NCBI GenBank assembly: GCA_937925855.1
Contig: CALAMO010000016.1
Coordinates: 1-64,000 of the forward strand
Direction: 5' to 3'
DNA from: an uncultured Thiotrichaceae bacterium
GTDB lineage: Bacteria > Pseudomonadota > Gammaproteobacteria > Thiotrichales > Thiotrichaceae
Length of the DNA: 64,000 bases
Part shown: positions 1-64,000 of the stretch, piece after piece
Layout: every line of letters starts with the position of its first letter
Position numbering within the stretch: the first letter of the stretch is position 1
Made by a program: the position numbers and the translations under genes
The notes under the pieces: generated by a model
What the model saw: only the letters and a program-made list of their open reading frames with translations
What the model was told of the DNA's origin: nothing
Database searches by the model: none

Positions 1-349
1 AGTGGCACTGCATGATGAGGTGTTGGCCGCCACCAGTCATTTACCCCATGTATTGGCATTTTCACTGGTAGATACGCTGTTACAACGCCCACAAAGTGAA
101 GATATATTGCGCTATGCCGCCGGTGGCTTTAAGGACTTCACCCGCATCGCCTCCAGTGATCCGGTGATGTGGCGTGACATTTGTTTGCATAACGACAGCG
201 CCGTACTGGATATGATTGCAGCATTGCAGGATAATCTCAGTGCCTTTAGAGCACTCATTGCTGCGCAGGATGGCGCCGCGCTTTTGCAATTAATGACGGC
301 TTCCAAGCAGGCTAGAGACCGTTATATTGCCGGGCTAGAACAGGATTAA
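1..349 (+). CDS. tyrA: Prephenate dehydrogenase, C-terminal part (cut by window edge)
   Basis: The reading frame enters from the left edge, so only about 115 C-terminal residues are seen. The segment HDEVLAATSHLPHVLAFSLV and the downstream YAAGGFKDFTRIASSDPVMW are characteristic of the helical dimerisation domain of prephenate dehydrogenase, which oxidises prephenate to 4-hydroxyphenylpyruvate in tyrosine synthesis. The GTG at position 2 is an internal valine, not a start. The frame ends with TAA 84 bases before the proposed cmk start. In many gammaproteobacteria aroA follows tyrA directly or is fused to it; here the next gene is cmk, so aroA must lie elsewhere. Confidence 0.88.
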   Translation, partial: VALHDEVLAATSHLPHVLAFSLVDTLLQRPQSEDILRYAAGGFKDFTRIASSDPVMWRDICLHNDSAVLDMIAALQDNLSAFRALIAAQDGAALLQLMTASKQARDRYIAGLEQD

Positions 350-367
350 TGGATAAGATTAATTGAC

Positions 368-395
368 GTGTCCGTTATTCGATGTGTCCGTTATT
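368..395 (+). repeat. 12-bp tandem direct repeat between tyrA and cmk
   Basis: GTGTCCGTTATT occurs at 368-379 and again at 384-395, sixteen bases apart. The repeat lies where aroA often sits in related genomes. It could be a slippage scar or chance; no function is evident. Confidence 0.6.
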
Positions 396-432
396 TTTTG
401 AAAGCGCACAACCAACACTCAGGAGCTCAATT

Positions 433-1140
433 GTGGAGTCAGCCACACCTCATACCCCCAAGCCGCAGGTTGATCACGCCCCAGTCATTACGATAGACGG
501 TCCAGCGGGTGCTGGTAAAGGCACGATTGCAGCTTTACTAGCCACGCAGCTAGACTGGCATTTGCTCGATAGTGGTGCTATTTACCGTGTGGCTGGGCTG
601 ATGACAATGCGGCACGCGCTGGCGCTAGATGATGAGCCGGCGATTATGAGTTTGTTGAAGACGTTGGATGTTCAGTTTTTTCAGGGAAAAGTCTTTGTTA
701 ATCAAGAAGATATAAGCTTAGCGATTCGCGACCCGGCCTGTTCTTCAGTCACGTCCAAAATAGCGGCACTGCCTGCGATACGCTCTGCACTGCTAGCACG
801 GCAGCGGGCGTTTCGACGTGCGCCAGGGCTTATTGCTGATGGGCGTGATATGGGTACCGTGGTTTTTCCTGATGCAACATTAAAAATTTTTCTAACAGCC
901 AGCCCCGAAGTCAGAGGGGAAAGGCGCTATAAGCAGTTGAGTGAGCAGGGAATTAGTGCTAATCTTGCGCACCTTATTAAGGAGATTGCTGCCCGCGATA
1001 AGCGTGATGCTGAGCGTGCAGCGGCACCTTTGCGTCCGGCGGACGAGGCTGTCTACATTGACAGCAGCCGTTTGCAGCCTGAGCAGGTACTGGCTACGAT
1101 TAACAGCCAGCTGTCAGCAGCAAACGCGACACGAACGTAA
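433..1140 (+). CDS. cmk: Cytidylate kinase
   Basis: Phosphorylates CMP and dCMP with ATP in the cytoplasm. The P-loop GPAGAGKGT lies near the N-terminus, followed by the LDSGAIYRVAG segment and the DGRDMGTVVFPDA motif typical of bacterial Cmk. The frame is open from an ATG at 382, but the GTG at 433 is preferred: it has the ribosome-binding site AGGAG at 421-425 with a 7-base gap, and it removes an N-terminal extension not usual for the family. This gives 235 residues, close to the common 225-230. It lies directly upstream of rpsA, the usual gammaproteobacterial order, and is followed by an intrinsic terminator. Confidence 0.93.
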   Translation: MESATPHTPKPQVDHAPVITIDGPAGAGKGTIAALLATQLDWHLLDSGAIYRVAGLMTMRHALALDDEPAIMSLLKTLDVQFFQGKVFVNQEDISLAIRDPACSSVTSKIAALPAIRSALLARQRAFRRAPGLIADGRDMGTVVFPDATLKIFLTASPEVRGERRYKQLSEQGISANLAHLIKEIAARDKRDAERAAAPLRPADEAVYIDSSRLQPEQVLATINSQLSAANATRT

Positions 1141-1167
1141 TTAGGCCTGCAGTTGCATGCCGTGGAG

Positions 1168-1202
1168 GCCCAGACAAGGAATGTCCGGGCTTTTTGTTTT
1201 TT
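1168..1202 (+). terminator. Intrinsic terminator after cmk
   Basis: A nine-pair stem with one A-C mismatch (GCCC-A-GACA at 1168-1176 against TGTC-C-GGGC at 1182-1190), a five-base loop, then a run of T interrupted by one G (1191-1202). It should end cmk transcription, so rpsA probably has its own promoter in the remaining hundred bases. Confidence 0.85.
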
Positions 1203-1305
1203 GCCCATTGTGACAGGGAAGCTGTTTCTCAAAGCCGTTGGTTCGGCTCCAGGAAGCACCGTAAGTCGCGATGCTCATTTTATTGATTAACAGGTAATTT
1301 TATTC

Positions 1306-2973
1306 ATGTCCGAAAGTTTTGCAGAACTGTTTGAAGAGAGTCTTTCCTATACGCAAATGAAACCAGGCTCTCTGGTTAACGCCACTGTTATTGACGTGCG
1401 TTCTGACTTTATTATTGTCAGTGCCGGTCTGAAGTCAGAGGGAGTTATCCCAGCTGAACAGTTCAAAAACGAAAAAGGCGAGGTCGCCGTACAAGTTGGC
1501 GATTTGGTCGAGGTTGCGCTAGATACCGTGGAAGATGGTTTTGGTGAAACCCGTCTGTCGCGTGAAAAAGCCCGCCGCATGCGCGCTTGGGAAGTGTTGG
1601 ACGAAGCCTTTAATAATGATGAAATCGTCACTGGTATTATTACCGGCAAGGTTAAAGGTGGCTTCACCGTTGAACTCAGCGATATTCGTGCCTTCCTACC
1701 AGGGTCATTGGTTGACGTACGTCCAGTACGCGACACAGCTTACCTCGAAGGGAAAGAGCTTGAATTTAAGCTGATTAAGCTGGATCAAAAGCGCAACAAC
1801 GTTGTCGTTTCCCGCCGTGCTGTAGTGGAAGAAGAGTACAGTGCTGAACGTGAGGCGCTGCTGGATAACCTACAGGAAGGCCAAACCGTTAAGGGCGTGG
1901 TTAAGAACCTGACTGATTACGGTGCGTTCCTTGATCTTGGCGGTATTGATGGTCTGTTGCATATTACTGATATGGCTTGGAAGCGGGTTAAGCATCCGTC
2001 TGAAGTAGTCAACATCGGCGATGAAATCGACGTTAAGGTATTGAAGTTTGACAAAGAGAAGAATCGTGTCTCGCTTGGCCTGAAACAGCTCGGTGAAGAT
2101 CCATGGCAGGATCTGGTACGGCGCTACCCGCGTGAAACTCGCCTGTTTGGTAAAGTGAGCAATCTGACGGACTACGGCTGCTTCGTTGAAATTGAAGACG
2201 GTGTTGAAGGTTTGGTCCACGTTTCTGAAATGGATTGGACTAACAAGAACGTTAATCCAGCCAAGGTGGTCTCGCTCGGTGATGAAGTTGAGGTCATGAT
2301 CCTTGACATCGATGCGGAACGTCGCCGGATTTCACTTGGGATGAAACAGTGTCAGCCTAACCCGTGGGACGAGTTTGCGGCAGGTAACAACAAGAACGAT
2401 AAGGTATCTGGCAAGATTAAGTCGATTACTGATTTCGGTATCTTTATTGGCCTGGACGGCGGCATTGACGGGCTGGTTCACCTCTCTGACATCTCTTGGA
2501 ATGCGCCGGGCGAAGAGGCCGTTCGCAACTACAAGAAGGGTGATGAGGTCGAAGCCGTGGTACTGGCAGTGGATCCTGAGCGTGAGCGTATTTCACTCGG
2601 TATCAAGCAGCTGGAACAGGATCCGTTCTCCAACTTCGTAGCCGCGCACAGTAAAGGCAGTGTCGTGCTGGGCACCGTACTGGAAGTGACCGCGAAGTCG
2701 GCGCGTATTGATCTGGGCGAAGGCATCGAAGGCATCTTGCGGGCGTCTGAGCTGTCGCGTGAGCGCGTTGAAGATGCACGTACGCAGCTGAAAGAAGGTG
2801 ATCAAGTCGAAGCGAAGTTTATGGGCGTAGACCGCAAAACTCGCGCGATTAACCTGTCGATCAAAGCGAAGGAAAATGAAGATGAAGCGCGTGTGATGAA
2901 AGAGTACAGCAGCAAAGGCAGCGGTGCTTCGACCTCACTGGGCGACATCTTTAAAGAGCAAATGAGCGACTAA
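1306..2973 (+). CDS. rpsA: 30S ribosomal protein S1
   Basis: At 555 residues it matches the usual gammaproteobacterial S1 length. Six S1 RNA-binding repeats can be traced; the central and C-terminal ones show the repeated pattern of a TDYGAF/TDFGIF strand, a GLVH/GLLH turn and a closing RISLG or RVSLG strand. S1 binds mRNA leaders and helps the 30S subunit unfold and start on them. The ribosome-binding site is weak (AGGT, 10 bases before ATG), which fits the known situation in enterobacteria where S1 represses translation of its own structured leader; autoregulation here is an inference. The leader 1203-1305 holds short inverted segments that could fold. Confidence 0.97.
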
Positions 2974-3086
2974 TACCACCCCATCTGGCATTAGCGTTTA
3001 GCACGCTCGCGCAGGAATAAATTTGCCAAGGATGGCAAACAATCTACCGAGCACATCAGTTTAAGGCTGGTGTGCTGGTGAACAAC

Positions 3087-3120
3087 AGCAGGCTAAGGCT
3101 TTTTAGCCTGCTCCGTTTGT
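3087..3120 (+). terminator. Intrinsic-terminator-like hairpin after rpsA
   Basis: A perfect ten-base stem (AGCAGGCTAA at 3087-3096 and its complement at 3103-3112) with a six-base loop, followed by a moderately T-rich tail. A smaller hairpin (TTTGCC/GGCAAA, 3022-3039) lies closer to the rpsA stop. The 284-base gap 2974-3257 otherwise holds only the hairpin at 3184-3207. Confidence 0.75.
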
Positions 3121-3183
3121 TGATAATTATTTATACTTATTTTTATTAGTACGCACGCATAAATCTATCAGCACATCAAATTT

Positions 3184-3207
3184 AGGCTCCCAACACATTT
3201 GGAGCCT
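3184..3207 (+). promoter_or_regulatory. Hairpin in the ihfB leader
   Basis: AGGCTCC (3184-3190) and GGAGCCT (3201-3207) form a seven-pair stem with a ten-base loop about 50 bases before the ihfB start. The following sequence is not T-rich, so it is more likely a leader structure than a terminator. Role unknown. Confidence 0.45.
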
Positions 3208-3257
3208 GGGCGGTTGGAAATAACTGATGTCGCTGTAGTGCTTCAGGAGTGTAACGG

Positions 3258-3563
3258 ATGACCAAATCTGAAATTATTGATATTTTAACCCGCAAACAGA
3301 GTCACCTAAGCAGTAAAGATGTTGAGCTATCAGTCAAGATGTTGCTGGAAAGCATGAGTGAGACTTTGTCTGGCGGTGGACGTATTGAAATCAGGGGTTT
3401 TGGCAGCTTTTCATTGCATCACCGTACGGCCAGAAAAGGCCGTAATCCTAAAACAGGGGATCAGGTGGATTTGCCGCCCAAATTTGTACCTCATTTTAAA
3501 CCGGGCAAGGAGCTGCGCGAGCGGGTTAATACGGCGCGTAACGATTTTCCTATTCAGGATTAA
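3258..3563 (+). CDS. ihfB: Integration host factor subunit beta
   Basis: The 101-residue protein has the full HU/IHF fold: N-terminal helices with the MTKSEII start, the [15 protein letters not shown] strand, then [10 protein letters not shown] and the proline-containing beta arm that intercalates in the DNA minor groove. With IhfA it bends DNA at promoters, origins and recombination sites. AGGAG (3245-3249) lies 8 bases before the ATG. Position downstream of rpsA is the standard gammaproteobacterial arrangement and separates IhfB from HU. The C-terminus is a few residues longer than in E. coli. Confidence 0.95.
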
Positions 3564-3600
3564 TCGACCTTGGACTTGCGTCTGATGCGCCGCCTATAAT

Positions 3601-4737
3601 ATGCAGGAAATTCTGTTCTTACTGTTACCCCTCGCGTTTTATTCTGGCTGGAACGCAGCCCGTAAACGTAATCGACAGCAGCAGCAAACACAAACGCCAG
3701 CGCCTTCACCCCAGTTTGTCAGGGGCATTAACTTCCTGCTGAATGAAGAACCTGACAAAGCCTTAGATATTTTTCTGCAAGCACCCGTGATCGAAAGCCA
3801 GACCGCAGAAACCTTTCTGTTGCTGGGTAATATGTTTCGTAATCGTGGCGAAGTGAACCGTGCACTGCGTGTTCATCAGCATCTGGTGGCACGCCCCGAT
3901 CTGAATAACTCGCAGCGTCAAGCGGCTATGCTGGCACTGGGCGAAGATTTTTTTGCAGCCGGTATGTTAGATCGGGCGGAGAACGTATTTCGCGAGATTA
4001 TCGAACATTACCCCGATAACGCTCAAGCAGCGGAACCTTTACTGCATATCTACGAGCAGCTACAGGACTGGGACAAAGCGATTGCGCTGAGTGAGCGGGC
4101 GGGGCAGGATAAAAACCGTTTTATCGCGCACTATTACTGTGAAAAAGCTGAGGCTTATATTCAGGAAAATCAGCTGTATAAAGCAGATGAAAACCTGAAA
4201 AAAGCCCACTCGGCTTATGCGGCTTCGGCGCGGGTTAAGGTGTTGCAGGCCGAACTGGCGCTAGCACGTCATGATTATGGCGCGGCATTTAACCACTTTC
4301 GCGCCGCGTTGGAAAAAGATCCGCGCCTGCCAGGGCGGCTGGCACCGCGCCTGCTGGAGATTTATGGCGGGCGGCCTGAATTAGCGCAGTGGTATCTGTT
4401 TTTCAAACACCATTATGAGCTAAAGCCTGACGCACATTTATTTCCGGTGCTGCTGGATTTTGCGCAAGCCAGCGCTCATACCGCCGAACTTGAACCACTG
4501 ATTCAGGCGCATTTCAGTGCTGGGCCGGTTACACTGCAAACGGTGGCGCGTTCTTTACAGTTGTTACAGCAACAGGCGGTGCCTACTGAAACGTTTATGC
4601 CAGCCCTCAGCCAGGGACTGAATCGGCTGGCTCAGGCCGACAGTCGGTTTCAATGCGGGCAGTGCGGTTATAAGATGCAGGATTATTTATGGCGCTGTCC
4701 GGCCTGTCAGCGTTGGGATTCGGTGGTCAGTAACTGA
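3601..4737 (+). CDS. lapB: Lipopolysaccharide assembly protein B (TPR, rubredoxin-like tail)
   Basis: Inner-membrane adaptor that controls LpxC turnover and LPS assembly. Residues 1-16 form the single hydrophobic anchor (LFLLLPLAFYSGW), the middle contains several TPR-like helical pairs, and the C-terminus carries the rubredoxin-like metal site CGQCGYK followed by CPACQRW. At 378 residues it is close to the 389 of E. coli LapB. ATG 3601 is the first possible start because TGA lies in frame at 3583. There is no recognisable Shine-Dalgarno sequence, and a TATAAT hexamer abuts the start codon. LapA, which usually precedes LapB, is missing: only 37 bases separate ihfB from lapB. Confidence 0.93.
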   Translation: MQEILFLLLPLAFYSGWNAARKRNRQQQQTQTPAPSPQFVRGINFLLNEEPDKALDIFLQAPVIESQTAETFLLLGNMFRNRGEVNRALRVHQHLVARPDLNNSQRQAAMLALGEDFFAAGMLDRAENVFREIIEHYPDNAQAAEPLLHIYEQLQDWDKAIALSERAGQDKNRFIAHYYCEKAEAYIQENQLYKADENLKKAHSAYAASARVKVLQAELALARHDYGAAFNHFRAALEKDPRLPGRLAPRLLEIYGGRPELAQWYLFFKHHYELKPDAHLFPVLLDFAQASAHTAELEPLIQAHFSAGPVTLQTVARSLQLLQQQAVPTETFMPALSQGLNRLAQADSRFQCGQCGYKMQDYLWRCPACQRWDSVVSN

Positions 4738-4760
4738 GAGTTTGACAGTGTGCCTGCCTC

Positions 4761-4799
4761 CACCCTCACCCCCCTCTCCCTGGTAAGGCGAGGGGGAGT
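4761..4799. repeat. C-rich/G-rich intergenic repeat-like element
   Basis: Between lapB and pyrF lies a strand-asymmetric stretch, a C-rich run (4761-4780) followed by a short spacer and a G-rich run (4788-4798), that can fold imperfectly on itself. Its look is that of the short dispersed intergenic repeats common in proteobacterial genomes. Copies elsewhere in this window were not found, so repeat status is an inference. Confidence 0.4.
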
Positions 4800-4818
4800 A
4801 ACTGTTCGGAGATATTTT

Positions 4819-5517
4819 ATGTCGAGTCGTTTGATTGTTGCCTTAGATTTTCCTGATCAGGAAGCTGCGCTGGGTTTTGTGGTTAACGCTGGTTTATCCC
4901 CGGATATTTGCAAATTGAAGGTCGGTTTTGAGCTGTTTGTGGCCGCTGGGCCTGCGCTGGTAAAAACGCTGGTAGCGCAAGGCTACGATGTGTTTCTTGA
5001 CCTGAAGTTTCATGATATTCCCAATACGGTAGCCGGAGCCTGTCGTTCGGCGGCGGAGCTGGGGGTGTGGATGATTAATGTGCATGCCAGCGGTGGCGAT
5101 AAGATGATGCTGGCGGCGCGTGCAGCCTTACAGGGTTATGCCAATCCGCCTAAGTTGATCGCGGTGACGGTGCTGACTTCCATGGATCAGGTGCAGCTGG
5201 CGAAAACCGGTGTGACGGTGGAGGAGCCGCAGCAGCAGGTGAAGCACCTGGCTGAACTGACTGCCGCCGCCGGATTAGACGGTGTGGTTTGTTCGGCGCA
5301 GGAAGCGGTAATGCTCAAACAGCAACTGGGCGCAGATTTTCTATTGGTTACACCGGGTATACGGCCAGAGGGCAGTGCGCAGGGTGATCAGTCGCGGGTG
5401 ATGACGCCAGAGCAGGCCGCAGCGGCAGGCATTGATTATATTGTGGTGGGGCGTCCGGTTACGCAGGCGGAGAATCCCCTGGCAGTCATTGAGCAGATTA
5501 ACAGTGTGCTGTCTTAA
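4819..5517 (+). CDS. pyrF: Orotidine 5'-phosphate decarboxylase
   Basis: Decarboxylates OMP to UMP, the last step of de novo UMP synthesis. The [10 protein letters not shown] start strand, the active-site [11 protein letters not shown] segment, the ITVLTSMD-like strand (here VTVLTSMD) and the closing [17 protein letters not shown] plus YIVVGRPVT phosphate-binding motifs are all present. The frame is open from GTG 4750, but the extra residues are encoded by the C-rich intergenic repeat; ATG 4819, preceded by CGGAG, gives 232 residues, the normal family size. Downstream of lapB as in most gammaproteobacteria. Confidence 0.95.
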
Positions 5518-5549
5518 TTTTTTGAATCGCCGCTTTCTACTTTAGAAAC

Positions 5550-5672
5550 GGAACAATCAGGTCGTAACCAAGCCCGCATGCAGAAAAGAGCATGCTATAG
5601 ACTTGTTAACCGGCGTAAACTCGTTGCCACTCAGACATACTGGGTTCCAGGCAGTTACGACCTGCTTGTTCC
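5550..5672. repeat. 123-bp element with 19-bp terminal inverted repeats
   Basis: GGAACAATCAGGTCGTAAC at 5550-5568 is matched, in inverted form and with a single mismatch, by 5654-5672. The 85 bases between contain a second small hairpin (GCATGC at 5576-5581 and 5590-5595) and no believable gene. It fills most of the 236-base gap between pyrF and aroC. Possible explanations are a miniature inverted-repeat element or a long-stem structured RNA. No target-site duplication is obvious at the ends. Confidence 0.65.
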
Positions 5673-5753
5673 TTGTACATACTTTTGTTGTTCGAGATGT
5701 AAGCTGCGTAATTCGCTTTTTAATACCGAATCATTCCGTTACAATTCCCGCCC

Positions 5754-6851
5754 ATGTCAGGAAATACTTTTGGAAAATTATTCACCGTCACTACCTTCGG
5801 TGAAAGTCATGGCTCCGCTATTGGCTGCGTCGTTGACGGTTGCCCGCCGGGAATGGAACTGAGTGCTGCGGATTTACAGGTCGATCTGGATCGGCGTAAA
5901 CCCGGCCAGAGTCGGCACACCACCCAGCGGCGCGAAGCGGACGAGGTGGAGATTCTTTCCGGTGTGTTTGAGGGTAAAACCACGGGCACGTCTATCGGCC
6001 TTTTGATCCGCAATACCGATCAGCGCTCGAAAGATTACAGTAATATCATGGATCGCTTTCGTCCCGGCCATGCGGATTACACCTACTACAAAAAATTTGG
6101 TTTTCGCGATTATCGCGGCGGTGGACGTTCTTCGGCGCGTGAGACGGCGATGCGCGTCGCTGCGGGTGCGATTGCGAAGAAATACCTGAAGGAATGCTTT
6201 GGTGTGACCGTGCGCGGTTATCTGTCGCAGCTTGGCCCGATTAAGATGGAGAATTTTAATTGGGATGAGGTCGAGAATAATCCGTTTTTCTCGCCTGATG
6301 CGGCTAAAGTGCCGGAGATGGAAGCGTATATGGATGCGCTGCGTAAAGAGGGAAATTCGGTTGGGGCGAAGATTACGGTGGTGGCTGAAGGTGTGCCGCC
6401 GGGCTGGGGGGAGCCGGTGTTTGACCGGATTGATGCCGATATTGCGCATGCGATGATGAGTATTAATGCGTCTAAGGGCGTGGAAATTGGTGCGGGTTTT
6501 GATTCGGTCGCGCAGAAGGGTACTGAGCATCGTGATGAAATTACTATCGACGGGTTTGTGCAGAATCAGTCCGGTGGTACCTTGGGTGGGATTAGCTCGG
6601 GGCAGGCTATTATCGTGCATACCGCGTTTAAACCGACGTCGAGCATGCGGATTCCGGGCGAAAGCATTAATTTACAGGGCGAGACGGTTGAGGTCGTGAC
6701 TAAGGGGCGGCACGATCCCTGTGTGGGTATTCGGGCGACGCCGATTTGTGAGGCGATGCTGGCGTTGACGCTGCTGGATCATGCGTTACGGCATCGGGCG
6801 CAGAATGCTGGGGTGGTGACGGAGTTGAGGGATATTCCGGCGCAGCGTTAG
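5754..6851 (+). CDS. aroC: Chorismate synthase
   Basis: Converts EPSP to chorismate using reduced FMN, the last step of the shikimate pathway. The [14 protein letters not shown] start, the [20 protein letters not shown] block, [15 protein letters not shown], the [16 protein letters not shown]/substrate motif and [14 protein letters not shown] near the C-terminus are all intact. Length 365 is typical. No clear Shine-Dalgarno site precedes the ATG. A long frame on the opposite strand inside the gene is only a shadow. It is the last core gene before the AT-rich cassette island. Confidence 0.97.
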
Positions 6852-7031
6852 TGGACTTTGCCAAAATATTGGGATGATTGTTGTCAATACGCTAGTTGAT
6901 GAGTGTGCGCCTAACGTTCGGTTTTTTTGATGGTTTTAAAGTTGACGTTCGGTTAGGGTTGGGCTATATGGATTCTGTATAGCATGATATACATAGAGTC
7001 TGTATATTAAACTGTTAGGTGTACTAGAGAC
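6852..7031 (+). other. Left edge of the cassette array with core-site-like motifs
   Basis: This gap holds GCCTAAC (6909-6915), GTTAGGG (6952-6958) and GTTAGGT (7014-7020), which resemble the outer boxes of attC sites, plus a direct repeat ACGTTCGG (from 6914 and 6945). The inner complementary boxes of a complete attC are not evident, so this may be a decayed site or an attI-like insertion point. Confidence 0.45.
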
Positions 7032-7289
7032 ATGGACGACGAGGATTTTGATGACTTATCACAACTCATTGGAAAGAAAGTCATCCGACGAAATATAAAT
7101 CCCTTAGATAAAGATGATGGAACTTCAGAAGTAGGTGTTATCGTATATGCATGGCGAGATTTTGAACTAAATGCGGTAGATTGCTATGTTGCTTTTTTGG
7201 GTGAAGACTGGCCGAAACTCGGTGAAAAACCAGAGCACAAACCAAACATTTTGAGATATTTACTTTCCTCCTTAGAGGAAATTTCATGA
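7032..7289 (+). CDS. Small acidic cassette protein of unknown function
   Basis: An 85-residue protein that I do not recognise. It is acidic at the N-terminus (MDDEDFDDLSQLIGKKV), with a predicted beta-strand segment EVGVIVYAWRDFELNAVDCY and a short C-terminal helix. No signal peptide or membrane segment is seen. It starts 11 bases after a GTTAGGT core site and its stop lies 16 bases before an attC site, exactly how single-gene integron cassettes are built; that position is the main support for it being a real gene. Confidence 0.65.
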   Translation: MDDEDFDDLSQLIGKKVIRRNINPLDKDDGTSEVGVIVYAWRDFELNAVDCYVAFLGEDWPKLGEKPEHKPNILRYLLSSLEEIS

Positions 7290-7305
7290 CTCAACTGTTC
7301 GGTAC

Positions 7306-7437
7306 ACCTAACAAAATCCTTATGCCACTCGCTATCACTCGTTCGGACACACAATTAATAGTGCAATTTGCATTTCGCTTCGCTACATTATTGCAAATTA
7401 TACTATTAATTATGCGCCGCATAGGATGGCGTTAGGT
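7306..7437 (+). repeat. attC recombination site 1 (132 bp)
   Basis: ACCTAAC (7306-7312) and GTTAGGT (7431-7437) are perfect inverted outer boxes matching RYYYAAC and GTTRRRY. The inner boxes ATCCTTATGC and GCATAGGAT pair except for one extra T on the left side, the extrahelical base that marks attC sites. The centre is a long, nearly perfect inverted repeat (AATTAATAGT and AATTTGCA on the left against TGCAAATT and ACTATTAATT on the right). Confidence 0.9.
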
Positions 7438-7469
7438 TGGATTGTATGGATTTGAAAAAGGAGACCTAG

Positions 7470-8189
7470 ATGAAAATATCAATTGTAATTCCTGCATATA
7501 ATGAAGAAAAATTCATAGGTCGGTTATTTGATTCTATAAAAGATATGAATGTTCCTTCTGGTGTGGAGTTAGAGGTTGTTGTTGTCTTAAATCGATGCAC
7601 TGACAAAACAGAAATAATAGCCAGAGAATTTGGTGCAAAAATCATTTCGAATGATACTAAAAACTTATCAAGTATTAGAAATTCAGGAGTCAAAGCGGCT
7701 ACTGGCGAGTGGGTGATTACTATTGATGCTGATAGCTGGATGTCCCAGAATACCTTAATAGAAATTTGTAATGAAATAAAAACTGGAAATGTGGTGGGTG
7801 GAGGCATTAATTTAAAGCCAGAACGTTCGTCTTTAGGTATATCAATTGGCTATGCTATGTTTCTACTACCTGCATTTTTTTTAAGGTTGTCTTTTGGTTT
7901 ATATTGGTTCAAAAAAGATTACTTTAATAGAATTAGCGGTTTTAACGAAAAGAAGTTGATTGCTGAAGATATTGATTTTCTAATCAGACTGAAAGGATTC
8001 GGTAGAACCATAGGTAAAAGGTATAAAAAAATAACGAAAGCATATGTTATTACATCTTGTAGAAAATTCGATCAATTTGGGGATTGGCATTTTGTCCGTA
8101 CCTTCAGTAATCCATGCACTATCATTCGTGCAGCTAAAGGAAGTAACAGTCAGTTTCTTGATAAGAATTGGTATGAAGTTAAACGCTAG
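7470..8189 (+). CDS. Family 2 glycosyltransferase (cassette-borne)
   Basis: A 239-residue GT-A fold enzyme. The N-terminal MKISIVIPAYNEEKFIGRLF is the standard nucleotide-sugar binding start, ITIDADSWM supplies the DxD metal motif, and KKLIAEDIDFLIRLKGFGR corresponds to the ED motif with the catalytic acid. A hydrophobic stretch around residues 123-145 (LGISIGYAMFLLPAFFLRLSF) could sit in or on the membrane. AGGAG precedes the ATG by about 5 bases. It lies between attC sites 1 and 2 as a single-gene cassette. The sugar donor and acceptor cannot be told; surface-polysaccharide changes are a plausible role. Confidence 0.85.
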   Translation: MKISIVIPAYNEEKFIGRLFDSIKDMNVPSGVELEVVVVLNRCTDKTEIIAREFGAKIISNDTKNLSSIRNSGVKAATGEWVITIDADSWMSQNTLIEICNEIKTGNVVGGGINLKPERSSLGISIGYAMFLLPAFFLRLSFGLYWFKKDYFNRISGFNEKKLIAEDIDFLIRLKGFGRTIGKRYKKITKAYVITSCRKFDQFGDWHFVRTFSNPCTIIRAAKGSNSQFLDKNWYEVKR

Positions 8190-8200
8190 AGCTTATAAAA

Positions 8201-8272
8201 ACCTAACAATTTGCTGCATCGGAAAAACTACTCGCTCTCGCTCGCATTTTTCCGCTGAGCAAGGCGTTAGGC
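8201..8272 (+). repeat. attC recombination site 2 (72 bp)
   Basis: ACCTAAC (8201-8207) and GTTAGGC (8266-8272) form the outer boxes. Inside, TTGCT pairs with AGCAA and CGGAAAAA with TTTTTCCG, leaving unpaired bases between them and a loop of about 20 bases rich in CTCG repeats. It directly follows the glycosyltransferase stop. Confidence 0.87.
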
Positions 8273-8359
8273 AAAGTGAACTCGGTTGGACAATCTTGGT
8301 AAGTCAAAAAAATGATGATGCTTGTTAAATGATCGAAATATTTTTTTCGTAGCAACACC

Positions 8360-8590
8360 TTGGTTTCTTACAGAAAAGATCTTCCTGCTAAAAAGGCAAA
8401 CCATGTTCATAATTTGATCCTGTTGGCTGGCAAGTATATGAAAGCGGGTGAAAAATATTCTGTAGTTGATTTAATGAGCGAAATACAACGTTCGGAAATG
8501 GAAAAGAGGTATTGGTTTTGCTGGCCGAAGCAGCTCCCAGTGATGAACAACTTGCCTTTCGAGGGTAAGCACAAATCAAGCTGCAAATGA
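8360..8590 (+). CDS. Doubtful small ORF, possibly a frameshifted cassette gene
   Basis: A 76-residue frame from a TTG codon that I do not recognise. Its first two thirds look protein-like (KANHVHNLILLAGKYMKAGE, then YSVVDLMSEIQRSEMEK), but the tail is rich in W, P and C. In the next frame the DNA of that tail reads GKEVLVLLAEAAPSDEQLAF and stops with TAA near 8567, which looks more natural. A single-base change near 8500-8510 would join the two. It may be a decayed gene or simply non-coding DNA before the toxin-antitoxin operon. If it is not a gene, 8190-8657 holds only attC site 2 and the higB control region. Confidence 0.3.
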   Translation: MVSYRKDLPAKKANHVHNLILLAGKYMKAGEKYSVVDLMSEIQRSEMEKRYWFCWPKQLPVMNNLPFEGKHKSSCK

Positions 8591-8609
8591 GATGAAAGTT
8601 TGGACGCTC

Positions 8610-8648
8610 TATAATACTATTGAATGATTTGTACCACGTAAGGTACAA
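8610..8648 (+). promoter_or_regulatory. Promoter and palindromic operator of the higBA pair
   Basis: TATAAT at 8610-8615 is a strong -10 element, though no good -35 is visible. The perfect palindrome TTGTACC-N6-GGTACAA (8629-8648) lies just upstream of the toxin start and is placed to block transcription when bound by the antitoxin, the usual autoregulation of type II pairs. Confidence 0.65.
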
Positions 8649-8657
8649 TTGTGTTCT

Positions 8658-9011
8658 ATGAGTACAGAGCCAATATTAACTGTCAACTTTTTCCTCACAA
8701 ACTCCGGCAATGAGCCAGTTCGTAACTGGTTGAAAGATATGGAGCGCGATGATAAGAAGGTGATCGGCGAAGACATAATGCTGGTACAGTTTCGCTGGCC
8801 TTTGGGCATGCCATTGGTCAGGAAGATGGAAGCTGACCTATGGGAAGTGCGAAGTAAGTTGAGCAATGGCAATATTGCCCGAACTTTTTTCACTGTCCAT
8901 GATGGAATCATGGCATTACTACATGGCTTCATCAAAAAATCTCAGAAAACACCCCAAAAAGAGATTGATTTGGCTCGTACTCGAAAAGATCAATGGTTTG
9001 ATGGGATATAG
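8658..9011 (+). CDS. HigB/Gp49-family toxin
   Basis: A 117-residue RelE-superfamily protein of the phage Gp49/HigB-like type, which usually cleaves mRNA on the ribosome. The features seen are NEPVRNWLKDMERDDKKVIGED in the N-terminal helix pair, PLVRKMEADLWEVRSKLSNG with the basic core, RTFFTVHDGIMALLHGFIKK as the central strands and a C-terminal KTPQKEIDLARTRKDQW. The ATG at 8658 is chosen over the in-frame TTG at 8649, which lies inside or beside the operator. The antitoxin gene follows after 3 bases. Toxin-first order and cassette location are usual for HigBA. Confidence 0.88.
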   Translation: MSTEPILTVNFFLTNSGNEPVRNWLKDMERDDKKVIGEDIMLVQFRWPLGMPLVRKMEADLWEVRSKLSNGNIARTFFTVHDGIMALLHGFIKKSQKTPQKEIDLARTRKDQWFDGI

Positions 9012-9014
9012 CTC

Positions 9015-9293
9015 ATGAATAAACATACAGGTAGCAGCTTCGATGACTTTCTTGAAGAAGAAGAAATGCTGGAAGAAGTCTCAGCGAAAGCACACAAACG
9101 CCTTTTGGCACTTCAACTTGCCGACATTATGGAAGAAAGCAGCATTACCAAAACCAGCTTGGCAGAAAAGCTAAAGACCAGCCGCTCCCAACTGGATAGG
9201 ATTCTTGATCCTGAAAATACTTCTGTCACCATAGAGCTTCTGGAGCGTGTTGCCCATGCCGTTGGTAAGAAGCTTCACATTGAATTTGCCTAA
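9015..9293 (+). CDS. HigA-type antitoxin with XRE helix-turn-helix
   Basis: A 92-residue protein with an acidic N-terminus (SSFDDFLEEEEMLEEV) that probably wraps the toxin, followed by a helix-turn-helix (TKTSLAEKLKTSRSQLDRIL) and a C-terminal ERVAHAVGKKLHIEF typical of antitoxins paired with Gp49-like toxins. It should neutralise the upstream toxin and bind the palindrome at 8629-8648. Its stop codon overlaps the GCCTAAC box of the next attC-like site, as often seen in cassettes. Confidence 0.88.
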   Translation: MNKHTGSSFDDFLEEEEMLEEVSAKAHKRLLALQLADIMEESSITKTSLAEKLKTSRSQLDRILDPENTSVTIELLERVAHAVGKKLHIEFA

Positions 9294-9335
9294 CAATACG
9301 TTACACCGAACAAGTCGGTGAGCTTGGCATTATAC
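9288..9335 (+). repeat. Short variant attC-like site after higA
   Basis: GCCTAAC (9288-9294) is a good left box. A central hairpin CACCGA-N5-TCGGTG follows, and the right side ends with GGC-ATTATAC (9329-9335) instead of GTTRRRY. The same ATTATAY ending recurs at 10684 and 11344, which supports a shared boundary type. It is shorter than normal attC sites. Confidence 0.45.
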
Positions 9336-9434
9336 CCGCTAAGCTAAATTTCATTGAGTTATTTTTTGATGAATGGTAATGTCAACAGATGCAAGAAAAT
9401 ACTTCATACAATTTTAATACAATTTCATGGTGGC

Positions 9435-9542
9435 GCTCTATTTTATAGAGCGGCGCTGAATCACATCTATTCAAAGCCGTCGGAAGACTGCTTGTGAATA
9501 ATCTCATTTATGTCTCCGATGGTATAACTATTAGGAGACATA
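9435..9542 (+). promoter_or_regulatory. Foldable leader of the tryptophanyl-tRNA synthetase gene
   Basis: Three elements are visible. A tight hairpin GCTCTAT-TTT-ATAGAGC lies at 9435-9451. A nine-pair stem TATGTCTCC (9509-9517) with GGAGACATA (9534-9542) buries the AGGAGA ribosome-binding site (9533-9538) of the ATG at 9545. The left arm of that stem can alternatively pair with TCGGAAGAC (9480-9488), giving eight pairs with one bulged A and freeing the ribosome-binding site. The two pairings exclude one another, as in translational attenuators. The remaining gap 9336-9434 holds nothing recognisable. Confidence 0.55.
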
Positions 9543-9544
9543 TT

Positions 9545-10570
9545 ATGCACAATTCTCAAAAAACCATTAAGAAAGAAAAAATATTAACTGGAGATAGAGC
9601 AACTGGTCAGTTGCATCTGGGGCATTTTGTTGGCTCGCTTCAGCAACGAGTTAAGCTGCAGCATGATTATGAGCAAACCGTTTTAGTTGCAGATTTACAA
9701 GGCTTAACGGATCACGGCCATAATCCACACAAGGTATCGTCTAATATTTTGAACGTTGTCGCTGATTATTTGGCTGTCGGTATTGAACCTGAAAAAACAA
9801 CTATTTGCTTGCAGTCAGCTATTCCTGCGTTATCTGAATTGACTATGTATTATTCAAACTTAGTTTCTGTTGCTAGACTACAGAGAAACCCAACGGTGAA
9901 AAGTGAGGTTTCAACTAAGTCATTTGGTTATTCAATTCCAACAGGTTTTTTAACATACCCGATTAGCCAAGCTGCAGATATTACCGCATTTAGAGCCACT
10001 TTAATTCCTGTTGGTGAAGACCAATTACCAATGATTGAGCAAACAAATGAGATAGTCAGAAAACTAAACCATATTGCACAAGATGACATTCTAGTGGAGT
10101 GTCGGCCATTATTAAGCAAGGTGTCTCGCTTGCCAAGTGCCGATGGTAAAAGTAAAATGTCAAAATCTATGGGTAACTGTATTTTCTTGAGCTCAAGTGA
10201 AAAGGAAATTTCGAAAGCCGTAAAGTCGATGTACACCGATCCTAATCATTTAAATATTGAAGACCCTGGGCAAATTAATGGTAATGTTGTATTTACGTAT
10301 TTAGATGCGTTCCACTCTGACTCAGTTTATGTTGATGAGCTAAAGGGTAGGTACCAAACCGGTGGTTTAGGTGATGGAACAACCAAAAAAATTCTAGAAG
10401 AGTGCTTGCAGAGTATATTAAAGCCAATTAGAGAGCGTAGGGAAATATTTATGTCAGATAAAGCTCAATTAATAGACATTCTTAGGGCTGGCAGCCAAAA
10501 AGCCGAAGAAGAATCTAATCAAGTATTAAATAGGGTGAAGTGCGCATTTGGCCTTAACTTATTTAATTGA
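9545..10570 (+). CDS. Tryptophanyl-tRNA synthetase, cassette-borne second-type paralogue
   Basis: Class I synthetase of 341 residues charging tRNA-Trp. HLGH at residues 24-27 is the HIGH motif, SKMSKSMGN near residue 202 is the KMSKS loop, and the C-terminal third carries the tRNA-binding helices. The sequence follows the TGDRxTGxLHLGH...LTDH...LARLxRNPTVKxE pattern of the streptococcal/lactobacillar branch rather than the usual gammaproteobacterial enzyme. Where most bacterial enzymes have DQHA it reads DLQG (residues 50-53), so the His43 equivalent is Gln. ATG 9545 has AGGAGA 6 bases upstream; an in-frame GTG at 9494 with GGAAGA is an alternative start (358 residues). Cassette location suggests an additional, acquired enzyme, possibly giving resistance to a TrpRS inhibitor (inference). 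Confidence 0.93.
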   Translation: MHNSQKTIKKEKILTGDRATGQLHLGHFVGSLQQRVKLQHDYEQTVLVADLQGLTDHGHNPHKVSSNILNVVADYLAVGIEPEKTTICLQSAIPALSELTMYYSNLVSVARLQRNPTVKSEVSTKSFGYSIPTGFLTYPISQAADITAFRATLIPVGEDQLPMIEQTNEIVRKLNHIAQDDILVECRPLLSKVSRLPSADGKSKMSKSMGNCIFLSSSEKEISKAVKSMYTDPNHLNIEDPGQINGNVVFTYLDAFHSDSVYVDELKGRYQTGGLGDGTTKKILEECLQSILKPIRERREIFMSDKAQLIDILRAGSQKAEEESNQVLNRVKCAFGLNLFN

Positions 10571-10588
10571 AAAAAATCAATAAGGTGG

Positions 10589-10690
10589 GTATAACAAATC
10601 GTTCAAGCATGGCAAATAATATGTTGGCTTTTGCTCTCTAGTTGCTTATTTTAGTCAACATATTACTTGCCTCTTAACGAGGCATTATAT
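10589..10690 (+). repeat. Variant attC-like site after the TrpRS gene (102 bp)
   Basis: GTATAAC (10589-10595) faces ATTATAT (10684-10690). Inner boxes TCGTTCAAG and CTTAACGA pair with one extra C on the left, an attC-like extrahelical base. The centre is a stem of 19 positions with about two mismatches (GGCAAATAATATGTTGGCT against AGTCAACATATTACTTGCC). The architecture is attC-like, but the right core has A in place of the normally invariant G. Confidence 0.6.
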
Positions 10691-10706
10691 GTCTTTGGAG
10701 AGTTAA

Positions 10707-11255
10707 GTGCAGAACCCAGGAGAGGAAGTTGCAGGAGAATATTTGAAAATCATTCTTGGGTGTGACTTCGTAGAATACAATTTATACACCCCGGATATTC
10801 AAGGTGAGATTGACGTTGTCGGGATCAACGCTAAAGAAAAAATAGTTTATATATGCGAAGTTGCTACGCATCTTGTAACCGGCTTGCAATATGTCAAAAA
10901 CAAACAGCCCGATAACGTAAACCGCTTCACCAAGAAATTTAGGAAGAATATTGAATATGCCAACAAATATTTCTCTGATTACGAAAAACACTTTATGTTA
11001 TGGTCTCCAATCGTAAAGAACTCAGGCCCAAATGCTAAAAACAATCAGCTTAATGCTATCGCTGAAATTCAAGAAATCTTAAAATCTGAATATGGCGTTC
11101 ATATAGAGCCCGTAATAAATGAAGAATATGCAAAATGTTTGGGTGAGCTCCGCAGATACGCAGCAGAAGAAACTAAAGAGCTAAAATCACCAATATTGAG
11201 GTTGATGCAAATTGAAGAGAAGCTATCTAAACATGTGTCGCGTCTCAACAGGTAA
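10707..11255 (+). CDS. Possible PD-(D/E)XK-superfamily protein of unknown function
   Basis: A 182-residue protein that I do not recognise as a named family. The N-terminal half has the layout of a restriction-endonuclease-like core: helix NPGEEVAGEYLKIIL, then GEIDVVGINAKEKIVYICEV with D36 and E51 at plausible metal positions. The usual lysine after the Glu is replaced (E51-V-A53-T-H55), so activity is uncertain. The C-terminal half is helical and charged. GTG is the start, with GGAG 6 bases upstream. It is a single-gene cassette between two variant attC-like sites. A role in defence or DNA processing is only suggested by the fold pattern. Confidence 0.75.
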   Translation: MQNPGEEVAGEYLKIILGCDFVEYNLYTPDIQGEIDVVGINAKEKIVYICEVATHLVTGLQYVKNKQPDNVNRFTKKFRKNIEYANKYFSDYEKHFMLWSPIVKNSGPNAKNNQLNAIAEIQEILKSEYGVHIEPVINEEYAKCLGELRRYAAEETKELKSPILRLMQIEEKLSKHVSRLNR

Positions 11256-11350
11256 CAAGTCAATTAACTTCGCGCCTTCGGCGCCGGACAGCCTATGCGT
11301 CGCTGCACATTTTAACCAACTATTTTTGTCCGCTTAAGTGGACATTATAT
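11250..11350 (+). repeat. Variant attC-like site after the PD-(D/E)XK-like gene
   Basis: AGGTAAC (11250-11256) overlaps the stop of the upstream gene and ATTATAT (11344-11350) closes the site. The segments AAGTCAATTAA and TTAAGTGGAC are partly complementary, and the middle holds GGCGCGAAG/CTTCGCGCC-type pairing around 11268-11286. Complementarity is weaker than in the other sites. Confidence 0.4.
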
Positions 11351-11362
11351 GCCAAAAGCACT

Positions 11363-11803
11363 ATGAAAGTAGATCAGATTAAAACAAAAAATAAACTATA
11401 CGAACAGGCTTTAGATTTAAGGTACAGGTTATTTTTCAAGGAATTTGGTCATCCTAAAGATATTGTTATGGACGGCCTTGAGGCATCAAGCATGCACTAC
11501 TGCATTTCTGAAAATGACAAGTTATTTGCTTATGGTCGCCTCACAGAACGAAGCAATAATCACTATAAAATATCTCAGGTTGTTGTTCCCCCGGCTTTAC
11601 AAGGTCAGGGCTATGGGAAACTTTTACTAACCGGCATTATCTGCTCGGCCAATGAACTAGGTGCTGCAACTATTGAGCTTAATTCACAAGTAAAAGCAGC
11701 TGGGCTTTATCGCACACTCGGCTTTAAAGAGTCAGGCTCCCATTACGCCTCAAAAACCACCGGAATTCCACATGTTAAGATGGTTTTGGCAACAGCCACA
11801 TGA
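11363..11803 (+). CDS. GNAT-family N-acetyltransferase (ElaA-like)
   Basis: A 146-residue GCN5-type acyltransferase using acetyl-CoA. The acetyl-CoA pyrophosphate loop is VVVPPALQGQGYGKLLL (Q/R-x-x-G-x-G), preceded by FAYGRLTER and followed by the AAGLYRTLGFKESGSHYASK and GIPHVKM segments that resemble the ElaA subgroup. The acceptor is unknown. It is the last gene of the cassette array, with the same AT-rich composition, and no attC site is seen in the 14 bases between its stop and the convergent Uma2 gene, so the cassette is probably truncated. Confidence 0.85.
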   Translation: MKVDQIKTKNKLYEQALDLRYRLFFKEFGHPKDIVMDGLEASSMHYCISENDKLFAYGRLTERSNNHYKISQVVVPPALQGQGYGKLLLTGIICSANELGAATIELNSQVKAAGLYRTLGFKESGSHYASKTTGIPHVKMVLATAT

Positions 11804-11817
11804 AAAGGCGCTAAAAA

Positions 11818-12390
11818 TCACCCCCACAAAACCCCCAGTCCAAATGGCACCGCATCAAACGGTGGTACCTTAACCTCATCTTCTTTCTGCAAAGATTTCA
11901 GTAATGTCCACCGCCCACCCACTAGCTCAAAGGCCTCCAGCACCCGAACATCAGGATCAACTAACCAGATATGCTTAACGCCCCACTGCGCGTATAAAGG
12001 CATCTTAATCACACGATCTCTACGCGCTGTAGAAGGCGAAAGAATCTCACAGATCCAATCCGGCTCCTGTTCAAACCACGCCGTGTCGGGCAAAATCGGC
12101 ATACGCTCACGTCGCCACCCGGCCAGGTCGGGTACCACAATATCTCCCTGAATATGGATTTCCGGTTCGTCCAGAATAACCCAGCCACCCGGCCCGTTAA
12201 TACCCCCATCAAATGAACCACCGACGGTAAAACCTAGCGAAGAGCCAGCACGCGCATGTTTAGGTGATGGGCGCGGTTGTGTATGCAGTTCACCAGAAAT
12301 GATTTCCCCTACCTGATTTTCCGGCAGGGCCATAAACGTGTCAAAAACAGCGGTACTGGTATCAGCAGTGTTGTGTGCATAATTTGGCAT
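11818..12390 (-). CDS. Uma2-family (DUF820) putative endonuclease
   Basis: A 190-residue protein with the Uma2 layout: ENQVGEIISGELHTQPRPSP near the N-terminus, VVPDLAGWRRERMP in the middle, then ICEILSPSTARRDRVIKMPLYAQWGVKHIWLVDP, which holds the D...E...K pattern of the PD-(D/E)XK fold. The biological role of the family is not established. It stands alone, convergent with the last cassette gene and with its own 107-base upstream gap before the lipid operon. It could be part of the acquired region or a separate insertion. Confidence 0.85.
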   Translation of the reverse strand: MPNYAHNTADTSTAVFDTFMALPENQVGEIISGELHTQPRPSPKHARAGSSLGFTVGGSFDGGINGPGGWVILDEPEIHIQGDIVVPDLAGWRRERMPILPDTAWFEQEPDWICEILSPSTARRDRVIKMPLYAQWGVKHIWLVDPDVRVLEAFELVGGRWTLLKSLQKEDEVKVPPFDAVPFGLGVLWG

Positions 12391-12497
12391 ACGACATCTC
12401 GTACTGTGAGTAACAGTATGATTATATCACGCTGCCAGACGCTCTATATCGCTAACTGCGTTAGCTTCGGCAATGACATTAGCGTCTGTAACAGGTA

Positions 12498-13775
12498 TTA
12501 AACCACCGCCTCCCGCCGACAACCCGGCTTAATCATCAACATCTGCACCGTACCAATCGCCCGCTCTTCAAAGCCACCCTCACAATAGCAAAGGTAAAAC
12601 TCCCACATCCGCTTAAACGTATCTGAATAACCAAGCTGCCGAATCTGTGGCCAGTTTTCCATAAAACGCTCACGCCATTTCAGCAGCGTTGTCGCATAGT
12701 GCGGCCCAATATCATCCAGATGATACACCCGCATATCGCTGACTTTAGTAATGGACTTACCAATCTCAGTCACCGAGGGCAGACAGCCACCGGGAAAGAT
12801 ATAGCGCTGGATAAAATCGACTTCGCGTTTGGCGACTTTATAACGCTGGTCGGCGATGGTAATCGCCTGTAATAGCATCATGCCTTCCGGTTTCAACAGT
12901 TTGCTGCACTGCTTAAAATAGGTGTCGAACCATTTGTGGCCGACGGCTTCGATCATTTCAATCGACACTAATTTGTCATATTGTCCCGTAAGATTGCGAT
13001 AATCTTCCAGCAGCAAGGTGATCTTGTCGGATAATCCGGCGGCCTGTACTTTTTCCTGTGCGTACTCGTACTGTTCGCGTGAGATGGTGGTAGTGGTGAC
13101 TTTACAGCCGTAGTTTTGTGCGGCATAAATGGCAAAACCACCCCAGCCGGTGCCAATCTCTACTACATGATCTTCCGGGCTAAGTAGGAGCTTGTCACAG
13201 ATACGCTTCAGCTTAGCCTCACTGGCTTCCTGCATGGTGGCATCTTTATGCTCAAACACACCGCTGGAATACATCATCGTCGGATCAAGAAACAGCTTGA
13301 ACATGTCATTGCCAAGATCATAATGTGCGCCAATATTACGCCGACTGCCTTTGAGATTATTACGGTGCAGCCAGTGGAACAGCTTATTCAGCGGCAGCAT
13401 CAGTTTACCCGCGCCGCTGTCCAGGCCATCTAATACCTCGCGATTAATCACCAGGAGACGTACTAAGCCGGTTAGATCATCACATTCCCAGCTGCCCGCC
13501 ATATAAGCTTCACCGGAGCCGACGGTGCCGCCAAAGGCTACATCACTATAGGTTTGTGCATCATGTACCCGCAGCGTAATATCTAGCGTACATTGCGGAC
13601 TGAGCTGCCCAAAGACTTCACGCTGCGCGCCTGCAATCAGCGTTAAACGCCCATATTTAATATCAGCCAGCTTATGCAGGAGTAGACGTTTTGCCAAGCG
13701 ATCAATCCAGCGTACCTGTTCGCGCCTGCTCATGGCAGTCTCAGCATTCTCCGGCGAATAACTATCCGATTTCAT
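12498..13775 (-). CDS. cfa: Cyclopropane-fatty-acyl-phospholipid synthase
   Basis: A 425-residue SAM-dependent enzyme that adds a methylene bridge across double bonds of membrane phospholipid chains. The N-terminal lipid-binding domain is followed by GSRRNIGAHYDLGNDMFKLFLDP, the SAM site VVEIGTGWGGFAIYAA, YDKLVSIEMIEAVGHKWF and FIQRYIFPGGCLPSVTEI, all hallmark Cfa motifs. GAGGTG lies before the ATG, which overlaps the DUF1365 stop (ATGA). It is the last gene of an eight-gene operon that also contains a second CFA-type methyltransferase at the opposite end. Confidence 0.94.
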   Translation of the reverse strand: MKSDSYSPENAETAMSRREQVRWIDRLAKRLLLHKLADIKYGRLTLIAGAQREVFGQLSPQCTLDITLRVHDAQTYSDVAFGGTVGSGEAYMAGSWECDDLTGLVRLLVINREVLDGLDSGAGKLMLPLNKLFHWLHRNNLKGSRRNIGAHYDLGNDMFKLFLDPTMMYSSGVFEHKDATMQEASEAKLKRICDKLLLSPEDHVVEIGTGWGGFAIYAAQNYGCKVTTTTISREQYEYAQEKVQAAGLSDKITLLLEDYRNLTGQYDKLVSIEMIEAVGHKWFDTYFKQCSKLLKPEGMMLLQAITIADQRYKVAKREVDFIQRYIFPGGCLPSVTEIGKSITKVSDMRVYHLDDIGPHYATTLLKWRERFMENWPQIRQLGYSDTFKRMWEFYLCYCEGGFEERAIGTVQMLMIKPGCRREAVV

Positions 13776-14617
13776 GGCGTTTTCACCTCCTCATGGTGTG
13801 CAAAAGCATTGGGTACCTTATCGTGTACAACGTGGGTAGTTGCGGTCTGAGCGTGGGTGCCGGGGTGATCAACAAAGGGAATACGCTTTAACCATAGCCG
13901 CAGCGCCTCAAAATAAATAGCCCCCACCACCTTAACACTTTGTACGGGGTGGCTGAGCAGGGTGCGCGCGAGCGCACGATGCGTAAGCGGCTGCTGCCGT
14001 AAGCGCATAGTAGCATCAAACACCCGTTGACCGGCGCGGTGATTCTCCATGTGTACGCTGAGCGTTGCGCCGGGTTTGGAGAGGCGCCAATCATAGGTCA
14101 TATCCATTGGCATAAACGGAGAAACATGGAACTGCTTATCAGCTAGATAGCGCTGGGCTTCATCGGCGCGCTGCCCCTGGTTTTGGTTGTTGGTCGCATC
14201 CATGACATAGCAGAACTGCTCGCCCCACGGGGTATTATTCACCTCGGCCACAATATACGCTAAGCGCTCACCGGATGCATCGAAGCAGTAATAAAAACTC
14301 ACTGGATTAAAGCGCAGACCAAAATAAGCCAGATTCGTCAGTAGCCTGACCGGGCCTTGCGGGCGCTGGCCACTGTGTTCCTCAATCAGATCGTAGACTG
14401 CCGTCTTTAAGTCCAGGGTTTGTGGACGTAGATGGTCACGGCGGCGGAAAGTGGCAACATTGCGCCGTTCCAGCGACCACAGCCAGAAGCGCTGAAACAG
14501 CGTTGGCAGTTCATCGAGATCAAGGTACAGCATAAAGAGCCGGTAGCTGAACTGATGGGCGCGCGGTTGCAAGCGGCGGTGCCTAACCTGGCCGACATAG
14601 AGGCGGCTATGCATCAT
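13772..14617 (-). CDS. DUF1365 domain protein
   Basis: About 281 residues. The MMHSRLYVGQVRHRRLQPRAHQF start, the NLAYFGLRFNPVSFYYCFD block and KQFHVSPFMPMDMTYDWRL are diagnostic of DUF1365, a family of unknown biochemistry that travels with Cfa and an FAD oxidoreductase. The frame is open further upstream, but the tandem ATG at 14617/14614 after AGGATAGGG matches the family start, and it overlaps the end of the oxidoreductase gene. Translational coupling to both neighbours suggests the three products act on the same lipid substrate. Confidence 0.9.
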   Translation of the reverse strand: MMHSRLYVGQVRHRRLQPRAHQFSYRLFMLYLDLDELPTLFQRFWLWSLERRNVATFRRRDHLRPQTLDLKTAVYDLIEEHSGQRPQGPVRLLTNLAYFGLRFNPVSFYYCFDASGERLAYIVAEVNNTPWGEQFCYVMDATNNQNQGQRADEAQRYLADKQFHVSPFMPMDMTYDWRLSKPGATLSVHMENHRAGQRVFDATMRLRQQPLTHRALARTLLSHPVQSVKVVGAIYFEALRLWLKRIPFVDHPGTHAQTATTHVVHDKVPNAFAHHEEVKTP

Positions 14618-15863
14618 CCCTATCCTGGCTGAAATGTTCAACAGCAGCCAGCGCACTCACCACGCCATCCTCATGAAATCCGTTGCGCCAGTAAGCGCCA
14701 CAATAATAGGTGCGCTGCCCGCCGTTAAGGGCGCGCTGCTGTGACTGGGCGCTAATACCTGTCGGGGTAAATACGGGGTGCTGATAATTCAGCGTTTTAA
14801 TGATTTTTTTATCCTCAATAGCACCGCTGTAATTTAAGGTGACACAAAAGGTCTCTGGTGTCTTAAGACCCTGCAAGATATTCATATCATAAGTGACGGC
14901 GACTCGCTCCTGCTCCTGCTGTGGGATATGGTAGTTCCAAGCCGCCCAGGCCAACGAGCGCCGTGGCAGCACTTGCGTGTCAGTGTGCAGAACAATAGCA
15001 TTATCCTGATAAGGAATCGCGCCGAGTATGCGGCTTTCATTGGCGGTGGGCTGGCTGAGCAGTTTCAGTGCCTGATCGCTGTGGGTGGCAATGAACACAT
15101 AGTCGAAATTCTCACGGCCATACTGTTCGGTGTGAATACTCACCCCAGCGGTGTGGCGCTCAATCTTCTGCACCGGACAGCGCGTGCGTATCCGATCGGC
15201 GAAACCGGCGGTGAGTTTGTCAATATAGCTATTGGAGCCGCCCTTAATCACCCGCCATTGCGGGCGATCATTCACGCTTAACAGGCCGTGATTAGCAAAG
15301 AAGCGTAGGAAGAACTGCGCCGGAAAGGTGAACATCACCTCCGGGTTCGCCGACCAGATCGCTGCGCCCATCGGTACAATATACTTGTCGATAAAAATCT
15401 GGCTGTAGCCACCCCGCGTGAGAAAATCGCCGAGGCTTAGCTCAGCAGCGGTGGGCTGTTGTAGAAAGGCATGGCCTTCTTTATTGAAGCGCAGAATGTC
15501 ACGGATCATGCGGTGAAAGCGTGGCCGGAATAGATTACTGCGCTGTGCAAACAGACTATTTAGCGTATTGCCGTTATATTCCAAGCCGCTGCGCTCGCAT
15601 TTTACGCTAAAGCTCATCTCAGTGGGCTGGGAGGCGACGCCCAGTTCATTCAACAGCGCGATGAAGTTCGGGTAAGTCCAGTCGTTAAACACAATAAAGC
15701 CGGTGTCTATATTGAGCATGCCCCTGTCGGTTTCGATGGCGTGGGTGTGGGTGTGCCCCCCGATATGAGCATTGGCCTCAAACAGCGTGACCTCATGCGC
15801 TTTATGTAAATGATAGGCCGCGGTGTTGCCGGAGATACCACTGCCGATAATCGCTATGCGCAT
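14607..15863 (-). CDS. NAD(P)-binding FAD-dependent oxidoreductase (amine-oxidase-like, COG2907 type)
   Basis: A 418-residue flavoprotein. The N-terminal IAIIGSGISGNTAAYHL is the GxGxxG dinucleotide site, EANAHIGGHTHTH is the FAD-ribose motif, and QRTYYCGAYWRNGFHEDGVVSAL is the C-terminal FAD contact. The family resembles amine oxidases and phytoene desaturases and often sits beside DUF1365 and Cfa genes. The likely substrate is an unsaturated or methylated fatty acyl chain (inference). The ATG follows the lipocalin stop without any gap, and the ribosome-binding site (GGAAG) lies inside that gene. Confidence 0.9.
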   Translation of the reverse strand: MRIAIIGSGISGNTAAYHLHKAHEVTLFEANAHIGGHTHTHAIETDRGMLNIDTGFIVFNDWTYPNFIALLNELGVASQPTEMSFSVKCERSGLEYNGNTLNSLFAQRSNLFRPRFHRMIRDILRFNKEGHAFLQQPTAAELSLGDFLTRGGYSQIFIDKYIVPMGAAIWSANPEVMFTFPAQFFLRFFANHGLLSVNDRPQWRVIKGGSNSYIDKLTAGFADRIRTRCPVQKIERHTAGVSIHTEQYGRENFDYVFIATHSDQALKLLSQPTANESRILGAIPYQDNAIVLHTDTQVLPRRSLAWAAWNYHIPQQEQERVAVTYDMNILQGLKTPETFCVTLNYSGAIEDKKIIKTLNYQHPVFTPTGISAQSQQRALNGGQRTYYCGAYWRNGFHEDGVVSALAAVEHFSQDRDDA

Positions 15864-16442
15864 TTAGACTTCCTTTTCGGTCGCGGCGCTGCTGGCTGGA
15901 TCTGCCCACTGTTGTGGCACGCGCTGAATTAGCTGAGCGTCGTAGCCTTGGTCAACGGCAAAATCAACCAACACCTGGTATTCCACTGCACTCAGTACGG
16001 GTTTGCGCGCCATAATCCAGAGGTAGTCGCGCTTGCTGCGCCCGATGATAGTGTGTTGATAATCCTCATCCAAGTAGATGATTTTATATTCCGCCTTAAA
16101 CGGCCACAGAAACTGCATGTCCCAGCTGGCGTTGCTCTGTGTATCGCGCACAAAGCCGGTGGGATGATATTGCTTACGCTCGCCTGCAAAGCTGCCGGCA
16201 TTAAACGTGAAAGTTGTTGCAATATCACCGTTGGCCTTTAACGCATAGCTCTCCACCGCGTTGTGTGCATCTTTTTCCAAGAAAGTTGGAATATTGGCGA
16301 TCACATACCAGTCGCCCATAAAGCGGGGCAGATCAACTTGAGCGACGGTTGGAATGGGTGTCATATTAGTGCTGCATCCGCTGTTTAAGCTGGCGATTAA
16401 TAACAGCCCGCCCAACAACAGGGCTTTGACGGTTTTGGTCAT
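15864..16442 (-). CDS. Lipocalin-family outer-membrane lipoprotein (Blc-like)
   Basis: 192 residues with a lipoprotein signal peptide ending in the lipobox LNSGC at about residue 23. FMGDWYVIANIPTFLE is the lipocalin GxW motif, and the C-terminal YLWIMARKPVLS plus YQVLVDFAVDQGYD are typical of bacterial lipocalin Blc. These proteins bind fatty acids or lysophospholipids in the outer membrane and are linked to membrane stress. Its place in the middle of a lipid-modification operon agrees with transport or storage of altered lipids. Confidence 0.92.
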   Translation of the reverse strand: MTKTVKALLLGGLLLIASLNSGCSTNMTPIPTVAQVDLPRFMGDWYVIANIPTFLEKDAHNAVESYALKANGDIATTFTFNAGSFAGERKQYHPTGFVRDTQSNASWDMQFLWPFKAEYKIIYLDEDYQHTIIGRSKRDYLWIMARKPVLSAVEYQVLVDFAVDQGYDAQLIQRVPQQWADPASSAATEKEV

Positions 16443-16481
16443 GGTGTGAATCCTTGTTGGCGTGAAATGCTTTCATGCGAA

Positions 16482-17126
16482 TCATTGCAGCACGTAGCGG
16501 ATGCGCTTGCCGTCGGCAAGTGATTCCAGCCCCAGCCAGCGATTTTTAGCGGAATACCACAGGTCAATCTGCAAATCCTGGCCGCTTAAACGGTAACGCT
16601 TGGCGGGCGTAGATTGACCGCTGGCCATAATCGTTTCATCTCCCATGGCTTGCAGACGCACCTCGACAAGCGCGCCGGTCTGTGAATTTAATAGCCGTGT
16701 TGCCTGCTTTAAATACGCTAGATTCCAGTAGGCAAAGCTTTGGAGGCAAGGTGGCAGTTGAGCGTCCGTTTTGGCGGTTTGAATGCGGAAGCCACTGGGG
16801 CTGCGGCTGCCATTGACCACAAGCTGTTCACCGTTGTCATTCGTACTGGCCTGCATGCGGGTCAGACAGGCCCCCTGCCAGTTTTCGGTATTGTCATGCT
16901 GATAACGATAGACGGTAAAGCCGAGAATTTTAACGCTTAGACGGGCTTGCGTCTTAACTTCGGTCATATCGTTTTGCTGGCGCAGGTTAAAATTGTGCTG
17001 GCCGATGGGCTGATCGTCTAATAGCACCTGAAAGCGCCAGCTGTCGGCCATCGTCGCATGTGCGGGTAAGGTGGGCAGCGCAGCAAATAACATCAAGGTA
17101 AGCAGCGGTATAAGAAATGTTTTCAT
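16482..17126 (-). CDS. Secreted DUF6134-like protein
   Basis: 214 residues from the ATG at 17126, which begins a clear Sec signal peptide (MKTFLIPLLTLMLFAALPTL, cleavage likely after AHA). The rest is beta-rich (WRFQVLLDDQPIGQHNFNLR and similar), consistent with a periplasmic lipid-binding-like barrel. I assign DUF6134 from general resemblance and operon company, not from a diagnostic motif. The frame continues upstream, but the chosen start follows the DUF1295 stop by one base, with GTGAG as the ribosome-binding site. Confidence 0.75.
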   Translation of the reverse strand: MKTFLIPLLTLMLFAALPTLPAHATMADSWRFQVLLDDQPIGQHNFNLRQQNDMTEVKTQARLSVKILGFTVYRYQHDNTENWQGACLTRMQASTNDNGEQLVVNGSRSPSGFRIQTAKTDAQLPPCLQSFAYWNLAYLKQATRLLNSQTGALVEVRLQAMGDETIMASGQSTPAKRYRLSGQDLQIDLWYSAKNRWLGLESLADGKRIRYVLQ

Positions 17127-17127
17127 C

Positions 17128-17910
17128 TCACACCTTGCGTGGAAACCAGGGAATAAAGGCATTTGTTTCCTTTATGTATTGGCTATAAGCCGGGCGGCGC
17201 TCGGCGATGTCTTGCTCCAGCATGGCGACGCCGGAAACCTTTAGCAATAGAATCGTCATCAGCAGCGGTGACAGAATACTCCAATAACCGCCGGCTGCCA
17301 GTGCCAGCAGGAAGAATCCCCACCAGATGACGCATTCGCCGAAGTAGTTGGGATGGCGGGTATAGCGCCACAGTCCCTGATTATAAACCTTGCCTTTGCT
17401 CGCGGGATCAGCTTTAAAGCGCGCCATCTGATAATCACCAATGCTTTCAAACAGCATACCAAAGAGCCACAGCGCCACTCCGGCATAATCCAGCCAACCC
17501 AGCGGTGCACTGCTAGTGCTAGTGGCCAGTAGCGGTAATACAACGATCCAGCCGAGCACGGCCTGTAGGCCAAACACAATGTAAATGCTCTTGAAGGTGA
17601 AATTGGGTTCGTTATTCGCGCGGATCCGCTGATAGCGGTAATCTTCTTCTTGCCCCCAGTGTACCCAGGTAATGTGTGCGCACAAGCGAAGCGCCCAAAC
17701 CGCCAGCAGAATATAGGCCAGCGTGCGTCGTGGACTGTCTGCACTGCTGGCGTAAAAGAAAGTGGCGCCCCCCAGTAAAATCATCAGTGACCATAGGCTG
17801 TCCACGATGCTGACATCCTTTTTTAGCAGGCTTAGTACCCAGCCCGCGAGACCTAATAGCAGCATCGCGGCTAGAGCCATTAAATAAAGTGTCCCGTCAA
17901 ACATTAGCAT
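17128..17910 (-). CDS. DUF1295 membrane protein (steroid 5-alpha-reductase-like)
   Basis: 260 residues with about six hydrophobic helices. The C-terminal LWRYTRHPNYFGECVIWWGF is the NADPH/lipid-binding signature shared by DUF1295, isoprenylcysteine methyltransferases and steroid reductases. Such proteins reduce or methylate lipid substrates in the membrane; the exact reaction is unknown. It is tightly packed between DUF2878 (14 bases upstream) and the DUF6134-like gene. Confidence 0.88.
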   Translation of the reverse strand: MLMFDGTLYLMALAAMLLLGLAGWVLSLLKKDVSIVDSLWSLMILLGGATFFYASSADSPRRTLAYILLAVWALRLCAHITWVHWGQEEDYRYQRIRANNEPNFTFKSIYIVFGLQAVLGWIVVLPLLATSTSSAPLGWLDYAGVALWLFGMLFESIGDYQMARFKADPASKGKVYNQGLWRYTRHPNYFGECVIWWGFFLLALAAGGYWSILSPLLMTILLLKVSGVAMLEQDIAERRPAYSQYIKETNAFIPWFPRKV

Positions 17911-17924
17911 AGCTCCGATTTGGA

Positions 17925-18479
17925 TTAGTGATTTGGATTAGTGGTGGATTGGGAGGTAGCATAACCGTCGCTACGCTTAGCGACCGCAACTAGGAGCGGA
18001 AACAGTACCGCCCAGGCTGTGGCAATAATCAGCAGCGCTAGCAGCGTATCAGGGAATACAACGCCGCCCAAACGTTGCCCCGCAAGATAAGATAGCGGCG
18101 CTAATACCGCACCCAGCAAAGCCAGGAGCGGCAGTGATAAGCCTTTTATCCAGCGCATGGAAACATTCAGCGTGGTCGCAAACAGCCCCCAGAGCAGCAC
18201 CATCCAGTGCGGCGCAAAACCCTCAAACACAACGCCACTGGCGTATTGGCTGATTTGGCTGAGGGTGAGTATTGATTCAAAGGCGATGCCGATACCAAGT
18301 GCAACCAGCAGTAGGCGCACTTCCAGTAGCCGGTTTGGTGCCTGCCACAGGTGAATACCGATAATCACGAGGGCAGCGCCGCTGCCTGCTATGGCCAGCT
18401 GATTAGCGCCGCCAAGGACACAGGCCAACCAACCGAGCTGGAACAGAATAAAATTGCTGATGAGCAGTCTGCGTGACAT
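17925..18479 (-). CDS. DUF2878 membrane protein
   Basis: 184 residues, almost entirely hydrophobic, with five or six membrane helices. The FILFQLGWLACVLGG start and the PHWMVLLWGLFATTLNVSMRWI segment match the DUF2878 family, whose members occur in the same Cfa/DUF1365 operons in other gammaproteobacteria. The function is unknown. It begins two bases after the stop of the methyltransferase gene. Confidence 0.85.
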   Translation of the reverse strand: MSRRLLISNFILFQLGWLACVLGGANQLAIAGSGAALVIIGIHLWQAPNRLLEVRLLLVALGIGIAFESILTLSQISQYASGVVFEGFAPHWMVLLWGLFATTLNVSMRWIKGLSLPLLALLGAVLAPLSYLAGQRLGGVVFPDTLLALLIIATAWAVLFPLLVAVAKRSDGYATSQSTTNPNH

Positions 18480-18481
18480 GA

Positions 18482-19531
18482 TTAACCCCTGCGCTTAGTG
18501 AAGCGGTAATGGCTGACATACCACTCCTGCCCGTGATTGTAGCCAAACAGTTCTGCACAAGCCATAAAGAATATACGCCAGCGCATCCACCAGATTTGCG
18601 TCGCCTCTGCGCCATAAGTGGCTGCAAGCGTGGTGCGTACCTGTGCTTCCTGCGCATCTGTTTCCGCCAGCCAAGCGTTACAGGTCTTTTCATAGTGTTG
18701 TCCCCGCCAGCGCCACTGCCGCTCAATGCTAAGGTCGTTCTGAAAATACAGCGGCAGGTCATCGGATGGCATCATGCCGCCGGAGAAAAAATGACGGCTC
18801 ATCCAGTCGCTGGCGTCTTTATCTTCAAATAAATAGGGCACGCTGCAGTGTACAAAGATATGCTTAAAGAACTTGCCGTCTTCGGTGAGCCAGTCGCTGA
18901 CTTTACGGTATAGCGTTTCCCAGTTACGCATATGTTCGAACATTTCCACCGAGACCACGCGGTCAAATTCATGGTTGGTGTTAAATTCGTTCATATCACA
19001 GGTAATAATGCGCAGGTTGGTGAGCTTGCGCTGGGCAGCCTGAGCTTCGATATGAGCGCGTTGGGAGGCTGAATTAGACACGGCGGTGATGTGGCTGTTT
19101 GGGTAATGGCTTGCCATCCATAAGGTGAGCGAACCCCAGCCACAGCCGAGCTCAAGCACGCGCTGCCCGTCCGCTAGGTCGGCATGTTCACACGTCTGTG
19201 CCAGCCCGGCGGCTTCGGCCTGTTCTAGCGTGGTGACTCCTTCCGGCCAGAAACAGCAGCTGTATTTATAGTGTGGGCCCAGTGCCTGTTCGAAAAACGC
19301 AGCGGGCACTTCATAATGCTGCTCGTTGGCTTTTTCAGGTACCACTGCGATAGGTGCACTTCGCATGCTCGCAATAAAATCTTGCTGTTGCAGCGCCATT
19401 TGTTCGCAGTCCGTCGCATTGATCTCAAGCAGACGCTGCGCTAATAGGCGGCGAATACCATGGCGAATGGCGGTATCGGGCACATAACCCTGTTCGGTCC
19501 AGTTTAGAATTTTAGTGGTTGCCTGAGCCAT
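18482..19531 (-). CDS. CFA-synthase-like SAM-dependent methyltransferase
   Basis: 349 residues, shorter than the Cfa at 12498 and lacking its N-terminal lipid domain. NEQHYEVPAAFFEQALGPHYKYSC corresponds to the substrate segment, VLELGCGWGSLTLWMASHYP is the SAM site, and FDRVVSVEMFEHMRNWETL plus FSGGMMPSDDLPLYFQ are the COG2230 core. It is the first gene of the eight-gene operon. Similar methyltransferases make methyl-branched or furan fatty acid precursors in alphaproteobacteria (UfaM), so that is a possible role. Upstream, 19608-19627 holds two spaced TTGTAT/TTGTATAA motifs that may bind a regulator. Confidence 0.88.
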   Translation of the reverse strand: MAQATTKILNWTEQGYVPDTAIRHGIRRLLAQRLLEINATDCEQMALQQQDFIASMRSAPIAVVPEKANEQHYEVPAAFFEQALGPHYKYSCCFWPEGVTTLEQAEAAGLAQTCEHADLADGQRVLELGCGWGSLTLWMASHYPNSHITAVSNSASQRAHIEAQAAQRKLTNLRIITCDMNEFNTNHEFDRVVSVEMFEHMRNWETLYRKVSDWLTEDGKFFKHIFVHCSVPYLFEDKDASDWMSRHFFSGGMMPSDDLPLYFQNDLSIERQWRWRGQHYEKTCNAWLAETDAQEAQVRTTLAATYGAEATQIWWMRWRIFFMACAELFGYNHGQEWYVSHYRFTKRRG

Positions 19532-19688
19532 TAGCTTTATTCCTATGCTGCTGTAATCGATTTAGATTAGCAAGCATAACGTCAATGCAACGTGAAAACC
19601 CTGGTATTTGTATCGTTTTTGTATAATCTGCGCATAAAGACTGTTTAGCTTAGCTCACACGCTGTCTCATGGCCGTGAGCTGCATCAC

Positions 19689-20450
19689 TTAAGTTCGCCG
19701 CCACAGCCCACGCAGCAAAATAAACGTCGCCAATAAGATGGCGGCCGCCAGCAGCATGGTGGCGGCACCAGCCACTTCTGGGGTCGTGCTTTGCTTGCTC
19801 ATAATGCCAAAAGCGGCCCAGGCAATCACCAGCCCATAAATAGCATCACGTCGAAATAGCACAACCAGCGCAGCAATCACCGCTACCAGTGCCAGTTTAA
19901 GCAATGTCCAGTTTACCGCATCCAGGCCAACATTATCCCAGCCATAGGCAGTTTGCAGGACGCTAAGATTAGCGATAGTTGCGACGCTGATCCAAGCGGT
20001 ATAGAGGCTAAACGGCAGCTGTAGAAAAAGCTTTTCATCCCAGCGGGTGGGCCGCGTAGCGATGCCTAGCGCTCGATAAATCGTAAGCATGATCGACAGA
20101 ATGAGCAGCATAACCAGCAGGGATAGCGCCAGCAAACCGTAATGCCAGCAAAAAATCCAGGCGATATTAGCCACACAGCTGAGAATAAACAGCTGGCTGG
20201 TGCGCGCCACCAAAGCGTTACTGCGCTGTGCCGGTAAGGCCTGATAAATGACAAAACCCGCCAGCGCCAGATAAATCACCCCCCAAATCGCAAAGGTAAA
20301 AGACGCCGGAGTAAATAGTGAGGGGTATAGATCAGCAATATCTTTTTGGGTCACCCCACCGAACGGTATCGCATTCGATAAGTAGTTAATGGCTAAGACG
20401 GCGATAATAGCAATAATACTCCCGCCCCAATCGGAGAACCTACGTTCCAT
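19689..20450 (-). CDS. TspO/MBR-like (tryptophan-rich sensory) membrane protein
   Basis: 253 residues with about seven hydrophobic helices. The SLFTPASFTFAIWGVIYLAL segment resembles the PPgwvFgxvWtxLY signature of TspO proteins, and ANIAWIFCWHYG corresponds to the later Trp-rich helix. TspO-type proteins bind porphyrins and are tied to light and oxidative stress in Rhodobacter, which would fit the adjacent light-sensor genes. It lies 36 bases downstream of the response regulator on the same strand. Confidence 0.75.
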   Translation of the reverse strand: MERRFSDWGGSIIAIIAVLAINYLSNAIPFGGVTQKDIADLYPSLFTPASFTFAIWGVIYLALAGFVIYQALPAQRSNALVARTSQLFILSCVANIAWIFCWHYGLLALSLLVMLLILSIMLTIYRALGIATRPTRWDEKLFLQLPFSLYTAWISVATIANLSVLQTAYGWDNVGLDAVNWTLLKLALVAVIAALVVLFRRDAIYGLVIAWAAFGIMSKQSTTPEVAGAATMLLAAAILLATFILLRGLWRRT

Positions 20451-20485
20451 GTGAAAACACTCCTTTTTTCAAGCTGTTCAGGCAA

Positions 20486-21163
20486 TTAGGCTTCGGCCAC
20501 TAAACGCAGGCCAATGCCTTTAACGGTTTGAATCATGGCAAACTCAAACGGATGGTCAACAATTTTACGCAAATTATAGATGTGACTGCGCAATACATCG
20601 GTATCAGGGATATTGTCACCCCAAAGTTCCTGTTGGATGGCTTCACGGCTGACTACAGCCGGTGATTCACGCATCAGGATGCGTAAAATCCGAAAGCCGG
20701 TGGGGGAGAGATTAAGTTCATGTTGAGCACGCCAAGCCCGTTGGCTGCTGCTATCCAAGCTCAGGCTACTGATCTGCTGCAGTTTTTGAGTGACCTCACC
20801 GCGCTGGCGTTTAATGAGTGCGGTTAGGCGAGCGACTAGCTCCTGATTCTCAAACGGCTTGACCAGATAATCATCCGCACCGGCGCTAAAGCCGTTCAGT
20901 TTGTCGCTCAGCTGATCAAGCGCTGTCAGCATCAAAATGGGTATATCGACATTATAGGTCGTGCGTAGCTGCTGGCAAATACTAAAGCCGTCAATATCCG
21001 GTAGATTAATATCGAGCACGATGGCATCGTAGCTTTGAGTTCTAGCCAATTCCAGCCCATGCAGGCCACGTGCCGCATAGTCGACTTCGATGTTTTCAGT
21101 CGCGAGGTAATCTATAATGGTTTCCGCCAGCAGGTGGTGGTCTTCAACCAGTAGGATCATCAT
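20486..21163 (-). CDS. OmpR-family response regulator (orphan)
   Basis: 225 residues. The receiver domain has the acidic pocket and phospho-acceptor in YDAIVLDINLPDIDGF, the switch Thr in ILMLTALDQ and the conserved Lys in DDYLVKPFEN. The C-terminal winged helix runs from LSPTGFRILRILM to RSHIYNLRKIVD and VKGIGLRLV. No histidine kinase is adjacent. It lies 11 bases after the B12-regulator gene, so the two are probably co-transcribed and may share a stress signal. Confidence 0.93.
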   Translation of the reverse strand: MMILLVEDHHLLAETIIDYLATENIEVDYAARGLHGLELARTQSYDAIVLDINLPDIDGFSICQQLRTTYNVDIPILMLTALDQLSDKLNGFSAGADDYLVKPFENQELVARLTALIKRQRGEVTQKLQQISSLSLDSSSQRAWRAQHELNLSPTGFRILRILMRESPAVVSREAIQQELWGDNIPDTDVLRSHIYNLRKIVDHPFEFAMIQTVKGIGLRLVAEA

Positions 21164-21174
21164 GCTTGGAACCG

Positions 21175-22098
21175 TTATCTGGGATTTGGTAAATATTGAT
21201 TGATCACATTCAAACCCGATTCAATTTCGTCCGTAGTCGGAATAGCGCCCGCTTCAGAAAGCTGCAGCGCATGATTCTTTGCTACCTTGCCACCAACAAA
21301 CACAGGAATATCTAGCTGACGACACAATCGAGGCAAATCCTCCTGTAGTAACTCAGCCGCCGGGTCATTTGACCCAGACAGCACTAGCGCATCAGCTTCA
21401 ATGCGCTGCGCGGCAGGTATCAGCGGCCCCAAAGGCATATTGGCACCAAACAAAATGACCTGATAGCCTTTTTCCTGCGCGGCCAGTGCAAATAACAGAA
21501 TACCCGTGACGTGCTGTTCACCGGGCAGGCAGGCCGTGATCACCACCGGCCCCTGGAGCTGGCGGCGCTGGTGGTGGAAGCGCGCGCCCAATTTATTGCG
21601 CAGGTAAACACTAAAGAAATGCTCTTCAGCCACAGCCGTTTCTGACAGGTCCATTTCCCAGCGTCGCCCCAGCTCTTGCAATAAGGGAATCAGCAGGCGA
21701 TTAGTCACCGCACCAATTGGATGCAGCGACAACATCTGGTTATACAGCTCATCAAGCTGGGCCTCATCGAAGTCAGTGATCGCAGCGACCATTTTTTCAA
21801 GTGTCACCTGCCAGGTGTTTTGCACCTTTTGGATCAATGCCTCTGGCGTTTTATCTCTGACCCGTAAGGCTTCTTTCATTTGGCCGACCGGAATACCCTG
21901 TTCCATTAAGGCCAGTACTTCCTTAATGCAATCAACGTCCGTCTGGCTGTAGAGTCGTCGCCCAGTTGCGGTACGCTGCGGTATCACTAGTGCATAGCGT
22001 CTCTCCCAGGCGCGCAGTGTAATCGCATTGACGCCAGTCATCTCAGACACTGCACCAATAGGGTAAAGCCCCTGGAGGGAGTTAGGTGGTTTGCTCAT
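21175..22098 (-). CDS. MerR-type regulator with B12-binding domain (LitR/CarH family)
   Basis: 307 residues. The N-terminal MerR helix-turn-helix reads YPIGAVSEMTGVNAITLRAWERRYAL. The middle helical domain has W147 and E159-H160, and the cobalamin domain has PGEQHVTGILL with the axial ligand candidate His196. This is the plan of CarH/LitR photoreceptors, in which adenosylcobalamin holds a repressor tetramer on DNA in the dark and light breaks it. The W-to-EH spacing is two residues longer than I recall for Thermus CarH. It diverges from a photolyase gene across an 88-base region, the classic arrangement for light-induced photolyase. Confidence 0.92.
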   Translation of the reverse strand: MSKPPNSLQGLYPIGAVSEMTGVNAITLRAWERRYALVIPQRTATGRRLYSQTDVDCIKEVLALMEQGIPVGQMKEALRVRDKTPEALIQKVQNTWQVTLEKMVAAITDFDEAQLDELYNQMLSLHPIGAVTNRLLIPLLQELGRRWEMDLSETAVAEEHFFSVYLRNKLGARFHHQRRQLQGPVVITACLPGEQHVTGILLFALAAQEKGYQVILFGANMPLGPLIPAAQRIEADALVLSGSNDPAAELLQEDLPRLCRQLDIPVFVGGKVAKNHALQLSEAGAIPTTDEIESGLNVINQYLPNPR

Positions 22099-22122
22099 TG
22101 TGGTTTACTCAGTTAAAAAGCC

Positions 22123-22145
22123 TTATACTTATGCAAAAGTTATAC
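22123..22145. promoter_or_regulatory. Candidate operator between the B12 regulator and photolyase genes
   Basis: TATACTT (22124-22130) and AAGTTATA (22137-22144) form an imperfect inverted repeat with one extra base, 25-50 bases from the regulator start and about 40-60 bases before the photolyase start. The placement suits a MerR/LitR site controlling both divergent genes. Not verified against any known site. Confidence 0.45.
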
Positions 22146-22186
22146 GCTTAATCGCCTATCCTTTGTTTTATTTGGGAAATTGTCAA

Positions 22187-23608
22187 ATGTCTATCGGTTT
22201 ATTGTGGTTTCGGCAGGACTTACGTTTGGCTGATAACCCGGCGTTGCACGCAGCGCTAGCAGAGTGTTCCCAGATAATACCCGTATTTATTGATGAAGAC
22301 GGTGGCAACAGCGGCTTACAACCCGCGCAGAGTGCGGCCAGCCATGTCTGGCTGCATCATAATCTACTGGATCTCCAGCAGCGCCTAAAGGCCAAAGGGG
22401 CGACGTTGGTGCTGCGGCGCGGTGCGGCACTGAGCTGCCTGCAACAGCTGCAACAGGAAACCGGAGCCACGCACCTCTATTGGAACCGACGTTATGATCC
22501 ACGAGGGATAGCGTGCGATACCGCGATTAAACAGCAGCTGGCAGCGGAGTGTAACCTACGCAGTTTTAACGGCGCACTGCTGAGCGAGCCGTGGACGGTG
22601 CTCAAGAAGGATGAAACCCCGTATCGGGTGTTTACCGCGTTTTGGAAGGCAAAATTAAAGCAGGGTCTAGCGACTTTACCGCTGCCAGAACCGGCGCGCA
22701 TTACCGGCCCAACACAGCGTGTCAGTAGTCTAAACCTGGATGAATTGGCTTATCTGCCGGCGGTGCGCTGGGATGTCGCTATGATGCAACACTGGCAGGT
22801 CGGCGAGGTGGCAGCACACCGTGCGCTGGACGTACTGATTGAGCAGCGCATCGCAACGTACAAAGCGCGGCGTGATTTTCCGGCAGAGGCGGGTACCTCA
22901 CAGCTGTCGCCGCACCTGCATTTTGGCACGCTGAGTCCGCGTCAGCTGTGGCACTATGCCCAGGCTTACTTGGCAGAAAACCCAGCAGCAGAGGAGGGCG
23001 TGCGCTGCTTTTTATCCGAAATTGGCTGGCGGGAATTTGCTTATTATCTGCTGTACCACTTCCCACATATGGTCGACGGTGCGCTTGATCAGCGTTTTAA
23101 TGTGTTTCCGTGGCGCGAGGCGGAGGACTACGCAGCGGATTTACAGCGCTGGCAGCAGGGCCAAACCGGCTTACCGATTATTGACGCTGGGATGCGCCAG
23201 CTCTATGCCACGGGCTGGATGCATAATCGGGTGCGGATGATCGTAGCCTCACTGTTGACGAAGAACCTGTTGGTGCCGTGGCAGGCGGGGGAACAGTGGT
23301 TTCGTGCTACGCTGGTGGATGCTGATTTGGCGAGTAATACCATGGGCTGGCAGTGGGTGGCTGGCTGTGGTGCCGATGCCGCGCCGTATTTTCGGATTTT
23401 TAATCCGGTCTTACAAAGCGAAAAGTTTGATAAAGCCGGAGATTATATTCGCCGCTGGGTGCCGGAACTGCGCGACCGCGATAATAAACAGATTCACCAA
23501 CCCAGAGAACGCGGCGACGGCGTGAAAGGCTATCCCTTGGCCCTAGTCGATCTAAAGGCCAGCCGCCAGCGCGCGCTGGAGCGCTTCGGGGTGATTAAGA
23601 AAGGCTAG
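22187..23608 (+). CDS. phrB: Deoxyribodipyrimidine photolyase (class I CPD type)
   Basis: 473 residues. It repairs cyclobutane pyrimidine dimers using FAD and blue light. GLLWFRQDLRLADNPAL begins the antenna-binding domain. YKARRDFPAEAGTSQLSPHLHFGTLSPRQ and CFLSEIGWREFAYYLLYHFP lie in the FAD domain, and GLPIIDAGMRQLYATGWMHNRVRMIVASLLTKNLL with NTMGWQWVAGCGADAAPYFRIFNP is the photolyase signature. The frame is open from 22091, overlapping the divergent gene, but ATG 22187 gives the conserved family start. Confidence 0.96.
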   Translation: MSIGLLWFRQDLRLADNPALHAALAECSQIIPVFIDEDGGNSGLQPAQSAASHVWLHHNLLDLQQRLKAKGATLVLRRGAALSCLQQLQQETGATHLYWNRRYDPRGIACDTAIKQQLAAECNLRSFNGALLSEPWTVLKKDETPYRVFTAFWKAKLKQGLATLPLPEPARITGPTQRVSSLNLDELAYLPAVRWDVAMMQHWQVGEVAAHRALDVLIEQRIATYKARRDFPAEAGTSQLSPHLHFGTLSPRQLWHYAQAYLAENPAAEEGVRCFLSEIGWREFAYYLLYHFPHMVDGALDQRFNVFPWREAEDYAADLQRWQQGQTGLPIIDAGMRQLYATGWMHNRVRMIVASLLTKNLLVPWQAGEQWFRATLVDADLASNTMGWQWVAGCGADAAPYFRIFNPVLQSEKFDKAGDYIRRWVPELRDRDNKQIHQPRERGDGVKGYPLALVDLKASRQRALERFGVIKKG

Positions 23609-23616
23609 TGCATACA

Positions 23617-24537
23617 CTATGGCAAACGTGCGGCGTGGGCCACGCCGGATAACGGCAGGAGTGAATCATAGAGCTGTAGTGCTAGCGCTTTAATCTGTGG
23701 CCGTTCCTGCCAATCATCGCGCGCAAACATACACAAATTCACATGCAGCGCCGGTTCATAGCGCAATACGATTATCTTGTCATCAGGTGATAATACCAAG
23801 GGGTCGACCAGCGCCACACCAGCACCGGTCTCAACCATAGTCACAATAGCACGCTGTGTGCTTGCCTTAATCACGCCGCTATGGAGTTCACTATTAGCGG
23901 CCACGCCCACCGCCTCTAGGGCGACCCTTAAGGCGCTGCCCTCGGTGAGTACAATCTGCCGGTGCGGTTTGAGTGCGCTGTCATTCACCACGCTGTGAGC
24001 GGCCAGTGGATGCTGCGGCGGCACAATGCAGACCACGCGCATGGCAATGCTGGCAAAGGCGTCAATGCCGGGTTCAACCACGCCGCCAATCGCCACCGCA
24101 ATATCCAGGTCACCGTGTAAGACTTGTTCAATCAGACGGTGTTTGCGGTGGCTTTCCAGCGCCAGCGATAGGGAGGGGTGTTGAGCCGAGAAACGTGCAA
24201 TACAGCGGGCAATTTCCCCATGAATAAAAGGGGTGACTACCCCCACTGCGATCTCTTCCAGCTCCCCGCTGCGCAGGGTCTTGGCCACCGCCTCAGCGCG
24301 CTTTAGTGCTGCTAAAACACGCTGGCCTTCTACGGCCAAGCGCTGCCCGGCGGAGGTGATCGCGAGGCCGCGCCCGGCGCGTTCCACCAGGTCGATACCT
24401 AAGTCATCCTGGAGTTCCTTCAGGGTTTGGCTCACTGATGATTGGCCTAAATTGAGCCGGTTTCCGGCCTCTGTGGCCGAGCCGGTCGCGGCGACTTCGA
24501 CCAGGACTTTCAGTTTGCGCAGGCTTAGTTTTTCCAT
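23617..24537 (-). CDS. LysR-family transcriptional regulator
   Basis: 306 residues. The N-terminal winged helix-turn-helix reads LRKLKVLVEVAATGSATEAGNRLNLGQSSVSQTLKELQDDLG and is followed by the periplasmic-binding-like effector domain. ATG 24537 is preferred over the in-frame ATG at 24549 because GGAGGA sits just before it. It diverges from the FAD/GcvT dehydrogenase gene and most likely controls it. The AT-rich gap contains ATAAT (24562-24566) and ATTAT (24580-24584) as a spaced inverted pair that could be its binding site. Confidence 0.92.
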   Translation of the reverse strand: MEKLSLRKLKVLVEVAATGSATEAGNRLNLGQSSVSQTLKELQDDLGIDLVERAGRGLAITSAGQRLAVEGQRVLAALKRAEAVAKTLRSGELEEIAVGVVTPFIHGEIARCIARFSAQHPSLSLALESHRKHRLIEQVLHGDLDIAVAIGGVVEPGIDAFASIAMRVVCIVPPQHPLAAHSVVNDSALKPHRQIVLTEGSALRVALEAVGVAANSELHSGVIKASTQRAIVTMVETGAGVALVDPLVLSPDDKIIVLRYEPALHVNLCMFARDDWQERPQIKALALQLYDSLLPLSGVAHAARLP

Positions 24538-24653
24538 CGCATCCTCCATTCATTAAAAATTATAATGAATTTATCGCTAATTATCATTTTTATCGTTGAA
24601 TCTTCCGAGGCATACTAGTCGTACAAAACCTATTCATCAGCAAAGGCATAACC

Positions 24654-27080
24654 ATGAAAACACATGCACAGGTCGCCGTCATTGGCGGTGGATTAATCGG
24701 CTGCAGTATTTTGTATCATCTGACTAAGCTGGGTTGGAAGGATGTCGTGCTGTTAGAACGCAGTGAGCTGACCGCTGGATCAACCTGGCATGCAGCGGCG
24801 AATACGCATGGTTTGCATGATAATAATAATATTTCTCGCCTGCAGTATTACACCATGAAGCTGTATAAAGAGCTGGAGCAGGAGACCGAACAGGGCTGCG
24901 GCATCATTACCACCGGTTCGATGTACCTCGCACAAACCGTGGAGCGAGAACACCAGCTGCGGATTCAGGCGGCGAAGGCTAAATACTTTAACGTGGATTT
25001 TTATGAGCTGTCGCAGCAGGAGGCTAAAGCGCTTAACCCGCTGGTGAATTTTGATGACATCCGCTGCATTATGTTTGAGCCTGACGGTGGCAGTGTTGAT
25101 CCCTCTGGGGTAACGCATGCCTACGCGCGCGGCGCGAAAAATAACGGGGCGGAAATTTACCGCCATACGCCGGTGATTGAAACCAACCCGCGCGCCGATG
25201 GCGGTTGGGACGTGGTGACTGATAAGGGCACGATTCACGCGGAGGTTGTGGTTAATGCTGCCGGGCTGTGGGGACGCGAAGTGGCGAAGCTGGCAGGCTT
25301 TGAGCTGCCGCTGATGACGATGGAGCATCAGTACTTTGTGACTGAAACCATCCCTGAGATTGAGGCACTGGGGCGGCGCTTACCGTCGGTGGCGGATCGT
25401 GACGGCGAATATTATATGCGCCAAGAAGGTAACGGACTACTGGTTGGGGCCTATGAAAAAGATGGGCGTTTTTGGGCGGAAAACGGCACACCGCTAGAAT
25501 TTGGGCATGAACTCTTGCCGGATGACTTGGATCGTATCACCGATAATATTATGCGGGCCTGTGATCGGGTTGAAGTGTTGGGCGAGGCTGGGGTGAAGCG
25601 GGTGATTAATGGCCCCATGATTTGGTCACCGGATAGCTCAGCGCTGTTTGGGCCGGTGCCGGAACTGCAGAACTACTACTGCTGTAATGGCATTATCCCC
25701 GGCTTCAGCCAGTCTGGTGGACTGGGCAGTCTATTGGCGCAGTGGATTGTGGAAGGTGAGACCGAGCTGGATTTATTTGCCTGGGACATGGCGCGTTATG
25801 GCCGCTGGGCCGACAAGTCATTTACCAAGGCGCGGGCGTTGGATTGCTATTCGCACCGCTTTAAAATTCATTTCCCCTATGAGGAGCGTGAAGCTGGGCG
25901 ACCCATCGCTAATCGCACCCGTCCTGTCTACCAGCGCCAGAAAGAACTCGGCGCGCTGTTTGGGCTGAATTACGGTTGGGAACACCCGCTGTGGTATGCG
26001 GGTGCGGGTAATACGGTGGAAGAGACCTATGGCTTTGAGCGCCAGAATTGCTTTGATTACATTGCGCGTGAGTGCATCGGCCTGCGTGAGCACGCCGGGC
26101 TGCTGGATGTCTCAAACTTTGCTAAATATGAGATCAAAGGGGCAGGTGCGGGAGATTGGCTGGATCGGGTAGTGGCGAATAAAGTGCCGCGTGAAAATGG
26201 CCGCAGCTGCCTAGCGCCCCTGCTGGGTAAGCGTGGCGGAATCGCCGGTGACTTTACCATTACTCAGCTGGCTGAAGATCACTACTGGATGGTCGGATCC
26301 GGCATGGCAGAGCGCTACCATCAGCGGTTCTTTAATTCGGTGCCGCGCCCAGCAGGGGTGAACTTTGAATGTCAGACCGAAGCCTGGACCGGGTTTAATC
26401 TGGCAGGGCCCAAAGCCCGCGCCATTCTGTCTACGCTGACTGATGAGGCCTTAGACAATGAATCCTTCCGCTTCATGCGCTCGCGCCGTATGCAAGTTGC
26501 AGGCATCGATGCGATTGTGCTGCGCGTATCCTTCACCGGTGATGTCGGCTGGGAGATGTATGTCCCGGTCGAGCAGCAGCTGGCCTTGTATGACGCCTTA
26601 TTAGCAGCGGGTCAACCACACGGCATGGTCCCGGTGGGTGGACGCTCGCTGCTGTCGCTGCGGCTAGAGAAAGGCTATGGCAGCTGGGGCCGTGAATATT
26701 CGCCGGAATGGTGGCCGCAGGAAGTCGGCTTAGACCGCCTAATTAAGTTGGACAAGCCAGAGTTTTTAGGACGGGAAGCCTATATCGCGTTGAAGGATAA
26801 TGAGCCGCGCCTGAAACTGGTGATGCTGGCGGTTGAGGTGGATACAGCAGATGCGACAGGCGGTGAACCCATCTTCACGACTGAGGGTGAAGCCGTCGGT
26901 TATGTGACATCTGGCGCATATGGGCACTCAGTGGGCGCGTCGCTAGCGCTGGGTTTTATCCAAACTACACATTTAACAAATGCCTCTGCGTTTGATGTGG
27001 CGATTCTGGGTAAGCCTCATCGGGCAAGACTGCTGGATGCGCCGTTGTTTGATCCAAAAGGCGAGCGGTTACGCAGCTAA
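24654..27080 (+). CDS. Dimethylglycine/sarcosine dehydrogenase-like FAD and GcvT fusion enzyme
   Basis: 808 residues in two parts. The first 370 form a D-amino-acid-oxidase-type FAD domain: VAVIGGGLIGCSILYHLTKLG, then TAGSTWHAAANTHG, where the His of TWHAA corresponds to the covalent FAD site of mitochondrial dimethylglycine and sarcosine dehydrogenases, and SRLQYYTMKLYKELEQETEQ matches that family. The remainder is a GcvT-type folate-binding half (LGALFGLNYGWEHPLWYAG, GLREHAGLLDVSNFAKYEI, FTGDVGWEMYVPVEQQ). It should demethylate an N-methyl amine oxidatively and pass the one-carbon unit to tetrahydrofolate. The exact substrate is not determined. Confidence 0.88.
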   Translation: MKTHAQVAVIGGGLIGCSILYHLTKLGWKDVVLLERSELTAGSTWHAAANTHGLHDNNNISRLQYYTMKLYKELEQETEQGCGIITTGSMYLAQTVEREHQLRIQAAKAKYFNVDFYELSQQEAKALNPLVNFDDIRCIMFEPDGGSVDPSGVTHAYARGAKNNGAEIYRHTPVIETNPRADGGWDVVTDKGTIHAEVVVNAAGLWGREVAKLAGFELPLMTMEHQYFVTETIPEIEALGRRLPSVADRDGEYYMRQEGNGLLVGAYEKDGRFWAENGTPLEFGHELLPDDLDRITDNIMRACDRVEVLGEAGVKRVINGPMIWSPDSSALFGPVPELQNYYCCNGIIPGFSQSGGLGSLLAQWIVEGETELDLFAWDMARYGRWADKSFTKARALDCYSHRFKIHFPYEEREAGRPIANRTRPVYQRQKELGALFGLNYGWEHPLWYAGAGNTVEETYGFERQNCFDYIARECIGLREHAGLLDVSNFAKYEIKGAGAGDWLDRVVANKVPRENGRSCLAPLLGKRGGIAGDFTITQLAEDHYWMVGSGMAERYHQRFFNSVPRPAGVNFECQTEAWTGFNLAGPKARAILSTLTDEALDNESFRFMRSRRMQVAGIDAIVLRVSFTGDVGWEMYVPVEQQLALYDALLAAGQPHGMVPVGGRSLLSLRLEKGYGSWGREYSPEWWPQEVGLDRLIKLDKPEFLGREAYIALKDNEPRLKLVMLAVEVDTADATGGEPIFTTEGEAVGYVTSGAYGHSVGASLALGFIQTTHLTNASAFDVAILGKPHRARLLDAPLFDPKGERLRS

Positions 27081-27106
27081 GCCAAATCCCAGGTTATTGC
27101 GAATCG

Positions 27107-27187
27107 CCGTATTGATCAAATACGGGGCGATCGTTCTTTCGGTGCGTTAAGCTAGAACTTACCTGTCCGGCACAAAAGCCGGGCAGG
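27107..27187 (+). terminator. Two hairpins after the FAD/GcvT gene
   Basis: CCGTATT-N5-AATACGG (27107-27125) and CCTGTCCGGC-N6-GCCGGGCAGG (27162-27187, ten pairs including one G-U) lie in the 224-base gap before the signal peptidase gene. Neither is followed by a clean T run, so they may be processing signals, a bidirectional terminator or repeat-like elements. Confidence 0.45.
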
Positions 27188-27304
27188 GTGGTTCAAAGTC
27201 ACGCCCTATTGGCTGAGATAAATTGATTGCCTCCATTAGGACGAAACGGTTAGCATGCGAAATCCACACACACTGCTGGATTTTTCGCTGCTATAGGAAC
27301 TTTA

Positions 27305-28228
27305 GTGACTAAATCAATAAGCCCACGCAAGTCGTTGATTGCCTTCTTAATTTCATTATGCTTGCCGGGTCTCGGCCAGCTATACAACGGCAGCCTGAAC
27401 AAAGCCAGCTGGTTTTTTATGGCTTTCATTCTGTCCAGCATAGTGGCGGTGGTAGCAGCAGCCCTGTACATCCCGCCACAGTGGACGAGTGCTGTGCTAC
27501 TGGCGGCCGTGTTCGTTAGTCTTTTAATATGGGTTTATAGTGTGTTAGAAGCGACTGTTGATGCTAAGCAACAAGTGCATTATCAGCTGCTCAGCTGGCA
27601 GGGCGGAGGCGTCTATCTGCTGGTGTTTAGCTGTTTTACGTTTATTGCGCTGCCTTTAACGCTGCAACACATTAAAACCCACTTGGTGGCGGCGTATCGA
27701 ATCCCCTCCGGCAGCATGGAACCCACGCTGGTCGCCGGTGATTTTATCTTTGCGGATAAGCGCTATAACTGTCCGGCCTGTAAATATGAAGTAGGGCGGG
27801 GCGATATTGTCACGTTCACCTACCCTAACAATAGAAATACGCACTATATCAAGAGGATTATTGGCTTACCTGGAGACCGGGTTCAGATACAGCAGGAACG
27901 TGTTGAAATAAATGGAAAAATAATCTCTAAGCCGCTAAAAAAACAGGGTAGGCTGCACTTTTTTGAGGAAGCTGATGCTGACAGCGCGCAAAGCTGGGTG
28001 GTCGTGTGGAAACAAGATGAAGCCCAAGCCGGAGCCGAGCGCTATGATTTTTTGGTGCCGTCGGGGCATGTGTTTGTCTTGGGTGATAATCGGAATGCCA
28101 GTAATGACTCCCGCTTTTTTGATCCCGTACCGTTAGCCGACATTAAAGGTAAGGCGCGCCAAATTTGGATGTCGTTTGACTCATCCGGTGGTTTCCGTAT
28201 GGATAGAACGGGGCAGCTGCTGCGCTAA
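27305..28228 (+). CDS. Signal peptidase I with multi-span N-terminus
   Basis: 307 residues. The catalytic region has the Ser motif YRIPSGSMEPTLVAGDFIFA, the Lys motif NTHYIKRIIGLPGDRVQI and the closing FVLGDNRNASNDSRFF, so it should cleave Sec signal peptides in the periplasm. The first 115 residues are unusual, with an N-terminal CLPGLGQLYNGSLNKASWFF segment and about four membrane helices in place of the two of classic LepB. A CPAC pair (KRYNCPACKYEVGRGD) is inserted in the catalytic domain. GTG is the start, preceded by AGGAA. It stands alone rather than in the lepA-lepB-rnc operon, so it is probably an additional peptidase. Confidence 0.87.
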   Translation: MTKSISPRKSLIAFLISLCLPGLGQLYNGSLNKASWFFMAFILSSIVAVVAAALYIPPQWTSAVLLAAVFVSLLIWVYSVLEATVDAKQQVHYQLLSWQGGGVYLLVFSCFTFIALPLTLQHIKTHLVAAYRIPSGSMEPTLVAGDFIFADKRYNCPACKYEVGRGDIVTFTYPNNRNTHYIKRIIGLPGDRVQIQQERVEINGKIISKPLKKQGRLHFFEEADADSAQSWVVVWKQDEAQAGAERYDFLVPSGHVFVLGDNRNASNDSRFFDPVPLADIKGKARQIWMSFDSSGGFRMDRTGQLLR

Positions 28229-28403
28229 GATGCATTGGAGCATAAGAGACGTTACCGTCGTTGGTATCCGTTATTTAATCTTTAATTTAACATAATATAC
28301 ATTATGCGCATAAATAATTGCCGAGAAAACTGCGCTGAATGCAAGTAATTGCCTCCAGCGCAGTTTGGTTCAGTAACGTTTGCATCACGAACAATACCCT
28401 AGC

Positions 28404-28739
28404 CTAATCATCCATCGGCACAACAACCCAGGTGTTGTCCTTGGTGTGAAAGAAGTTTCGCTTTCTGATAACGGTTTTGTCATCTGCAATCAAGCGTGCC
28501 ACTACGGTATATTTACCCGGTGGGATATTCACATAAGTGGTGTGCTTATGCGCTCTTTTAACTTCTTCAGTGCCATTGCGAAATACCGTCCAGGAGACGC
28601 TCTCCATCGCCGGATCATCATCAATAGTAGCAATAAGATTGACCCGGAAGCTTTCATTAGCGGCCATGGCGACTGGCATAGCGCCAGCGATAAGCAGCAC
28701 ACAGGCGCTGACTTTGAGTAGATTTCTCAGATTTAACAT
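28404..28739 (-). CDS. Small secreted protein of unknown function
   Basis: About 111 residues from the ATG at 28739, which has GGAGG just upstream. A Sec signal peptide (LLKVSACVLLIAGAMPVAMA, cleavage after AMA-AN) is followed by about 85 residues predicted as a small beta-sandwich (FRVNLIATIDDDPAMESVSW, NIPPGKYTVVARLIADDKTV). I do not recognise the family; the pattern resembles small Ig-like periplasmic domains. It is flanked by AT-rich non-coding gaps (28229-28403 and 28740-28956) in which I see no gene. Confidence 0.7.
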   Translation of the reverse strand: MLNLRNLLKVSACVLLIAGAMPVAMAANESFRVNLIATIDDDPAMESVSWTVFRNGTEEVKRAHKHTTYVNIPPGKYTVVARLIADDKTVIRKRNFFHTKDNTWVVVPMDD

Positions 28740-28956
28740 ACTTGCCTCCATGCAAATAGGACTGATGTCCACATACAATTGGGTTTTAACTGGAATTGGC
28801 TTTGCCCACTACACTTGAAACATTAAGCCAGCATTAATATTAGATCAATTTGCCCCAAATGTATAAATAAAAGTCACTTTTTATAAAAATTAACCTAAAA
28901 CTAACTATAAACAGCGAATGTGTAGGTGTGGAGACTGCAACACGGCTTGACTGGAT

Positions 28957-30063
28957 TCATTCGTTTGCATCACCGGAACGGCGTGTATAGACAGCACGAA
29001 TTTGTGCCAATACTTCTGGGGCATCCCATACTTTTTCGCCCACAATATGGTGGGCTACTTCGCCCTGTGGATTAAGAATAACGGTGGTGGGCATACCTTT
29101 AATGTGCCAGCGTCGCAGGCTACTGCTCTGCTCGTCCAGTAACACGGGAAAATCGATTGGATAGTCCTGTAGAAAAGCCTTAACCGCCCTCTTCTGCTCA
29201 CCCACATTCACTGCAAGCATCGCCACTCCTTCAGCACGCAGCGCCGCCCAAGCATTATTCAGCGCTGGTAATTCGGCGCGACAAGGTGGGCACCAGCTGG
29301 CCCAAAAGTTAATCAGCACGGTCTGACCTTTATAAGCAGACAGGGTATGCAGCTTACCCGTAAGGTCATAGAGAGCCAGCTTCAGCGGTTCGGTTTGCTT
29401 CCGCCGAGCCTTAAGTATGGGCGGCACGTCTTTTGCGCTTTCCAGTTTGGAGGGAAGCTGTTGTGCAGCTTTAACGGGGTTATCACTGGGGCGTTTTTTA
29501 TCCAAAACACCGCTAATGACGCGCAGCACATGCTGGGTCGGCAGACCATAGGGCACGATGGTATCAACCTGCCCTGCTCGGTCTAAAACATAAATATCAG
29601 CGCTGTGGTCTACCGTATAATTCGTGTCGGTGGCCCGCTGTTTTTGCAGCTTATAATGGGCACGATAAGCCTGTGTGACGGCATCAATCTGTGCACGGTC
29701 ACCGGTTAAACCCCGTAGCTGTGGGCTAAAAAACGGCACGTACTGCGCTAGTTTTTCTACGGTATCGCGCTCGGGGTCAACGCTGATAAATACTGCACTT
29801 AATTCATCGGCGTGCGCGTCCAGCGCTGCCAGCACCTTCGCCATTTTGATGAGGCTATCTGGGCAAATGGCGGGACAATGGGTAAAGCCAAAAAACATCA
29901 CCACCACTTTGCCACGCTGCTGTGCTAATGAATACGGCTGATTGAGATGATCAGTGAGGGTGAAGTCCCCTCCAACGTCAGGGTTGGTAGCTTGGAGTTG
30001 GCCTGGGCTTAAGCCTAAAACCAGCAGCAATATAGCTAAGCTGAAAAACTGACTCACACTCAC
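28957..30063 (-). CDS. SCO1/SenC domain fused to a TlpA-like thioredoxin domain
   Basis: 368 residues: signal peptide (FFSLAILLLVLGLSPGQLQA), then a SCO domain (about residues 28-190) with the copper motif FFGFTHCPAICPDSL (CxxxC) and the distal ligand His in YTVDHSADIYVLD, then a TlpA-type thioredoxin domain with INFWASWCPPCRAELP. SCO proteins deliver copper to enzymes, and the thioredoxin half could keep the Cys pair or a heme protein reduced. GTG is the start and overlaps the upstream stop by four bases, with AGGAG before it. It is the last gene of the mtoX operon, so copper loading of the MtoX product is the likely job. Confidence 0.9.
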   Translation of the reverse strand: MSVSQFFSLAILLLVLGLSPGQLQATNPDVGGDFTLTDHLNQPYSLAQQRGKVVVMFFGFTHCPAICPDSLIKMAKVLAALDAHADELSAVFISVDPERDTVEKLAQYVPFFSPQLRGLTGDRAQIDAVTQAYRAHYKLQKQRATDTNYTVDHSADIYVLDRAGQVDTIVPYGLPTQHVLRVISGVLDKKRPSDNPVKAAQQLPSKLESAKDVPPILKARRKQTEPLKLALYDLTGKLHTLSAYKGQTVLINFWASWCPPCRAELPALNNAWAALRAEGVAMLAVNVGEQKRAVKAFLQDYPIDFPVLLDEQSSSLRRWHIKGMPTTVILNPQGEVAHHIVGEKVWDAPEVLAQIRAVYTRRSGDANE

Positions 30064-32075
30064 TCAAGGCTCCTCAGCGTTTCACCCGCCAGCGGCACAG
30101 TGAGCTGATTGGCCCAGTTGGGGTCAGTACGGGTTATATCACCAACCGGGGCGGCAAAGGCATCGGCCACCAGCTCATCGACATTGCTGCCGGTCAATGC
30201 GTTCATGAAGGTAACTAGTGCATCCACTTCAGTCGCGTCCAGGTCGAGCGGCTTAATTAAGGGACTAAGCCCTGGATTCGCTATCCCACCCTGATTATAA
30301 AAGTCCACCACGTCATGCAGCGTGCTAAACGTACCGTCATGCATATAAGGCGCGGTTAACGCAATATTGCGTAGTCCTGGCGTTTTGTATTTCCAGCGAT
30401 CAGCTGGGTTTTGCGTAATCTCATATAAGCCCAGGTCTTTCGGCGCAGGCTCACTGAAAGTATCGATAAGGCGTTGCTCGACGTCCACAAACACGCCCGG
30501 CGCTAGCGCCACTTTACGCTTAGCCGGACGGATACCCATCGAATTTTGGTAGCCTATGCCTGTGTTGTGCAGCTTATCATCGCTAAAGACTGCGTGCGTT
30601 TCAGTGATACTGTGGCAGACCGCACAGCCCGCCTTGCCAGTGAATAGACGAAAGCCCTGTTTAGCGCGGGTGCTGAGTGCGTTTTCCTCCTTGCCGTAGT
30701 ACCAGCGATCGAAGGCAGAATCTGCCGACAGCAGCGCACGTTGGTAGGCGGCAAAGGCATCGCCTAAGTTTTGCATGGATACGTCTCGCTGATAAATCGC
30801 TTCAAACTGGCCTTGATAGTCGGGCAGCGCGCGGATTTTCTGTAGCACATAGCCTACCGACGGATTAGCCATTTCATTATGCGCTAACAGGGGTGCCCAG
30901 ATTTGTTCTTCTAGCTGGAACTCACGCCCGTCGTGGAATAATAACTGCGGGTAAGCGGTGTTATAAAGCGTCGGTGCATTACGGCGTACGCTGCGGCCCT
31001 CAACGCCGACTGAGGTTTTCATTTCATTACTGGTGAAGCCCTGCTCTGGGACGTGGCACATTGCACAGGAGAACGTGTCATTTAAGGATAAGCGTCGATC
31101 AAAGAATAATTTCCGCCCCAGGGCAATTTTTTCTGCGCTGAGTCCCGCCCGCGTTGCGGCGTCCAAGGCGGGCAAGCCCAACGGTGGGCGCTGTACAATT
31201 TTGAACAAATCGGTAGCCTGGCCGCGACGTGATATGAGCGCTTTACTACGGGTATGGTAATCCTTGCTGTCGTATCCGTCCTTATTATCACCAGGCTTAG
31301 ATAACGTGGTCACGGGTTCGTTGCCTATATTCGCACGGGCTAATTTAACCGCTTCTGCCTGCGGTTGTTCCTCCAATAACAGCGTTTTTAAATCTGCCTG
31401 TAAAATCGCGGAATGCAAAAAACCTACGCTGTAAATATTGCGAATCTCTAGCTCAGGGTCAATCAGAAACACGCGCAGGAGGTGTGAGTAATCATCGGTC
31501 AGCTCACCGTTAACGGCGACCTCACGCTGAATCTCCTGATTATAAGCTTGCAGTATCGGCTGTAGCGCTGCCTCGGATGCTGTCGTCAGAAAGCGCCATT
31601 CCCCGGCTTCTCCAGCATATTCGTAGTTTTTAGCGTAGAGGCGCATCACCTGTGGCGTATCGCGGGCGGGGTCAAAGCTAAGGCTAATTAAGCGCAGGCG
31701 CTCCGCTAATTCGGGCTGTTCTTGCATCGCTGCTTTCATTTGATAAAACACGTAGCTAGACAGCGGGCAGCCGTTGACGTCTTTGCAATTACTGTAAATG
31801 AAGCTCAGCAGGCTATATTTGCCCCGTAGTAGATCATGCAGCTGCTGCGGTTGCCCGGCTTCATCCAGCACGCTAGCATCGGGTGCCTGCCCTAGATGAT
31901 GCAAGGTATAACTTCCGGGAGCGGCCAGCGTGTAACCCAGTTCGCCGTAGCCGGGGGCTAAGGCAGCTGCGCCACTTTGATGGCTGGCGCAGCTTAGTAG
32001 CAGGTAGAACAGTAGACCCTGTCCCCATTGCCTTATACACACTTTCAGGGTTCGAGGTGCCATTGTTATGCGCAT
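30060..32075 (-). CDS. SCO-like domain fused to a di-heme MauG/cytochrome c peroxidase
   Basis: 671 residues. A signal or lipoprotein-like N-terminus (FYLLLSCASH) leads into a SCO-type domain whose Cys pair is spaced CKDVNGC (C-x5-C) instead of C-x3-C. From about residue 290 a MauG/CCP part follows: LGRKLFFDRRLSLNDTFSCAMCH with the first CxxCH, RNAPTLYNTAYP, KAGCAVCHSI with the second, and TPGLRNIALTAPYMHDGTF. In methanethiol oxidase loci mauG and sco genes accompany mtoX and are thought to mature it; here they are fused. It starts 22 bases after the mtoX stop. Confidence 0.9.
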   Translation of the reverse strand: MRITMAPRTLKVCIRQWGQGLLFYLLLSCASHQSGAAALAPGYGELGYTLAAPGSYTLHHLGQAPDASVLDEAGQPQQLHDLLRGKYSLLSFIYSNCKDVNGCPLSSYVFYQMKAAMQEQPELAERLRLISLSFDPARDTPQVMRLYAKNYEYAGEAGEWRFLTTASEAALQPILQAYNQEIQREVAVNGELTDDYSHLLRVFLIDPELEIRNIYSVGFLHSAILQADLKTLLLEEQPQAEAVKLARANIGNEPVTTLSKPGDNKDGYDSKDYHTRSKALISRRGQATDLFKIVQRPPLGLPALDAATRAGLSAEKIALGRKLFFDRRLSLNDTFSCAMCHVPEQGFTSNEMKTSVGVEGRSVRRNAPTLYNTAYPQLLFHDGREFQLEEQIWAPLLAHNEMANPSVGYVLQKIRALPDYQGQFEAIYQRDVSMQNLGDAFAAYQRALLSADSAFDRWYYGKEENALSTRAKQGFRLFTGKAGCAVCHSITETHAVFSDDKLHNTGIGYQNSMGIRPAKRKVALAPGVFVDVEQRLIDTFSEPAPKDLGLYEITQNPADRWKYKTPGLRNIALTAPYMHDGTFSTLHDVVDFYNQGGIANPGLSPLIKPLDLDATEVDALVTFMNALTGSNVDELVADAFAAPVGDITRTDPNWANQLTVPLAGETLRSLE

Positions 32076-32097
32076 ATCAGACGTTTTGTCATACGGG

Positions 32098-33477
32098 TTA
32101 CTGCGTCATCAATTTAACTAAATCGCGCGTTTTCTGTTGTTGGGTCTTCGCATACAGTGAGTAGGCGCCAAAGCGCATCTGATGAGGGCGGCCCAGTTTC
32201 ATGGCATTGAAATCAAGCGCGAACTGCTGCTCCAACTCAGCACCGTTCCAAGTGAAGCTTTTGAAATACTGCTCGTTAGCATCGCCCTTTTTATCCCAAT
32301 TCGCCAACAGCGATGAAGTATAATAAACCCGCGAGCCATCCCAACTCGAAGAAGCCATATTGACCTGTGAGCCAATGACTTTTTCATAGGTCTGCTGCGG
32401 ATTATTAATATCCGTGAGATCAAAATAACGGGTTTTACCGTCCATAAAGGTATTCACCCACAGCCCCTTATCATCTGAACGGATCGAAATATCCACCGGC
32501 AGCGGGATTTTAGACGCATCGCCAATATCCGCAATCGGCTTAGCCTGCCACTCGCTGTCAGTATCCTCATAAATTAACCAGAGCTTAGAGGTGAGCGCGG
32601 TGGTGGTTAAACACCAATTATTCTCTGGATTCCAGGCACAGCGAATTTCAAGCGGCGCGCCCGGTACATCAAGAATTTTCTTCGGTTTCTTGGAATGTAA
32701 GTCCCAGATAACCACAGTATTACCAAAGCGCTTCATCGCCTCAGCATCATTAATCATCTTACCCATGTCCATCATGTAATTAGACCAACCAGTAAACGAT
32801 GAGGTCACCATCACATTACGCCGAGGCAGCACGCGCAGGTCATAGCCATAACCATCGGCAAACTTACCGGTTTTTTCCGCCCCATTGAGGTTTTCATCGG
32901 TCGGCATCCAGTGCGTCGCCAAATACTCTCCCCCGTTGGTATATTCCACCAACGCGGTGCGCCCGCCGTTATCTTTATTGTTCGACAGGCCGGTAACCAT
33001 CATCCGACCGGGGAGCGCATAGGTCGTATGTGGCCCTACCACTCCGCCGCTGGCGGAGACAAAGTCAGTGATCACCTTATTGAGTGTCGGTTTAGCCGGA
33101 TCGGTATGGACATCAAAGATAAACACCTTGTTGGTGTCTAAGCCGCCGGCCCACAGGTATTTACGATCGTCAGTAAAGCCTGAATGATGGGCTTCGTTTC
33201 GCCCACCGACGGATAAGCTATTAATGACCTCACCGTAGTTGGCGGAGGTGGGGTTAACATCAACCGTAACCAGCTTATCCTGGCCGTCGCCCATGCCCTC
33301 AACGCCCAGCGTCCAGATATAAACGAAGTCTTCTTGACCATCGATTTTCGCCATATAAGGCGACATGCAAGTTTCATCCGCCATGAGCGGCGTGGGATTA
33401 AGTAGGCCACCGCTCAAAAATAGCGCACCTGCTAGGGCCAGCGGCGCGAAAGCTTGCTTACGGAATTTGAATATCAT
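32098..33477 (-). CDS. mtoX: Copper-dependent methanethiol oxidase (SBP56 family)
   Basis: 459 residues including a signal peptide (FAPLALAGALFLSGG, cleavage near MADETC). The selenium-binding-protein-56 beta-propeller is recognised from FVYIWTLGVEGMGDGQDKLV, GGRNEAHHSGFTDDRKYLWA, GPHTTYALPGRMMVTGLSN and GRPHQMRFGAYSLYA. Periplasmic MtoX oxidises methanethiol to formaldehyde, hydrogen sulfide and hydrogen peroxide. The operon with SCO and MauG proteins matches that described for Hyphomicrobium and marine bacteria and supports this assignment over other SBP56 roles. ATG 33477 has GGAGGA upstream. Confidence 0.93.
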   Translation of the reverse strand: MIFKFRKQAFAPLALAGALFLSGGLLNPTPLMADETCMSPYMAKIDGQEDFVYIWTLGVEGMGDGQDKLVTVDVNPTSANYGEVINSLSVGGRNEAHHSGFTDDRKYLWAGGLDTNKVFIFDVHTDPAKPTLNKVITDFVSASGGVVGPHTTYALPGRMMVTGLSNNKDNGGRTALVEYTNGGEYLATHWMPTDENLNGAEKTGKFADGYGYDLRVLPRRNVMVTSSFTGWSNYMMDMGKMINDAEAMKRFGNTVVIWDLHSKKPKKILDVPGAPLEIRCAWNPENNWCLTTTALTSKLWLIYEDTDSEWQAKPIADIGDASKIPLPVDISIRSDDKGLWVNTFMDGKTRYFDLTDINNPQQTYEKVIGSQVNMASSSWDGSRVYYTSSLLANWDKKGDANEQYFKSFTWNGAELEQQFALDFNAMKLGRPHQMRFGAYSLYAKTQQQKTRDLVKLMTQ

Positions 33478-33525
33478 CAGACTATCTCCTCCAGAATAGG
33501 TCATTAAGACTATACTTTAAAATAG

Positions 33526-33539
33526 AATGAATGTTCATT
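33526..33539. promoter_or_regulatory. Palindromic operator between mtoX and the TetR gene
   Basis: AATGAA-TG-TTCATT is a perfect 14-base palindrome of the kind bound by TetR-family dimers. It lies about 50 bases upstream of both divergent starts, next to the TATACT-like motif at 33511-33516. Confidence 0.65.
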
Positions 33540-33584
33540 TCTGTCAATTGCTATTCCGCTACACATCCGCTAGCATCGCACGCC

Positions 33585-34202
33585 ATGCCTTATTTAAAGA
33601 AACCCATTCCACAGCCTGAGCCGATTGATTGCCGCATCCTCAGTGCTGCGCTCGATCTGTTTGTGCGCGATGGTTATCACAACGTCTCGATTCACCATAT
33701 CCAAAAGCAGGCCAATGTCAGCGTCGGTTCGATCTACAATCACTTCGGTGGCAAGGAAGGTGTAGCCCGCGCCCTGTATATCCATATTCTGAAAGAAATA
33801 GAGGAGCTGGTAGATGATGCCATCACCGCGGAAACCTCACCGCTGATGCAGTGTCAGCGTATTATCCGTGATCTGTTCAGCTACACCGAATCACACCGTA
33901 ATATTATCGCTTTCGTTTTTCATGCCCGGCACGTCGAATTTCTACCCAATGAACCCCATGCCTGTGATTCCGCGCCCTTTATAAAAATGCGGGGTATTGT
34001 CGCAAAAGGTATTGCCTGCGGTGAACTGCGTGCGCTCGATCACTGGGTCGCGGCGGCCACGCTGTTTGGCGGTGCTATTCGGATGATTCAGCTGCGGCTG
34101 GAGGGAAAAATAGAACAGCCATTGCCGCATTATCTGGATGAGATAATGACGGCGGCACTCAGTGGGGTTAAAGCTGATAGCGATGGTCGCGCTGGCTGTT
34201 AG
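33585..34202 (+). CDS. TetR-family transcriptional regulator
   Basis: 205 residues from the ATG at 33585; the longer frame would begin inside the operator. The N-terminal helix-turn-helix reads ILSAALDLFVRDGYHNVSIHHIQKQANVSVGSIYNHFGGKEGVAR. The C-terminal ligand domain is all-helical and not diagnostic. Its divergent position and the palindrome at 33526-33539 make it the probable repressor of the methanethiol oxidase operon, responding to a sulfur compound or aldehyde (inference). Confidence 0.9.
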   Translation: MPYLKKPIPQPEPIDCRILSAALDLFVRDGYHNVSIHHIQKQANVSVGSIYNHFGGKEGVARALYIHILKEIEELVDDAITAETSPLMQCQRIIRDLFSYTESHRNIIAFVFHARHVEFLPNEPHACDSAPFIKMRGIVAKGIACGELRALDHWVAAATLFGGAIRMIQLRLEGKIEQPLPHYLDEIMTAALSGVKADSDGRAGC

Positions 34203-34213
34203 TGCAAATGTGC

Positions 34214-35263
34214 TTAAACTTGGCTGCTGCCGCTATTAAGTCCTGATTTTAAGGCGATGATGTCTGTATACAAGCTAGCAGGTACGGTAATTCCCTGTTC
34301 GAGCGTCTGCAATCGGTTTGCATAGCGGCGCGCACCCGGCAAGCGCGTTCCTTCCTGTGCGAGAATGGCCGCAAACAAACGCTCTCCCCGCGCCTGAAAA
34401 CCTTCCGCATCGCCATGGCGCGTTGGGTCAAGCGCCAGCATCAGCTCACCGCCTCTCGGTGGCCCGCCCTGCCCGCCGTCATCTTCAAATGATTCAACAC
34501 TTAAAAACTCACCAATCAAAGCGCCCGCTAGCAGCTCTACCATCAGCGCCAGCGTCGCGCCCTTATAGCCACCAAAGCCTAGTTGTGCGCCCGCTAAGAC
34601 CGCATTCGGATCGGTTGTGGCCTCACCTTCTGGCCCAATGCCAGCCGTTTCCGGTACGTTCAAACCGTCGCGCGCGCAGAGCTGAATTTCACCCCGAGCC
34701 AGTGCGGAAGAGGCCTGATCAAACACCAGTGGCGGTGCGTTTTTACGCGGCCAAGCAAATCCCATCGGGTTTGTGCCGTACACCGGCTTGTTGCCACCCG
34801 CTGGCGCGACATAAGGATAAGCCGCCGTAAAGGCAAAACCGCATAAGCCATCGTCTGCCAGCCGCTCTACTTCTGGCCACAGCGCGGCGATATGGTACAT
34901 ATTGACGAAGGCAAGCGAGGCTATACCGTTCTGGCGTGCACAGGCCACCAGCGGTTCATGTGCCAGTGCCTGTCCCAGCGGTGCAAAGCCGTTATCGCCA
35001 TTGACGCGCAGCACAGCGGGCGCTAAGGACTCTATGCGTGGCCGTGCTTTACCGTTAGCGCGCCCAGATTTTACCGCCGCACAATACCAGGGCAGGCGAA
35101 ATAAACCGTGCGAGTAACAGCGATCACCTTCGGCCTGTATCATCCGATCCGCCACCGCCGTAGCATTTTGCGTATCAAAGCCGCTGGCCAGTAAGCAGTC
35201 CAGCGCCAGTTCATGCGCTTCTTCTAACGTTAGGTTCACTTGTTCCACGTTGTTACCCAACAC
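34214..35263 (-). CDS. Ldh-family NAD(P)-dependent oxidoreductase
   Basis: 349 residues of the malate/L-sulfolactate/ureidoglycolate dehydrogenase family (not the Rossmann lactate dehydrogenase). Typical marks are DRCYSHGLFRLPWYCAAVKSG, NMYHIAALWPEVERLADDGL, YGTNPMGFAWPR and GFGGYKGATLALMVELLAG. Members reduce 2-oxo acids or cyclic imines such as piperideine-2-carboxylate. A precise substrate cannot be assigned. The GTG start follows the YciI stop by two bases, so the two genes form an operon. Convergent with the TetR gene. Confidence 0.88.
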   Translation of the reverse strand: MLGNNVEQVNLTLEEAHELALDCLLASGFDTQNATAVADRMIQAEGDRCYSHGLFRLPWYCAAVKSGRANGKARPRIESLAPAVLRVNGDNGFAPLGQALAHEPLVACARQNGIASLAFVNMYHIAALWPEVERLADDGLCGFAFTAAYPYVAPAGGNKPVYGTNPMGFAWPRKNAPPLVFDQASSALARGEIQLCARDGLNVPETAGIGPEGEATTDPNAVLAGAQLGFGGYKGATLALMVELLAGALIGEFLSVESFEDDGGQGGPPRGGELMLALDPTRHGDAEGFQARGERLFAAILAQEGTRLPGARRYANRLQTLEQGITVPASLYTDIIALKSGLNSGSSQV

Positions 35264-35265
35264 GT

Positions 35266-35580
35266 TTAGCCCATTTGTACGAGTTCGGATACTTCAAGTG
35301 AGCCATCGATGTCCAAAAAAGGACAGGCCTGCGCCATAGCTAATGCGGCCTCCATCGAGGTTGCTTCCACCAGCGTATAGCCCGACATGCCGGTCTTGCC
35401 GCCCTCATGCACCGAACCATCTGGAGCCACGACACAGCTGCCTTTCAGCGGGTTCATCGGGCTAACTGCGGCGGTACCCAGATCGGCCAGCCAGGCTTGA
35501 TAGCGTGCAAAATGCTGCTGGCCTTCCTCGGGTGTTTCGGGATGATTGCCGCCCAGATAAGTAATCATAAACTGTGCCAT
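35266..35580 (-). CDS. YciI-like (YCII-related domain) protein
   Basis: 104 residues with the ferredoxin-like YciI fold: the FMITYLGGNHPET start, HFARYQAWLADLG helix, a central GKTGMSGYTLVEATSMEAALAMAQACPF and the closing strand. The conserved Asp/His pair of classical YciI is not obvious. The role of this DGPF-type branch is unknown. It is translationally linked to the downstream Ldh-family gene. Confidence 0.82.
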   Translation of the reverse strand: MAQFMITYLGGNHPETPEEGQQHFARYQAWLADLGTAAVSPMNPLKGSCVVAPDGSVHEGGKTGMSGYTLVEATSMEAALAMAQACPFLDIDGSLEVSELVQMG

Positions 35581-35643
35581 TTATCCGCCTCCGTGTTCAT
35601 ATTAACCGCAGATAATAACATGAATTAAATGCACCCACCGCGC

Positions 35644-36519
35644 TTAATTTGTGCTTGTTTCACGCTGAATTAAGTGAGCAAACGCCTGTGCCAGCTGCTG
35701 ATAAATCGGGCCGGGGCAGGTGCGCAGCAGCCGACCATCGATCGAGCGTACGGGCACTAGCTTGGCGCCGGTACCGCTGAGAAAACATTCATCGGCGGTA
35801 TATAAGTCATAGGGCGTTAACACACCTTCACGCTTTGGAATGTGCTGCGCCGTTGCCAATTCCAACAGCGTATGCCGAGTGATGCCCGCTAAGGCACCTT
35901 CGGTTGTCGGCGGTGTGATTAATTCACCGGCGCGCACCACAAACACATTTTCCACAGTGCCTTCAGCCACAAACCCACGATCATTAAGCATAATGGCCTC
36001 ATCGGCTCCGGCGTGCCGCGCCTCTAGCTTAGCCATGATGTTATGGGTATAGCTGAGGCTCTTGATGCGTGCGTCCAGCTGATCTGGCCTAAGTTTACGT
36101 GTGCTGGCGATAATCAGTTTGGCACCCCGTGCGCGCTGTTCATCACTCATGATGCGTAGCTGGTCGGCAATTATAATAACGCTGGGGCGCTCACAGTGCG
36201 TCGGATCTATGCCCATGGAGGCAACACCGCGAGTCAGGATAACGCGCAGATAACCGTCGTTGAACGTCGTGGTGGTTAGTGTGGCCTCAATCGCCTGCTT
36301 GAGTTCATCCAGTGGATAGGGAATCGGCAGGCACAACGCCTGGGCGGAACGCTGTAAGCGCTCAAGGTGGAGCGGTAAACGAAAGGCCCGCTTATTATAA
36401 AAACGAATGCCTTCAAATACGCCGTCTCCGTATAAAAAGCCGCGATCAAAAACCGAAACCTGCGCGGTGTTCCCGGCAACGAGGTTTCCATCTATCCAGC
36501 ACATGGCCTGTGTTGACAT
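35644..36519 (-). CDS. Class IV PLP aminotransferase (branched-chain or D-amino acid type)
   Basis: 291 residues. FDRGFLYGDGVFEGIRFYNKR is the N-terminal signature. The PLP lysine lies in RIKSLSYTHNIMAKLEARHAGADEAIMLNDRGFVAEGTVENVFVV, and LAGITRHTLLELA plus DECFLSGTGAKLVPV complete the fold. The IKSLSY form of the lysine motif is common in IlvE-like branched-chain aminotransferases; a D-amino-acid or aminodeoxychorismate role is less likely but possible. A MocR-type regulator diverges from it and may control it. Confidence 0.88.
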   Translation of the reverse strand: MSTQAMCWIDGNLVAGNTAQVSVFDRGFLYGDGVFEGIRFYNKRAFRLPLHLERLQRSAQALCLPIPYPLDELKQAIEATLTTTTFNDGYLRVILTRGVASMGIDPTHCERPSVIIIADQLRIMSDEQRARGAKLIIASTRKLRPDQLDARIKSLSYTHNIMAKLEARHAGADEAIMLNDRGFVAEGTVENVFVVRAGELITPPTTEGALAGITRHTLLELATAQHIPKREGVLTPYDLYTADECFLSGTGAKLVPVRSIDGRLLRTCPGPIYQQLAQAFAHLIQRETSTN

Positions 36520-36702
36520 CGTATTCTTCTCCTTGCTGCGTGTGAATGTGCTTTTAGCTTAAGCGCCGCTCACTTAGCAATACAGATGCACCCAAATAAA
36601 ATTCAAGCGGTACAGTAGGGTGAATCTGTTATGCTGTACTGGTTTTAATACCGTTAACTGTACTGGAATGAGTGAGTTATTGGATGCTCCTGATCTGATG
36701 CT

Positions 36703-38187
36703 ATGACGCTATATCATGAAATTGCGACCAAAATTCAGGCCTTGATTACGGCAGAGGTTTATCCGCCGGGTACACGCCTGCCCGGTGTACGTCGCCTGAG
36801 CCAGCAGTTCAACGTGAGTATTTCCACTATCGTCCAGGCCCAGCGTCAGCTGGAAGACTACGGCCTGCTCAGCGCGCGCCCACGTTCGGGCTATTATGTC
36901 TGTGTCCCGCCACAGCCCCCCGCTGCACTGCCCACCTCGCTTCAGCAGGATATGCAGCCCACCGCCGTTACTGGGCAAGCACTGGTGTTGCAGCTGGCGA
37001 AAGCGACTAGCCAACCCGATTTTATTCAGCTGGGTGCTGCGGTACCTGATGCTGCACTTTTGCCGCTGCGCGCGCTCCAGCGCAGCATGAACACCAGCAG
37101 CCGCCACCACAACCTGCAGGCCGCTGCTTATGCCTTTCCGCCCGGTGTATCCGAGCTGCGCAGCCAAATTGCCCGCCGCATGCTGCTCAGTGGCTGTCAG
37201 GTCAGCGCACAACAAATCCTCATCACCAGCGGCTGTCAGGAAGCGCTGATGCTGGCGCTGCAAACCGTCGCCAAGCCCGGCGATACCATCGCGGTTGAGT
37301 CACCCACGTTTTATGGCCTGTTGCAGGTGATTGAAGCGCTAGGTATGCAGGTGCTGGAAATCCCAACCGACCCGCATACTGGTTTAAGCATTCACGCGCT
37401 CGAACTCGCCCTGGAGCAATGGCCAGTGAAAGCCTGCGTGTTGATTCCAAACTACAGTAATCCGCTGGGCTGTTTGATGCCGGTTGTGCGTAAGCAGCAG
37501 CTTGTTGCGCTGGCACAGCGGCATGCGTTCACGCTGATTGAAGATGATGTTTATCTCGGTTTAGGCTTTGACGGCCATTATCCACCGGCACTGCTTGGGC
37601 TGGAGCAGCAGCACTTACAGCAGGCTTCAAACACTCCATCTACGCCAACACAGCGTATGCCACAGGTTATTTACTGCTCTTCTTTTGCTAAAACGATAGC
37701 GCCAGGCCTGCGCGTGGGTTGGATGGTCTTACCGCCCCAGCACTACCCAAGAGCGGAATACCTCAAGTACGTCAACAACCTAGCGACGCCTACGCTGCCT
37801 CAGCTCGCGGTGGCTGATTTTTTACAGCGCGGCGGTTATGAGCGTTATTTACAGCGTATTCGACCACACTATAGACAATTAACGGAACGCTTTGCTCAGG
37901 CTATCAGCCAGTACTTTCCGCCAGATACTCGGATCAGTCGTCCCGCGGGTGGTTTTGTGCTCTGGGTAGAATTGGCCGAACCGGTCGACACACTCCAGCT
38001 AGCCCAGCAGGCTTTACAGCACCGCATCAGTATCGCTCCCGGCGTTATCTTCTCCGCCCGCCAGAAGTACCAGCGCTGTATTCGCATCAACTGCGCCCTA
38101 CCCTGGACAGACAGTGTGGCATCCGGCCTGAAAAAACTTGGCCATCTGTGTAAAGCGATGTCCCCTGCTGAGTCTTCTCAACCCTAA
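36703..38187 (+). CDS. MocR/PdxR-family GntR-aminotransferase regulator
   Basis: 494 residues. A GntR winged helix (IATKIQALITAEVYPPGTRLPGVRRLSQQFNVSISTIVQAQRQLEDYGLL) is joined to a fold-type I aminotransferase domain: QQILITSGCQEALMLALQTV, NYSNPLGCLMP, LIEDDVYLGLGF and the PLP lysine in YCSSFAKTIAPGLRVGWM. MocR proteins use PLP-amino acid adducts as effectors. It is divergent from the class IV aminotransferase and upstream of the SLC13 permease, either of which may be its target. Confidence 0.93.
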   Translation: MTLYHEIATKIQALITAEVYPPGTRLPGVRRLSQQFNVSISTIVQAQRQLEDYGLLSARPRSGYYVCVPPQPPAALPTSLQQDMQPTAVTGQALVLQLAKATSQPDFIQLGAAVPDAALLPLRALQRSMNTSSRHHNLQAAAYAFPPGVSELRSQIARRMLLSGCQVSAQQILITSGCQEALMLALQTVAKPGDTIAVESPTFYGLLQVIEALGMQVLEIPTDPHTGLSIHALELALEQWPVKACVLIPNYSNPLGCLMPVVRKQQLVALAQRHAFTLIEDDVYLGLGFDGHYPPALLGLEQQHLQQASNTPSTPTQRMPQVIYCSSFAKTIAPGLRVGWMVLPPQHYPRAEYLKYVNNLATPTLPQLAVADFLQRGGYERYLQRIRPHYRQLTERFAQAISQYFPPDTRISRPAGGFVLWVELAEPVDTLQLAQQALQHRISIAPGVIFSARQKYQRCIRINCALPWTDSVASGLKKLGHLCKAMSPAESSQP

Positions 38188-38345
38188 GCATTTCAGCACT
38201 GCGCCGTTTAGAGTCGATACATATTTAAGCACATTACTTCTCTCCCTCCCCCCATAGAAAATTTAAATGCAAAAGTCAGAGAATTTTTATGGCTACTGGA
38301 GTATATTCACCCACATTTTGTGGGTATTGGGGAAAGGCAGTTTCA

Positions 38346-40304
38346 ATGAAAGATAAAAGCCTATTGAAAAAACTGATCGCAGGAGGCGTTTTCCTGTGCG
38401 CTGCCCTGTTCCTAACCACCCTCGTGCCGAACGCTGGCGTCGCTTGGGCTATGGCCATACTGCTACTCACGGTCTATTTGTTTGCCTTTGAAGTTGTCGG
38501 CGTTGATGTCGCGGCGATAGTGGTGATGGTGCTGCTGGGATTGACGGGGCTATTTTATCCGCTGATGGGTTTGGAAAAGCCCATGGTACCGCCGGATGAT
38601 TTATTCAACGGTTTCTCCAGTAACGCGGTCATTTCGATTATTGCCGTGATGATTATCGGCGCCGGGCTGGATAAAACTGGCTTAATGTCCAAAGTGGCGG
38701 CCCTTATTCTCAGGCTCGGTGGTAAAACCGAAAATCGGATTATTCCCATTATCTCCGGCACCGTGGGCATTATTTCTTCCTTTATGCAGAACGTCGGGGC
38801 GGCCGCGCTGTTTCTGCCGGTGGTGAGCCGCATTTCTAACCGTTCAGGCATTCCAATGTCACGCCTGCTGATGCCGATGGGGTTCTGTGCGATTTTGGGC
38901 GGAACGGTCACCATGATCGGTTCCAGCCCACTTATCCTGCTAAACGATCTGATTCTGACCTCAAATCAGGCGATTCCTGGGGCAAATATGCATACCTGGG
39001 GACTGTTTTCGGTTACCCCCATCGGTTTGGCCTTAATCATTACCGGTGTGCTTTATTTTCTGCTGGCGGGGCGCTATGTGCTGCCTGCGGTGCATGAGAC
39101 TGAACATGGCAAAGAGACAACGCTGCAATACCTGAAACGCACGTATGACATTGACTTTAAGCTCATGGAAGTCGAGATTGGCGGCGACAGTCCGATGCTG
39201 GGTCGTAAGCTACTTGAGATTGAAACTGAAAGTAATGTGCGCATCGTCGCCATGAAAGACCGCTCACAGATTCGCTGTGGCGTGGACTCGCTCGACCGCG
39301 ACCTTGAATTTAGGAAAGGTCAGGTGCTTGGCGTTGTTGGCCTGCCGGAGCGGGAAGAGCGTTTTATCGTGGATGATAAGCTGGTACCGCACAATGGCAC
39401 GCCGGTCTTCGGCGATTTACTGTCCGACCGCTTTTCTGGTATGGCGGAAATTGTTATCCCCAGTAACTCAGCCCTGGTGGGTAAATCAGCGATTGATGTC
39501 TGGATGCGTAAGCGCTATGGCATTTCTTTGATGGCGATTCTGCGCAATGGTCGAGTGATCTACGCCGAGGATGAAAACGTCGATGAGATCCGCGCAGTGC
39601 CGTTTCAGGCCGGTGATATGATTATGGTATACGCCACCTGGGAAGCGCTGGAGCGGCTGGAAAACGATCGCGATTTTATTATTATCACACATTATCCGCA
39701 CCGAGAAGAAGAGCGCCCGCACAAAATTAATATGGCGCTGCTATTTTTTGCTATTGCGCTTGGGCTGGTGCTGTTTACTGAGCTTAAGCTCTCGATAGCG
39801 CTACTGACTGGGGCGATTGGCATGGTGCTATCCAGGGTGCTAAGCATTGATGAAGCCTATGAGGCCGTGTCGTGGAAAACGGTGTTCCTGTTGGCTAGTC
39901 TGATTCCGCTGGGCTATGCGGTCGAGTCCACCGGCACGGCCAAGTGGATTGCCGAAGGCGTGCTGACCGTAGTTGGCGGCCTGCCGATTTGGGGCATACA
40001 GCTGGTGCTGGCCCTATTAGCCACGGTGTTCACCCTAGTCATGTCGAATGTGGGTGCGACGGTGCTCTTGGTGCCGCTGGCGGTGAATATTGCGCTGGGC
40101 ATCGGCGCAAATCCTTCCGTGTTTGCGCTGATTGTGGCGCTGGCGACCTCAAATTCCTTTTTGATTCCGACCCATCAGGTCAATGCGCTGATTATGGGGC
40201 CAGCCGGTTATCGCGTGCCTGATTTTATGCGTGCTGGCGGGGTGATGACGCTGCTGTTCCTGGTGATATTGATTGGCGCGATCAATGTGTTTGGCTACGA
40301 ATAA
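38346..40304 (+). CDS. SLC13/DASS-family permease with TrkA-C domains
   Basis: About 652 residues. N- and C-terminal blocks of membrane helices (VFLCAALFLTTLVPNAGVAWA, ALLFFAIALGLVLFTELKL) flank a soluble region of about 200 residues with two RCK/TrkA-C domains (FKLMEVEIGGDSPMLGRKL and GMAEIVIPSNSALVGKSAID). Sodium-coupled carriers of this layout move dicarboxylates, sulfate or organosulfur anions. ATG 38346 is taken as the start rather than 38289 because it begins the conserved hydrophobic helix and has an AGG-type site. The substrate is unknown; the nearby methanethiol genes make a sulfur compound thinkable. Confidence 0.87.
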   Translation: MKDKSLLKKLIAGGVFLCAALFLTTLVPNAGVAWAMAILLLTVYLFAFEVVGVDVAAIVVMVLLGLTGLFYPLMGLEKPMVPPDDLFNGFSSNAVISIIAVMIIGAGLDKTGLMSKVAALILRLGGKTENRIIPIISGTVGIISSFMQNVGAAALFLPVVSRISNRSGIPMSRLLMPMGFCAILGGTVTMIGSSPLILLNDLILTSNQAIPGANMHTWGLFSVTPIGLALIITGVLYFLLAGRYVLPAVHETEHGKETTLQYLKRTYDIDFKLMEVEIGGDSPMLGRKLLEIETESNVRIVAMKDRSQIRCGVDSLDRDLEFRKGQVLGVVGLPEREERFIVDDKLVPHNGTPVFGDLLSDRFSGMAEIVIPSNSALVGKSAIDVWMRKRYGISLMAILRNGRVIYAEDENVDEIRAVPFQAGDMIMVYATWEALERLENDRDFIIITHYPHREEERPHKINMALLFFAIALGLVLFTELKLSIALLTGAIGMVLSRVLSIDEAYEAVSWKTVFLLASLIPLGYAVESTGTAKWIAEGVLTVVGGLPIWGIQLVLALLATVFTLVMSNVGATVLLVPLAVNIALGIGANPSVFALIVALATSNSFLIPTHQVNALIMGPAGYRVPDFMRAGGVMTLLFLVILIGAINVFGYE

Positions 40305-40397
40305 TGGTGGCTGTTGCTTAGAACTCAGCCATCTTGGCGCTCTGCTCAACAGACTTCCAATTAATAGAGAGGCCATCAGTTGGTTTAGCCACCTGGC

Positions 40398-40425
40398 GGG
40401 AGATTTCCGCGCAGAAATCCGCGTT
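40398..40425 (+). promoter_or_regulatory. Hairpin upstream of fpr
   Basis: GCGG-GA-GATTTC pairs with GAAATC-CGC around a short CGCGCA loop in the 183-base gap between the permease and fpr. No T run follows. It may be a weak terminator of the permease or a leader element. Confidence 0.35.
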
Positions 40426-40487
40426 AATAGCTCCATCGCCTCGCTCTGCTACACTCACCACCTCAGTACAATACTAGGTTATTCGCT

Positions 40488-41249
40488 ATGCCAACCCCGA
40501 TCACTCGCTCTGCCTTCGTCGACGGTACCGTACTCAGCAACCAGCGCCTGAGCGAGCGCTTGTATGCGCTGCGAATTAATCTGGCGCTACAGCCTTTTCG
40601 TGCTGGACAGTTTGTTCGCCTACAGCTACCCGTGGGGGATGACAAAGTCGCTAAATCTTATTCACTGGTGAACGCACCGGATGACCCGGTGGCAGAGATA
40701 TTTTTTAATACGGTACCAGACGGGCGCTTATCGAATGCGCTAGCGGCTTTACAGGCTGGTGATCTTATCGAAGTTTCTCAGCCCGCCAACGGTTTTTTTG
40801 TGCTGGACGAACTGCCGCAAAAGCCGGAACTCTGGCTGGTGGCGACCGGCACTGGATTGGGGCCTTACCTGTCGATGCTGCGCACGGCGGCTATTTGGCA
40901 GCAGTTTGAGCGTGTTGTGCTGGTACATGGCGTTGCAGTGCGCGCTGAACGGGTCTATCAGGAGATTATTCAGCCCGCGCTGGCCGAGCATCCCGAGAAG
41001 CTACAGTCTATTTCGTGTGTCACGCAGGAAGATAATCCAGATGGATTTCAGGGGCGGGTCACCAGCGCGCTGAGCAGCGGCTGGCTGGAGCAACACACCG
41101 GCCTCACCCTGTCGTCGGAAAAGAGCGCGGTCATGCTGTGTGGTAATCACGCCATGATTAATGATATGAAGGCGCTGCTGAAAGAGCGGGACATGAAAAA
41201 GCACCTGCGTCACAAAGCCGGTAATATTGTGACGGAGCAGTATTTTTAG
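40488..41249 (+). CDS. fpr: Ferredoxin/flavodoxin-NADP reductase
   Basis: 253 residues. It moves electrons between NADPH and ferredoxin or flavodoxin. FRAGQFVRLQLPVGDDKVAKSYSLVNAP is the FAD-binding RxYS motif region, LVATGTGLGPYLSMLRT is the NADP-binding segment, and VMLCGNHAMINDMKALLKERDM with the C-terminal GNIVTEQYF matches bacterial Fpr. It is a monocistronic gene convergent with the carnitine dehydrogenase gene; the 78-base gap between them shows no clear terminator. Confidence 0.93.
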   Translation: MPTPITRSAFVDGTVLSNQRLSERLYALRINLALQPFRAGQFVRLQLPVGDDKVAKSYSLVNAPDDPVAEIFFNTVPDGRLSNALAALQAGDLIEVSQPANGFFVLDELPQKPELWLVATGTGLGPYLSMLRTAAIWQQFERVVLVHGVAVRAERVYQEIIQPALAEHPEKLQSISCVTQEDNPDGFQGRVTSALSSGWLEQHTGLTLSSEKSAVMLCGNHAMINDMKALLKERDMKKHLRHKAGNIVTEQYF

Positions 41250-41327
41250 GTGTAGTGTTTACACAAGATTTTGAACAAATGCGCCTTACAGTTAAATCCT
41301 AAAACATGGTTGAACCTTCTTTTTCCC

Positions 41328-42806
41328 TCATGAGTTTACGGCCCGCCCAGCTCCCTCTGGTACAGCCAAGCCCTTATGCAAGCCCGCAATCTCCGCCAGT
41401 TTCGCCGCCACCGCCTCACCCGGCAAAGAAGAACTCCGCGTCTCCAAACTCACATGAATCAACAAATGCTCCACCGTCGCCAATAAACGCCCATCCGCAT
41501 GCGAAATCCGGTTAAACAGATGCAGCTTCTTCCCCTCACCCTTTAGCACCTGCGTCGTTACCGCTATCGGTTCCTGCGCCCGCACTTCATCCAAATGGCG
41601 AATATGCGTTTCCACGGTAAAGTAAGAACCACCCTGCTCCACGTACTCAGAATCGACCCCAATCAGGCGCATAAACGCATCCGTTGCCTCGCTCGACACC
41701 TGGAGATAGCGACTTTCATTCATATGGTTATTGTAATCCGTCCAGTCCGTCGGCACGGTGCGCTGTACGGTTTTAATCGGCTGGCTCAGATCATCATCCG
41801 CAGATTCTACCACCCCCGCCGCCGCATCATACTGCGCCTTTTCATACGCCGCCAGCACCTTACCCGCGCCCCAGTCATTACTGCGCAGCGCCTGCATAAT
41901 CCCGACCAGATTATTATCCCGAATCCGCTCCAGCTCACGAATCGAATGCATGCCGGACTGCTCATCTGACTGCGTAGCGATTAAATCCACCAGCTCATCG
42001 GTGAACTCCGGCACGTCCATCAGCTTCGTCCACGGCCAGGTCAAACACGGGCCAAATTGCGCCATAAAGTGTCGCATTCCCGCTTCACCCCCGGCGACCC
42101 GATAGGTCTCAAACAATCCCATCTGCGCCCAGCGCAAGCCAAAGCCGAAGCGCATAATGTCATCAACTTCTTGTGTAGTGGCAATACCATCGCTCACCAG
42201 CCACAGCGCCTCGCGCCACACCGCTTCTAATAGCCGATCCGCCACAAAAGCTTCGATCTCTTTCTTAATATGCACCGGCTTCATGCCGATAGCGGCGTAG
42301 ATAGCCATGGCACGATCAATGCTCTCCTGTGAGGTCTTTTTACCACCGACCACTTCGACTACCGGCAACAGATACACCGGATTAAACGGATGTACCACCA
42401 ACATGCGTTCGGGGTGTTGCAGCTTCGCCTGTAAATCACTCGGCATAATGCCGGAGGTTGAAGAAACGATGAGCGCATTATTGGGTGCAGCCTGTTCTAC
42501 TTCAGCGTAGACGGACTGTTTGATGTCCAGCCGTTCGGGTACAGATTCAACGATTAGCTCTGCGTTACCAACGGCTTCAGCCAGGCTAGTGCAATGCGTG
42601 ATGCTGCCTTCGCTGAGGCGCGGTGCCATGGTTAACTTCGCGTAAGCCGCACGGCTATTTTCCAGCACGGCGTTGATCTTGCGCGCTGACTCGGGGTCAG
42701 GGTCGTAAACTTTAACGTCGATACCGTTTTCGATGAAGCGGGCCAGCCAGCCTGCGCCGATGACGCCGCCGCCGATGATGGTGGCTGTTTTGATGGGTTT
42801 GTTCAT
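41328..42806 (-). CDS. lcdH: L-carnitine dehydrogenase fused to a hot-dog thioesterase
   Basis: 492 residues. The first 320 form a 3-hydroxyacyl-CoA-dehydrogenase-like domain: TIIGGGVIGAGWLARFIENG, ELIVESVPERLDIK, STSGIMPSDL and HPFNPVYLLPVVEVVGG. The last 150 form a thioesterase of the 4-hydroxybenzoyl-CoA type (VPTDWTDYNNHMNESRYLQVSS). This is the known fusion in which carnitine is oxidised to 3-dehydrocarnitine and betainyl-CoA is hydrolysed to glycine betaine. ATG 42806, three bases after the BKACE stop, is the likely start, with GGGTGAG upstream. Confidence 0.92.
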   Translation of the reverse strand: MNKPIKTATIIGGGVIGAGWLARFIENGIDVKVYDPDPESARKINAVLENSRAAYAKLTMAPRLSEGSITHCTSLAEAVGNAELIVESVPERLDIKQSVYAEVEQAAPNNALIVSSTSGIMPSDLQAKLQHPERMLVVHPFNPVYLLPVVEVVGGKKTSQESIDRAMAIYAAIGMKPVHIKKEIEAFVADRLLEAVWREALWLVSDGIATTQEVDDIMRFGFGLRWAQMGLFETYRVAGGEAGMRHFMAQFGPCLTWPWTKLMDVPEFTDELVDLIATQSDEQSGMHSIRELERIRDNNLVGIMQALRSNDWGAGKVLAAYEKAQYDAAAGVVESADDDLSQPIKTVQRTVPTDWTDYNNHMNESRYLQVSSEATDAFMRLIGVDSEYVEQGGSYFTVETHIRHLDEVRAQEPIAVTTQVLKGEGKKLHLFNRISHADGRLLATVEHLLIHVSLETRSSSLPGEAVAAKLAEIAGLHKGLAVPEGAGRAVNS

Positions 42807-42808
42807 AC

Positions 42809-43717
42809 TCACCCCCACCGCTTAGTCAGCTGCATCTGCTCCCGCACCTCAGCAGCCGTCATCAGCTCACTCCCCATGCCCTCAATAATCGTACGCGCCC
42901 GCGTCACCAAATCAGCATTAGTCGCCAGCACGCCTTTCTTCAGCCAGATATTATCCTCCAGCCCAACCCGCACATTACCGCCCGCATTTACCGCCATCGC
43001 GACATAAGGCAGCTGATTACGCCCGATCGAGAACGCCGAGAACGTCCAATCTTCCGGCACCGCATTCACCATCGCCATGAAGGTGCTCATATCATCCGGT
43101 GCACCCCAGGGAATGCCCATACACAGCTGAATCATCGCCGGATTATCAATCAGACCCTGGCTTTGTAACCATTTCGCCAGCAGGATATGGCCAGTATCAA
43201 AGGCCTCAATTTCCGGGCGCACGCCCAAGGCCTGAATCTGTGCCGCCATGGCTTTAAGCATGCCGGGACTGTTGGTCATAATGTAATCGCCTTCACCAAA
43301 ATTCATCGTACCGCAGTCCAGCGTACAGATTTCCGGCAGGATTTGTTTCACATGCGCCAGCCGCTCGGTCGCGCCGCACATATCGGTGCCGTCTTCCGCT
43401 GGCGGCAACGGCTGTTCCGTGCTGCCTAAGGTCAAATCACCGCCCATGCCCGCCGTCAGGTTAATCACCATATCTACCCCAGACTCACGGATATGAGCCA
43501 CCACCTCAGCATATAACGCCGGATCGCGTGCCGGAGCGCCGGTTTCAGGGTCACGCACATGAATATGAGCCACCGCCGCCCCGGCCTGTGCGGCTTCAAT
43601 ACAGCTATCCGCAATTTGACGGGGGGTGACCGGCACTTTGTCGGAACGCTCGGTAGTGGCACCGGCACCGGTCACGGCACAGGTAATAAAAACTTTGCGG
43701 TTCGGGCTTAAACTCAT
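42809..43717 (-). CDS. BKACE-family 3-dehydrocarnitine:acetyl-CoA cleavage enzyme
   Basis: 302 residues of the DUF849/beta-keto acid cleavage family. VFITCAVTGAGATTERSDKVPVTP is the start. AAVAHIHVRDPETG supplies the Zn-binding HxH, and INLTAGMGGDLTL, CTLDCGTMNFGEGDYIMTN and RVGLEDNIWLKKG complete the site. Beside carnitine dehydrogenase the expected reaction is 3-dehydrocarnitine plus acetyl-CoA giving betainyl-CoA and acetoacetate. ATG 43717 has AGGAGG upstream. The two enzymes form a two-gene operon. Confidence 0.92.
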   Translation of the reverse strand: MSLSPNRKVFITCAVTGAGATTERSDKVPVTPRQIADSCIEAAQAGAAVAHIHVRDPETGAPARDPALYAEVVAHIRESGVDMVINLTAGMGGDLTLGSTEQPLPPAEDGTDMCGATERLAHVKQILPEICTLDCGTMNFGEGDYIMTNSPGMLKAMAAQIQALGVRPEIEAFDTGHILLAKWLQSQGLIDNPAMIQLCMGIPWGAPDDMSTFMAMVNAVPEDWTFSAFSIGRNQLPYVAMAVNAGGNVRVGLEDNIWLKKGVLATNADLVTRARTIIEGMGSELMTAAEVREQMQLTKRWG

Positions 43718-43845
43718 GGAAATCCTCCTGCTGTCCAAAATTAGATGGCGTTAATCCTTGTTGAATCATGCCATTAAGACCATACTGCGGGTTGATGTTT
43801 TATGCAGTATTTTTGCCGTATTCTGTAAGCCTCGTTGATTTTCCT

Positions 43846-44811
43846 ATGAACATTTTTGCGCCATCACAACGCCGCATCAAAGCAACGCTGCTGCTGATTC
43901 CAGATTCTTGCATCATGTCGTTGGCATCCGTTTTGGACGTGATGCGCGCCGCTAATCGTCAGTCCCAACAGCCGCTGTTTAGCTGGGAAATTGTCACGCT
44001 GGACGGTGCTGCCGCCCAACTGACCTGTGGCCTGTCCATTTACCCTGATCGCAGGTTAGATCAAAGCTGCAAGGGCGATGTGCTGATCATTATCTGCGGT
44101 TTTAATCAGGATAAACACATCAGCCTAAAACAGCTGCGCCAGCTCCATGCCGTTTTGCCTAACTTTAGCGCACTCGGTGGGATTGAAGCCGGTGGCTGGA
44201 TTCTGGCTCGCACTGGTAGGCTAGATGGCAAGCAGGCAACAACGCACTGGGAAGACCTGGAGGATTTTGCGCGCCGCTTTCCACAGGTGATTACCAAACC
44301 CGACCGCTATGTCATCGACGGCAATCTGTTCACCACCGGTGGGGCCTCGCCCACCTTTGATTTCATGCTGCATTGGATTCGACAGCGCTTTGGCTATCAG
44401 CTGGCTCTGGATGTTGCCAGCGTGTTTATTTATGACGGCACACACCAAGGCACAGACGCCCAGCATTATGTTTCACTGGGCAGGCTGAAGCAGCACGAAC
44501 CCAGAGTAGCCGCCGCAATTCGCCTGATGGAGCAGCATATTGAAACGCCGCTACCGCTACCAGAGATTGCACGCCAGTTGCGAGTGTCAGTGCGTACTTT
44601 GGCACATTTATTCACGCAAACGCTGGAGATACCACCGGGGCGGTACTACCGACACCTGCGCCTGCAAACTGCGCGGCGTTTGGTGCTAGACACGCGGTTA
44701 GCGATGCAGGAAATTGCATTACGCACTGGTTTTGGATCATTGGCGGCTTTCTCGCGCCAGTTTAAAATGCACTATGCCATCAGTCCGGGACAGCTGCGCG
44801 CCGCAGGATAG
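43846..44811 (+). CDS. GlxA-type AraC-family regulator, probable carnitine regulator
   Basis: 321 residues. The N-terminal DJ-1/PfpI-like amidotransferase-fold domain (KATLLLIPDSCIMSLASVLDVMRAAN, GGIEAGGWILARTGRLDGKQATTHW) is followed by two helix-turn-helix motifs (LPEIARQLRVSVRTLAHLFTQTLE and MQEIALRTGFGSLAAFSRQFK). The same architecture is found in GbdR and CdhR, which sense betaine and carnitine in Pseudomonas. It diverges from the carnitine operon. ATG 43846 is chosen over an upstream in-frame codon. Confidence 0.9.
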   Translation: MNIFAPSQRRIKATLLLIPDSCIMSLASVLDVMRAANRQSQQPLFSWEIVTLDGAAAQLTCGLSIYPDRRLDQSCKGDVLIIICGFNQDKHISLKQLRQLHAVLPNFSALGGIEAGGWILARTGRLDGKQATTHWEDLEDFARRFPQVITKPDRYVIDGNLFTTGGASPTFDFMLHWIRQRFGYQLALDVASVFIYDGTHQGTDAQHYVSLGRLKQHEPRVAAAIRLMEQHIETPLPLPEIARQLRVSVRTLAHLFTQTLEIPPGRYYRHLRLQTARRLVLDTRLAMQEIALRTGFGSLAAFSRQFKMHYAISPGQLRAAG

Positions 44812-44949
44812 CCTGCGCTTTTCACCTTTAATCCGCCTATTTCGTAACGCGGGTGTCGTTTGGTTACACTGATGGATGAAAGCTTATTATCAATCCTCAA
44901 TCAACTGCTAGGCCTATAGCCTTTGGATTGGGTATGTCCAGGTATCGCT

Positions 44950-45741
44950 ATGAACAATAAAAATAAATTGCCGGCGCCTACTGCCCTGCTGCTGGGTCTA
45001 TCGCTGATCACAACCTCTTTACAGGCCAATCAATATGAAGATGCCTATAGCCAGGGTGCGCTCACCTACATTGATGCCAGCGGTAAGGTACATGTCCTGC
45101 AAGACGACACACACGATGTGACAGAAGATACCGTACAAAACGTCGCACAAAACGCTGCTCTGACGGCGTATGACGATGTTGATGACACCCACAATATCGC
45201 GCTAGCAGCCTATGTTGATAACGACGCGAGCAATGCAGACTATACCGCTATGAACCCCGCGCCCACACTAAATGACGTTATGACGCAGCGCAGCGACTCC
45301 GCTTATGAAATCTATACTCCATCGACCTTGCCTGCTGCCCCGACCGCTGTGGTTCAGCCCGTACGGTCTGCTTCAGTCAGCAGCGCTGCCGTCCTCAAGG
45401 CGGTCGAAATCGGTAGACTCGATCAACTCGGTGCATTGCAGGCACAAGGGGCCGACATATTCACCAGCGATGCAGAGGGTTTGACCTATCTGCACCACGC
45501 AGTGGCGGCAGGCCACCTTAAGATGGTGAAGTATTTGCTGAATAATGGCCTTGATCCCAATGCCAGCACCACTAAACAGTGGACACCGCTGCACCATGCC
45601 GCACGGTTTGGACACGTAGAAATCGCGCAGGTGTTAATCGCAGCAGGTGCCGATAAAGCGCTGACCAACAGCGATGGTTTTAACCCGTCTCAGCTAGCGC
45701 TAAAAGCAAGGCAGCATGTGATTGCTACCTCGCTGCGTTAG
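44950..45741 (+). CDS. Secreted ankyrin-repeat protein
   Basis: 263 residues from ATG 44950 with a signal peptide (ALLLGLSLITTSLQA). The middle is acidic and repetitive, with the related segments ALTAYDDVDDTHN and ALAAYVDNDASN. The C-terminal 115 residues hold three or four ankyrin repeats (GLTYLHHAVAAGHLKMVKYL, WTPLHHAARFGHVEIAQVL). Periplasmic ankyrin proteins often protect or partner a redox enzyme, but no partner is evident here. Its stop codon lies within a small palindrome shared with the convergent gene. Confidence 0.85.
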   Translation: MNNKNKLPAPTALLLGLSLITTSLQANQYEDAYSQGALTYIDASGKVHVLQDDTHDVTEDTVQNVAQNAALTAYDDVDDTHNIALAAYVDNDASNADYTAMNPAPTLNDVMTQRSDSAYEIYTPSTLPAAPTAVVQPVRSASVSSAAVLKAVEIGRLDQLGALQAQGADIFTSDAEGLTYLHHAVAAGHLKMVKYLLNNGLDPNASTTKQWTPLHHAARFGHVEIAQVLIAAGADKALTNSDGFNPSQLALKARQHVIATSLR

Positions 45742-45749
45742 CGCTTGCG

Positions 45750-48320
45750 CTAGGAGCGCGGCTTGATGTTTTCTGGGTCATAAAGCGCACCATAACCCAC
45801 CGCTGCAACCACGACTTTGTAAGTCTCATTAAAGTAGTCGATCTGGAGCTCACGCCCGAGCTGACAGTATTCAAAGGGCAGATAGCCGAGGGCAATATTT
45901 TTCCCCAGCGTGGGCCCATAGCTAATGCTCGTGGTATATGAGCGTCGCCCTTCAGCATCAATCAGTGTTTCACCGCTCTCGGGATCCATAATCGGACAGT
46001 TCCCCAGCGGATAACGCGCGACACCCGTCGCATCGATGTTCTCTTCCATCGTCAACGTACACAGATAGGCCGGTTGATGCGGGCGTTCCCGCTGTGCTAA
46101 ATGAGCGGCTTTACCCAAGAAGTCGGCAGCCTTAACCTTAGGCCGCTGCAAACCGGCCTCCAGCAAATTATATTCGGTCAGCAAATCTGCATTCTGTAAG
46201 CGCAAACTTTTTTCCAGGCGACGGCTATTCGCATACGTCTCCACCCCAATGGGTGTGACATCCAGACTGCGCAGTGCATCCCACAGCGCCAGCCCCTGAT
46301 CCATCTCAAAGTGCAGCTCCCAACCCTGTTCACCGACATAGGAAATGCGGAAAGCCTGCACCTTAATACCGCCCTTCAGGGTCAGCGACTTAACGGTTAC
46401 AAACGGGAAGTTCTCATGGCTGATCTGGCTGGGATCATCCAGCAGCTGTGCCAGCGTGGTCCGTGCATTCGGCCCCCAAAGGCCAATACAGCCCCAGTCG
46501 GTGGTTCGATTAGTGACGCTAACTTCGGTATAACCTCGATCCTGAGCTATGCGGCGCAGCCAGACGAGATCACGGTGCCCCGCATCGGCGCCATCGATCA
46601 CAAAATAACGGTCTTCTGCCATGCGTAGCACGGTTAAATCAGCGCGTACGCCGCCCGCACTGTCGAGGAAGTGGGTATAAATACCCCGGCCAATCGCAGT
46701 ATCAGCGCCTACTTTCGCCACGCAGGTATATTCCAGCAAGTCGGCGGCATCAGCCCCAGCGACTTCGATAACGGTGAAGTGGCACAAATTAATCATGCCG
46801 ACATCTTCCGATAACTTGAGGTGTTCGGCATTCGATACGCGCCAGAAATGGCGGTTGTCCCACTCGTTTTCGCGTACCGGTACACGGTCACCGTATGCTT
46901 CTAACAGGTGTTCATTGCTGGCGTAACCATGCGCCCGCTCCCAGCCCATGATTTCCATAAAGTAACCGCCCAGCGCCTGTTCTCGCTCATAGAATGGACT
47001 GCGATAAATGCCGCGTGCCTTGCTGTAAGGCTCACGATTATGCACCGGTGGGTTATAGATTTTAAACGCCGATTCATAGCAACGATCCGCAATATATTGC
47101 TCTTCTTGCTGGAACGGATAGTAGCGCGCTACGTCTATGCCGCTATGGTCTAGGTGTGTGCGCCCATCGGTCATCCAGTCTGCCAAGATTTTACCGGTGC
47201 CGGGGCCGTCTTTAACCCAAACTGATTCGGCATACCACAGGCCGCGCACATTGGCTGATTCTCCAATTGATGGCCCGCCGTCGGCAGTGACCTGTAATAG
47301 CCCGTTAAACGAATACTTGTCGTCATAGCCGAGCTCGGCCAGGATCGGTGTCAGCTCCATCGCCCGCTCCAGCGGTTCCATCACCTCTTCCAGTGCTAAA
47401 TCACGCTGTGACGGCGATAGGCGCGCCTCGTCCTTTTCTAGCAGATCACGCGGATGGCACATGCGCGGCTCTTTCTCTTCATAATAGCCCCACTCAATCT
47501 GGCCGCCCTCTGGCGTAGTCGGGTCACCGGTATCGCGCAGATAAGCCGAGTTCCCCTGGTCACGCAGCAGCGGATAGCCAATGTCTTTCCCGGTACCGGC
47601 AAACTCATTGAAAGGTTTGAAGAAGGTTAAAGGGTGATCCACCGGCATAATCGGCAAATCTTCGCCCGCCATTTCAGCAATCAAGCGGCCCCAAAGTCCG
47701 GCACAAACCACCACACGATCCGCCATAATCGTGCCTTTCTCGGTTTTAACGCCTTTAATTCGCCCACTCTCGATCACTAGCCCGGTACAGGCCGTGTTCG
47801 CAAACGCCTGAAGTTTGCCGGTGGCAACGGCCTGATCGACTAGCTCACCGGCGACGGTCTGTGAGCGTGGGGCGACTAGCCCAGCATCAGGATCCCACAG
47901 CGCCCCTTGGATCATATCCTGTTCCAGCAGTGGGAATTTTTCTTTCGCCTCTGCCGCGCTGATCATGCTCACCCGACTGCCGAACGCCTTACCGGAAGTA
48001 ACCCGGCGTTTTAGTTCAACCATGCGTTCATCATCATCGATTCGCGCCACTTCCAACCCGCCAATGCGCTCATAGCGCCCCATTTTCTCGAAGAAGTCAA
48101 TGGAGTATTTAGTGGTGAAGATCGTCATCTGATCGTGCATGGTGTTGAAGCAAAAATCAGAGGCATGTGCGGTCGAGCCAATATCAGTGGGAATCGCTGA
48201 TTTATCAATGCCTACAATATTATCCCAGCCGCGTGCAATCAGATGATGCGCTACTGATGAGCCTACAATACCGCCAAGGCCAATAATGACGATTTCAGCT
48301 TGTTCGGGTAGTTTTGCCAT
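45750..48320 (-). CDS. Second FAD/GcvT-fusion N-methyl dehydrogenase
   Basis: 856 residues with the same two-part plan as the enzyme at 24654 but little detailed similarity. IVIIGLGGIVGSSVAHHLIARG is the dinucleotide site, DIGSTAHASDFCFNT has His at the usual covalent FAD position, and the GcvT half includes GYFMEIMGWERAHGYAS, GMINLCHFTVIEVAG and ISYVGEQGWELHFEMD. It probably oxidises a methylated glycine or related amine; dimethylglycine from betaine would fit the adjacent carnitine genes. ATG 48320 is preferred, with GGAG 9 bases upstream. Confidence 0.87.
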   Translation of the reverse strand: MAKLPEQAEIVIIGLGGIVGSSVAHHLIARGWDNIVGIDKSAIPTDIGSTAHASDFCFNTMHDQMTIFTTKYSIDFFEKMGRYERIGGLEVARIDDDERMVELKRRVTSGKAFGSRVSMISAAEAKEKFPLLEQDMIQGALWDPDAGLVAPRSQTVAGELVDQAVATGKLQAFANTACTGLVIESGRIKGVKTEKGTIMADRVVVCAGLWGRLIAEMAGEDLPIMPVDHPLTFFKPFNEFAGTGKDIGYPLLRDQGNSAYLRDTGDPTTPEGGQIEWGYYEEKEPRMCHPRDLLEKDEARLSPSQRDLALEEVMEPLERAMELTPILAELGYDDKYSFNGLLQVTADGGPSIGESANVRGLWYAESVWVKDGPGTGKILADWMTDGRTHLDHSGIDVARYYPFQQEEQYIADRCYESAFKIYNPPVHNREPYSKARGIYRSPFYEREQALGGYFMEIMGWERAHGYASNEHLLEAYGDRVPVRENEWDNRHFWRVSNAEHLKLSEDVGMINLCHFTVIEVAGADAADLLEYTCVAKVGADTAIGRGIYTHFLDSAGGVRADLTVLRMAEDRYFVIDGADAGHRDLVWLRRIAQDRGYTEVSVTNRTTDWGCIGLWGPNARTTLAQLLDDPSQISHENFPFVTVKSLTLKGGIKVQAFRISYVGEQGWELHFEMDQGLALWDALRSLDVTPIGVETYANSRRLEKSLRLQNADLLTEYNLLEAGLQRPKVKAADFLGKAAHLAQRERPHQPAYLCTLTMEENIDATGVARYPLGNCPIMDPESGETLIDAEGRRSYTTSISYGPTLGKNIALGYLPFEYCQLGRELQIDYFNETYKVVVAAVGYGALYDPENIKPRS

Positions 48321-48438
48321 GAAAAATATCTCCAAGCCGGCCTCAGGGTTTACACCCAGCGTCTTCCGGCCTCAGGTCTAAAAATTAGAAAGTAGCCTGC
48401 AGTCCCAGCGGTAGATTCAGTCATTTGGCCCACCGCTT

Positions 48439-48456
48439 ATTGACTGGTCAGTCAAT
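48439..48456. promoter_or_regulatory. 18-bp TetR-type palindrome upstream of the FAD/GcvT gene
   Basis: ATTGACTG-GT-CAGTCAAT has perfect eight-base arms. It lies about 120 bases upstream of the dehydrogenase start and about 70 bases past the end of the otnI-like gene. The arms resemble TetR-family operators; the regulator is not adjacent. Confidence 0.6.
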
Positions 48457-48527
48457 CGCGCATAATCGCATGAAACTCAATGGCAGGCAATGGCAGAAAG
48501 CCGCGACTAACGCGCCCGCATAAAGAC

Positions 48528-49325
48528 TCAATCGATGCTGAGTCCGCCTGAAATAATCGACTGCAGCCAGCCCAGTCCGGCGACGGTTGCCGCGCGTGGC
48601 CGGTACTCACAGCCCACCCAACCGTTATAGCCTAGCGCGTCTAATTTCTCACAAATCGCCGGGTAGTTCAGTTCGTTCAAGGCATCGGGTTCATGTCGCT
48701 GTGGCACACCGGCAATTTGGATATGGCCGATGACATCAAAATACTGCTCCAACGCACAGATAACATCGCCTCGCGTAATCTGGTGATGATAAATGTCAAA
48801 CTGCAAGCGCACATTCGGCAGCGCTAACTCCTCAATGATTTGCGCCGCGGCAGCGGTCGAAGCCAGAAAATACCCCGGCATATCACGCGGATTAATGGGT
48901 TCAATTAAGACATCACACCCAATCTCGCCTAAACGCTGCGCCGCATAGCGTAAATTAGTCTGATAACAGGCCATTGCCTGTGCGGGCTCAGTTTGCCCCA
49001 ACAGCCCGGCCATCATATGCACATGGGGTACGTTGCTGGCCTCAATATAGGGAATCGCCTGCGCCACGCTGGCTTGAAATTCCGCTTCTCGCCCGGGTAA
49101 GCAGGCCAAGCCTCGCTCCCCCACTTCCCAGTCACCAGGGGGAAGGTTAAACAGTGCCTGTGTTAGACCGTTATCGGCTAGAGCTGCCGCAATTTCAGCA
49201 GGGCTATGCGCATAGGGAAATAGAAATTCAACGGCGTTAAAGCCCGCTGCTCGCGCCGCCGCAAAACGCTCAAGGAAGGCATGTTCATTAAACATCATCG
49301 ACAAATTAGCCGCAAATTTAGGCAT
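48528..49325 (-). CDS. otnI: 2-oxo-tetronate isomerase / hydroxypyruvate isomerase family
   Basis: 265 residues, an AP-endonuclease-2-type TIM barrel. MPKFAANLSMMFNEHAFLERFAAARAAGFNAVEFLFPY, LFNLPPGDWEVGERGLACLPGRE and VLIEPINPRDMPGYFL with LQFDIYHHQITRGD (metal ligands Glu, Asp, His) match the Hyi/OtnI family. Next to an OtnK homologue the expected role is isomerising 2-oxo-tetronates from threonate or erythronate breakdown. ATG 49325 or 49331 may be the start. Confidence 0.88.
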   Translation of the reverse strand: MPKFAANLSMMFNEHAFLERFAAARAAGFNAVEFLFPYAHSPAEIAAALADNGLTQALFNLPPGDWEVGERGLACLPGREAEFQASVAQAIPYIEASNVPHVHMMAGLLGQTEPAQAMACYQTNLRYAAQRLGEIGCDVLIEPINPRDMPGYFLASTAAAAQIIEELALPNVRLQFDIYHHQITRGDVICALEQYFDVIGHIQIAGVPQRHEPDALNELNYPAICEKLDALGYNGWVGCEYRPRAATVAGLGWLQSIISGGLSID

Positions 49326-49439
49326 ATTCACTCCAAGTTTGGTTATTCGTCATTCGTTGTCGCTCCGCGCGTATCCGCCCAGCACGGGGTGACCATAAAC
49401 AGCGCTTAATGCGACCCACTGATTCAGTCATTGAGTCAT

Positions 49440-50780
49440 TCAACCATCAGCTCCCACTGCAGCTGCATCCAGCAAGCGCGTAGCCTTAGTGAAGAAGTCC
49501 TCTGCGCCAAAATTACCTGATTTTAATGCTAACCAACCCAGCACTCGGCCCTGGCTATCCAGCGCCTGTGTCCATGGGACGCCTGGATCAATTTCTGGCC
49601 CAATACGCAGCGCTGCCACACCCAGCTGTGACACAACAGCGCCCGAAGTCTCACCGCCTGCTGCAATGAGGCGACCGTCACCCGTGGTCGGCATCAGCGC
49701 ACGTGCAATCTGACTCAGCGCGTCTTCTGCTAGCTGTCCGGCGCGCGCACTGCCTAGTTCGGCCTGCGCGGCTTGTACCTGTTCGGCCGTGCCTGAGGCA
49801 TACACCATGACGGGGGCCGTTGCACCTGCCGCTGCTTGCTGCGCCAGCTGCTGCTGAACCCAGTCGATCGCTTGTGGTACGCACGTCGGATCGGCGGCGA
49901 TTGTCCGTGGGTCTAGCCGCAGCGTCATACCGCCATCGGCTTTAAAGCGCTCAATTTGGCTTATTGTCGCCTTAGAGCAGCTGCCACTGAGCATGACGGT
50001 GGGTTGTTGGGTCGCCTGTGCGGCCAGCGTGTCTTGTGTGGTCATGCTATAACGGCCTAACGCGGCGTGTGCGCCTGCCAGAGGCGTTGCCAGCCCTGAA
50101 CCGCCTGCGACTAAAGGTGCATCCACCAGCGCATGGCCCCAATGTGCCAGATCCTGCTCTGATACGGTATCACCAATCACCTGAGCGATATTATTCTGTG
50201 CCAACTCAGCCAAACGCAGCCGCAATGCCGCAGCACCCCCCGCGACTTCTGCCTGCGTGATCAACGCCACCTCGCCTTGAGATTGCTGGCTTAACCAGCG
50301 CACCAGATTAGCATCGGTCATTGGATTGAGTGGATGCTGCTCCATCCCACTTTCATTGAGCAGCTTATCAAATACAAATAGATGACCCTGATACACACTG
50401 CGACCATTCACCGGGAGCGCTGGGATATGTGCCACGGTTTTTACCCCAATAACAGCGGCCAGTGCTTCGGTCACTGGGCCAATATTACCCGCTGGGGTTG
50501 AATCAAAGGTTGAGCAGTATTTGAAATAGCACTGGCGCACGCCGATGTCTGCAAGTGCCTGCCATGCGGTTAATGTCTGATCAATAGCAGCCTGTACGGG
50601 AATTGAGCGTGACTTCAAGGCCACAACGATAGCATCTGCCTCAATCCCCGCCAGCAGAGCAGGCGATGGCAGACCAATGGTTTGTACGACCTGCATACCG
50701 CCACGCACCAGCATAGCCGCGATGTCGGTGGCTCCGGTGAAATCATCGGCAATCACCCCGATAATCGCTTGTTTTTTCAT
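49440..50780 (-). CDS. otnK: 3-oxo-tetronate kinase (four-carbon acid sugar kinase)
   Basis: 446 residues of the DUF1537 family. GVIADDFTGATDIAAMLVRGGM is the N-terminal signature, CYFKYCSTFDSTPAGNIGPV the substrate segment, and the C-terminal ATP domain includes LIAAGGETSGAVVSQLG. It phosphorylates 3-oxo-tetronate ahead of aldol cleavage. A gap of 109 bases separates it from the isomerase gene downstream. The dehydrogenase (OtnD/LtnD) and aldolase (OtnC) usual for the pathway are not adjacent. Confidence 0.9.
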   Translation of the reverse strand: MKKQAIIGVIADDFTGATDIAAMLVRGGMQVVQTIGLPSPALLAGIEADAIVVALKSRSIPVQAAIDQTLTAWQALADIGVRQCYFKYCSTFDSTPAGNIGPVTEALAAVIGVKTVAHIPALPVNGRSVYQGHLFVFDKLLNESGMEQHPLNPMTDANLVRWLSQQSQGEVALITQAEVAGGAAALRLRLAELAQNNIAQVIGDTVSEQDLAHWGHALVDAPLVAGGSGLATPLAGAHAALGRYSMTTQDTLAAQATQQPTVMLSGSCSKATISQIERFKADGGMTLRLDPRTIAADPTCVPQAIDWVQQQLAQQAAAGATAPVMVYASGTAEQVQAAQAELGSARAGQLAEDALSQIARALMPTTGDGRLIAAGGETSGAVVSQLGVAALRIGPEIDPGVPWTQALDSQGRVLGWLALKSGNFGAEDFFTKATRLLDAAAVGADG

Positions 50781-50945
50781 GCTTATGCCGTCCTTTAGTC
50801 TTCTATGGCAGCGGTGTTAAGGAAATAATGATTGACATCTGCTGCTTTGACTCTCAGAAATGTCAGCTGTGATTTTAGCAGTGTCGTGTGAAAGATGTCA
50901 GCAATGCTAGCGGGCTTACTCGCGCTACCTAAGCGCCTGTTACAC

Positions 50946-51899
50946 TCAAATCAACTGCAATTCACGCAGTAAAAACAAACCCAGTGTCACGCTTACCATC
51001 GACAGCAGTGACGTTAGCGCAATTAACGCCGCCGCTAAATAGTGGTTGCCACCCAGCGCTCGCACCATCGGGTAGCTAGCGGTTGCCGTCGGAGCAGCGC
51101 TCATAAAAAACAATACGCCTAACGCTTCACCGCGCAACCCAAACAGCACGCCGCCCGCCACAATCGCCCCTGGCACTAAGACCAGTTTAGTCAGCGCCCC
51201 CCAATACACCGTCGCTGACGTGGAAAATTCACGCCAGCGAATCGCAGCACCACCACATAACAAAGCCAGCGGCAGCGCCATCAGTGCCAAATACGTCATC
51301 GCATCCAGCAGCACACCGGGTACTGGCACCTGCCACGCAGACACTAGCAGCGCGGTGACAATCGCCAAAATTAATGGATTCGTGCCAATCCTGCGCCACA
51401 GCACGCTAAATAGCGGCCGCTGCTCTGCACCAGACGCGGCCAGATGCCGGTTCAGCGTCAGCAGTGCCAGTACGTTAAATAGAATGGTCATGACGGCGAT
51501 ATAGACCGAGGCCACTGGCAGCACCGTTTCACCGAAGGCGTTGAGTGCAAAAGCCAGACCTACAATACCCATATTGCCGCGAAACGCGGCTTGTACAAAG
51601 GTGCTACGGTCAGCCTGTACCAGACGCGGTGCAACCAGCAACTCTAGCACCAAAAACACCAGCAGCGTCGCCGCCAGCGCATAAGCCAATAAGCCTAAGG
51701 GGAGGTCAATAAAACTGATGTGAATCAGTTTGGTGAAGAGCATACAGGGCAGCGCGACCTTAAACGCCAGTTCAGCACCCAGCCGGGCAAATTCATGATT
51801 AATCAGGCCGATGCGTTTCAGCACTATACCGGCCACAATCATTAAAAAGATGGGCGCAGTGACGCCGAAGGCGAAGGCCAGATTAGCACTGCCTTGCAT
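50946..51899 (-). CDS. AEC-family transporter
   Basis: About 317 residues with around ten hydrophobic helices in two halves, typical of the auxin efflux carrier/malonate permease (AEC) family. It begins FGVTAPIFLMIVAGIVLKRIGLI and has the repeat-half pattern PLALLCGGAAIRW. The frame extends to 51962, inside the SDR gene, but ATG 51899 before the first helix is more likely. The solute is unknown; the neighbours suggest a sugar acid or other organic anion. Confidence 0.85.
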   Translation of the reverse strand: MQGSANLAFAFGVTAPIFLMIVAGIVLKRIGLINHEFARLGAELAFKVALPCMLFTKLIHISFIDLPLGLLAYALAATLLVFLVLELLVAPRLVQADRSTFVQAAFRGNMGIVGLAFALNAFGETVLPVASVYIAVMTILFNVLALLTLNRHLAASGAEQRPLFSVLWRRIGTNPLILAIVTALLVSAWQVPVPGVLLDAMTYLALMALPLALLCGGAAIRWREFSTSATVYWGALTKLVLVPGAIVAGGVLFGLRGEALGVLFFMSAAPTATASYPMVRALGGNHYLAAALIALTSLLSMVSVTLGLFLLRELQLI

Positions 51900-51933
51900 T
51901 AGCGCAGTATCAGCAGTGCTTTGGGCGCCACAT

Positions 51934-52638
51934 TCACGCCAGCAAAATGCCTCCATCGACATCTACCGTGGTGCCGGTGACAAAATCATTCTCCAACAGG
52001 AAGATAATCCCGTGTGCGCATTCATCTGCTGTACCCGGACGCGGGATGAGGTTGCCACCGGTGAGGCGCTGATAGTGCGCGCTACGCTCATCGCCCTGCA
52101 ACGGCACCATCGGGGTATCAATCAGGCCAGGCGACATGACATTAATACGTCGGGGTTTAATTTCTTTGGCAATGCCCCGCACCATGGCCTCGACCGCGCT
52201 GCCGACGGAAGACAACGCAATCTGCCCGCTGCCGCATTTACGCGCCGGGGAGCCGCTGACCAACACCACCGAACCATGCTCCGGCATATGACCCAGACCA
52301 TAACGTACCACATTGGCATAGCCCCAGAGCTTATCGAATGAGCCTTGGTAGCCGGCCATATCCATGTCCATAAACGGGCCAAGCGCCCGATCACCGCCGG
52401 TGGCGGCGCTCACTAAAATATCAAACGGTGCCTGGGCTGCAAATAAGGCTTCCAACGCCGTCTGATCACGCACATCACAGGCAGCAGTGCTGACACCAGC
52501 GGGTAAATCAACAGCTTTATCTGGGTTGCGACTAATGGCGATAACCGTAGCGCCCTGCGCTGATAAGCGGTGTACCGTCGCCAAACCGATTCCTGAGGTG
52601 CCCCCAAAAACCAGCGCTTTCTTGCCTTTAATATCCAT
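51934..52638 (-). CDS. SDR-family protein lacking the usual Tyr and Lys
   Basis: 234 residues with a normal Rossmann core (ALVFGGTSGIGLATVHRLSAQG, ACDVRDQTALEALF) and C-terminal INVMSPGLIDTPMVP and GTTVDVDGGILL. The catalytic YxxxK has become LSSVG in QIALSSVGSAVEAMVRGIAKE, so both the Tyr and the Lys are absent, while a Ser (VLVSGS) remains in place. This is seen in a small SDR branch and implies altered chemistry or a binding role. Confidence 0.88.
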   Translation of the reverse strand: MDIKGKKALVFGGTSGIGLATVHRLSAQGATVIAISRNPDKAVDLPAGVSTAACDVRDQTALEALFAAQAPFDILVSAATGGDRALGPFMDMDMAGYQGSFDKLWGYANVVRYGLGHMPEHGSVVLVSGSPARKCGSGQIALSSVGSAVEAMVRGIAKEIKPRRINVMSPGLIDTPMVPLQGDERSAHYQRLTGGNLIPRPGTADECAHGIIFLLENDFVTGTTVDVDGGILLA

Positions 52639-52722
52639 TAATATGTTCCCTCAAGTCATGTGCATACTGCTTTAGTTGGCGCGATGTGCGCCCCTATTCC
52701 ATCATTGTGCGTGCTACCGCAA

Positions 52723-53205
52723 TTAGCAATAGTGAACCTCAATAATTTCATATTCACGAATGCCACTTGGGGCCTGCACCGTAGCGATATCGCCTTCTTC
52801 CTTACCAATCATGGCGCGGGCTACCGGTGAGGAAACTGCGATTTTACCCTGCTTCAAATCGGACTCGATATCGCCAACAATCTGATACTCGATGGTTTCA
52901 CCGCTGTCCAAATCTTCCAGCTCAACCCGTGCACCAAACACCACTTTCCCAGCGTTGGCGGCCCCGACGGTAGCCACATCAATAATCTGCGCGTTCGATA
53001 ACACCGCTTCCAATTCCTGAATGCGGCCTTCACAGAAACCCTGCTGTTCGCGCGCTGCGTGGTACTCGGCGTTTTCTTTTAGATCACCGTGTTCACGCGC
53101 TTCCGCAATGGCTTGCACAATACGCGGACGGTCTTGTTTTTTCAGGCGCTCTAACTCAGCCTTGAGTATTTCCGCACCGCTGGCGGTTAAGGGCGGTCTA
53201 TTCAT
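52723..53205 (-). CDS. greA: Transcription elongation factor GreA
   Basis: 160 residues. It rescues backtracked RNA polymerase by stimulating transcript cleavage. The N-terminal coiled coil has the acidic tip [21 protein letters not shown] with the two catalytic acidic residues, and the C-terminal FKBP-like domain includes [14 protein letters not shown]. Downstream of carB, as in most gammaproteobacteria. The start has AGGAT upstream. Confidence 0.97.
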
Positions 53206-53304
53206 AACACTATCCTATTGGTCTGGCAGCGCTGTTTATTCCAAGGTTTCCCCCACAGCGCCTAAATCACTATCATCGCAGTATCGCATGAAAACGGGTG
53301 CTCA

Positions 53305-53323
53305 TCACCCCTGATCGGGGTGA
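53305..53323. promoter_or_regulatory. Hairpin between carB and greA
   Basis: TCACCCC-TGATC-GGGGTGA is a perfect seven-pair stem about 20 bases past the carB stop. It has no T run on the minus strand, so it is more likely an RNA processing or pausing element than a full terminator. The greA promoter may lie in the next 100 bases. Confidence 0.45.
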
Positions 53324-53345
53324 AAATCCGATAGTATGCTTAATT

Positions 53346-56300
53346 TTAAGCCATGCTAAGGTGTAGATCCTGTAGCCGATAAACCTGCTCATCAGCGGTA
53401 TAAGCCATCGCTAAGCAATGCGCCCGTGCACCCTCGATCGTCGTGCTGTACGTCACCTTATGCTGTAAGGCTTCGCGCCGAATCTCTGAGGAATCCAGGG
53501 TAGACTGCTCGCCCTCCGTGGTATTCACAATGAGCGCGATTTCATCATTCACAATCCTATCAATAATATTGGGCCGCCCTTCCTGTAGCTTATTCACCAC
53601 CTCACAGGCAATACCGGCCTCTTTTAACTCCCGCGCGGTACCCCGAGTCGCCACAATACTGAAACCTAAATCAACCAGCATACCGCCAATAGCACGCAAA
53701 TGCCGCCGATCCGCCTCGCGTACGCTAACAAAAGCCACGCCGCCCTGCGGATAAACGCCGCCCGCGCCGTAATGCGCTTTACCAAAGGCCTCAGCAAAGG
53801 TATGCCCTACCCCCATAACTTCACCCGTTGATTTCATTTCCGGGCTTAAGATCGGGTCAACCTCAGGAAATTTAATAAACGGGAATACCGCTTCTTTCAC
53901 CGAGAAATAACCAGGAATCACTTCCTCAGTTGCTTGTTGCTCGACCAGCGTCGTGCCCGCCATGCAACGTGCCGCAATTTTCGCCAGCGGGCGCCCCGTT
54001 GCTTTCGAGACGTAAGGTACGGTGCGCGAGGCACGCGGATTCACCTCTAACACATACACCGTATCACCCTTAATCGCGAACTGTGTATTCATCAGGCCAA
54101 TCACATTCAGCGCTTTTGCCATACGTGTTGCCTGCGCCCGCAGTTCATCCTGCATCGCCGGGCTGAGTGAATAAGGGGGGAGTGAACAAGCCGAATCACC
54201 GGAGTGAATCCCGGCCTGCTCAATATGCTGCATAATACCGCCAATCAGCACGTCCTCGCCGTCGCAAATCGCATCCACATCCACTTCCACCGCATCATCT
54301 AGAAAACGATCCAGCAGTACCGGCGACTCATTGGAGACAGAGACCGCCGTATTCATATAGCGCCGCAGTTCATTTTCATGATAAACGATTTCCATCGCCC
54401 GCCCGCCGAGGACGTAGGACGGCCTGACCACCAGTGGATAACCGACCTCTTCCGCCAGTCTGACGGCCTGGTCTAGGCTGCTGGCCGTGCGATTCGGCGG
54501 CTGCTTGAGGCCGAGGCGGTCAATCAGCTGCTGGAAGCGCTCACGGTCTTCCGCCAAATCAATCGAATCGGGCGAGGTGCCGATAATTGGCGCACCCAGC
54601 GCCTCCAAATCACGCGCCAGCTTCAGCGGAGTCTGGCCACCATACTGCACAATCACGCCGTGGGGCTGTTCGAGATCAACGATCTCCATCACATCCTCCA
54701 GCGTCAATGGCTCAAAATACAAACGGTCCGAGGTATCATAATCGGTGGACACGGTCTCCGGGTTACAGTTCACCATAATGGTTTCATAACCGTCGGCGCG
54801 CATCGCCAGCGCGGCGTGCACACAGCAGTAGTCAAACTCAATGCCCTGGCCGATGCGATTCGGCCCACCGCCTAACACCATAATCTTTTTACGCTGTGTT
54901 GGCTCAGATTCGCACTCTTCCTCATAAGTCGAATACATATAGGCCGTATCAGTCGCAAATTCCGCCGCGCAGGTATCGACCCGCTTATAAACTGGCTTCA
55001 CTCCCAGTTTTTTACGGGCGTTGCGAATGGCGCGCTCCTTTTCGTTCAGTAATTTTGCTAAGCGCCGGTCTGAGAAGCCCTTACGCTTCAAACGAAACAT
55101 TTCATCCGCACTCAAGTCATTCAGCAAACGCTCTTTCAGGCCGTTTTCCAGCGCGACCAGCTCTTCCATCTGCACCAGAAACCAGCGATCGATGTGACAC
55201 AGGCTGTGCACTTCCTCAATGTCCATGCCGTAGCGGAACGCATCAGCGACGTACAAAATGCGCTCAGCTTTCGGCTCCGTGAGCTCACGCCGCAAAATAT
55301 CTTTGGCATTCGGTGCGTCTCTGTCCAGGCGCTCATCCAGGCCGTCAATACCGGTCTCCAGACCACGCAGCGCTTTTTGCATCGATTCTTGGAAGGTACG
55401 CCCAATCGCCATCACCTCACCCACGGATTTCATTTGTGTGGTCAGGTTCGGGTCGGCTTTGGGGAATTTTTCAAAGGTAAAGCGTGGTATTTTAGTCACC
55501 ACGTAGTCGATGCTGGGCTCAAATGATGCCGGCGTGGCTCCCCCGGTGATTTCGTTGCGCAGCTCATCCAGCGTATAGCCAATCGCCAGCTTAGCCGCCA
55601 CTTTAGCAATCGGGAAGCCGGTGGCTTTAGAGGCCAGCGCGGAAGAGCGCGACACGCGGGGATTCATTTCGATCACAATAATCCGCCCGTCATGCGGATT
55701 AATCGAGAACTGTACGTTCGACCCACCGGTGTCAACACCGATTTTGCGCAGCACCGCCAGCGATGCATTGCGCAGCAGCTGGTATTCTTTATCCGTCAGT
55801 GTCTGTGCCGGTGCGACAGTGATGGAATCACCGGTGTGCACGCCCATGGGATCAAAGTTTTCAATCGAACAGACAATAATACAGTTATCATTACGATCCC
55901 GAACTACCTCCATCTCATATTCTTTCCAGCCGAGCAGCGATTCCTCTAAGAGCACCTCGGTCGTGGGCGACATATCCAAACCGCGCGCTACAATGGTCTC
56001 AAATTCCTGTTTATTATAGGCAATGCCGCCACCGGCCCCGCCCATGGTAAACGAAGGACGAATAATGACTGGGAAGCCCAATTCCTGCTGCGCAGCCCAG
56101 GCATCGCTCATGCTGTGAGCAATGAATGAAATGGCGGAACCCAGGCCAATCTCATCCATAGCGGTACGGAATTTTTCGCGATCCTCCGCCATGTCAATGG
56201 CTTCTTTAGTCGCGCCAATCATTTCCACTCCGAACTGTTCAAGCACGCCTTCACGCGCTAGATCCAGCGCACAGTTAAGCGCGGTCTGCCCGCCCATGGT

Positions 56301-56564
56301 AGGCAATAAGGTATCGGGGCGTTCTTTTTCAATGATTTTAGCCACTGTTTGCCAGCGAATCGGCTCGATGTAGATTGCATCAGCCATTTCCGGGTCGGTC
56401 ATAATGGTGGCCGGATTCGAGTTGACTAGAATCACCCGGAAACCTTCTTCCCGCAGGGCTTTACATGCCTGAGCACCGGAATAATCGAACTCACAGGCCT
56501 GACCGATTACAATCGGGCCAGCACCAATAATCAGAATACTTTTAATGTCACTACGTTTTGGCAT
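53346..56564 (-). CDS. carB: Carbamoyl-phosphate synthase large subunit
   Basis: 1072 residues, full length. The two homologous ATP-grasp halves are clear: [25 protein letters not shown] and its repeat [21 protein letters not shown], each followed by [11 protein letters not shown] or [10 protein letters not shown] and the ATP loops [10 protein letters not shown] and SYVLGGRAM. The C-terminal MGS-like allosteric domain ([22 protein letters not shown]) binds UMP and ornithine. It makes carbamoyl phosphate for arginine and pyrimidines together with CarA, 57 bases upstream. Confidence 0.98.
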
Positions 56565-56621
56565 TACTTTGGGCTTCCAGTTTTTGGGTTGCTTGTGGGT
56601 GCATGTCTGTGGATCATGGCA

Positions 56622-57758
56622 TTAACGCTTGGCCTGCATCAGCGCAATAAAATGGTCGAACACGGGGGCGACATCGTGCGGGCCTGGGCTGGCTTCGGGG
56701 TGTCCCTGAAAGCTAAACGCCGGGCAATCTGTGCGCTCAATACCCTGGAGGCTGTTATCAAACAATGAGCGGTGCGTGGCCACTAGATTATCCGGCAAAC
56801 TGGCTTCATCGATAGCAAAGCCGTGATTCTGACTGCTGATCATCACCGTTTTATCTTGTAAATTTTGTACGGGGTGATTCGCACCGTGATGCCCAAACTT
56901 CATCTTGAGAGTGCGCGCGCCGCTGGCTAGCCCCAAGAGCTGATGTCCCAGACAAATCCCGAAGGTGGGCACGCGCTGTTCTAGGATCTGCGCAATCGCT
57001 GTGATTGCATAATCACAGGGCTCGGGATCACCGGGGCCGTTGGAGAGAAACACCCCATCCGGCTGCATGGCGAGCACTTCAGCAGCAGGCGTACGCGCCG
57101 GTACCACGGTAACATGGCAGCCGCGATCCACTAGCATACGCAGGATATTGGTCTTAATGCCGTAGTCGTAGGCGACAACCTTGAAGTCGCTGTGCGTGCG
57201 GGTATCGGCACGCGCGGTTTCGGGGTCAAGCTGCCAGCTGCCCTCCGTCCAGGTATAGGCTTGGCTGACACTCACTTCCTGGGCTAAATCCATCCCCTTC
57301 AGGCCGGGAAAGGCTTGCGCTGAGGCCAAGGCAGCGGCGCGATCGGGTGCCTCGCCTGCGATTATGCAGCCGCGCTGCGCGCCTTTTTCACGTAGAATTC
57401 GCGTCAAACGCCGGGTATCAATATCCGCAATCGCCACAATCCCGTGGCGTTGCAGGTAGCTCCCTAGTGATTCTTCTGCCCGCCAGTTACTGTGCAAAGT
57501 AGGCACATCGCGCACGATAAGCCCAGCAGCCTGTACCGCCCCCGATTCCTGATCTTCCTGATTAACCCCGGTGTTACCAATATGCGGATAGGTCAGCGTT
57601 ACCATTTGCCGTGCATAGGAGGGATCAGTCAGAATTTCTTGATAACCCGTCAGTGCGGTATTAAACACCACCTCGCCGGTTGTTTTTCCATCGCTCCCGA
57701 TAGACTGCCCGCAAAAAACACTACCGTCTTCTAATACCAGTATTGCCTGTTTATTCAT
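56622..57758 (-). CDS. carA: Carbamoyl-phosphate synthase small subunit
   Basis: 378 residues from ATG 57758. It supplies ammonia from glutamine. The N-terminal half ([34 protein letters not shown]) precedes a class I glutamine amidotransferase domain with the nucleophile in [17 protein letters not shown] and the His-Glu pair in [13 protein letters not shown]. The frame continues another 93 bases upstream through a palindrome, so the ATG at 57758 (or 57773) is used. dapB, the usual upstream neighbour, is absent. Confidence 0.97.
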
Positions 57759-57780
57759 TCGTGTTTGTTCCATACAATAA

Positions 57781-57804
57781 CGGGATGAGTAGGTACTCAT
57801 CCCG
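57781..57804. promoter_or_regulatory. Perfect 24-bp dyad in the carA leader
   Basis: CGGGATGAGTA and TACTCATCCCG are perfect 11-base arms two bases apart, ending 22 bases before the carA start. As RNA it forms a stable hairpin followed by a U-rich but interrupted TTATTGT on the minus strand. It may act as an attenuator or a DNA operator for pyrimidine or arginine control. Confidence 0.6.
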
Positions 57805-57906
57805 TAGTAATTTCGTGGCCTAGCACATACGCAGGGTATACACCCTCGCAAACATAGAAGCCTGCAGCTCCTAAAGTAATATATTAACGTTTGCTTAGCG
57901 GGGTGT

Positions 57907-58500
57907 CTATGACTTACGCCAGCACAACAGCCGGTTATTCGCGGGCATCGTCTGATCTTGTTCCAGTATCATACCCGCCTGCTGCGCCAGCTGATCGACC
58001 GCCTCAAGGTCCCGAATCGCCCGCTCCGGGTGCTGTGCGCTAAGCCACTGGTCGAACTGGGCATTGCTGGCGCTGGTGTACTGACCTGCGTAATTAAAGG
58101 GCCCATAAACCAATAGCCGTCCGCCCAGCGGCAGTAGTGCGCCCGCACCCGCGATGCAAGCCGCCACCATCGGCATACTCATGATATGAAAGGTATTAGC
58201 AGTGAAGATCGCATCAACCGCCAGCTGCGGCCAGTCCGGCTGTAAAACATCTAAGGTGAGCGGGCCGTGCACATTAGCGAGCTGAGCATCTTCCAGCCAG
58301 CACTGAATACCGGCATGATAGGCGGCCTGATCACTGGTATACCAAGCGAGGTGCGGCATGGCCGCCGCAAAGTGCACGGCGTGCTGCCCGGTGCCACTGC
58401 CAATTTCCAACACCGCTTGCTGCTGTCGCAGCAGTGGACGAATAGCGCTGAGAATAGGTGCCTGATTCTGGACACAGGATTCGGCGTAGGGTTTATTCAT
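57907..58500 (-). CDS. DUF938 SAM-dependent methyltransferase-like protein
   Basis: 197 residues. [22 protein letters not shown] is the DUF938 start, [20 protein letters not shown] the SAM site, and [24 protein letters not shown] with [25 protein letters not shown] are diagnostic. The substrate of the family is unknown. It begins seven bases after the xylulokinase stop and ends about 100 bases before the carA leader dyad. Confidence 0.92.
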
Positions 58501-58507
58501 AGTTCAC

Positions 58508-59968
58508 TCAAAGCGCATCAAGCAGCGGATACAGCGCCTGATAGCGCGCATAAGCCGCCGCATAGGCGTCCTGCTGCTGCGTCTCCGGCTCCAGCGTGTG
58601 CGCAATAGCTGGTGGCGTACACACCGCTGCCGGATCAGCTCCGGTGGCAGCGATTAATCCCAGACGCGCCGCACCAAAGGCCGCACCAAAATCACCCTCA
58701 GCGGGCACATCCACCGGCATATCCAACACCGTCGCCAGCAGATTCAGCCAGTAGCGGGAGCGTGAACCACCACCAACGGCAGTCACGCGCGCCAGCTGAG
58801 TTCCCGCTGTTTGCAGCGCGCTGAGATTATCGCGAATCGCAAAGGCCACACCTTCCAGCACTGCCTGCGTTAGCACCTGCTGATCGGACTGATGACTCAG
58901 TCCAACAAAAGCGGCGCGAATTTCAGCATTATTATGCGGCGTCCGCTCTCCTGCCAAATAAGGCAGAAAGCTCACCCCAGAGGGCGCGCGTAAACCATCG
59001 CCAAGCGCAGCAGTCAACTCAGCCGCAGGCCGGTCACACAACCTGGCGTACCAGTTAAGCGCATCGGTCGCCGCCAAAATTACACCCATTTGATGCCAAG
59101 TTGCCGGCAGCGCATGGCAGAAGGTATGCACCGCGCTATCTGGGTTGGGCTGGTAGGCCGCGTTTGCGGCAAACAGCACCCCAGAAGTGCCGAGGGAAAC
59201 AAACGCCTGTCCGGCTTGAATCGTGCCCATGCCACAGGCCGAGGCGGCATTATCACCACCACCGCCCGCAATCAGTACGGGCTGCGTGATGCCCCAGCGC
59301 TGCTGCAATTCTGCTCTTAACTGGCCGCTCACAGCGCTGCCTTCAACCAAGTCTGGCATCTGTTCACGCCGCATCGCGCTGGCCGCTAATAAGTCCTCTG
59401 ACCAAGCGCGCTGGCCGACATCCAGCCACGCGGTGCCAGAAGCATCAGACAGGTCGGATACAGAGTCGCCGCTCAGCCACAGGCGCACATAGTCTTTGGG
59501 CAGCAGTACTTTAGCCACCCGCTCAAACAGCTGCGGCTCATACTCACGCACCCACAGCAGCTTGGGTGCGGTGAACCCAGGGAACACGATATTACCAGAC
59601 TGTGCCCTAAACAGCGGATTGGCATCCAGTGCGGCGGCCTGTTCATGGCTGCGGGTATCATTCCATAACATACAGGGGCGTAATACCTGATCCGCCTGAT
59701 CCAATAGCGTCGCTCCGTGCATCTGACCGGATAGCCCGATACCCCGCACGGCGGCCAGCGCCTGTGGGTGGCTTTGCTTCAGCGCATCCAAGGTGCTTGC
59801 CGTTGCGCTAAGCCAGTGCGCAGGGTTTTGCTCTGACCAGCCGGGGTGTGGGCGGGATACCTCCAAGGCGCTGCTGGCAGAAGCGACAATGGACGGCTGC
59901 CCCGCAGACGGCTCATCGATTAAGACACTTTTCACCCCCGAGGTGCCAACATCAATCCCTAAAAACAT
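58508..59968 (-). CDS. xylB: Xylulokinase
   Basis: 486 residues of the FGGY kinase family. FLGIDVGTSGVKSVLID is the phosphate 1 loop, HPGWSEQNPAHWL, GIGLSGQMHGATLLD and CMLWNDTRSHEQAA are the xylulokinase substrate motifs, and IAGGGGDNAASACGMGTI plus VTAVGGGSRSRYWLNLLA form the ATP site. It phosphorylates D-xylulose for the pentose phosphate pathway. It lies 24 bases after the ASPIC gene in an operon led by a ROK protein, but no xylose isomerase or transporter is in the window. Confidence 0.95.
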   Translation of the reverse strand: MFLGIDVGTSGVKSVLIDEPSAGQPSIVASASSALEVSRPHPGWSEQNPAHWLSATASTLDALKQSHPQALAAVRGIGLSGQMHGATLLDQADQVLRPCMLWNDTRSHEQAAALDANPLFRAQSGNIVFPGFTAPKLLWVREYEPQLFERVAKVLLPKDYVRLWLSGDSVSDLSDASGTAWLDVGQRAWSEDLLAASAMRREQMPDLVEGSAVSGQLRAELQQRWGITQPVLIAGGGGDNAASACGMGTIQAGQAFVSLGTSGVLFAANAAYQPNPDSAVHTFCHALPATWHQMGVILAATDALNWYARLCDRPAAELTAALGDGLRAPSGVSFLPYLAGERTPHNNAEIRAAFVGLSHQSDQQVLTQAVLEGVAFAIRDNLSALQTAGTQLARVTAVGGGSRSRYWLNLLATVLDMPVDVPAEGDFGAAFGAARLGLIAATGADPAAVCTPPAIAHTLEPETQQQDAYAAAYARYQALYPLLDAL

Positions 59969-59992
59969 AAGCTCTCCTGTCTTCCAGCCATG

Positions 59993-61660
59993 CTAGTCAG
60001 CGGCTTCAGGGTACCAATACCGTACCCGGTCACTGCCCTTTTCAATGAGCGCAAACTGATTGGCAAATAAACGATACGGCGCACTCCAGCTGCCATCAGG
60101 CCATTGAATACGCACCTGCGCCCGTTCGGCCACGCCCAGCCCAATATGCACAAAACCCATGTGGCCAGAGGCATGACCGCCGCCGACCTGGATTTTCCGA
60201 ATCTGCGTGAGATTACCGGTTTTAATAGCAATTGTCGCCCCGAGTGCGAAGTGATTGTGACCGGGCTGGCGCACTTCCAGCTGCAGCCAGTTACCCATCG
60301 GGCGTACACCCCAGTCGGTGAGCGCGCCGCGATTTCTAAATACGCTCACGGGGGCCGCACGATTCACCACGATTAAATCCAGCAGGCCATCACTATTAAA
60401 ATCGGCAACCGCCGCACCACGCCCACGCCGATCCAGCGCAATGCCCGCCGCCAGTCCGGCTTCTTTAAAGCGCTGATCAAACTGCCCTAACAATAGATTA
60501 TCCGGGTCGAAGGCGGTGAAATCTGGCATGCTTTCCACATTGCCTTTGGCGATATACAAATCAAGGCGGGCATCATTATTAAAGTCAGCAAATTCAGCAT
60601 GCCAGCCGGTGGAAGGTCGTAAATCGTCACCGGTATAGGGTCGGTGAGCGGTCGCGCCACGCTCCAGCGCAATGTCACGATACACCGGGCGATCTTCCTC
60701 CGCCTCATCATCCAAGATCTGGATGCGGGTATCCCCCATCGAGGTCAGCACATACTCCGGGTAACCGTCGCCGTTTAAATCACCCTCGGCAATCCCCATG
60801 CCCCAGATCATCACCCGTTCCCAACCTTCGTAGCGGGTATAGCGCCTAGGCGGGCGACCCGGCGGCACATGCCACAGCTGCTCCTCACCGCCACGATAAT
60901 AATGCCGGTCATTCGAGATGCGCAGCGCCGCCTCACCCGTTTTATTCCAGTCCGTGAATAGCATAGACAGCGCACAGTGACCGGGGGTAAGCGCCATGGG
61001 TTCTGAATAGTTCGGTAGAGCCCGGGACACGGGTACAGCAGAATCAGCCGCCGCGCCGCTCGTCAGTGGCCGCAGCAGCGCATTGTCCGCACAGGTTCCC
61101 CAAGGTGAACCCGGTGCTGAACGATCCACATAATTCCCAAAGGCCAAGGTCGGAAACATGGACTCGGCCTCAAAGGTGGCGCTGAATGCGGTTGTCCAGG
61201 CCTTACCACCGTCGAACTGCCAGGCTTTATTCACCTTAGTGAACTGGCAGTCCTTTTCACCGCGCAGCAGAATATTGCGCCCCACCCGCAGCAGCACCAA
61301 ATCCAGCCGACCATCATTATCCATATCAAGTGGATAAGCGCCCAGAACCTTAGTCAGATCCCGCGCAGACAGATTCAAGGACTGCGGCTGAAAGCGTAAG
61401 GCAGCGCCGGTCTCACTGCGATTAATAAACAGCTGGGCCGGGTGTTTCCCTCCGGCCAAAAACACATCCGGCTTGCGATCATGATTGCAGTCGAAAGTGG
61501 CGATACCGCCGCCGACAAAATACTCCCACGGGCCGTCGTATTGATGGTTGATCCCAGCGCTGCCGGTTGCAGGCGCTAGTTTTGGAATATCAGCGGCGGC
61601 TTGCACCCCCAGGCTTAAACTACAGAGCAGCAGCCAGCCGCCAAAATGGCCCAGGCTCAT
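59993..61660 (-). CDS. Secreted FG-GAP/VCBS protein with ASPIC/UnbV domain (CRTAC1-like)
   Basis: 555 residues with a signal peptide (GGWLLLCSLSLGVQA). Calcium-binding FG-GAP repeats are seen as GGGIATFDCNHDRKPDVFLA, YPLDMDNDGRLDLVLL, AEGDLNGDGYPEYVLT and AVADFNSDGLLDLIVVN, forming a probable beta-propeller. The C-terminus is the ASPIC/UnbV domain (WLQLEVRQPGHNHFALGATI, GHMGFVHIGLG, RIQWPDG). It overlaps the di-heme gene by four bases, so the two products are probably made together and may form an extracellular pair. Confidence 0.88.
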   Translation of the reverse strand: MSLGHFGGWLLLCSLSLGVQAAADIPKLAPATGSAGINHQYDGPWEYFVGGGIATFDCNHDRKPDVFLAGGKHPAQLFINRSETGAALRFQPQSLNLSARDLTKVLGAYPLDMDNDGRLDLVLLRVGRNILLRGEKDCQFTKVNKAWQFDGGKAWTTAFSATFEAESMFPTLAFGNYVDRSAPGSPWGTCADNALLRPLTSGAAADSAVPVSRALPNYSEPMALTPGHCALSMLFTDWNKTGEAALRISNDRHYYRGGEEQLWHVPPGRPPRRYTRYEGWERVMIWGMGIAEGDLNGDGYPEYVLTSMGDTRIQILDDEAEEDRPVYRDIALERGATAHRPYTGDDLRPSTGWHAEFADFNNDARLDLYIAKGNVESMPDFTAFDPDNLLLGQFDQRFKEAGLAAGIALDRRGRGAAVADFNSDGLLDLIVVNRAAPVSVFRNRGALTDWGVRPMGNWLQLEVRQPGHNHFALGATIAIKTGNLTQIRKIQVGGGHASGHMGFVHIGLGVAERAQVRIQWPDGSWSAPYRLFANQFALIEKGSDRVRYWYPEAAD

Positions 61661-63252
61661 TCCAACACCAGCGTCTTTAAAAACGCCACCACATCAAGCC
61701 GCGCAGCCTCGTCCAGCTTAAGGTAAGCGTCTCGCGCCGCTCGCCCAGCACCGCCGTGTGCCTGAATCACTTCATCCAGCGTGGTCATATCACCGCGATG
61801 GCCGTAAGGTGCGGTGGACGCAATGCCCCACAGCTCCGCCGTCATAAAGACATCACGCGCCACAAAGCGCTGAGATAACAGTTCATTGCTGAAAGCGCTA
61901 ACTTCACTATCCGCAATCTTATGGCGCTTCAAGTCGCCAAACAGCGGCACCATCACCGCGCCCTGTGCGTTGCGTGGCAGGGTCTCACTCCATTCCAGCA
62001 GGGCGAGGTCGTAATGTGTAACTGCACTGACTTCTTGAGTCCTGAGTGTGCCCGCCATATCCCAGCGACCGGGATCGGCAAACTTCAAGCTGTTTAAAGG
62101 CAGTGCTGGTTGATGACAAACCGCGCAGCCACTGCGGCTGAATAAACGCTCGCCGCGCAGTGCCGCCTGCTGCCAGCCCTTATGCTCCGGTTGTTTGCGC
62201 TGCGGCGGGCGCAGCGTAGCTTGCCAAGCGACTAAGGCAGAAATATCTGCCGCCGACAGTTCATCCGCAATCTCATCCTCATCAAAATCGGCTTCTCCTG
62301 TCCAGCGCGCACCGAAGCGTTCGCTGGCCTGCATACCGTGGTGGTGGTTCAAAGCATTAATACTGAACTGACGCAGGCTGGTCATCACGCCCTTTTGGCT
62401 AAATGGGCGGATGATTAAGTCGCTGTCCACGCCCTCGATTTGAGTTAAATCCAGCACGCCGTCGGAGTGGGCAGTAATGTCCCCAAACCTGACACCTTTA
62501 GTGATCAAGGCGGCCGTGATGGGCTGCTGCTGCGCCCGCGCCGCACGCAGCGTCGCAGCGCGAATAGCTTGTAAATCAGCACTCATCTCACGCGCCAATA
62601 GCTCAATCAGTCCGGCCCCAAACAAATGATTAGTATTGCGCTCGTTAGAGAACTGCGGATCCAGGCTATCAAAGTCGGCGTGATTAAAGCCCTCGGAGAC
62701 AAAAACATTGGCCGCGAAATCACCGGCCCCACCGATGACTGGCTGGTGGTGACAGCTGCTACAGGCATTGGCGTCTAGCCCGGCGGTGCGAAAAAAACTC
62801 GTTTTGCTGGGCCGTTTGCGCCGCGTTGGGATAATGGCCTGTGTCGCCATTGGCCGACCTACACCGTCTGCGGTGGTAAAGCGGGCGGTAAAAAGCTGCT
62901 CACCGTACTGCGTTAACAGCTTCAACTGCTCGGCGCTGAGCGAACCCTGCCACATCGATAGTTCAGCCGGGCGCCGCACGGCTTGCTCTGCCCACGGCGG
63001 CCGTTCAGAGACGGCCTGCGGCGTGTGGGTTGATGTCGTGTGGCTTGCCCCATGGGTTGGCGTTGCTGCGGTGATCGTCGTCTGTGACGAGCTTGGCGGC
63101 GCTGGGTGGCTGACGGCGCTGCTCTGAGCGATAGTCGTTGGCGCTACCCAGGATAATGGCACCGCTTCAGCCGCCGCAGCCGTGACGACCCCGGGAAGAA
63201 ATAACAGGTACACGCTGCCCAGCAAGCCAGCGCCCCGCTGCCGCGCCCTCAT
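61657..63252 (-). CDS. Di-heme oxidoreductase-like protein (DUF1111 type)
   Basis: 531 residues: signal peptide, a low-complexity linker rich in Ser, Thr, Pro and His (about residues 35-85), then a cytochrome-like part with CSSCHHQPVIGG as the first heme site and RSGCAVCHQPALP as the second. The FFRTAGLDANACSSCHHQP and TAELWGIASTAPYGHRGDMTTLDEVI segments match the di-heme oxidoreductase/DUF1111 family, distantly related to cytochrome c peroxidases. The partner and substrate are unknown. The gene is overlapped by its neighbours on both sides. Confidence 0.87.
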   Translation of the reverse strand: MRARQRGAGLLGSVYLLFLPGVVTAAAAEAVPLSWVAPTTIAQSSAVSHPAPPSSSQTTITAATPTHGASHTTSTHTPQAVSERPPWAEQAVRRPAELSMWQGSLSAEQLKLLTQYGEQLFTARFTTADGVGRPMATQAIIPTRRKRPSKTSFFRTAGLDANACSSCHHQPVIGGAGDFAANVFVSEGFNHADFDSLDPQFSNERNTNHLFGAGLIELLAREMSADLQAIRAATLRAARAQQQPITAALITKGVRFGDITAHSDGVLDLTQIEGVDSDLIIRPFSQKGVMTSLRQFSINALNHHHGMQASERFGARWTGEADFDEDEIADELSAADISALVAWQATLRPPQRKQPEHKGWQQAALRGERLFSRSGCAVCHQPALPLNSLKFADPGRWDMAGTLRTQEVSAVTHYDLALLEWSETLPRNAQGAVMVPLFGDLKRHKIADSEVSAFSNELLSQRFVARDVFMTAELWGIASTAPYGHRGDMTTLDEVIQAHGGAGRAARDAYLKLDEAARLDVVAFLKTLVLE

Positions 63253-64000
63253 GCTTCCACCTGACTGAATTGGTCGTCCAGCGCGCGCAGCGCAATCACG
63301 CTACAGCCTTGCAGGATTAGGGTTTCAGCGTCGCTAAAACAACTGAATGCGACGTGTTCACCGTTTAGCATTTTGCTATTCTGGCTGATCACTCGTCGAA
63401 TCTCCGGTTCCAGCAGCTCAAACGCCAAGGTACCCCGGCCCACAAAAGCCACGGGAATAGGGTCAATCAGGGCAAACAGGCTGCGTAAGCCGTGGCCTAA
63501 TGCTTGCCCAGCCTCACGGAACGCCTGTCTGGCGATGCTCTCGCCCTGTAGCGCATCTGCTAACACCGCATCAAAGGCGGCTGCTTCAAAGGCATCGAGT
63601 GACACGGTCGTCGCCTGCGCGGCAGTGGACTGCTGCGCACGCCGCCAAATGGCGTAGTCACCGGCATAGGCTTCGATACAGCCGCTCTGGCCACAGCGAC
63701 AGGGCGCGCCCTCTGGCTGGTACACCATATGGCCAAATTCACCCGCTGAGGACTGGCGTCCAATAAAACGCTGGCCGCGCAGCATCAGGCCCATACCAAT
63801 ACCCTGTGCCATTAGCAGCACCGCAAAATCCTCAGCAAACCGCTCAGGATATTGCCAGCGCAGCGCCTCTACCATCATATTGCAGTCGTTACCGATCCAA
63901 ACCGGCACGCCGAAAGCCTGTTGGAACAGCTGCCTAAGCCGCAGGCGTTTCAGCGGGGTAATTGGCGACCATAGCAGGGTTTCACCGCTGGCATCGACCA
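63249..64000 (-). CDS. ROK-family sugar kinase or repressor (N-terminus beyond window)
   Basis: At least 250 residues; the reading frame runs off the right edge without a start. VWIGNDCNMMVEALRWQYPE is the ROK substrate/phosphate segment, SSAGEFGHMVYQPEGAPCRCGQSGCIEAYAG is the ROK zinc signature (His, CxCGxxGC), and FALIDPIPVAFVGRG is the later nucleotide loop. Because the N-terminus is missing, it cannot be told whether a DNA-binding domain (XylR/NagC type) is present. Co-transcription with xylulokinase makes a xylose-responsive repressor likely. Its stop overlaps the start of the di-heme gene. Confidence 0.87.
   Translation of the reverse strand, partial: VDASGETLLWSPITPLKRLRLRQLFQQAFGVPVWIGNDCNMMVEALRWQYPERFAEDFAVLLMAQGIGMGLMLRGQRFIGRQSSAGEFGHMVYQPEGAPCRCGQSGCIEAYAGDYAIWRRAQQSTAAQATTVSLDAFEAAAFDAVLADALQGESIARQAFREAGQALGHGLRSLFALIDPIPVAFVGRGTLAFELLEPEIRRVISQNSKMLNGEHVAFSCFSDAETLILQGCSVIALRALDDQFSQVEA

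Follow-up and report, generated by a model that had tools for sequence, protein, structure and literature searches.

A mobile second tryptophanyl-tRNA synthetase gene in an integron cassette, with a tandem-Trp RNA leader and a predicted promoter of its own

Integron cassettes are usually regarded as promoterless single genes, and a tryptophanyl-tRNA synthetase (TrpRS) gene in one of them raises the questions of whether it is a true cassette, whether the host needs it beside its own enzyme, how it is expressed and what it is for. The gene, trpS2, lies at positions 9545..10570 of a 64,000-nucleotide stretch of DNA from an uncultured Thiotrichaceae bacterium (here called the window; all features given below without a contig name are on its forward strand), whose genome of 3.57 Mb is 96.6% complete. 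An earlier note on this DNA had proposed a cassette-borne TrpRS of foreign type that may protect against TrpRS inhibitors. Our literature search found no paper that describes a synthetase gene carried by an integron cassette, although such papers may exist.

The cassette has clear borders. Downstream of the gene is an attC site of 102 bp (10589..10690; R' = ATTATAT, with GTTATGT in the Marinomonas copy described below), which was detected by a hairpin-based search together with two other attC sites (7306-7437 and 8201-8272); the same search detected none in a 25-kb control stretch. The 5' side is closed by the short attC (9289..9335; R' = ATTATAC) of the preceding higBA cassette, and a similar attC with GTT intact is found in the host genome's own integron. 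Between the R' cut points of these flanking sites, the trpS cassette spans 1,355 bp (9330..10684), and its G+C content is 37% versus 54.2% in the chromosomal part of the window (20-64 kb). It belongs to an array of six cassettes (6909..11810) located between aroC and the Uma2/cfa genes, with an 85-aa protein, a GT2 glycosyltransferase, higBA, trpS2, a 182-aa protein of no assigned function and a GNAT protein as contents. The toxin-antitoxin cassette of HigB/HigA type (Gp49 family and HTH proteins; 8649-9293) is directly 5' of the trpS cassette. The 182-aa protein (10707-11255) has no match in Pfam and NCBIfam, and its relatives are found on Variovorax megaplasmids, in Rossellomorea and in haloarchaea. 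No integrase gene is present on the trpS2 contig, and two integron-type integrases are encoded elsewhere in the genome, one with an internal stop; this second integrase (in the region C10:265000-275350) is interrupted by a TAA, yet at least four good attC sites follow it.

The claim that the gene sits on a cassette thus holds, on the attC at its 3' end and on a cassette-exact match in Marinomonas gallaica, a member of a different order of bacteria. A contig of this species matches 9326-10692 of the window at 96% DNA identity and shows zero similarity outside, and its cassette neighbours are unrelated (an OsmC-like gene and other small genes). Judged by sequence comparison, this sharing is the best proof of mobility of the trpS cassette. 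The gene is absent from all eight other genomes of the genus and present in 3 of 63 genomes of the family; two further carriers (one is Cocleimonas), at 83%, are less similar than the Marinomonas copy. A clean empty site was not found in the genus, where the genes flanking the array are in a different order in the relatives. Three successive R' boxes in the array (9329, 10684 and about 11345) read ATTATA instead of GTTATA. At both borders of the trpS cassette, A thus replaces G at the cut base of the integrase, while the Marinomonas copy reads GTTATA or GTTATG at its borders. Because the cut base is changed on both sides, the window copy may be fixed in place and may no longer move.

The encoded protein (341 aa plus stop) matches TIGR00233, the trpS equivalog (239 bits; cut-off 176.75), and PF00579 over its full length, as a class Ic synthetase; the KMSKS motif is intact, and the Trp-pocket residues equivalent to D132 and Q147 are present. 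The nearest solved structures (1yi8 and 2a4m) are those of Deinococcus TrpRS II, and the cassette enzyme is of this TrpRS II type. In a tree of 50 TrpRS proteins, the 43 rows of TrpRS II type, including Deinococcus TrpRS II, formed one group with a support of 100/99, and the housekeeping TrpRS of the host was placed far outside. The cassette enzyme pairs with that of Marinomonas (100/99) inside a marine gammaproteobacterial group, which joins a group made up of Salmonella and Klebsiella trpS2 and Morganella (100/99); Clostridium copies and Staphylococcus plasmid copies belong to the same clade, further out. In Staphylococcus epidermidis, a gene of this type lies beside an MFS efflux gene on a 15-kb plasmid, and the staphylococcal carriers are small mobilizable plasmids. 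The foreign origin proposed in the earlier note is supported by this separation from the host enzyme, by the absence from relatives in the genus and by the sharing with Marinomonas. That reading also presupposed a second, standard trpS in the genome; an ordinary trpS of 409 aa is found at C10:63947-65125, so that the cassette copy is additional. An ordinary trpS is likewise present in 25 of 26 genomes having a TrpRS II-type gene, and Celerinatantimonas diazotrophica is the only one of the 26 whose sole TrpRS is of TrpRS II type. A library of defence genes gave no match for the cassette TrpRS.

Residue 52 of the cassette enzyme is Gln, as had been noted, at the position of His43 of B. stearothermophilus TrpRS. 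His43 contacts indolmycin, and the change H43N leads to resistance (PMC4899734). Gln occupies this position in 43 of 43 TrpRS II-type rows, and the host enzyme has His. Because Gln is fixed across the type, Gln52 by itself is no evidence for a resistance role of the cassette gene and, as far as the alignment tells, is a lineage-wide trait and no adaptation of this gene.

The earlier reading was right about the TrpRS cassette itself and overlooked what lies in front of the gene, namely a predicted promoter, a leader peptide and an RNA switch. The leader open reading frame (ORF) at 9389..9448 has 19 codons (MQENTSYNFNTISWWRSIL, then a stop) with tandem Trp codons at 9428-9433. The sequence upstream of its ATG reads TTGAGT-17-TGGTAATGT, in which we predict a promoter with an extended -10 element (TTGAGT, 17 nt, TGG-TAATGT; 9354..9382), of the same spacing in most homologs; its score of 8/12 is under the cut-off of a general promoter scan, where it is hence unlisted. 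In the cassette and in 24 of 43 homologs, exactly 6 nt separate the -10 hexamer from the leader ATG. Because of this exact distance the transcript should begin at the leader AUG, and the ORF is predicted to be leaderless, its ATG being at or adjoining the transcript start. An upstream ORF with two adjacent Trp codons is found in 38 of 40 homologs (at least 65% identity), with 0.16 expected from shuffled sequence, and also in the trpS2 copies of Salmonella, Klebsiella and an E. coli plasmid. The leader ORFs of Salmonella and Klebsiella trpS2 contain RWWLPS and RWWLPA, respectively, and no description of them was found in our literature search.

The RNA following the start of this ORF can form mutually exclusive helices. 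Helix 1:2 (9430..9456; 9430-9440 with 9446-9456) overlaps the Trp codons and the leader stop, and 96.9% of its alignment cells are paired, with U-A for C-G on both sides. Helix 2:3 (9450..9480; 9450-9454 with 9476-9480) is possible only when strand 1 is masked. Helix 3:4 (9476..9523; 9476-9484 and 9486-9488 with 9512-9523), which is in the RNAalifold consensus, shows compensatory changes at alignment columns 56-111, 58-109, 59-108 and 66-102, and it excludes the sequestor helix 4:5 (9510..9541; 9510-9517 with 9534-9541). The latter covers the Shine-Dalgarno sequence AGGAG of trpS2 (9533-9537) and has 93.7% of cells paired, with an A-U to G-C exchange at columns 102-135. Column 102 pairs with either 66 or 135, and all three change jointly from U-A-U to C-G-C, which fits two exclusive pairings of strand 4. 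The helices 1:2, 3:4 and 4:5 covary across 32 leaders, part of the signal coming from a few old changes among related sequences.

The leader and the gene have been kept together in many genera. A covariance model of the leader gave about one match per genome with the gene, located before trpS2, and no match in the trpS2-lacking genomes of the genus; the exception was one genome with two leader-bearing copies and one weak extra match. A weak extra match of 32 bits lies away from trpS2 (C1:2041927-2042017 of one genome). No such family exists in Rfam, and an Rfam scan of the leader gave nothing above chance. On sequence evidence, then, trpS2 is a real, intact and horizontally moved gene with a tandem-Trp RNA switch built in.

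Which way the switch turns was approached by folding the leaders with strand 1 masked as by a stalled ribosome. When the first 17 nt were masked in RNAs ending after strand 3, strand 2 left strand 1 in the computed structures, and the mean probability of helix 2:3 rose from 0.06 to 0.97 (32/32 leaders). Among the folding tests of ribosome masking, only this exchange of 1:2 for 2:3 was clear. In RNAs cut before the Shine-Dalgarno sequence, masking strand 1 lowered the mean probability of helix 3:4 from 0.83 to 0.62 (22 of 32 down, none up), opposite to the direction that the proposed switch requires, and in whole leaders the exposure of the Shine-Dalgarno sequence rose in 16 and fell in 6 of 44 and was mostly unchanged, the sequence being mostly paired either way. 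We take starvation for charged Trp-tRNA to be the ON condition for four reasons: the leader has tandem Trp codons, the 1:2 to 2:3 exchange is robust, Salmonella trpS2 is coupled with trp genes, and Streptomyces offers a parallel.

The control step itself might be transcription termination instead of hiding of the Shine-Dalgarno sequence, with a 3:3' hairpin as the terminator and helix 2:3 as the antiterminator, and this would be compatible with everything else that we propose. It would give the expected polarity without further assumptions, and it agrees with the Klebsiella trpS2 leader, in which a T-rich tail comes after a terminator-like middle hairpin, with the T-runs close behind the middle hairpin in Vibrio leaders, and with the leaderless Trp leader of Streptomyces lividans trpS, MMTRTCTQLWRAA, which is described as having a single Trp codon and two hairpins and no U-run (PMC8079986). 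Against it, the window leader contains no terminator-like site, neither its nearest relatives nor P. luteoviolacea have a T-run behind the hairpin, and the helix covering the Shine-Dalgarno sequence is kept and covaries in all groups. We give this alternative real weight while leaning away from it, and termination may be an older or additional output of the leader, as the distribution of these sequence features suggests.

Our best explanation, which we consider fairly likely, is that the trpS2 cassette is a self-contained, mobile and inducible backup TrpRS, probably selected by TrpRS inhibitors. The predicted cassette-internal promoter would give a transcript starting at or near the AUG of the leader ORF with its two adjacent Trp codons. 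When charged Trp-tRNA is plentiful, ribosomes would pass the leader, helix 1:2 would form or strand 2 would be covered, strand 3 would fold on itself, and the trpS2 Shine-Dalgarno sequence would be locked in helix 4:5. When charged Trp-tRNA is low, a ribosome would stall on the Trp codons and cover strand 1, strand 2 would take strand 3, and the Shine-Dalgarno sequence should end free, so that trpS2 would be translated. The enzyme, having a pocket without the His that contacts indolmycin, would then charge tRNA-Trp while the housekeeping enzyme is inhibited or poisoned or does not suffice. It counts for this explanation that Celerinatantimonas diazotrophica, the exception with a sole TrpRS, is also without a Trp leader. 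Against it stand the lineage-wide Gln, the folding results for the later steps of the switch and the altered cut bases at both cassette borders.

The link to inhibitors comes from Pseudoalteromonas. In a survey of 99 genomes of this genus, TrpRS II-type genes were found in 21, three of which have two copies. Two of these three have a copy of the same clade that is 70% identical to the cassette TrpRS and has the same pocket residues, located 36 nt downstream of a gene for an aromatic aminotransferase in a cluster which also encodes an MppP-like aminotransferase, a PaaK-like ligase, two SAM methyltransferases, a glyoxalase-like protein, a 2-hydroxyacid dehydrogenase and a LuxR regulator. Because its gene content and order match those published, we infer that this is the indolmycin cluster, in which the TrpRS gene, unk1, has been put forward as the probable resistance gene (PMC5069768). 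Unlike the cassette gene, this copy stands in a biosynthetic operon without a leader, which counts against our explanation; in both genomes a second trpS2 with a leader is found elsewhere. Our literature search found no assay of any member of the TrpRS II-type clade with indolmycin or another inhibitor. The protection against TrpRS inhibitors suggested in the earlier note gains from the 70% identical relative in the indolmycin cluster and from the tandem-Trp leader resembling that of Streptomyces, and its argument from His to Gln is weaker than was stated, because Gln is present in all 43 rows, including the sole TrpRS of Celerinatantimonas. Inhibitor resistance is, in our judgement, the best-supported reading of the role of trpS2.

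The same leader could also have been selected nutritionally, if the gene were a backup keeping up charging during tryptophan shortage and had no connection with inhibitors. The leader would sense any lack of Trp-tRNA, and leader-bearing copies adjoin violacein genes, which consume tryptophan, in several Pseudoalteromonas species (tail to tail with vioEDCBA; VioE, VioB and VioA confirmed). In Salmonella, trpS2 is expressed together with trp genes (PMC2805695, PMC12506092). An extra synthetase, however, would be of no help at low tryptophan unless its Km were lower, a distant type with an altered Trp pocket would be unneeded, and membership in the indolmycin cluster would be unexplained; we regard shortage as a possible but rather unlikely selecting agent. 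The gene might instead be a passenger of no current benefit, caught while passing through the integron, as its sporadic occurrence (absent from the eight other genus genomes, 3/63 in the family) and the mutation of both R' cut bases would allow. Such a passenger would hardly be expected to keep its reading frame, catalytic motifs, leader ORF and helices intact at 96-98% likeness to the Marinomonas copy, or its leader with the gene across many genera, and we think this reading improbable. Far less credible still is a partner of nitric oxide synthase that nitrates tryptophan, the function of Deinococcus TrpRS II (summarised in PMC9437257). Deinococcus radiodurans TrpRS II is of the same enzyme type, has Gln at the His43 position, is 51% identical and provides the nearest solved structures, but a tandem-Trp leader has no role there, and nitric oxide synthase is absent from the host genome; in two control genomes, an identical search did detect it.

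With inducible backup as the preferred reading, the closest functional parallel would be the inducible indolmycin-resistant second TrpRS of Streptomyces (TrpRS1; SCO3334 and SGR_3809; PMC9437257, PMC6804068), upstream of which an attenuator was predicted (PMC1262725). The cassette would work like that system, in which a second TrpRS stands beside a sensitive one, is induced and has a leader ORF with a Trp codon upstream; the comparison is one of published descriptions, for TrpRS1 in papers that cite the original work. The Streptomyces gene differs in being chromosomal, in having a single Trp codon in the leader and in being activated also by WblC (PMC7157823). Salmonella enterica trpS2 (STM4508) and Klebsiella trpS2 are of the same clade (61-63% identical to the cassette TrpRS, with 61% for Salmonella), auxiliary and preceded by a tandem-Trp leader, and unlike the window gene they are chromosomal or plasmid-borne and in no cassettes, with a leader hairpin that is more terminator-like. 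In Salmonella, transposon insertions in the ordinary trpS are tolerated, presumably, according to the authors, because of trpS2 (PMC3487940); this is the single genetic observation that bears on what the clade does, and it counts for a backup role. The proteobacterial trpL attenuator shares with the trpS2 leader a short ORF with adjacent Trp codons and the choice between strands 1:2 and 2:3. The leader in the window differs in controlling a synthetase, in its predicted leaderless ORF, in a last helix that hides the Shine-Dalgarno sequence, and in having no terminator-like site and no Rfam match. A transferable, drug-insensitive second synthetase is also known in mupA/ileS2, which is plasmid-borne; it is likewise a mobile spare synthetase, but a different enzyme and not in an integron cassette with an attenuator.

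The novelty here lies in a TrpRS gene packaged in an integron cassette along with its control, and in an RNA element conserved in Gammaproteobacteria. Whether this amounts to a new sort of cassette, a sense-and-respond resistance unit composed of a promoter, a leaderless stall-sensing ORF, an RNA switch and a drug-insensitive essential enzyme and independent of both the integron promoter and host regulators, and whether the trpS2 leader is an undescribed class of RNA elements in marine Gammaproteobacteria, diverged in Salmonella and Klebsiella, is in our opinion evenly balanced. If true, inducible control of an essential translation enzyme inside a cassette would mean that bacteria can exchange resistance together with its regulation in one unit, and the trpS2 leader would be a compact natural reporter of Trp-tRNA charging. 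This would also help to explain the trpS2 genes of Salmonella and Klebsiella, which have lacked an explanation, along with the many second TrpRS genes in marine bacteria. It would caution, too, that bacteria may already have widespread and mobile resistance to inhibitors of TrpRS, a class of compounds in development as drugs.
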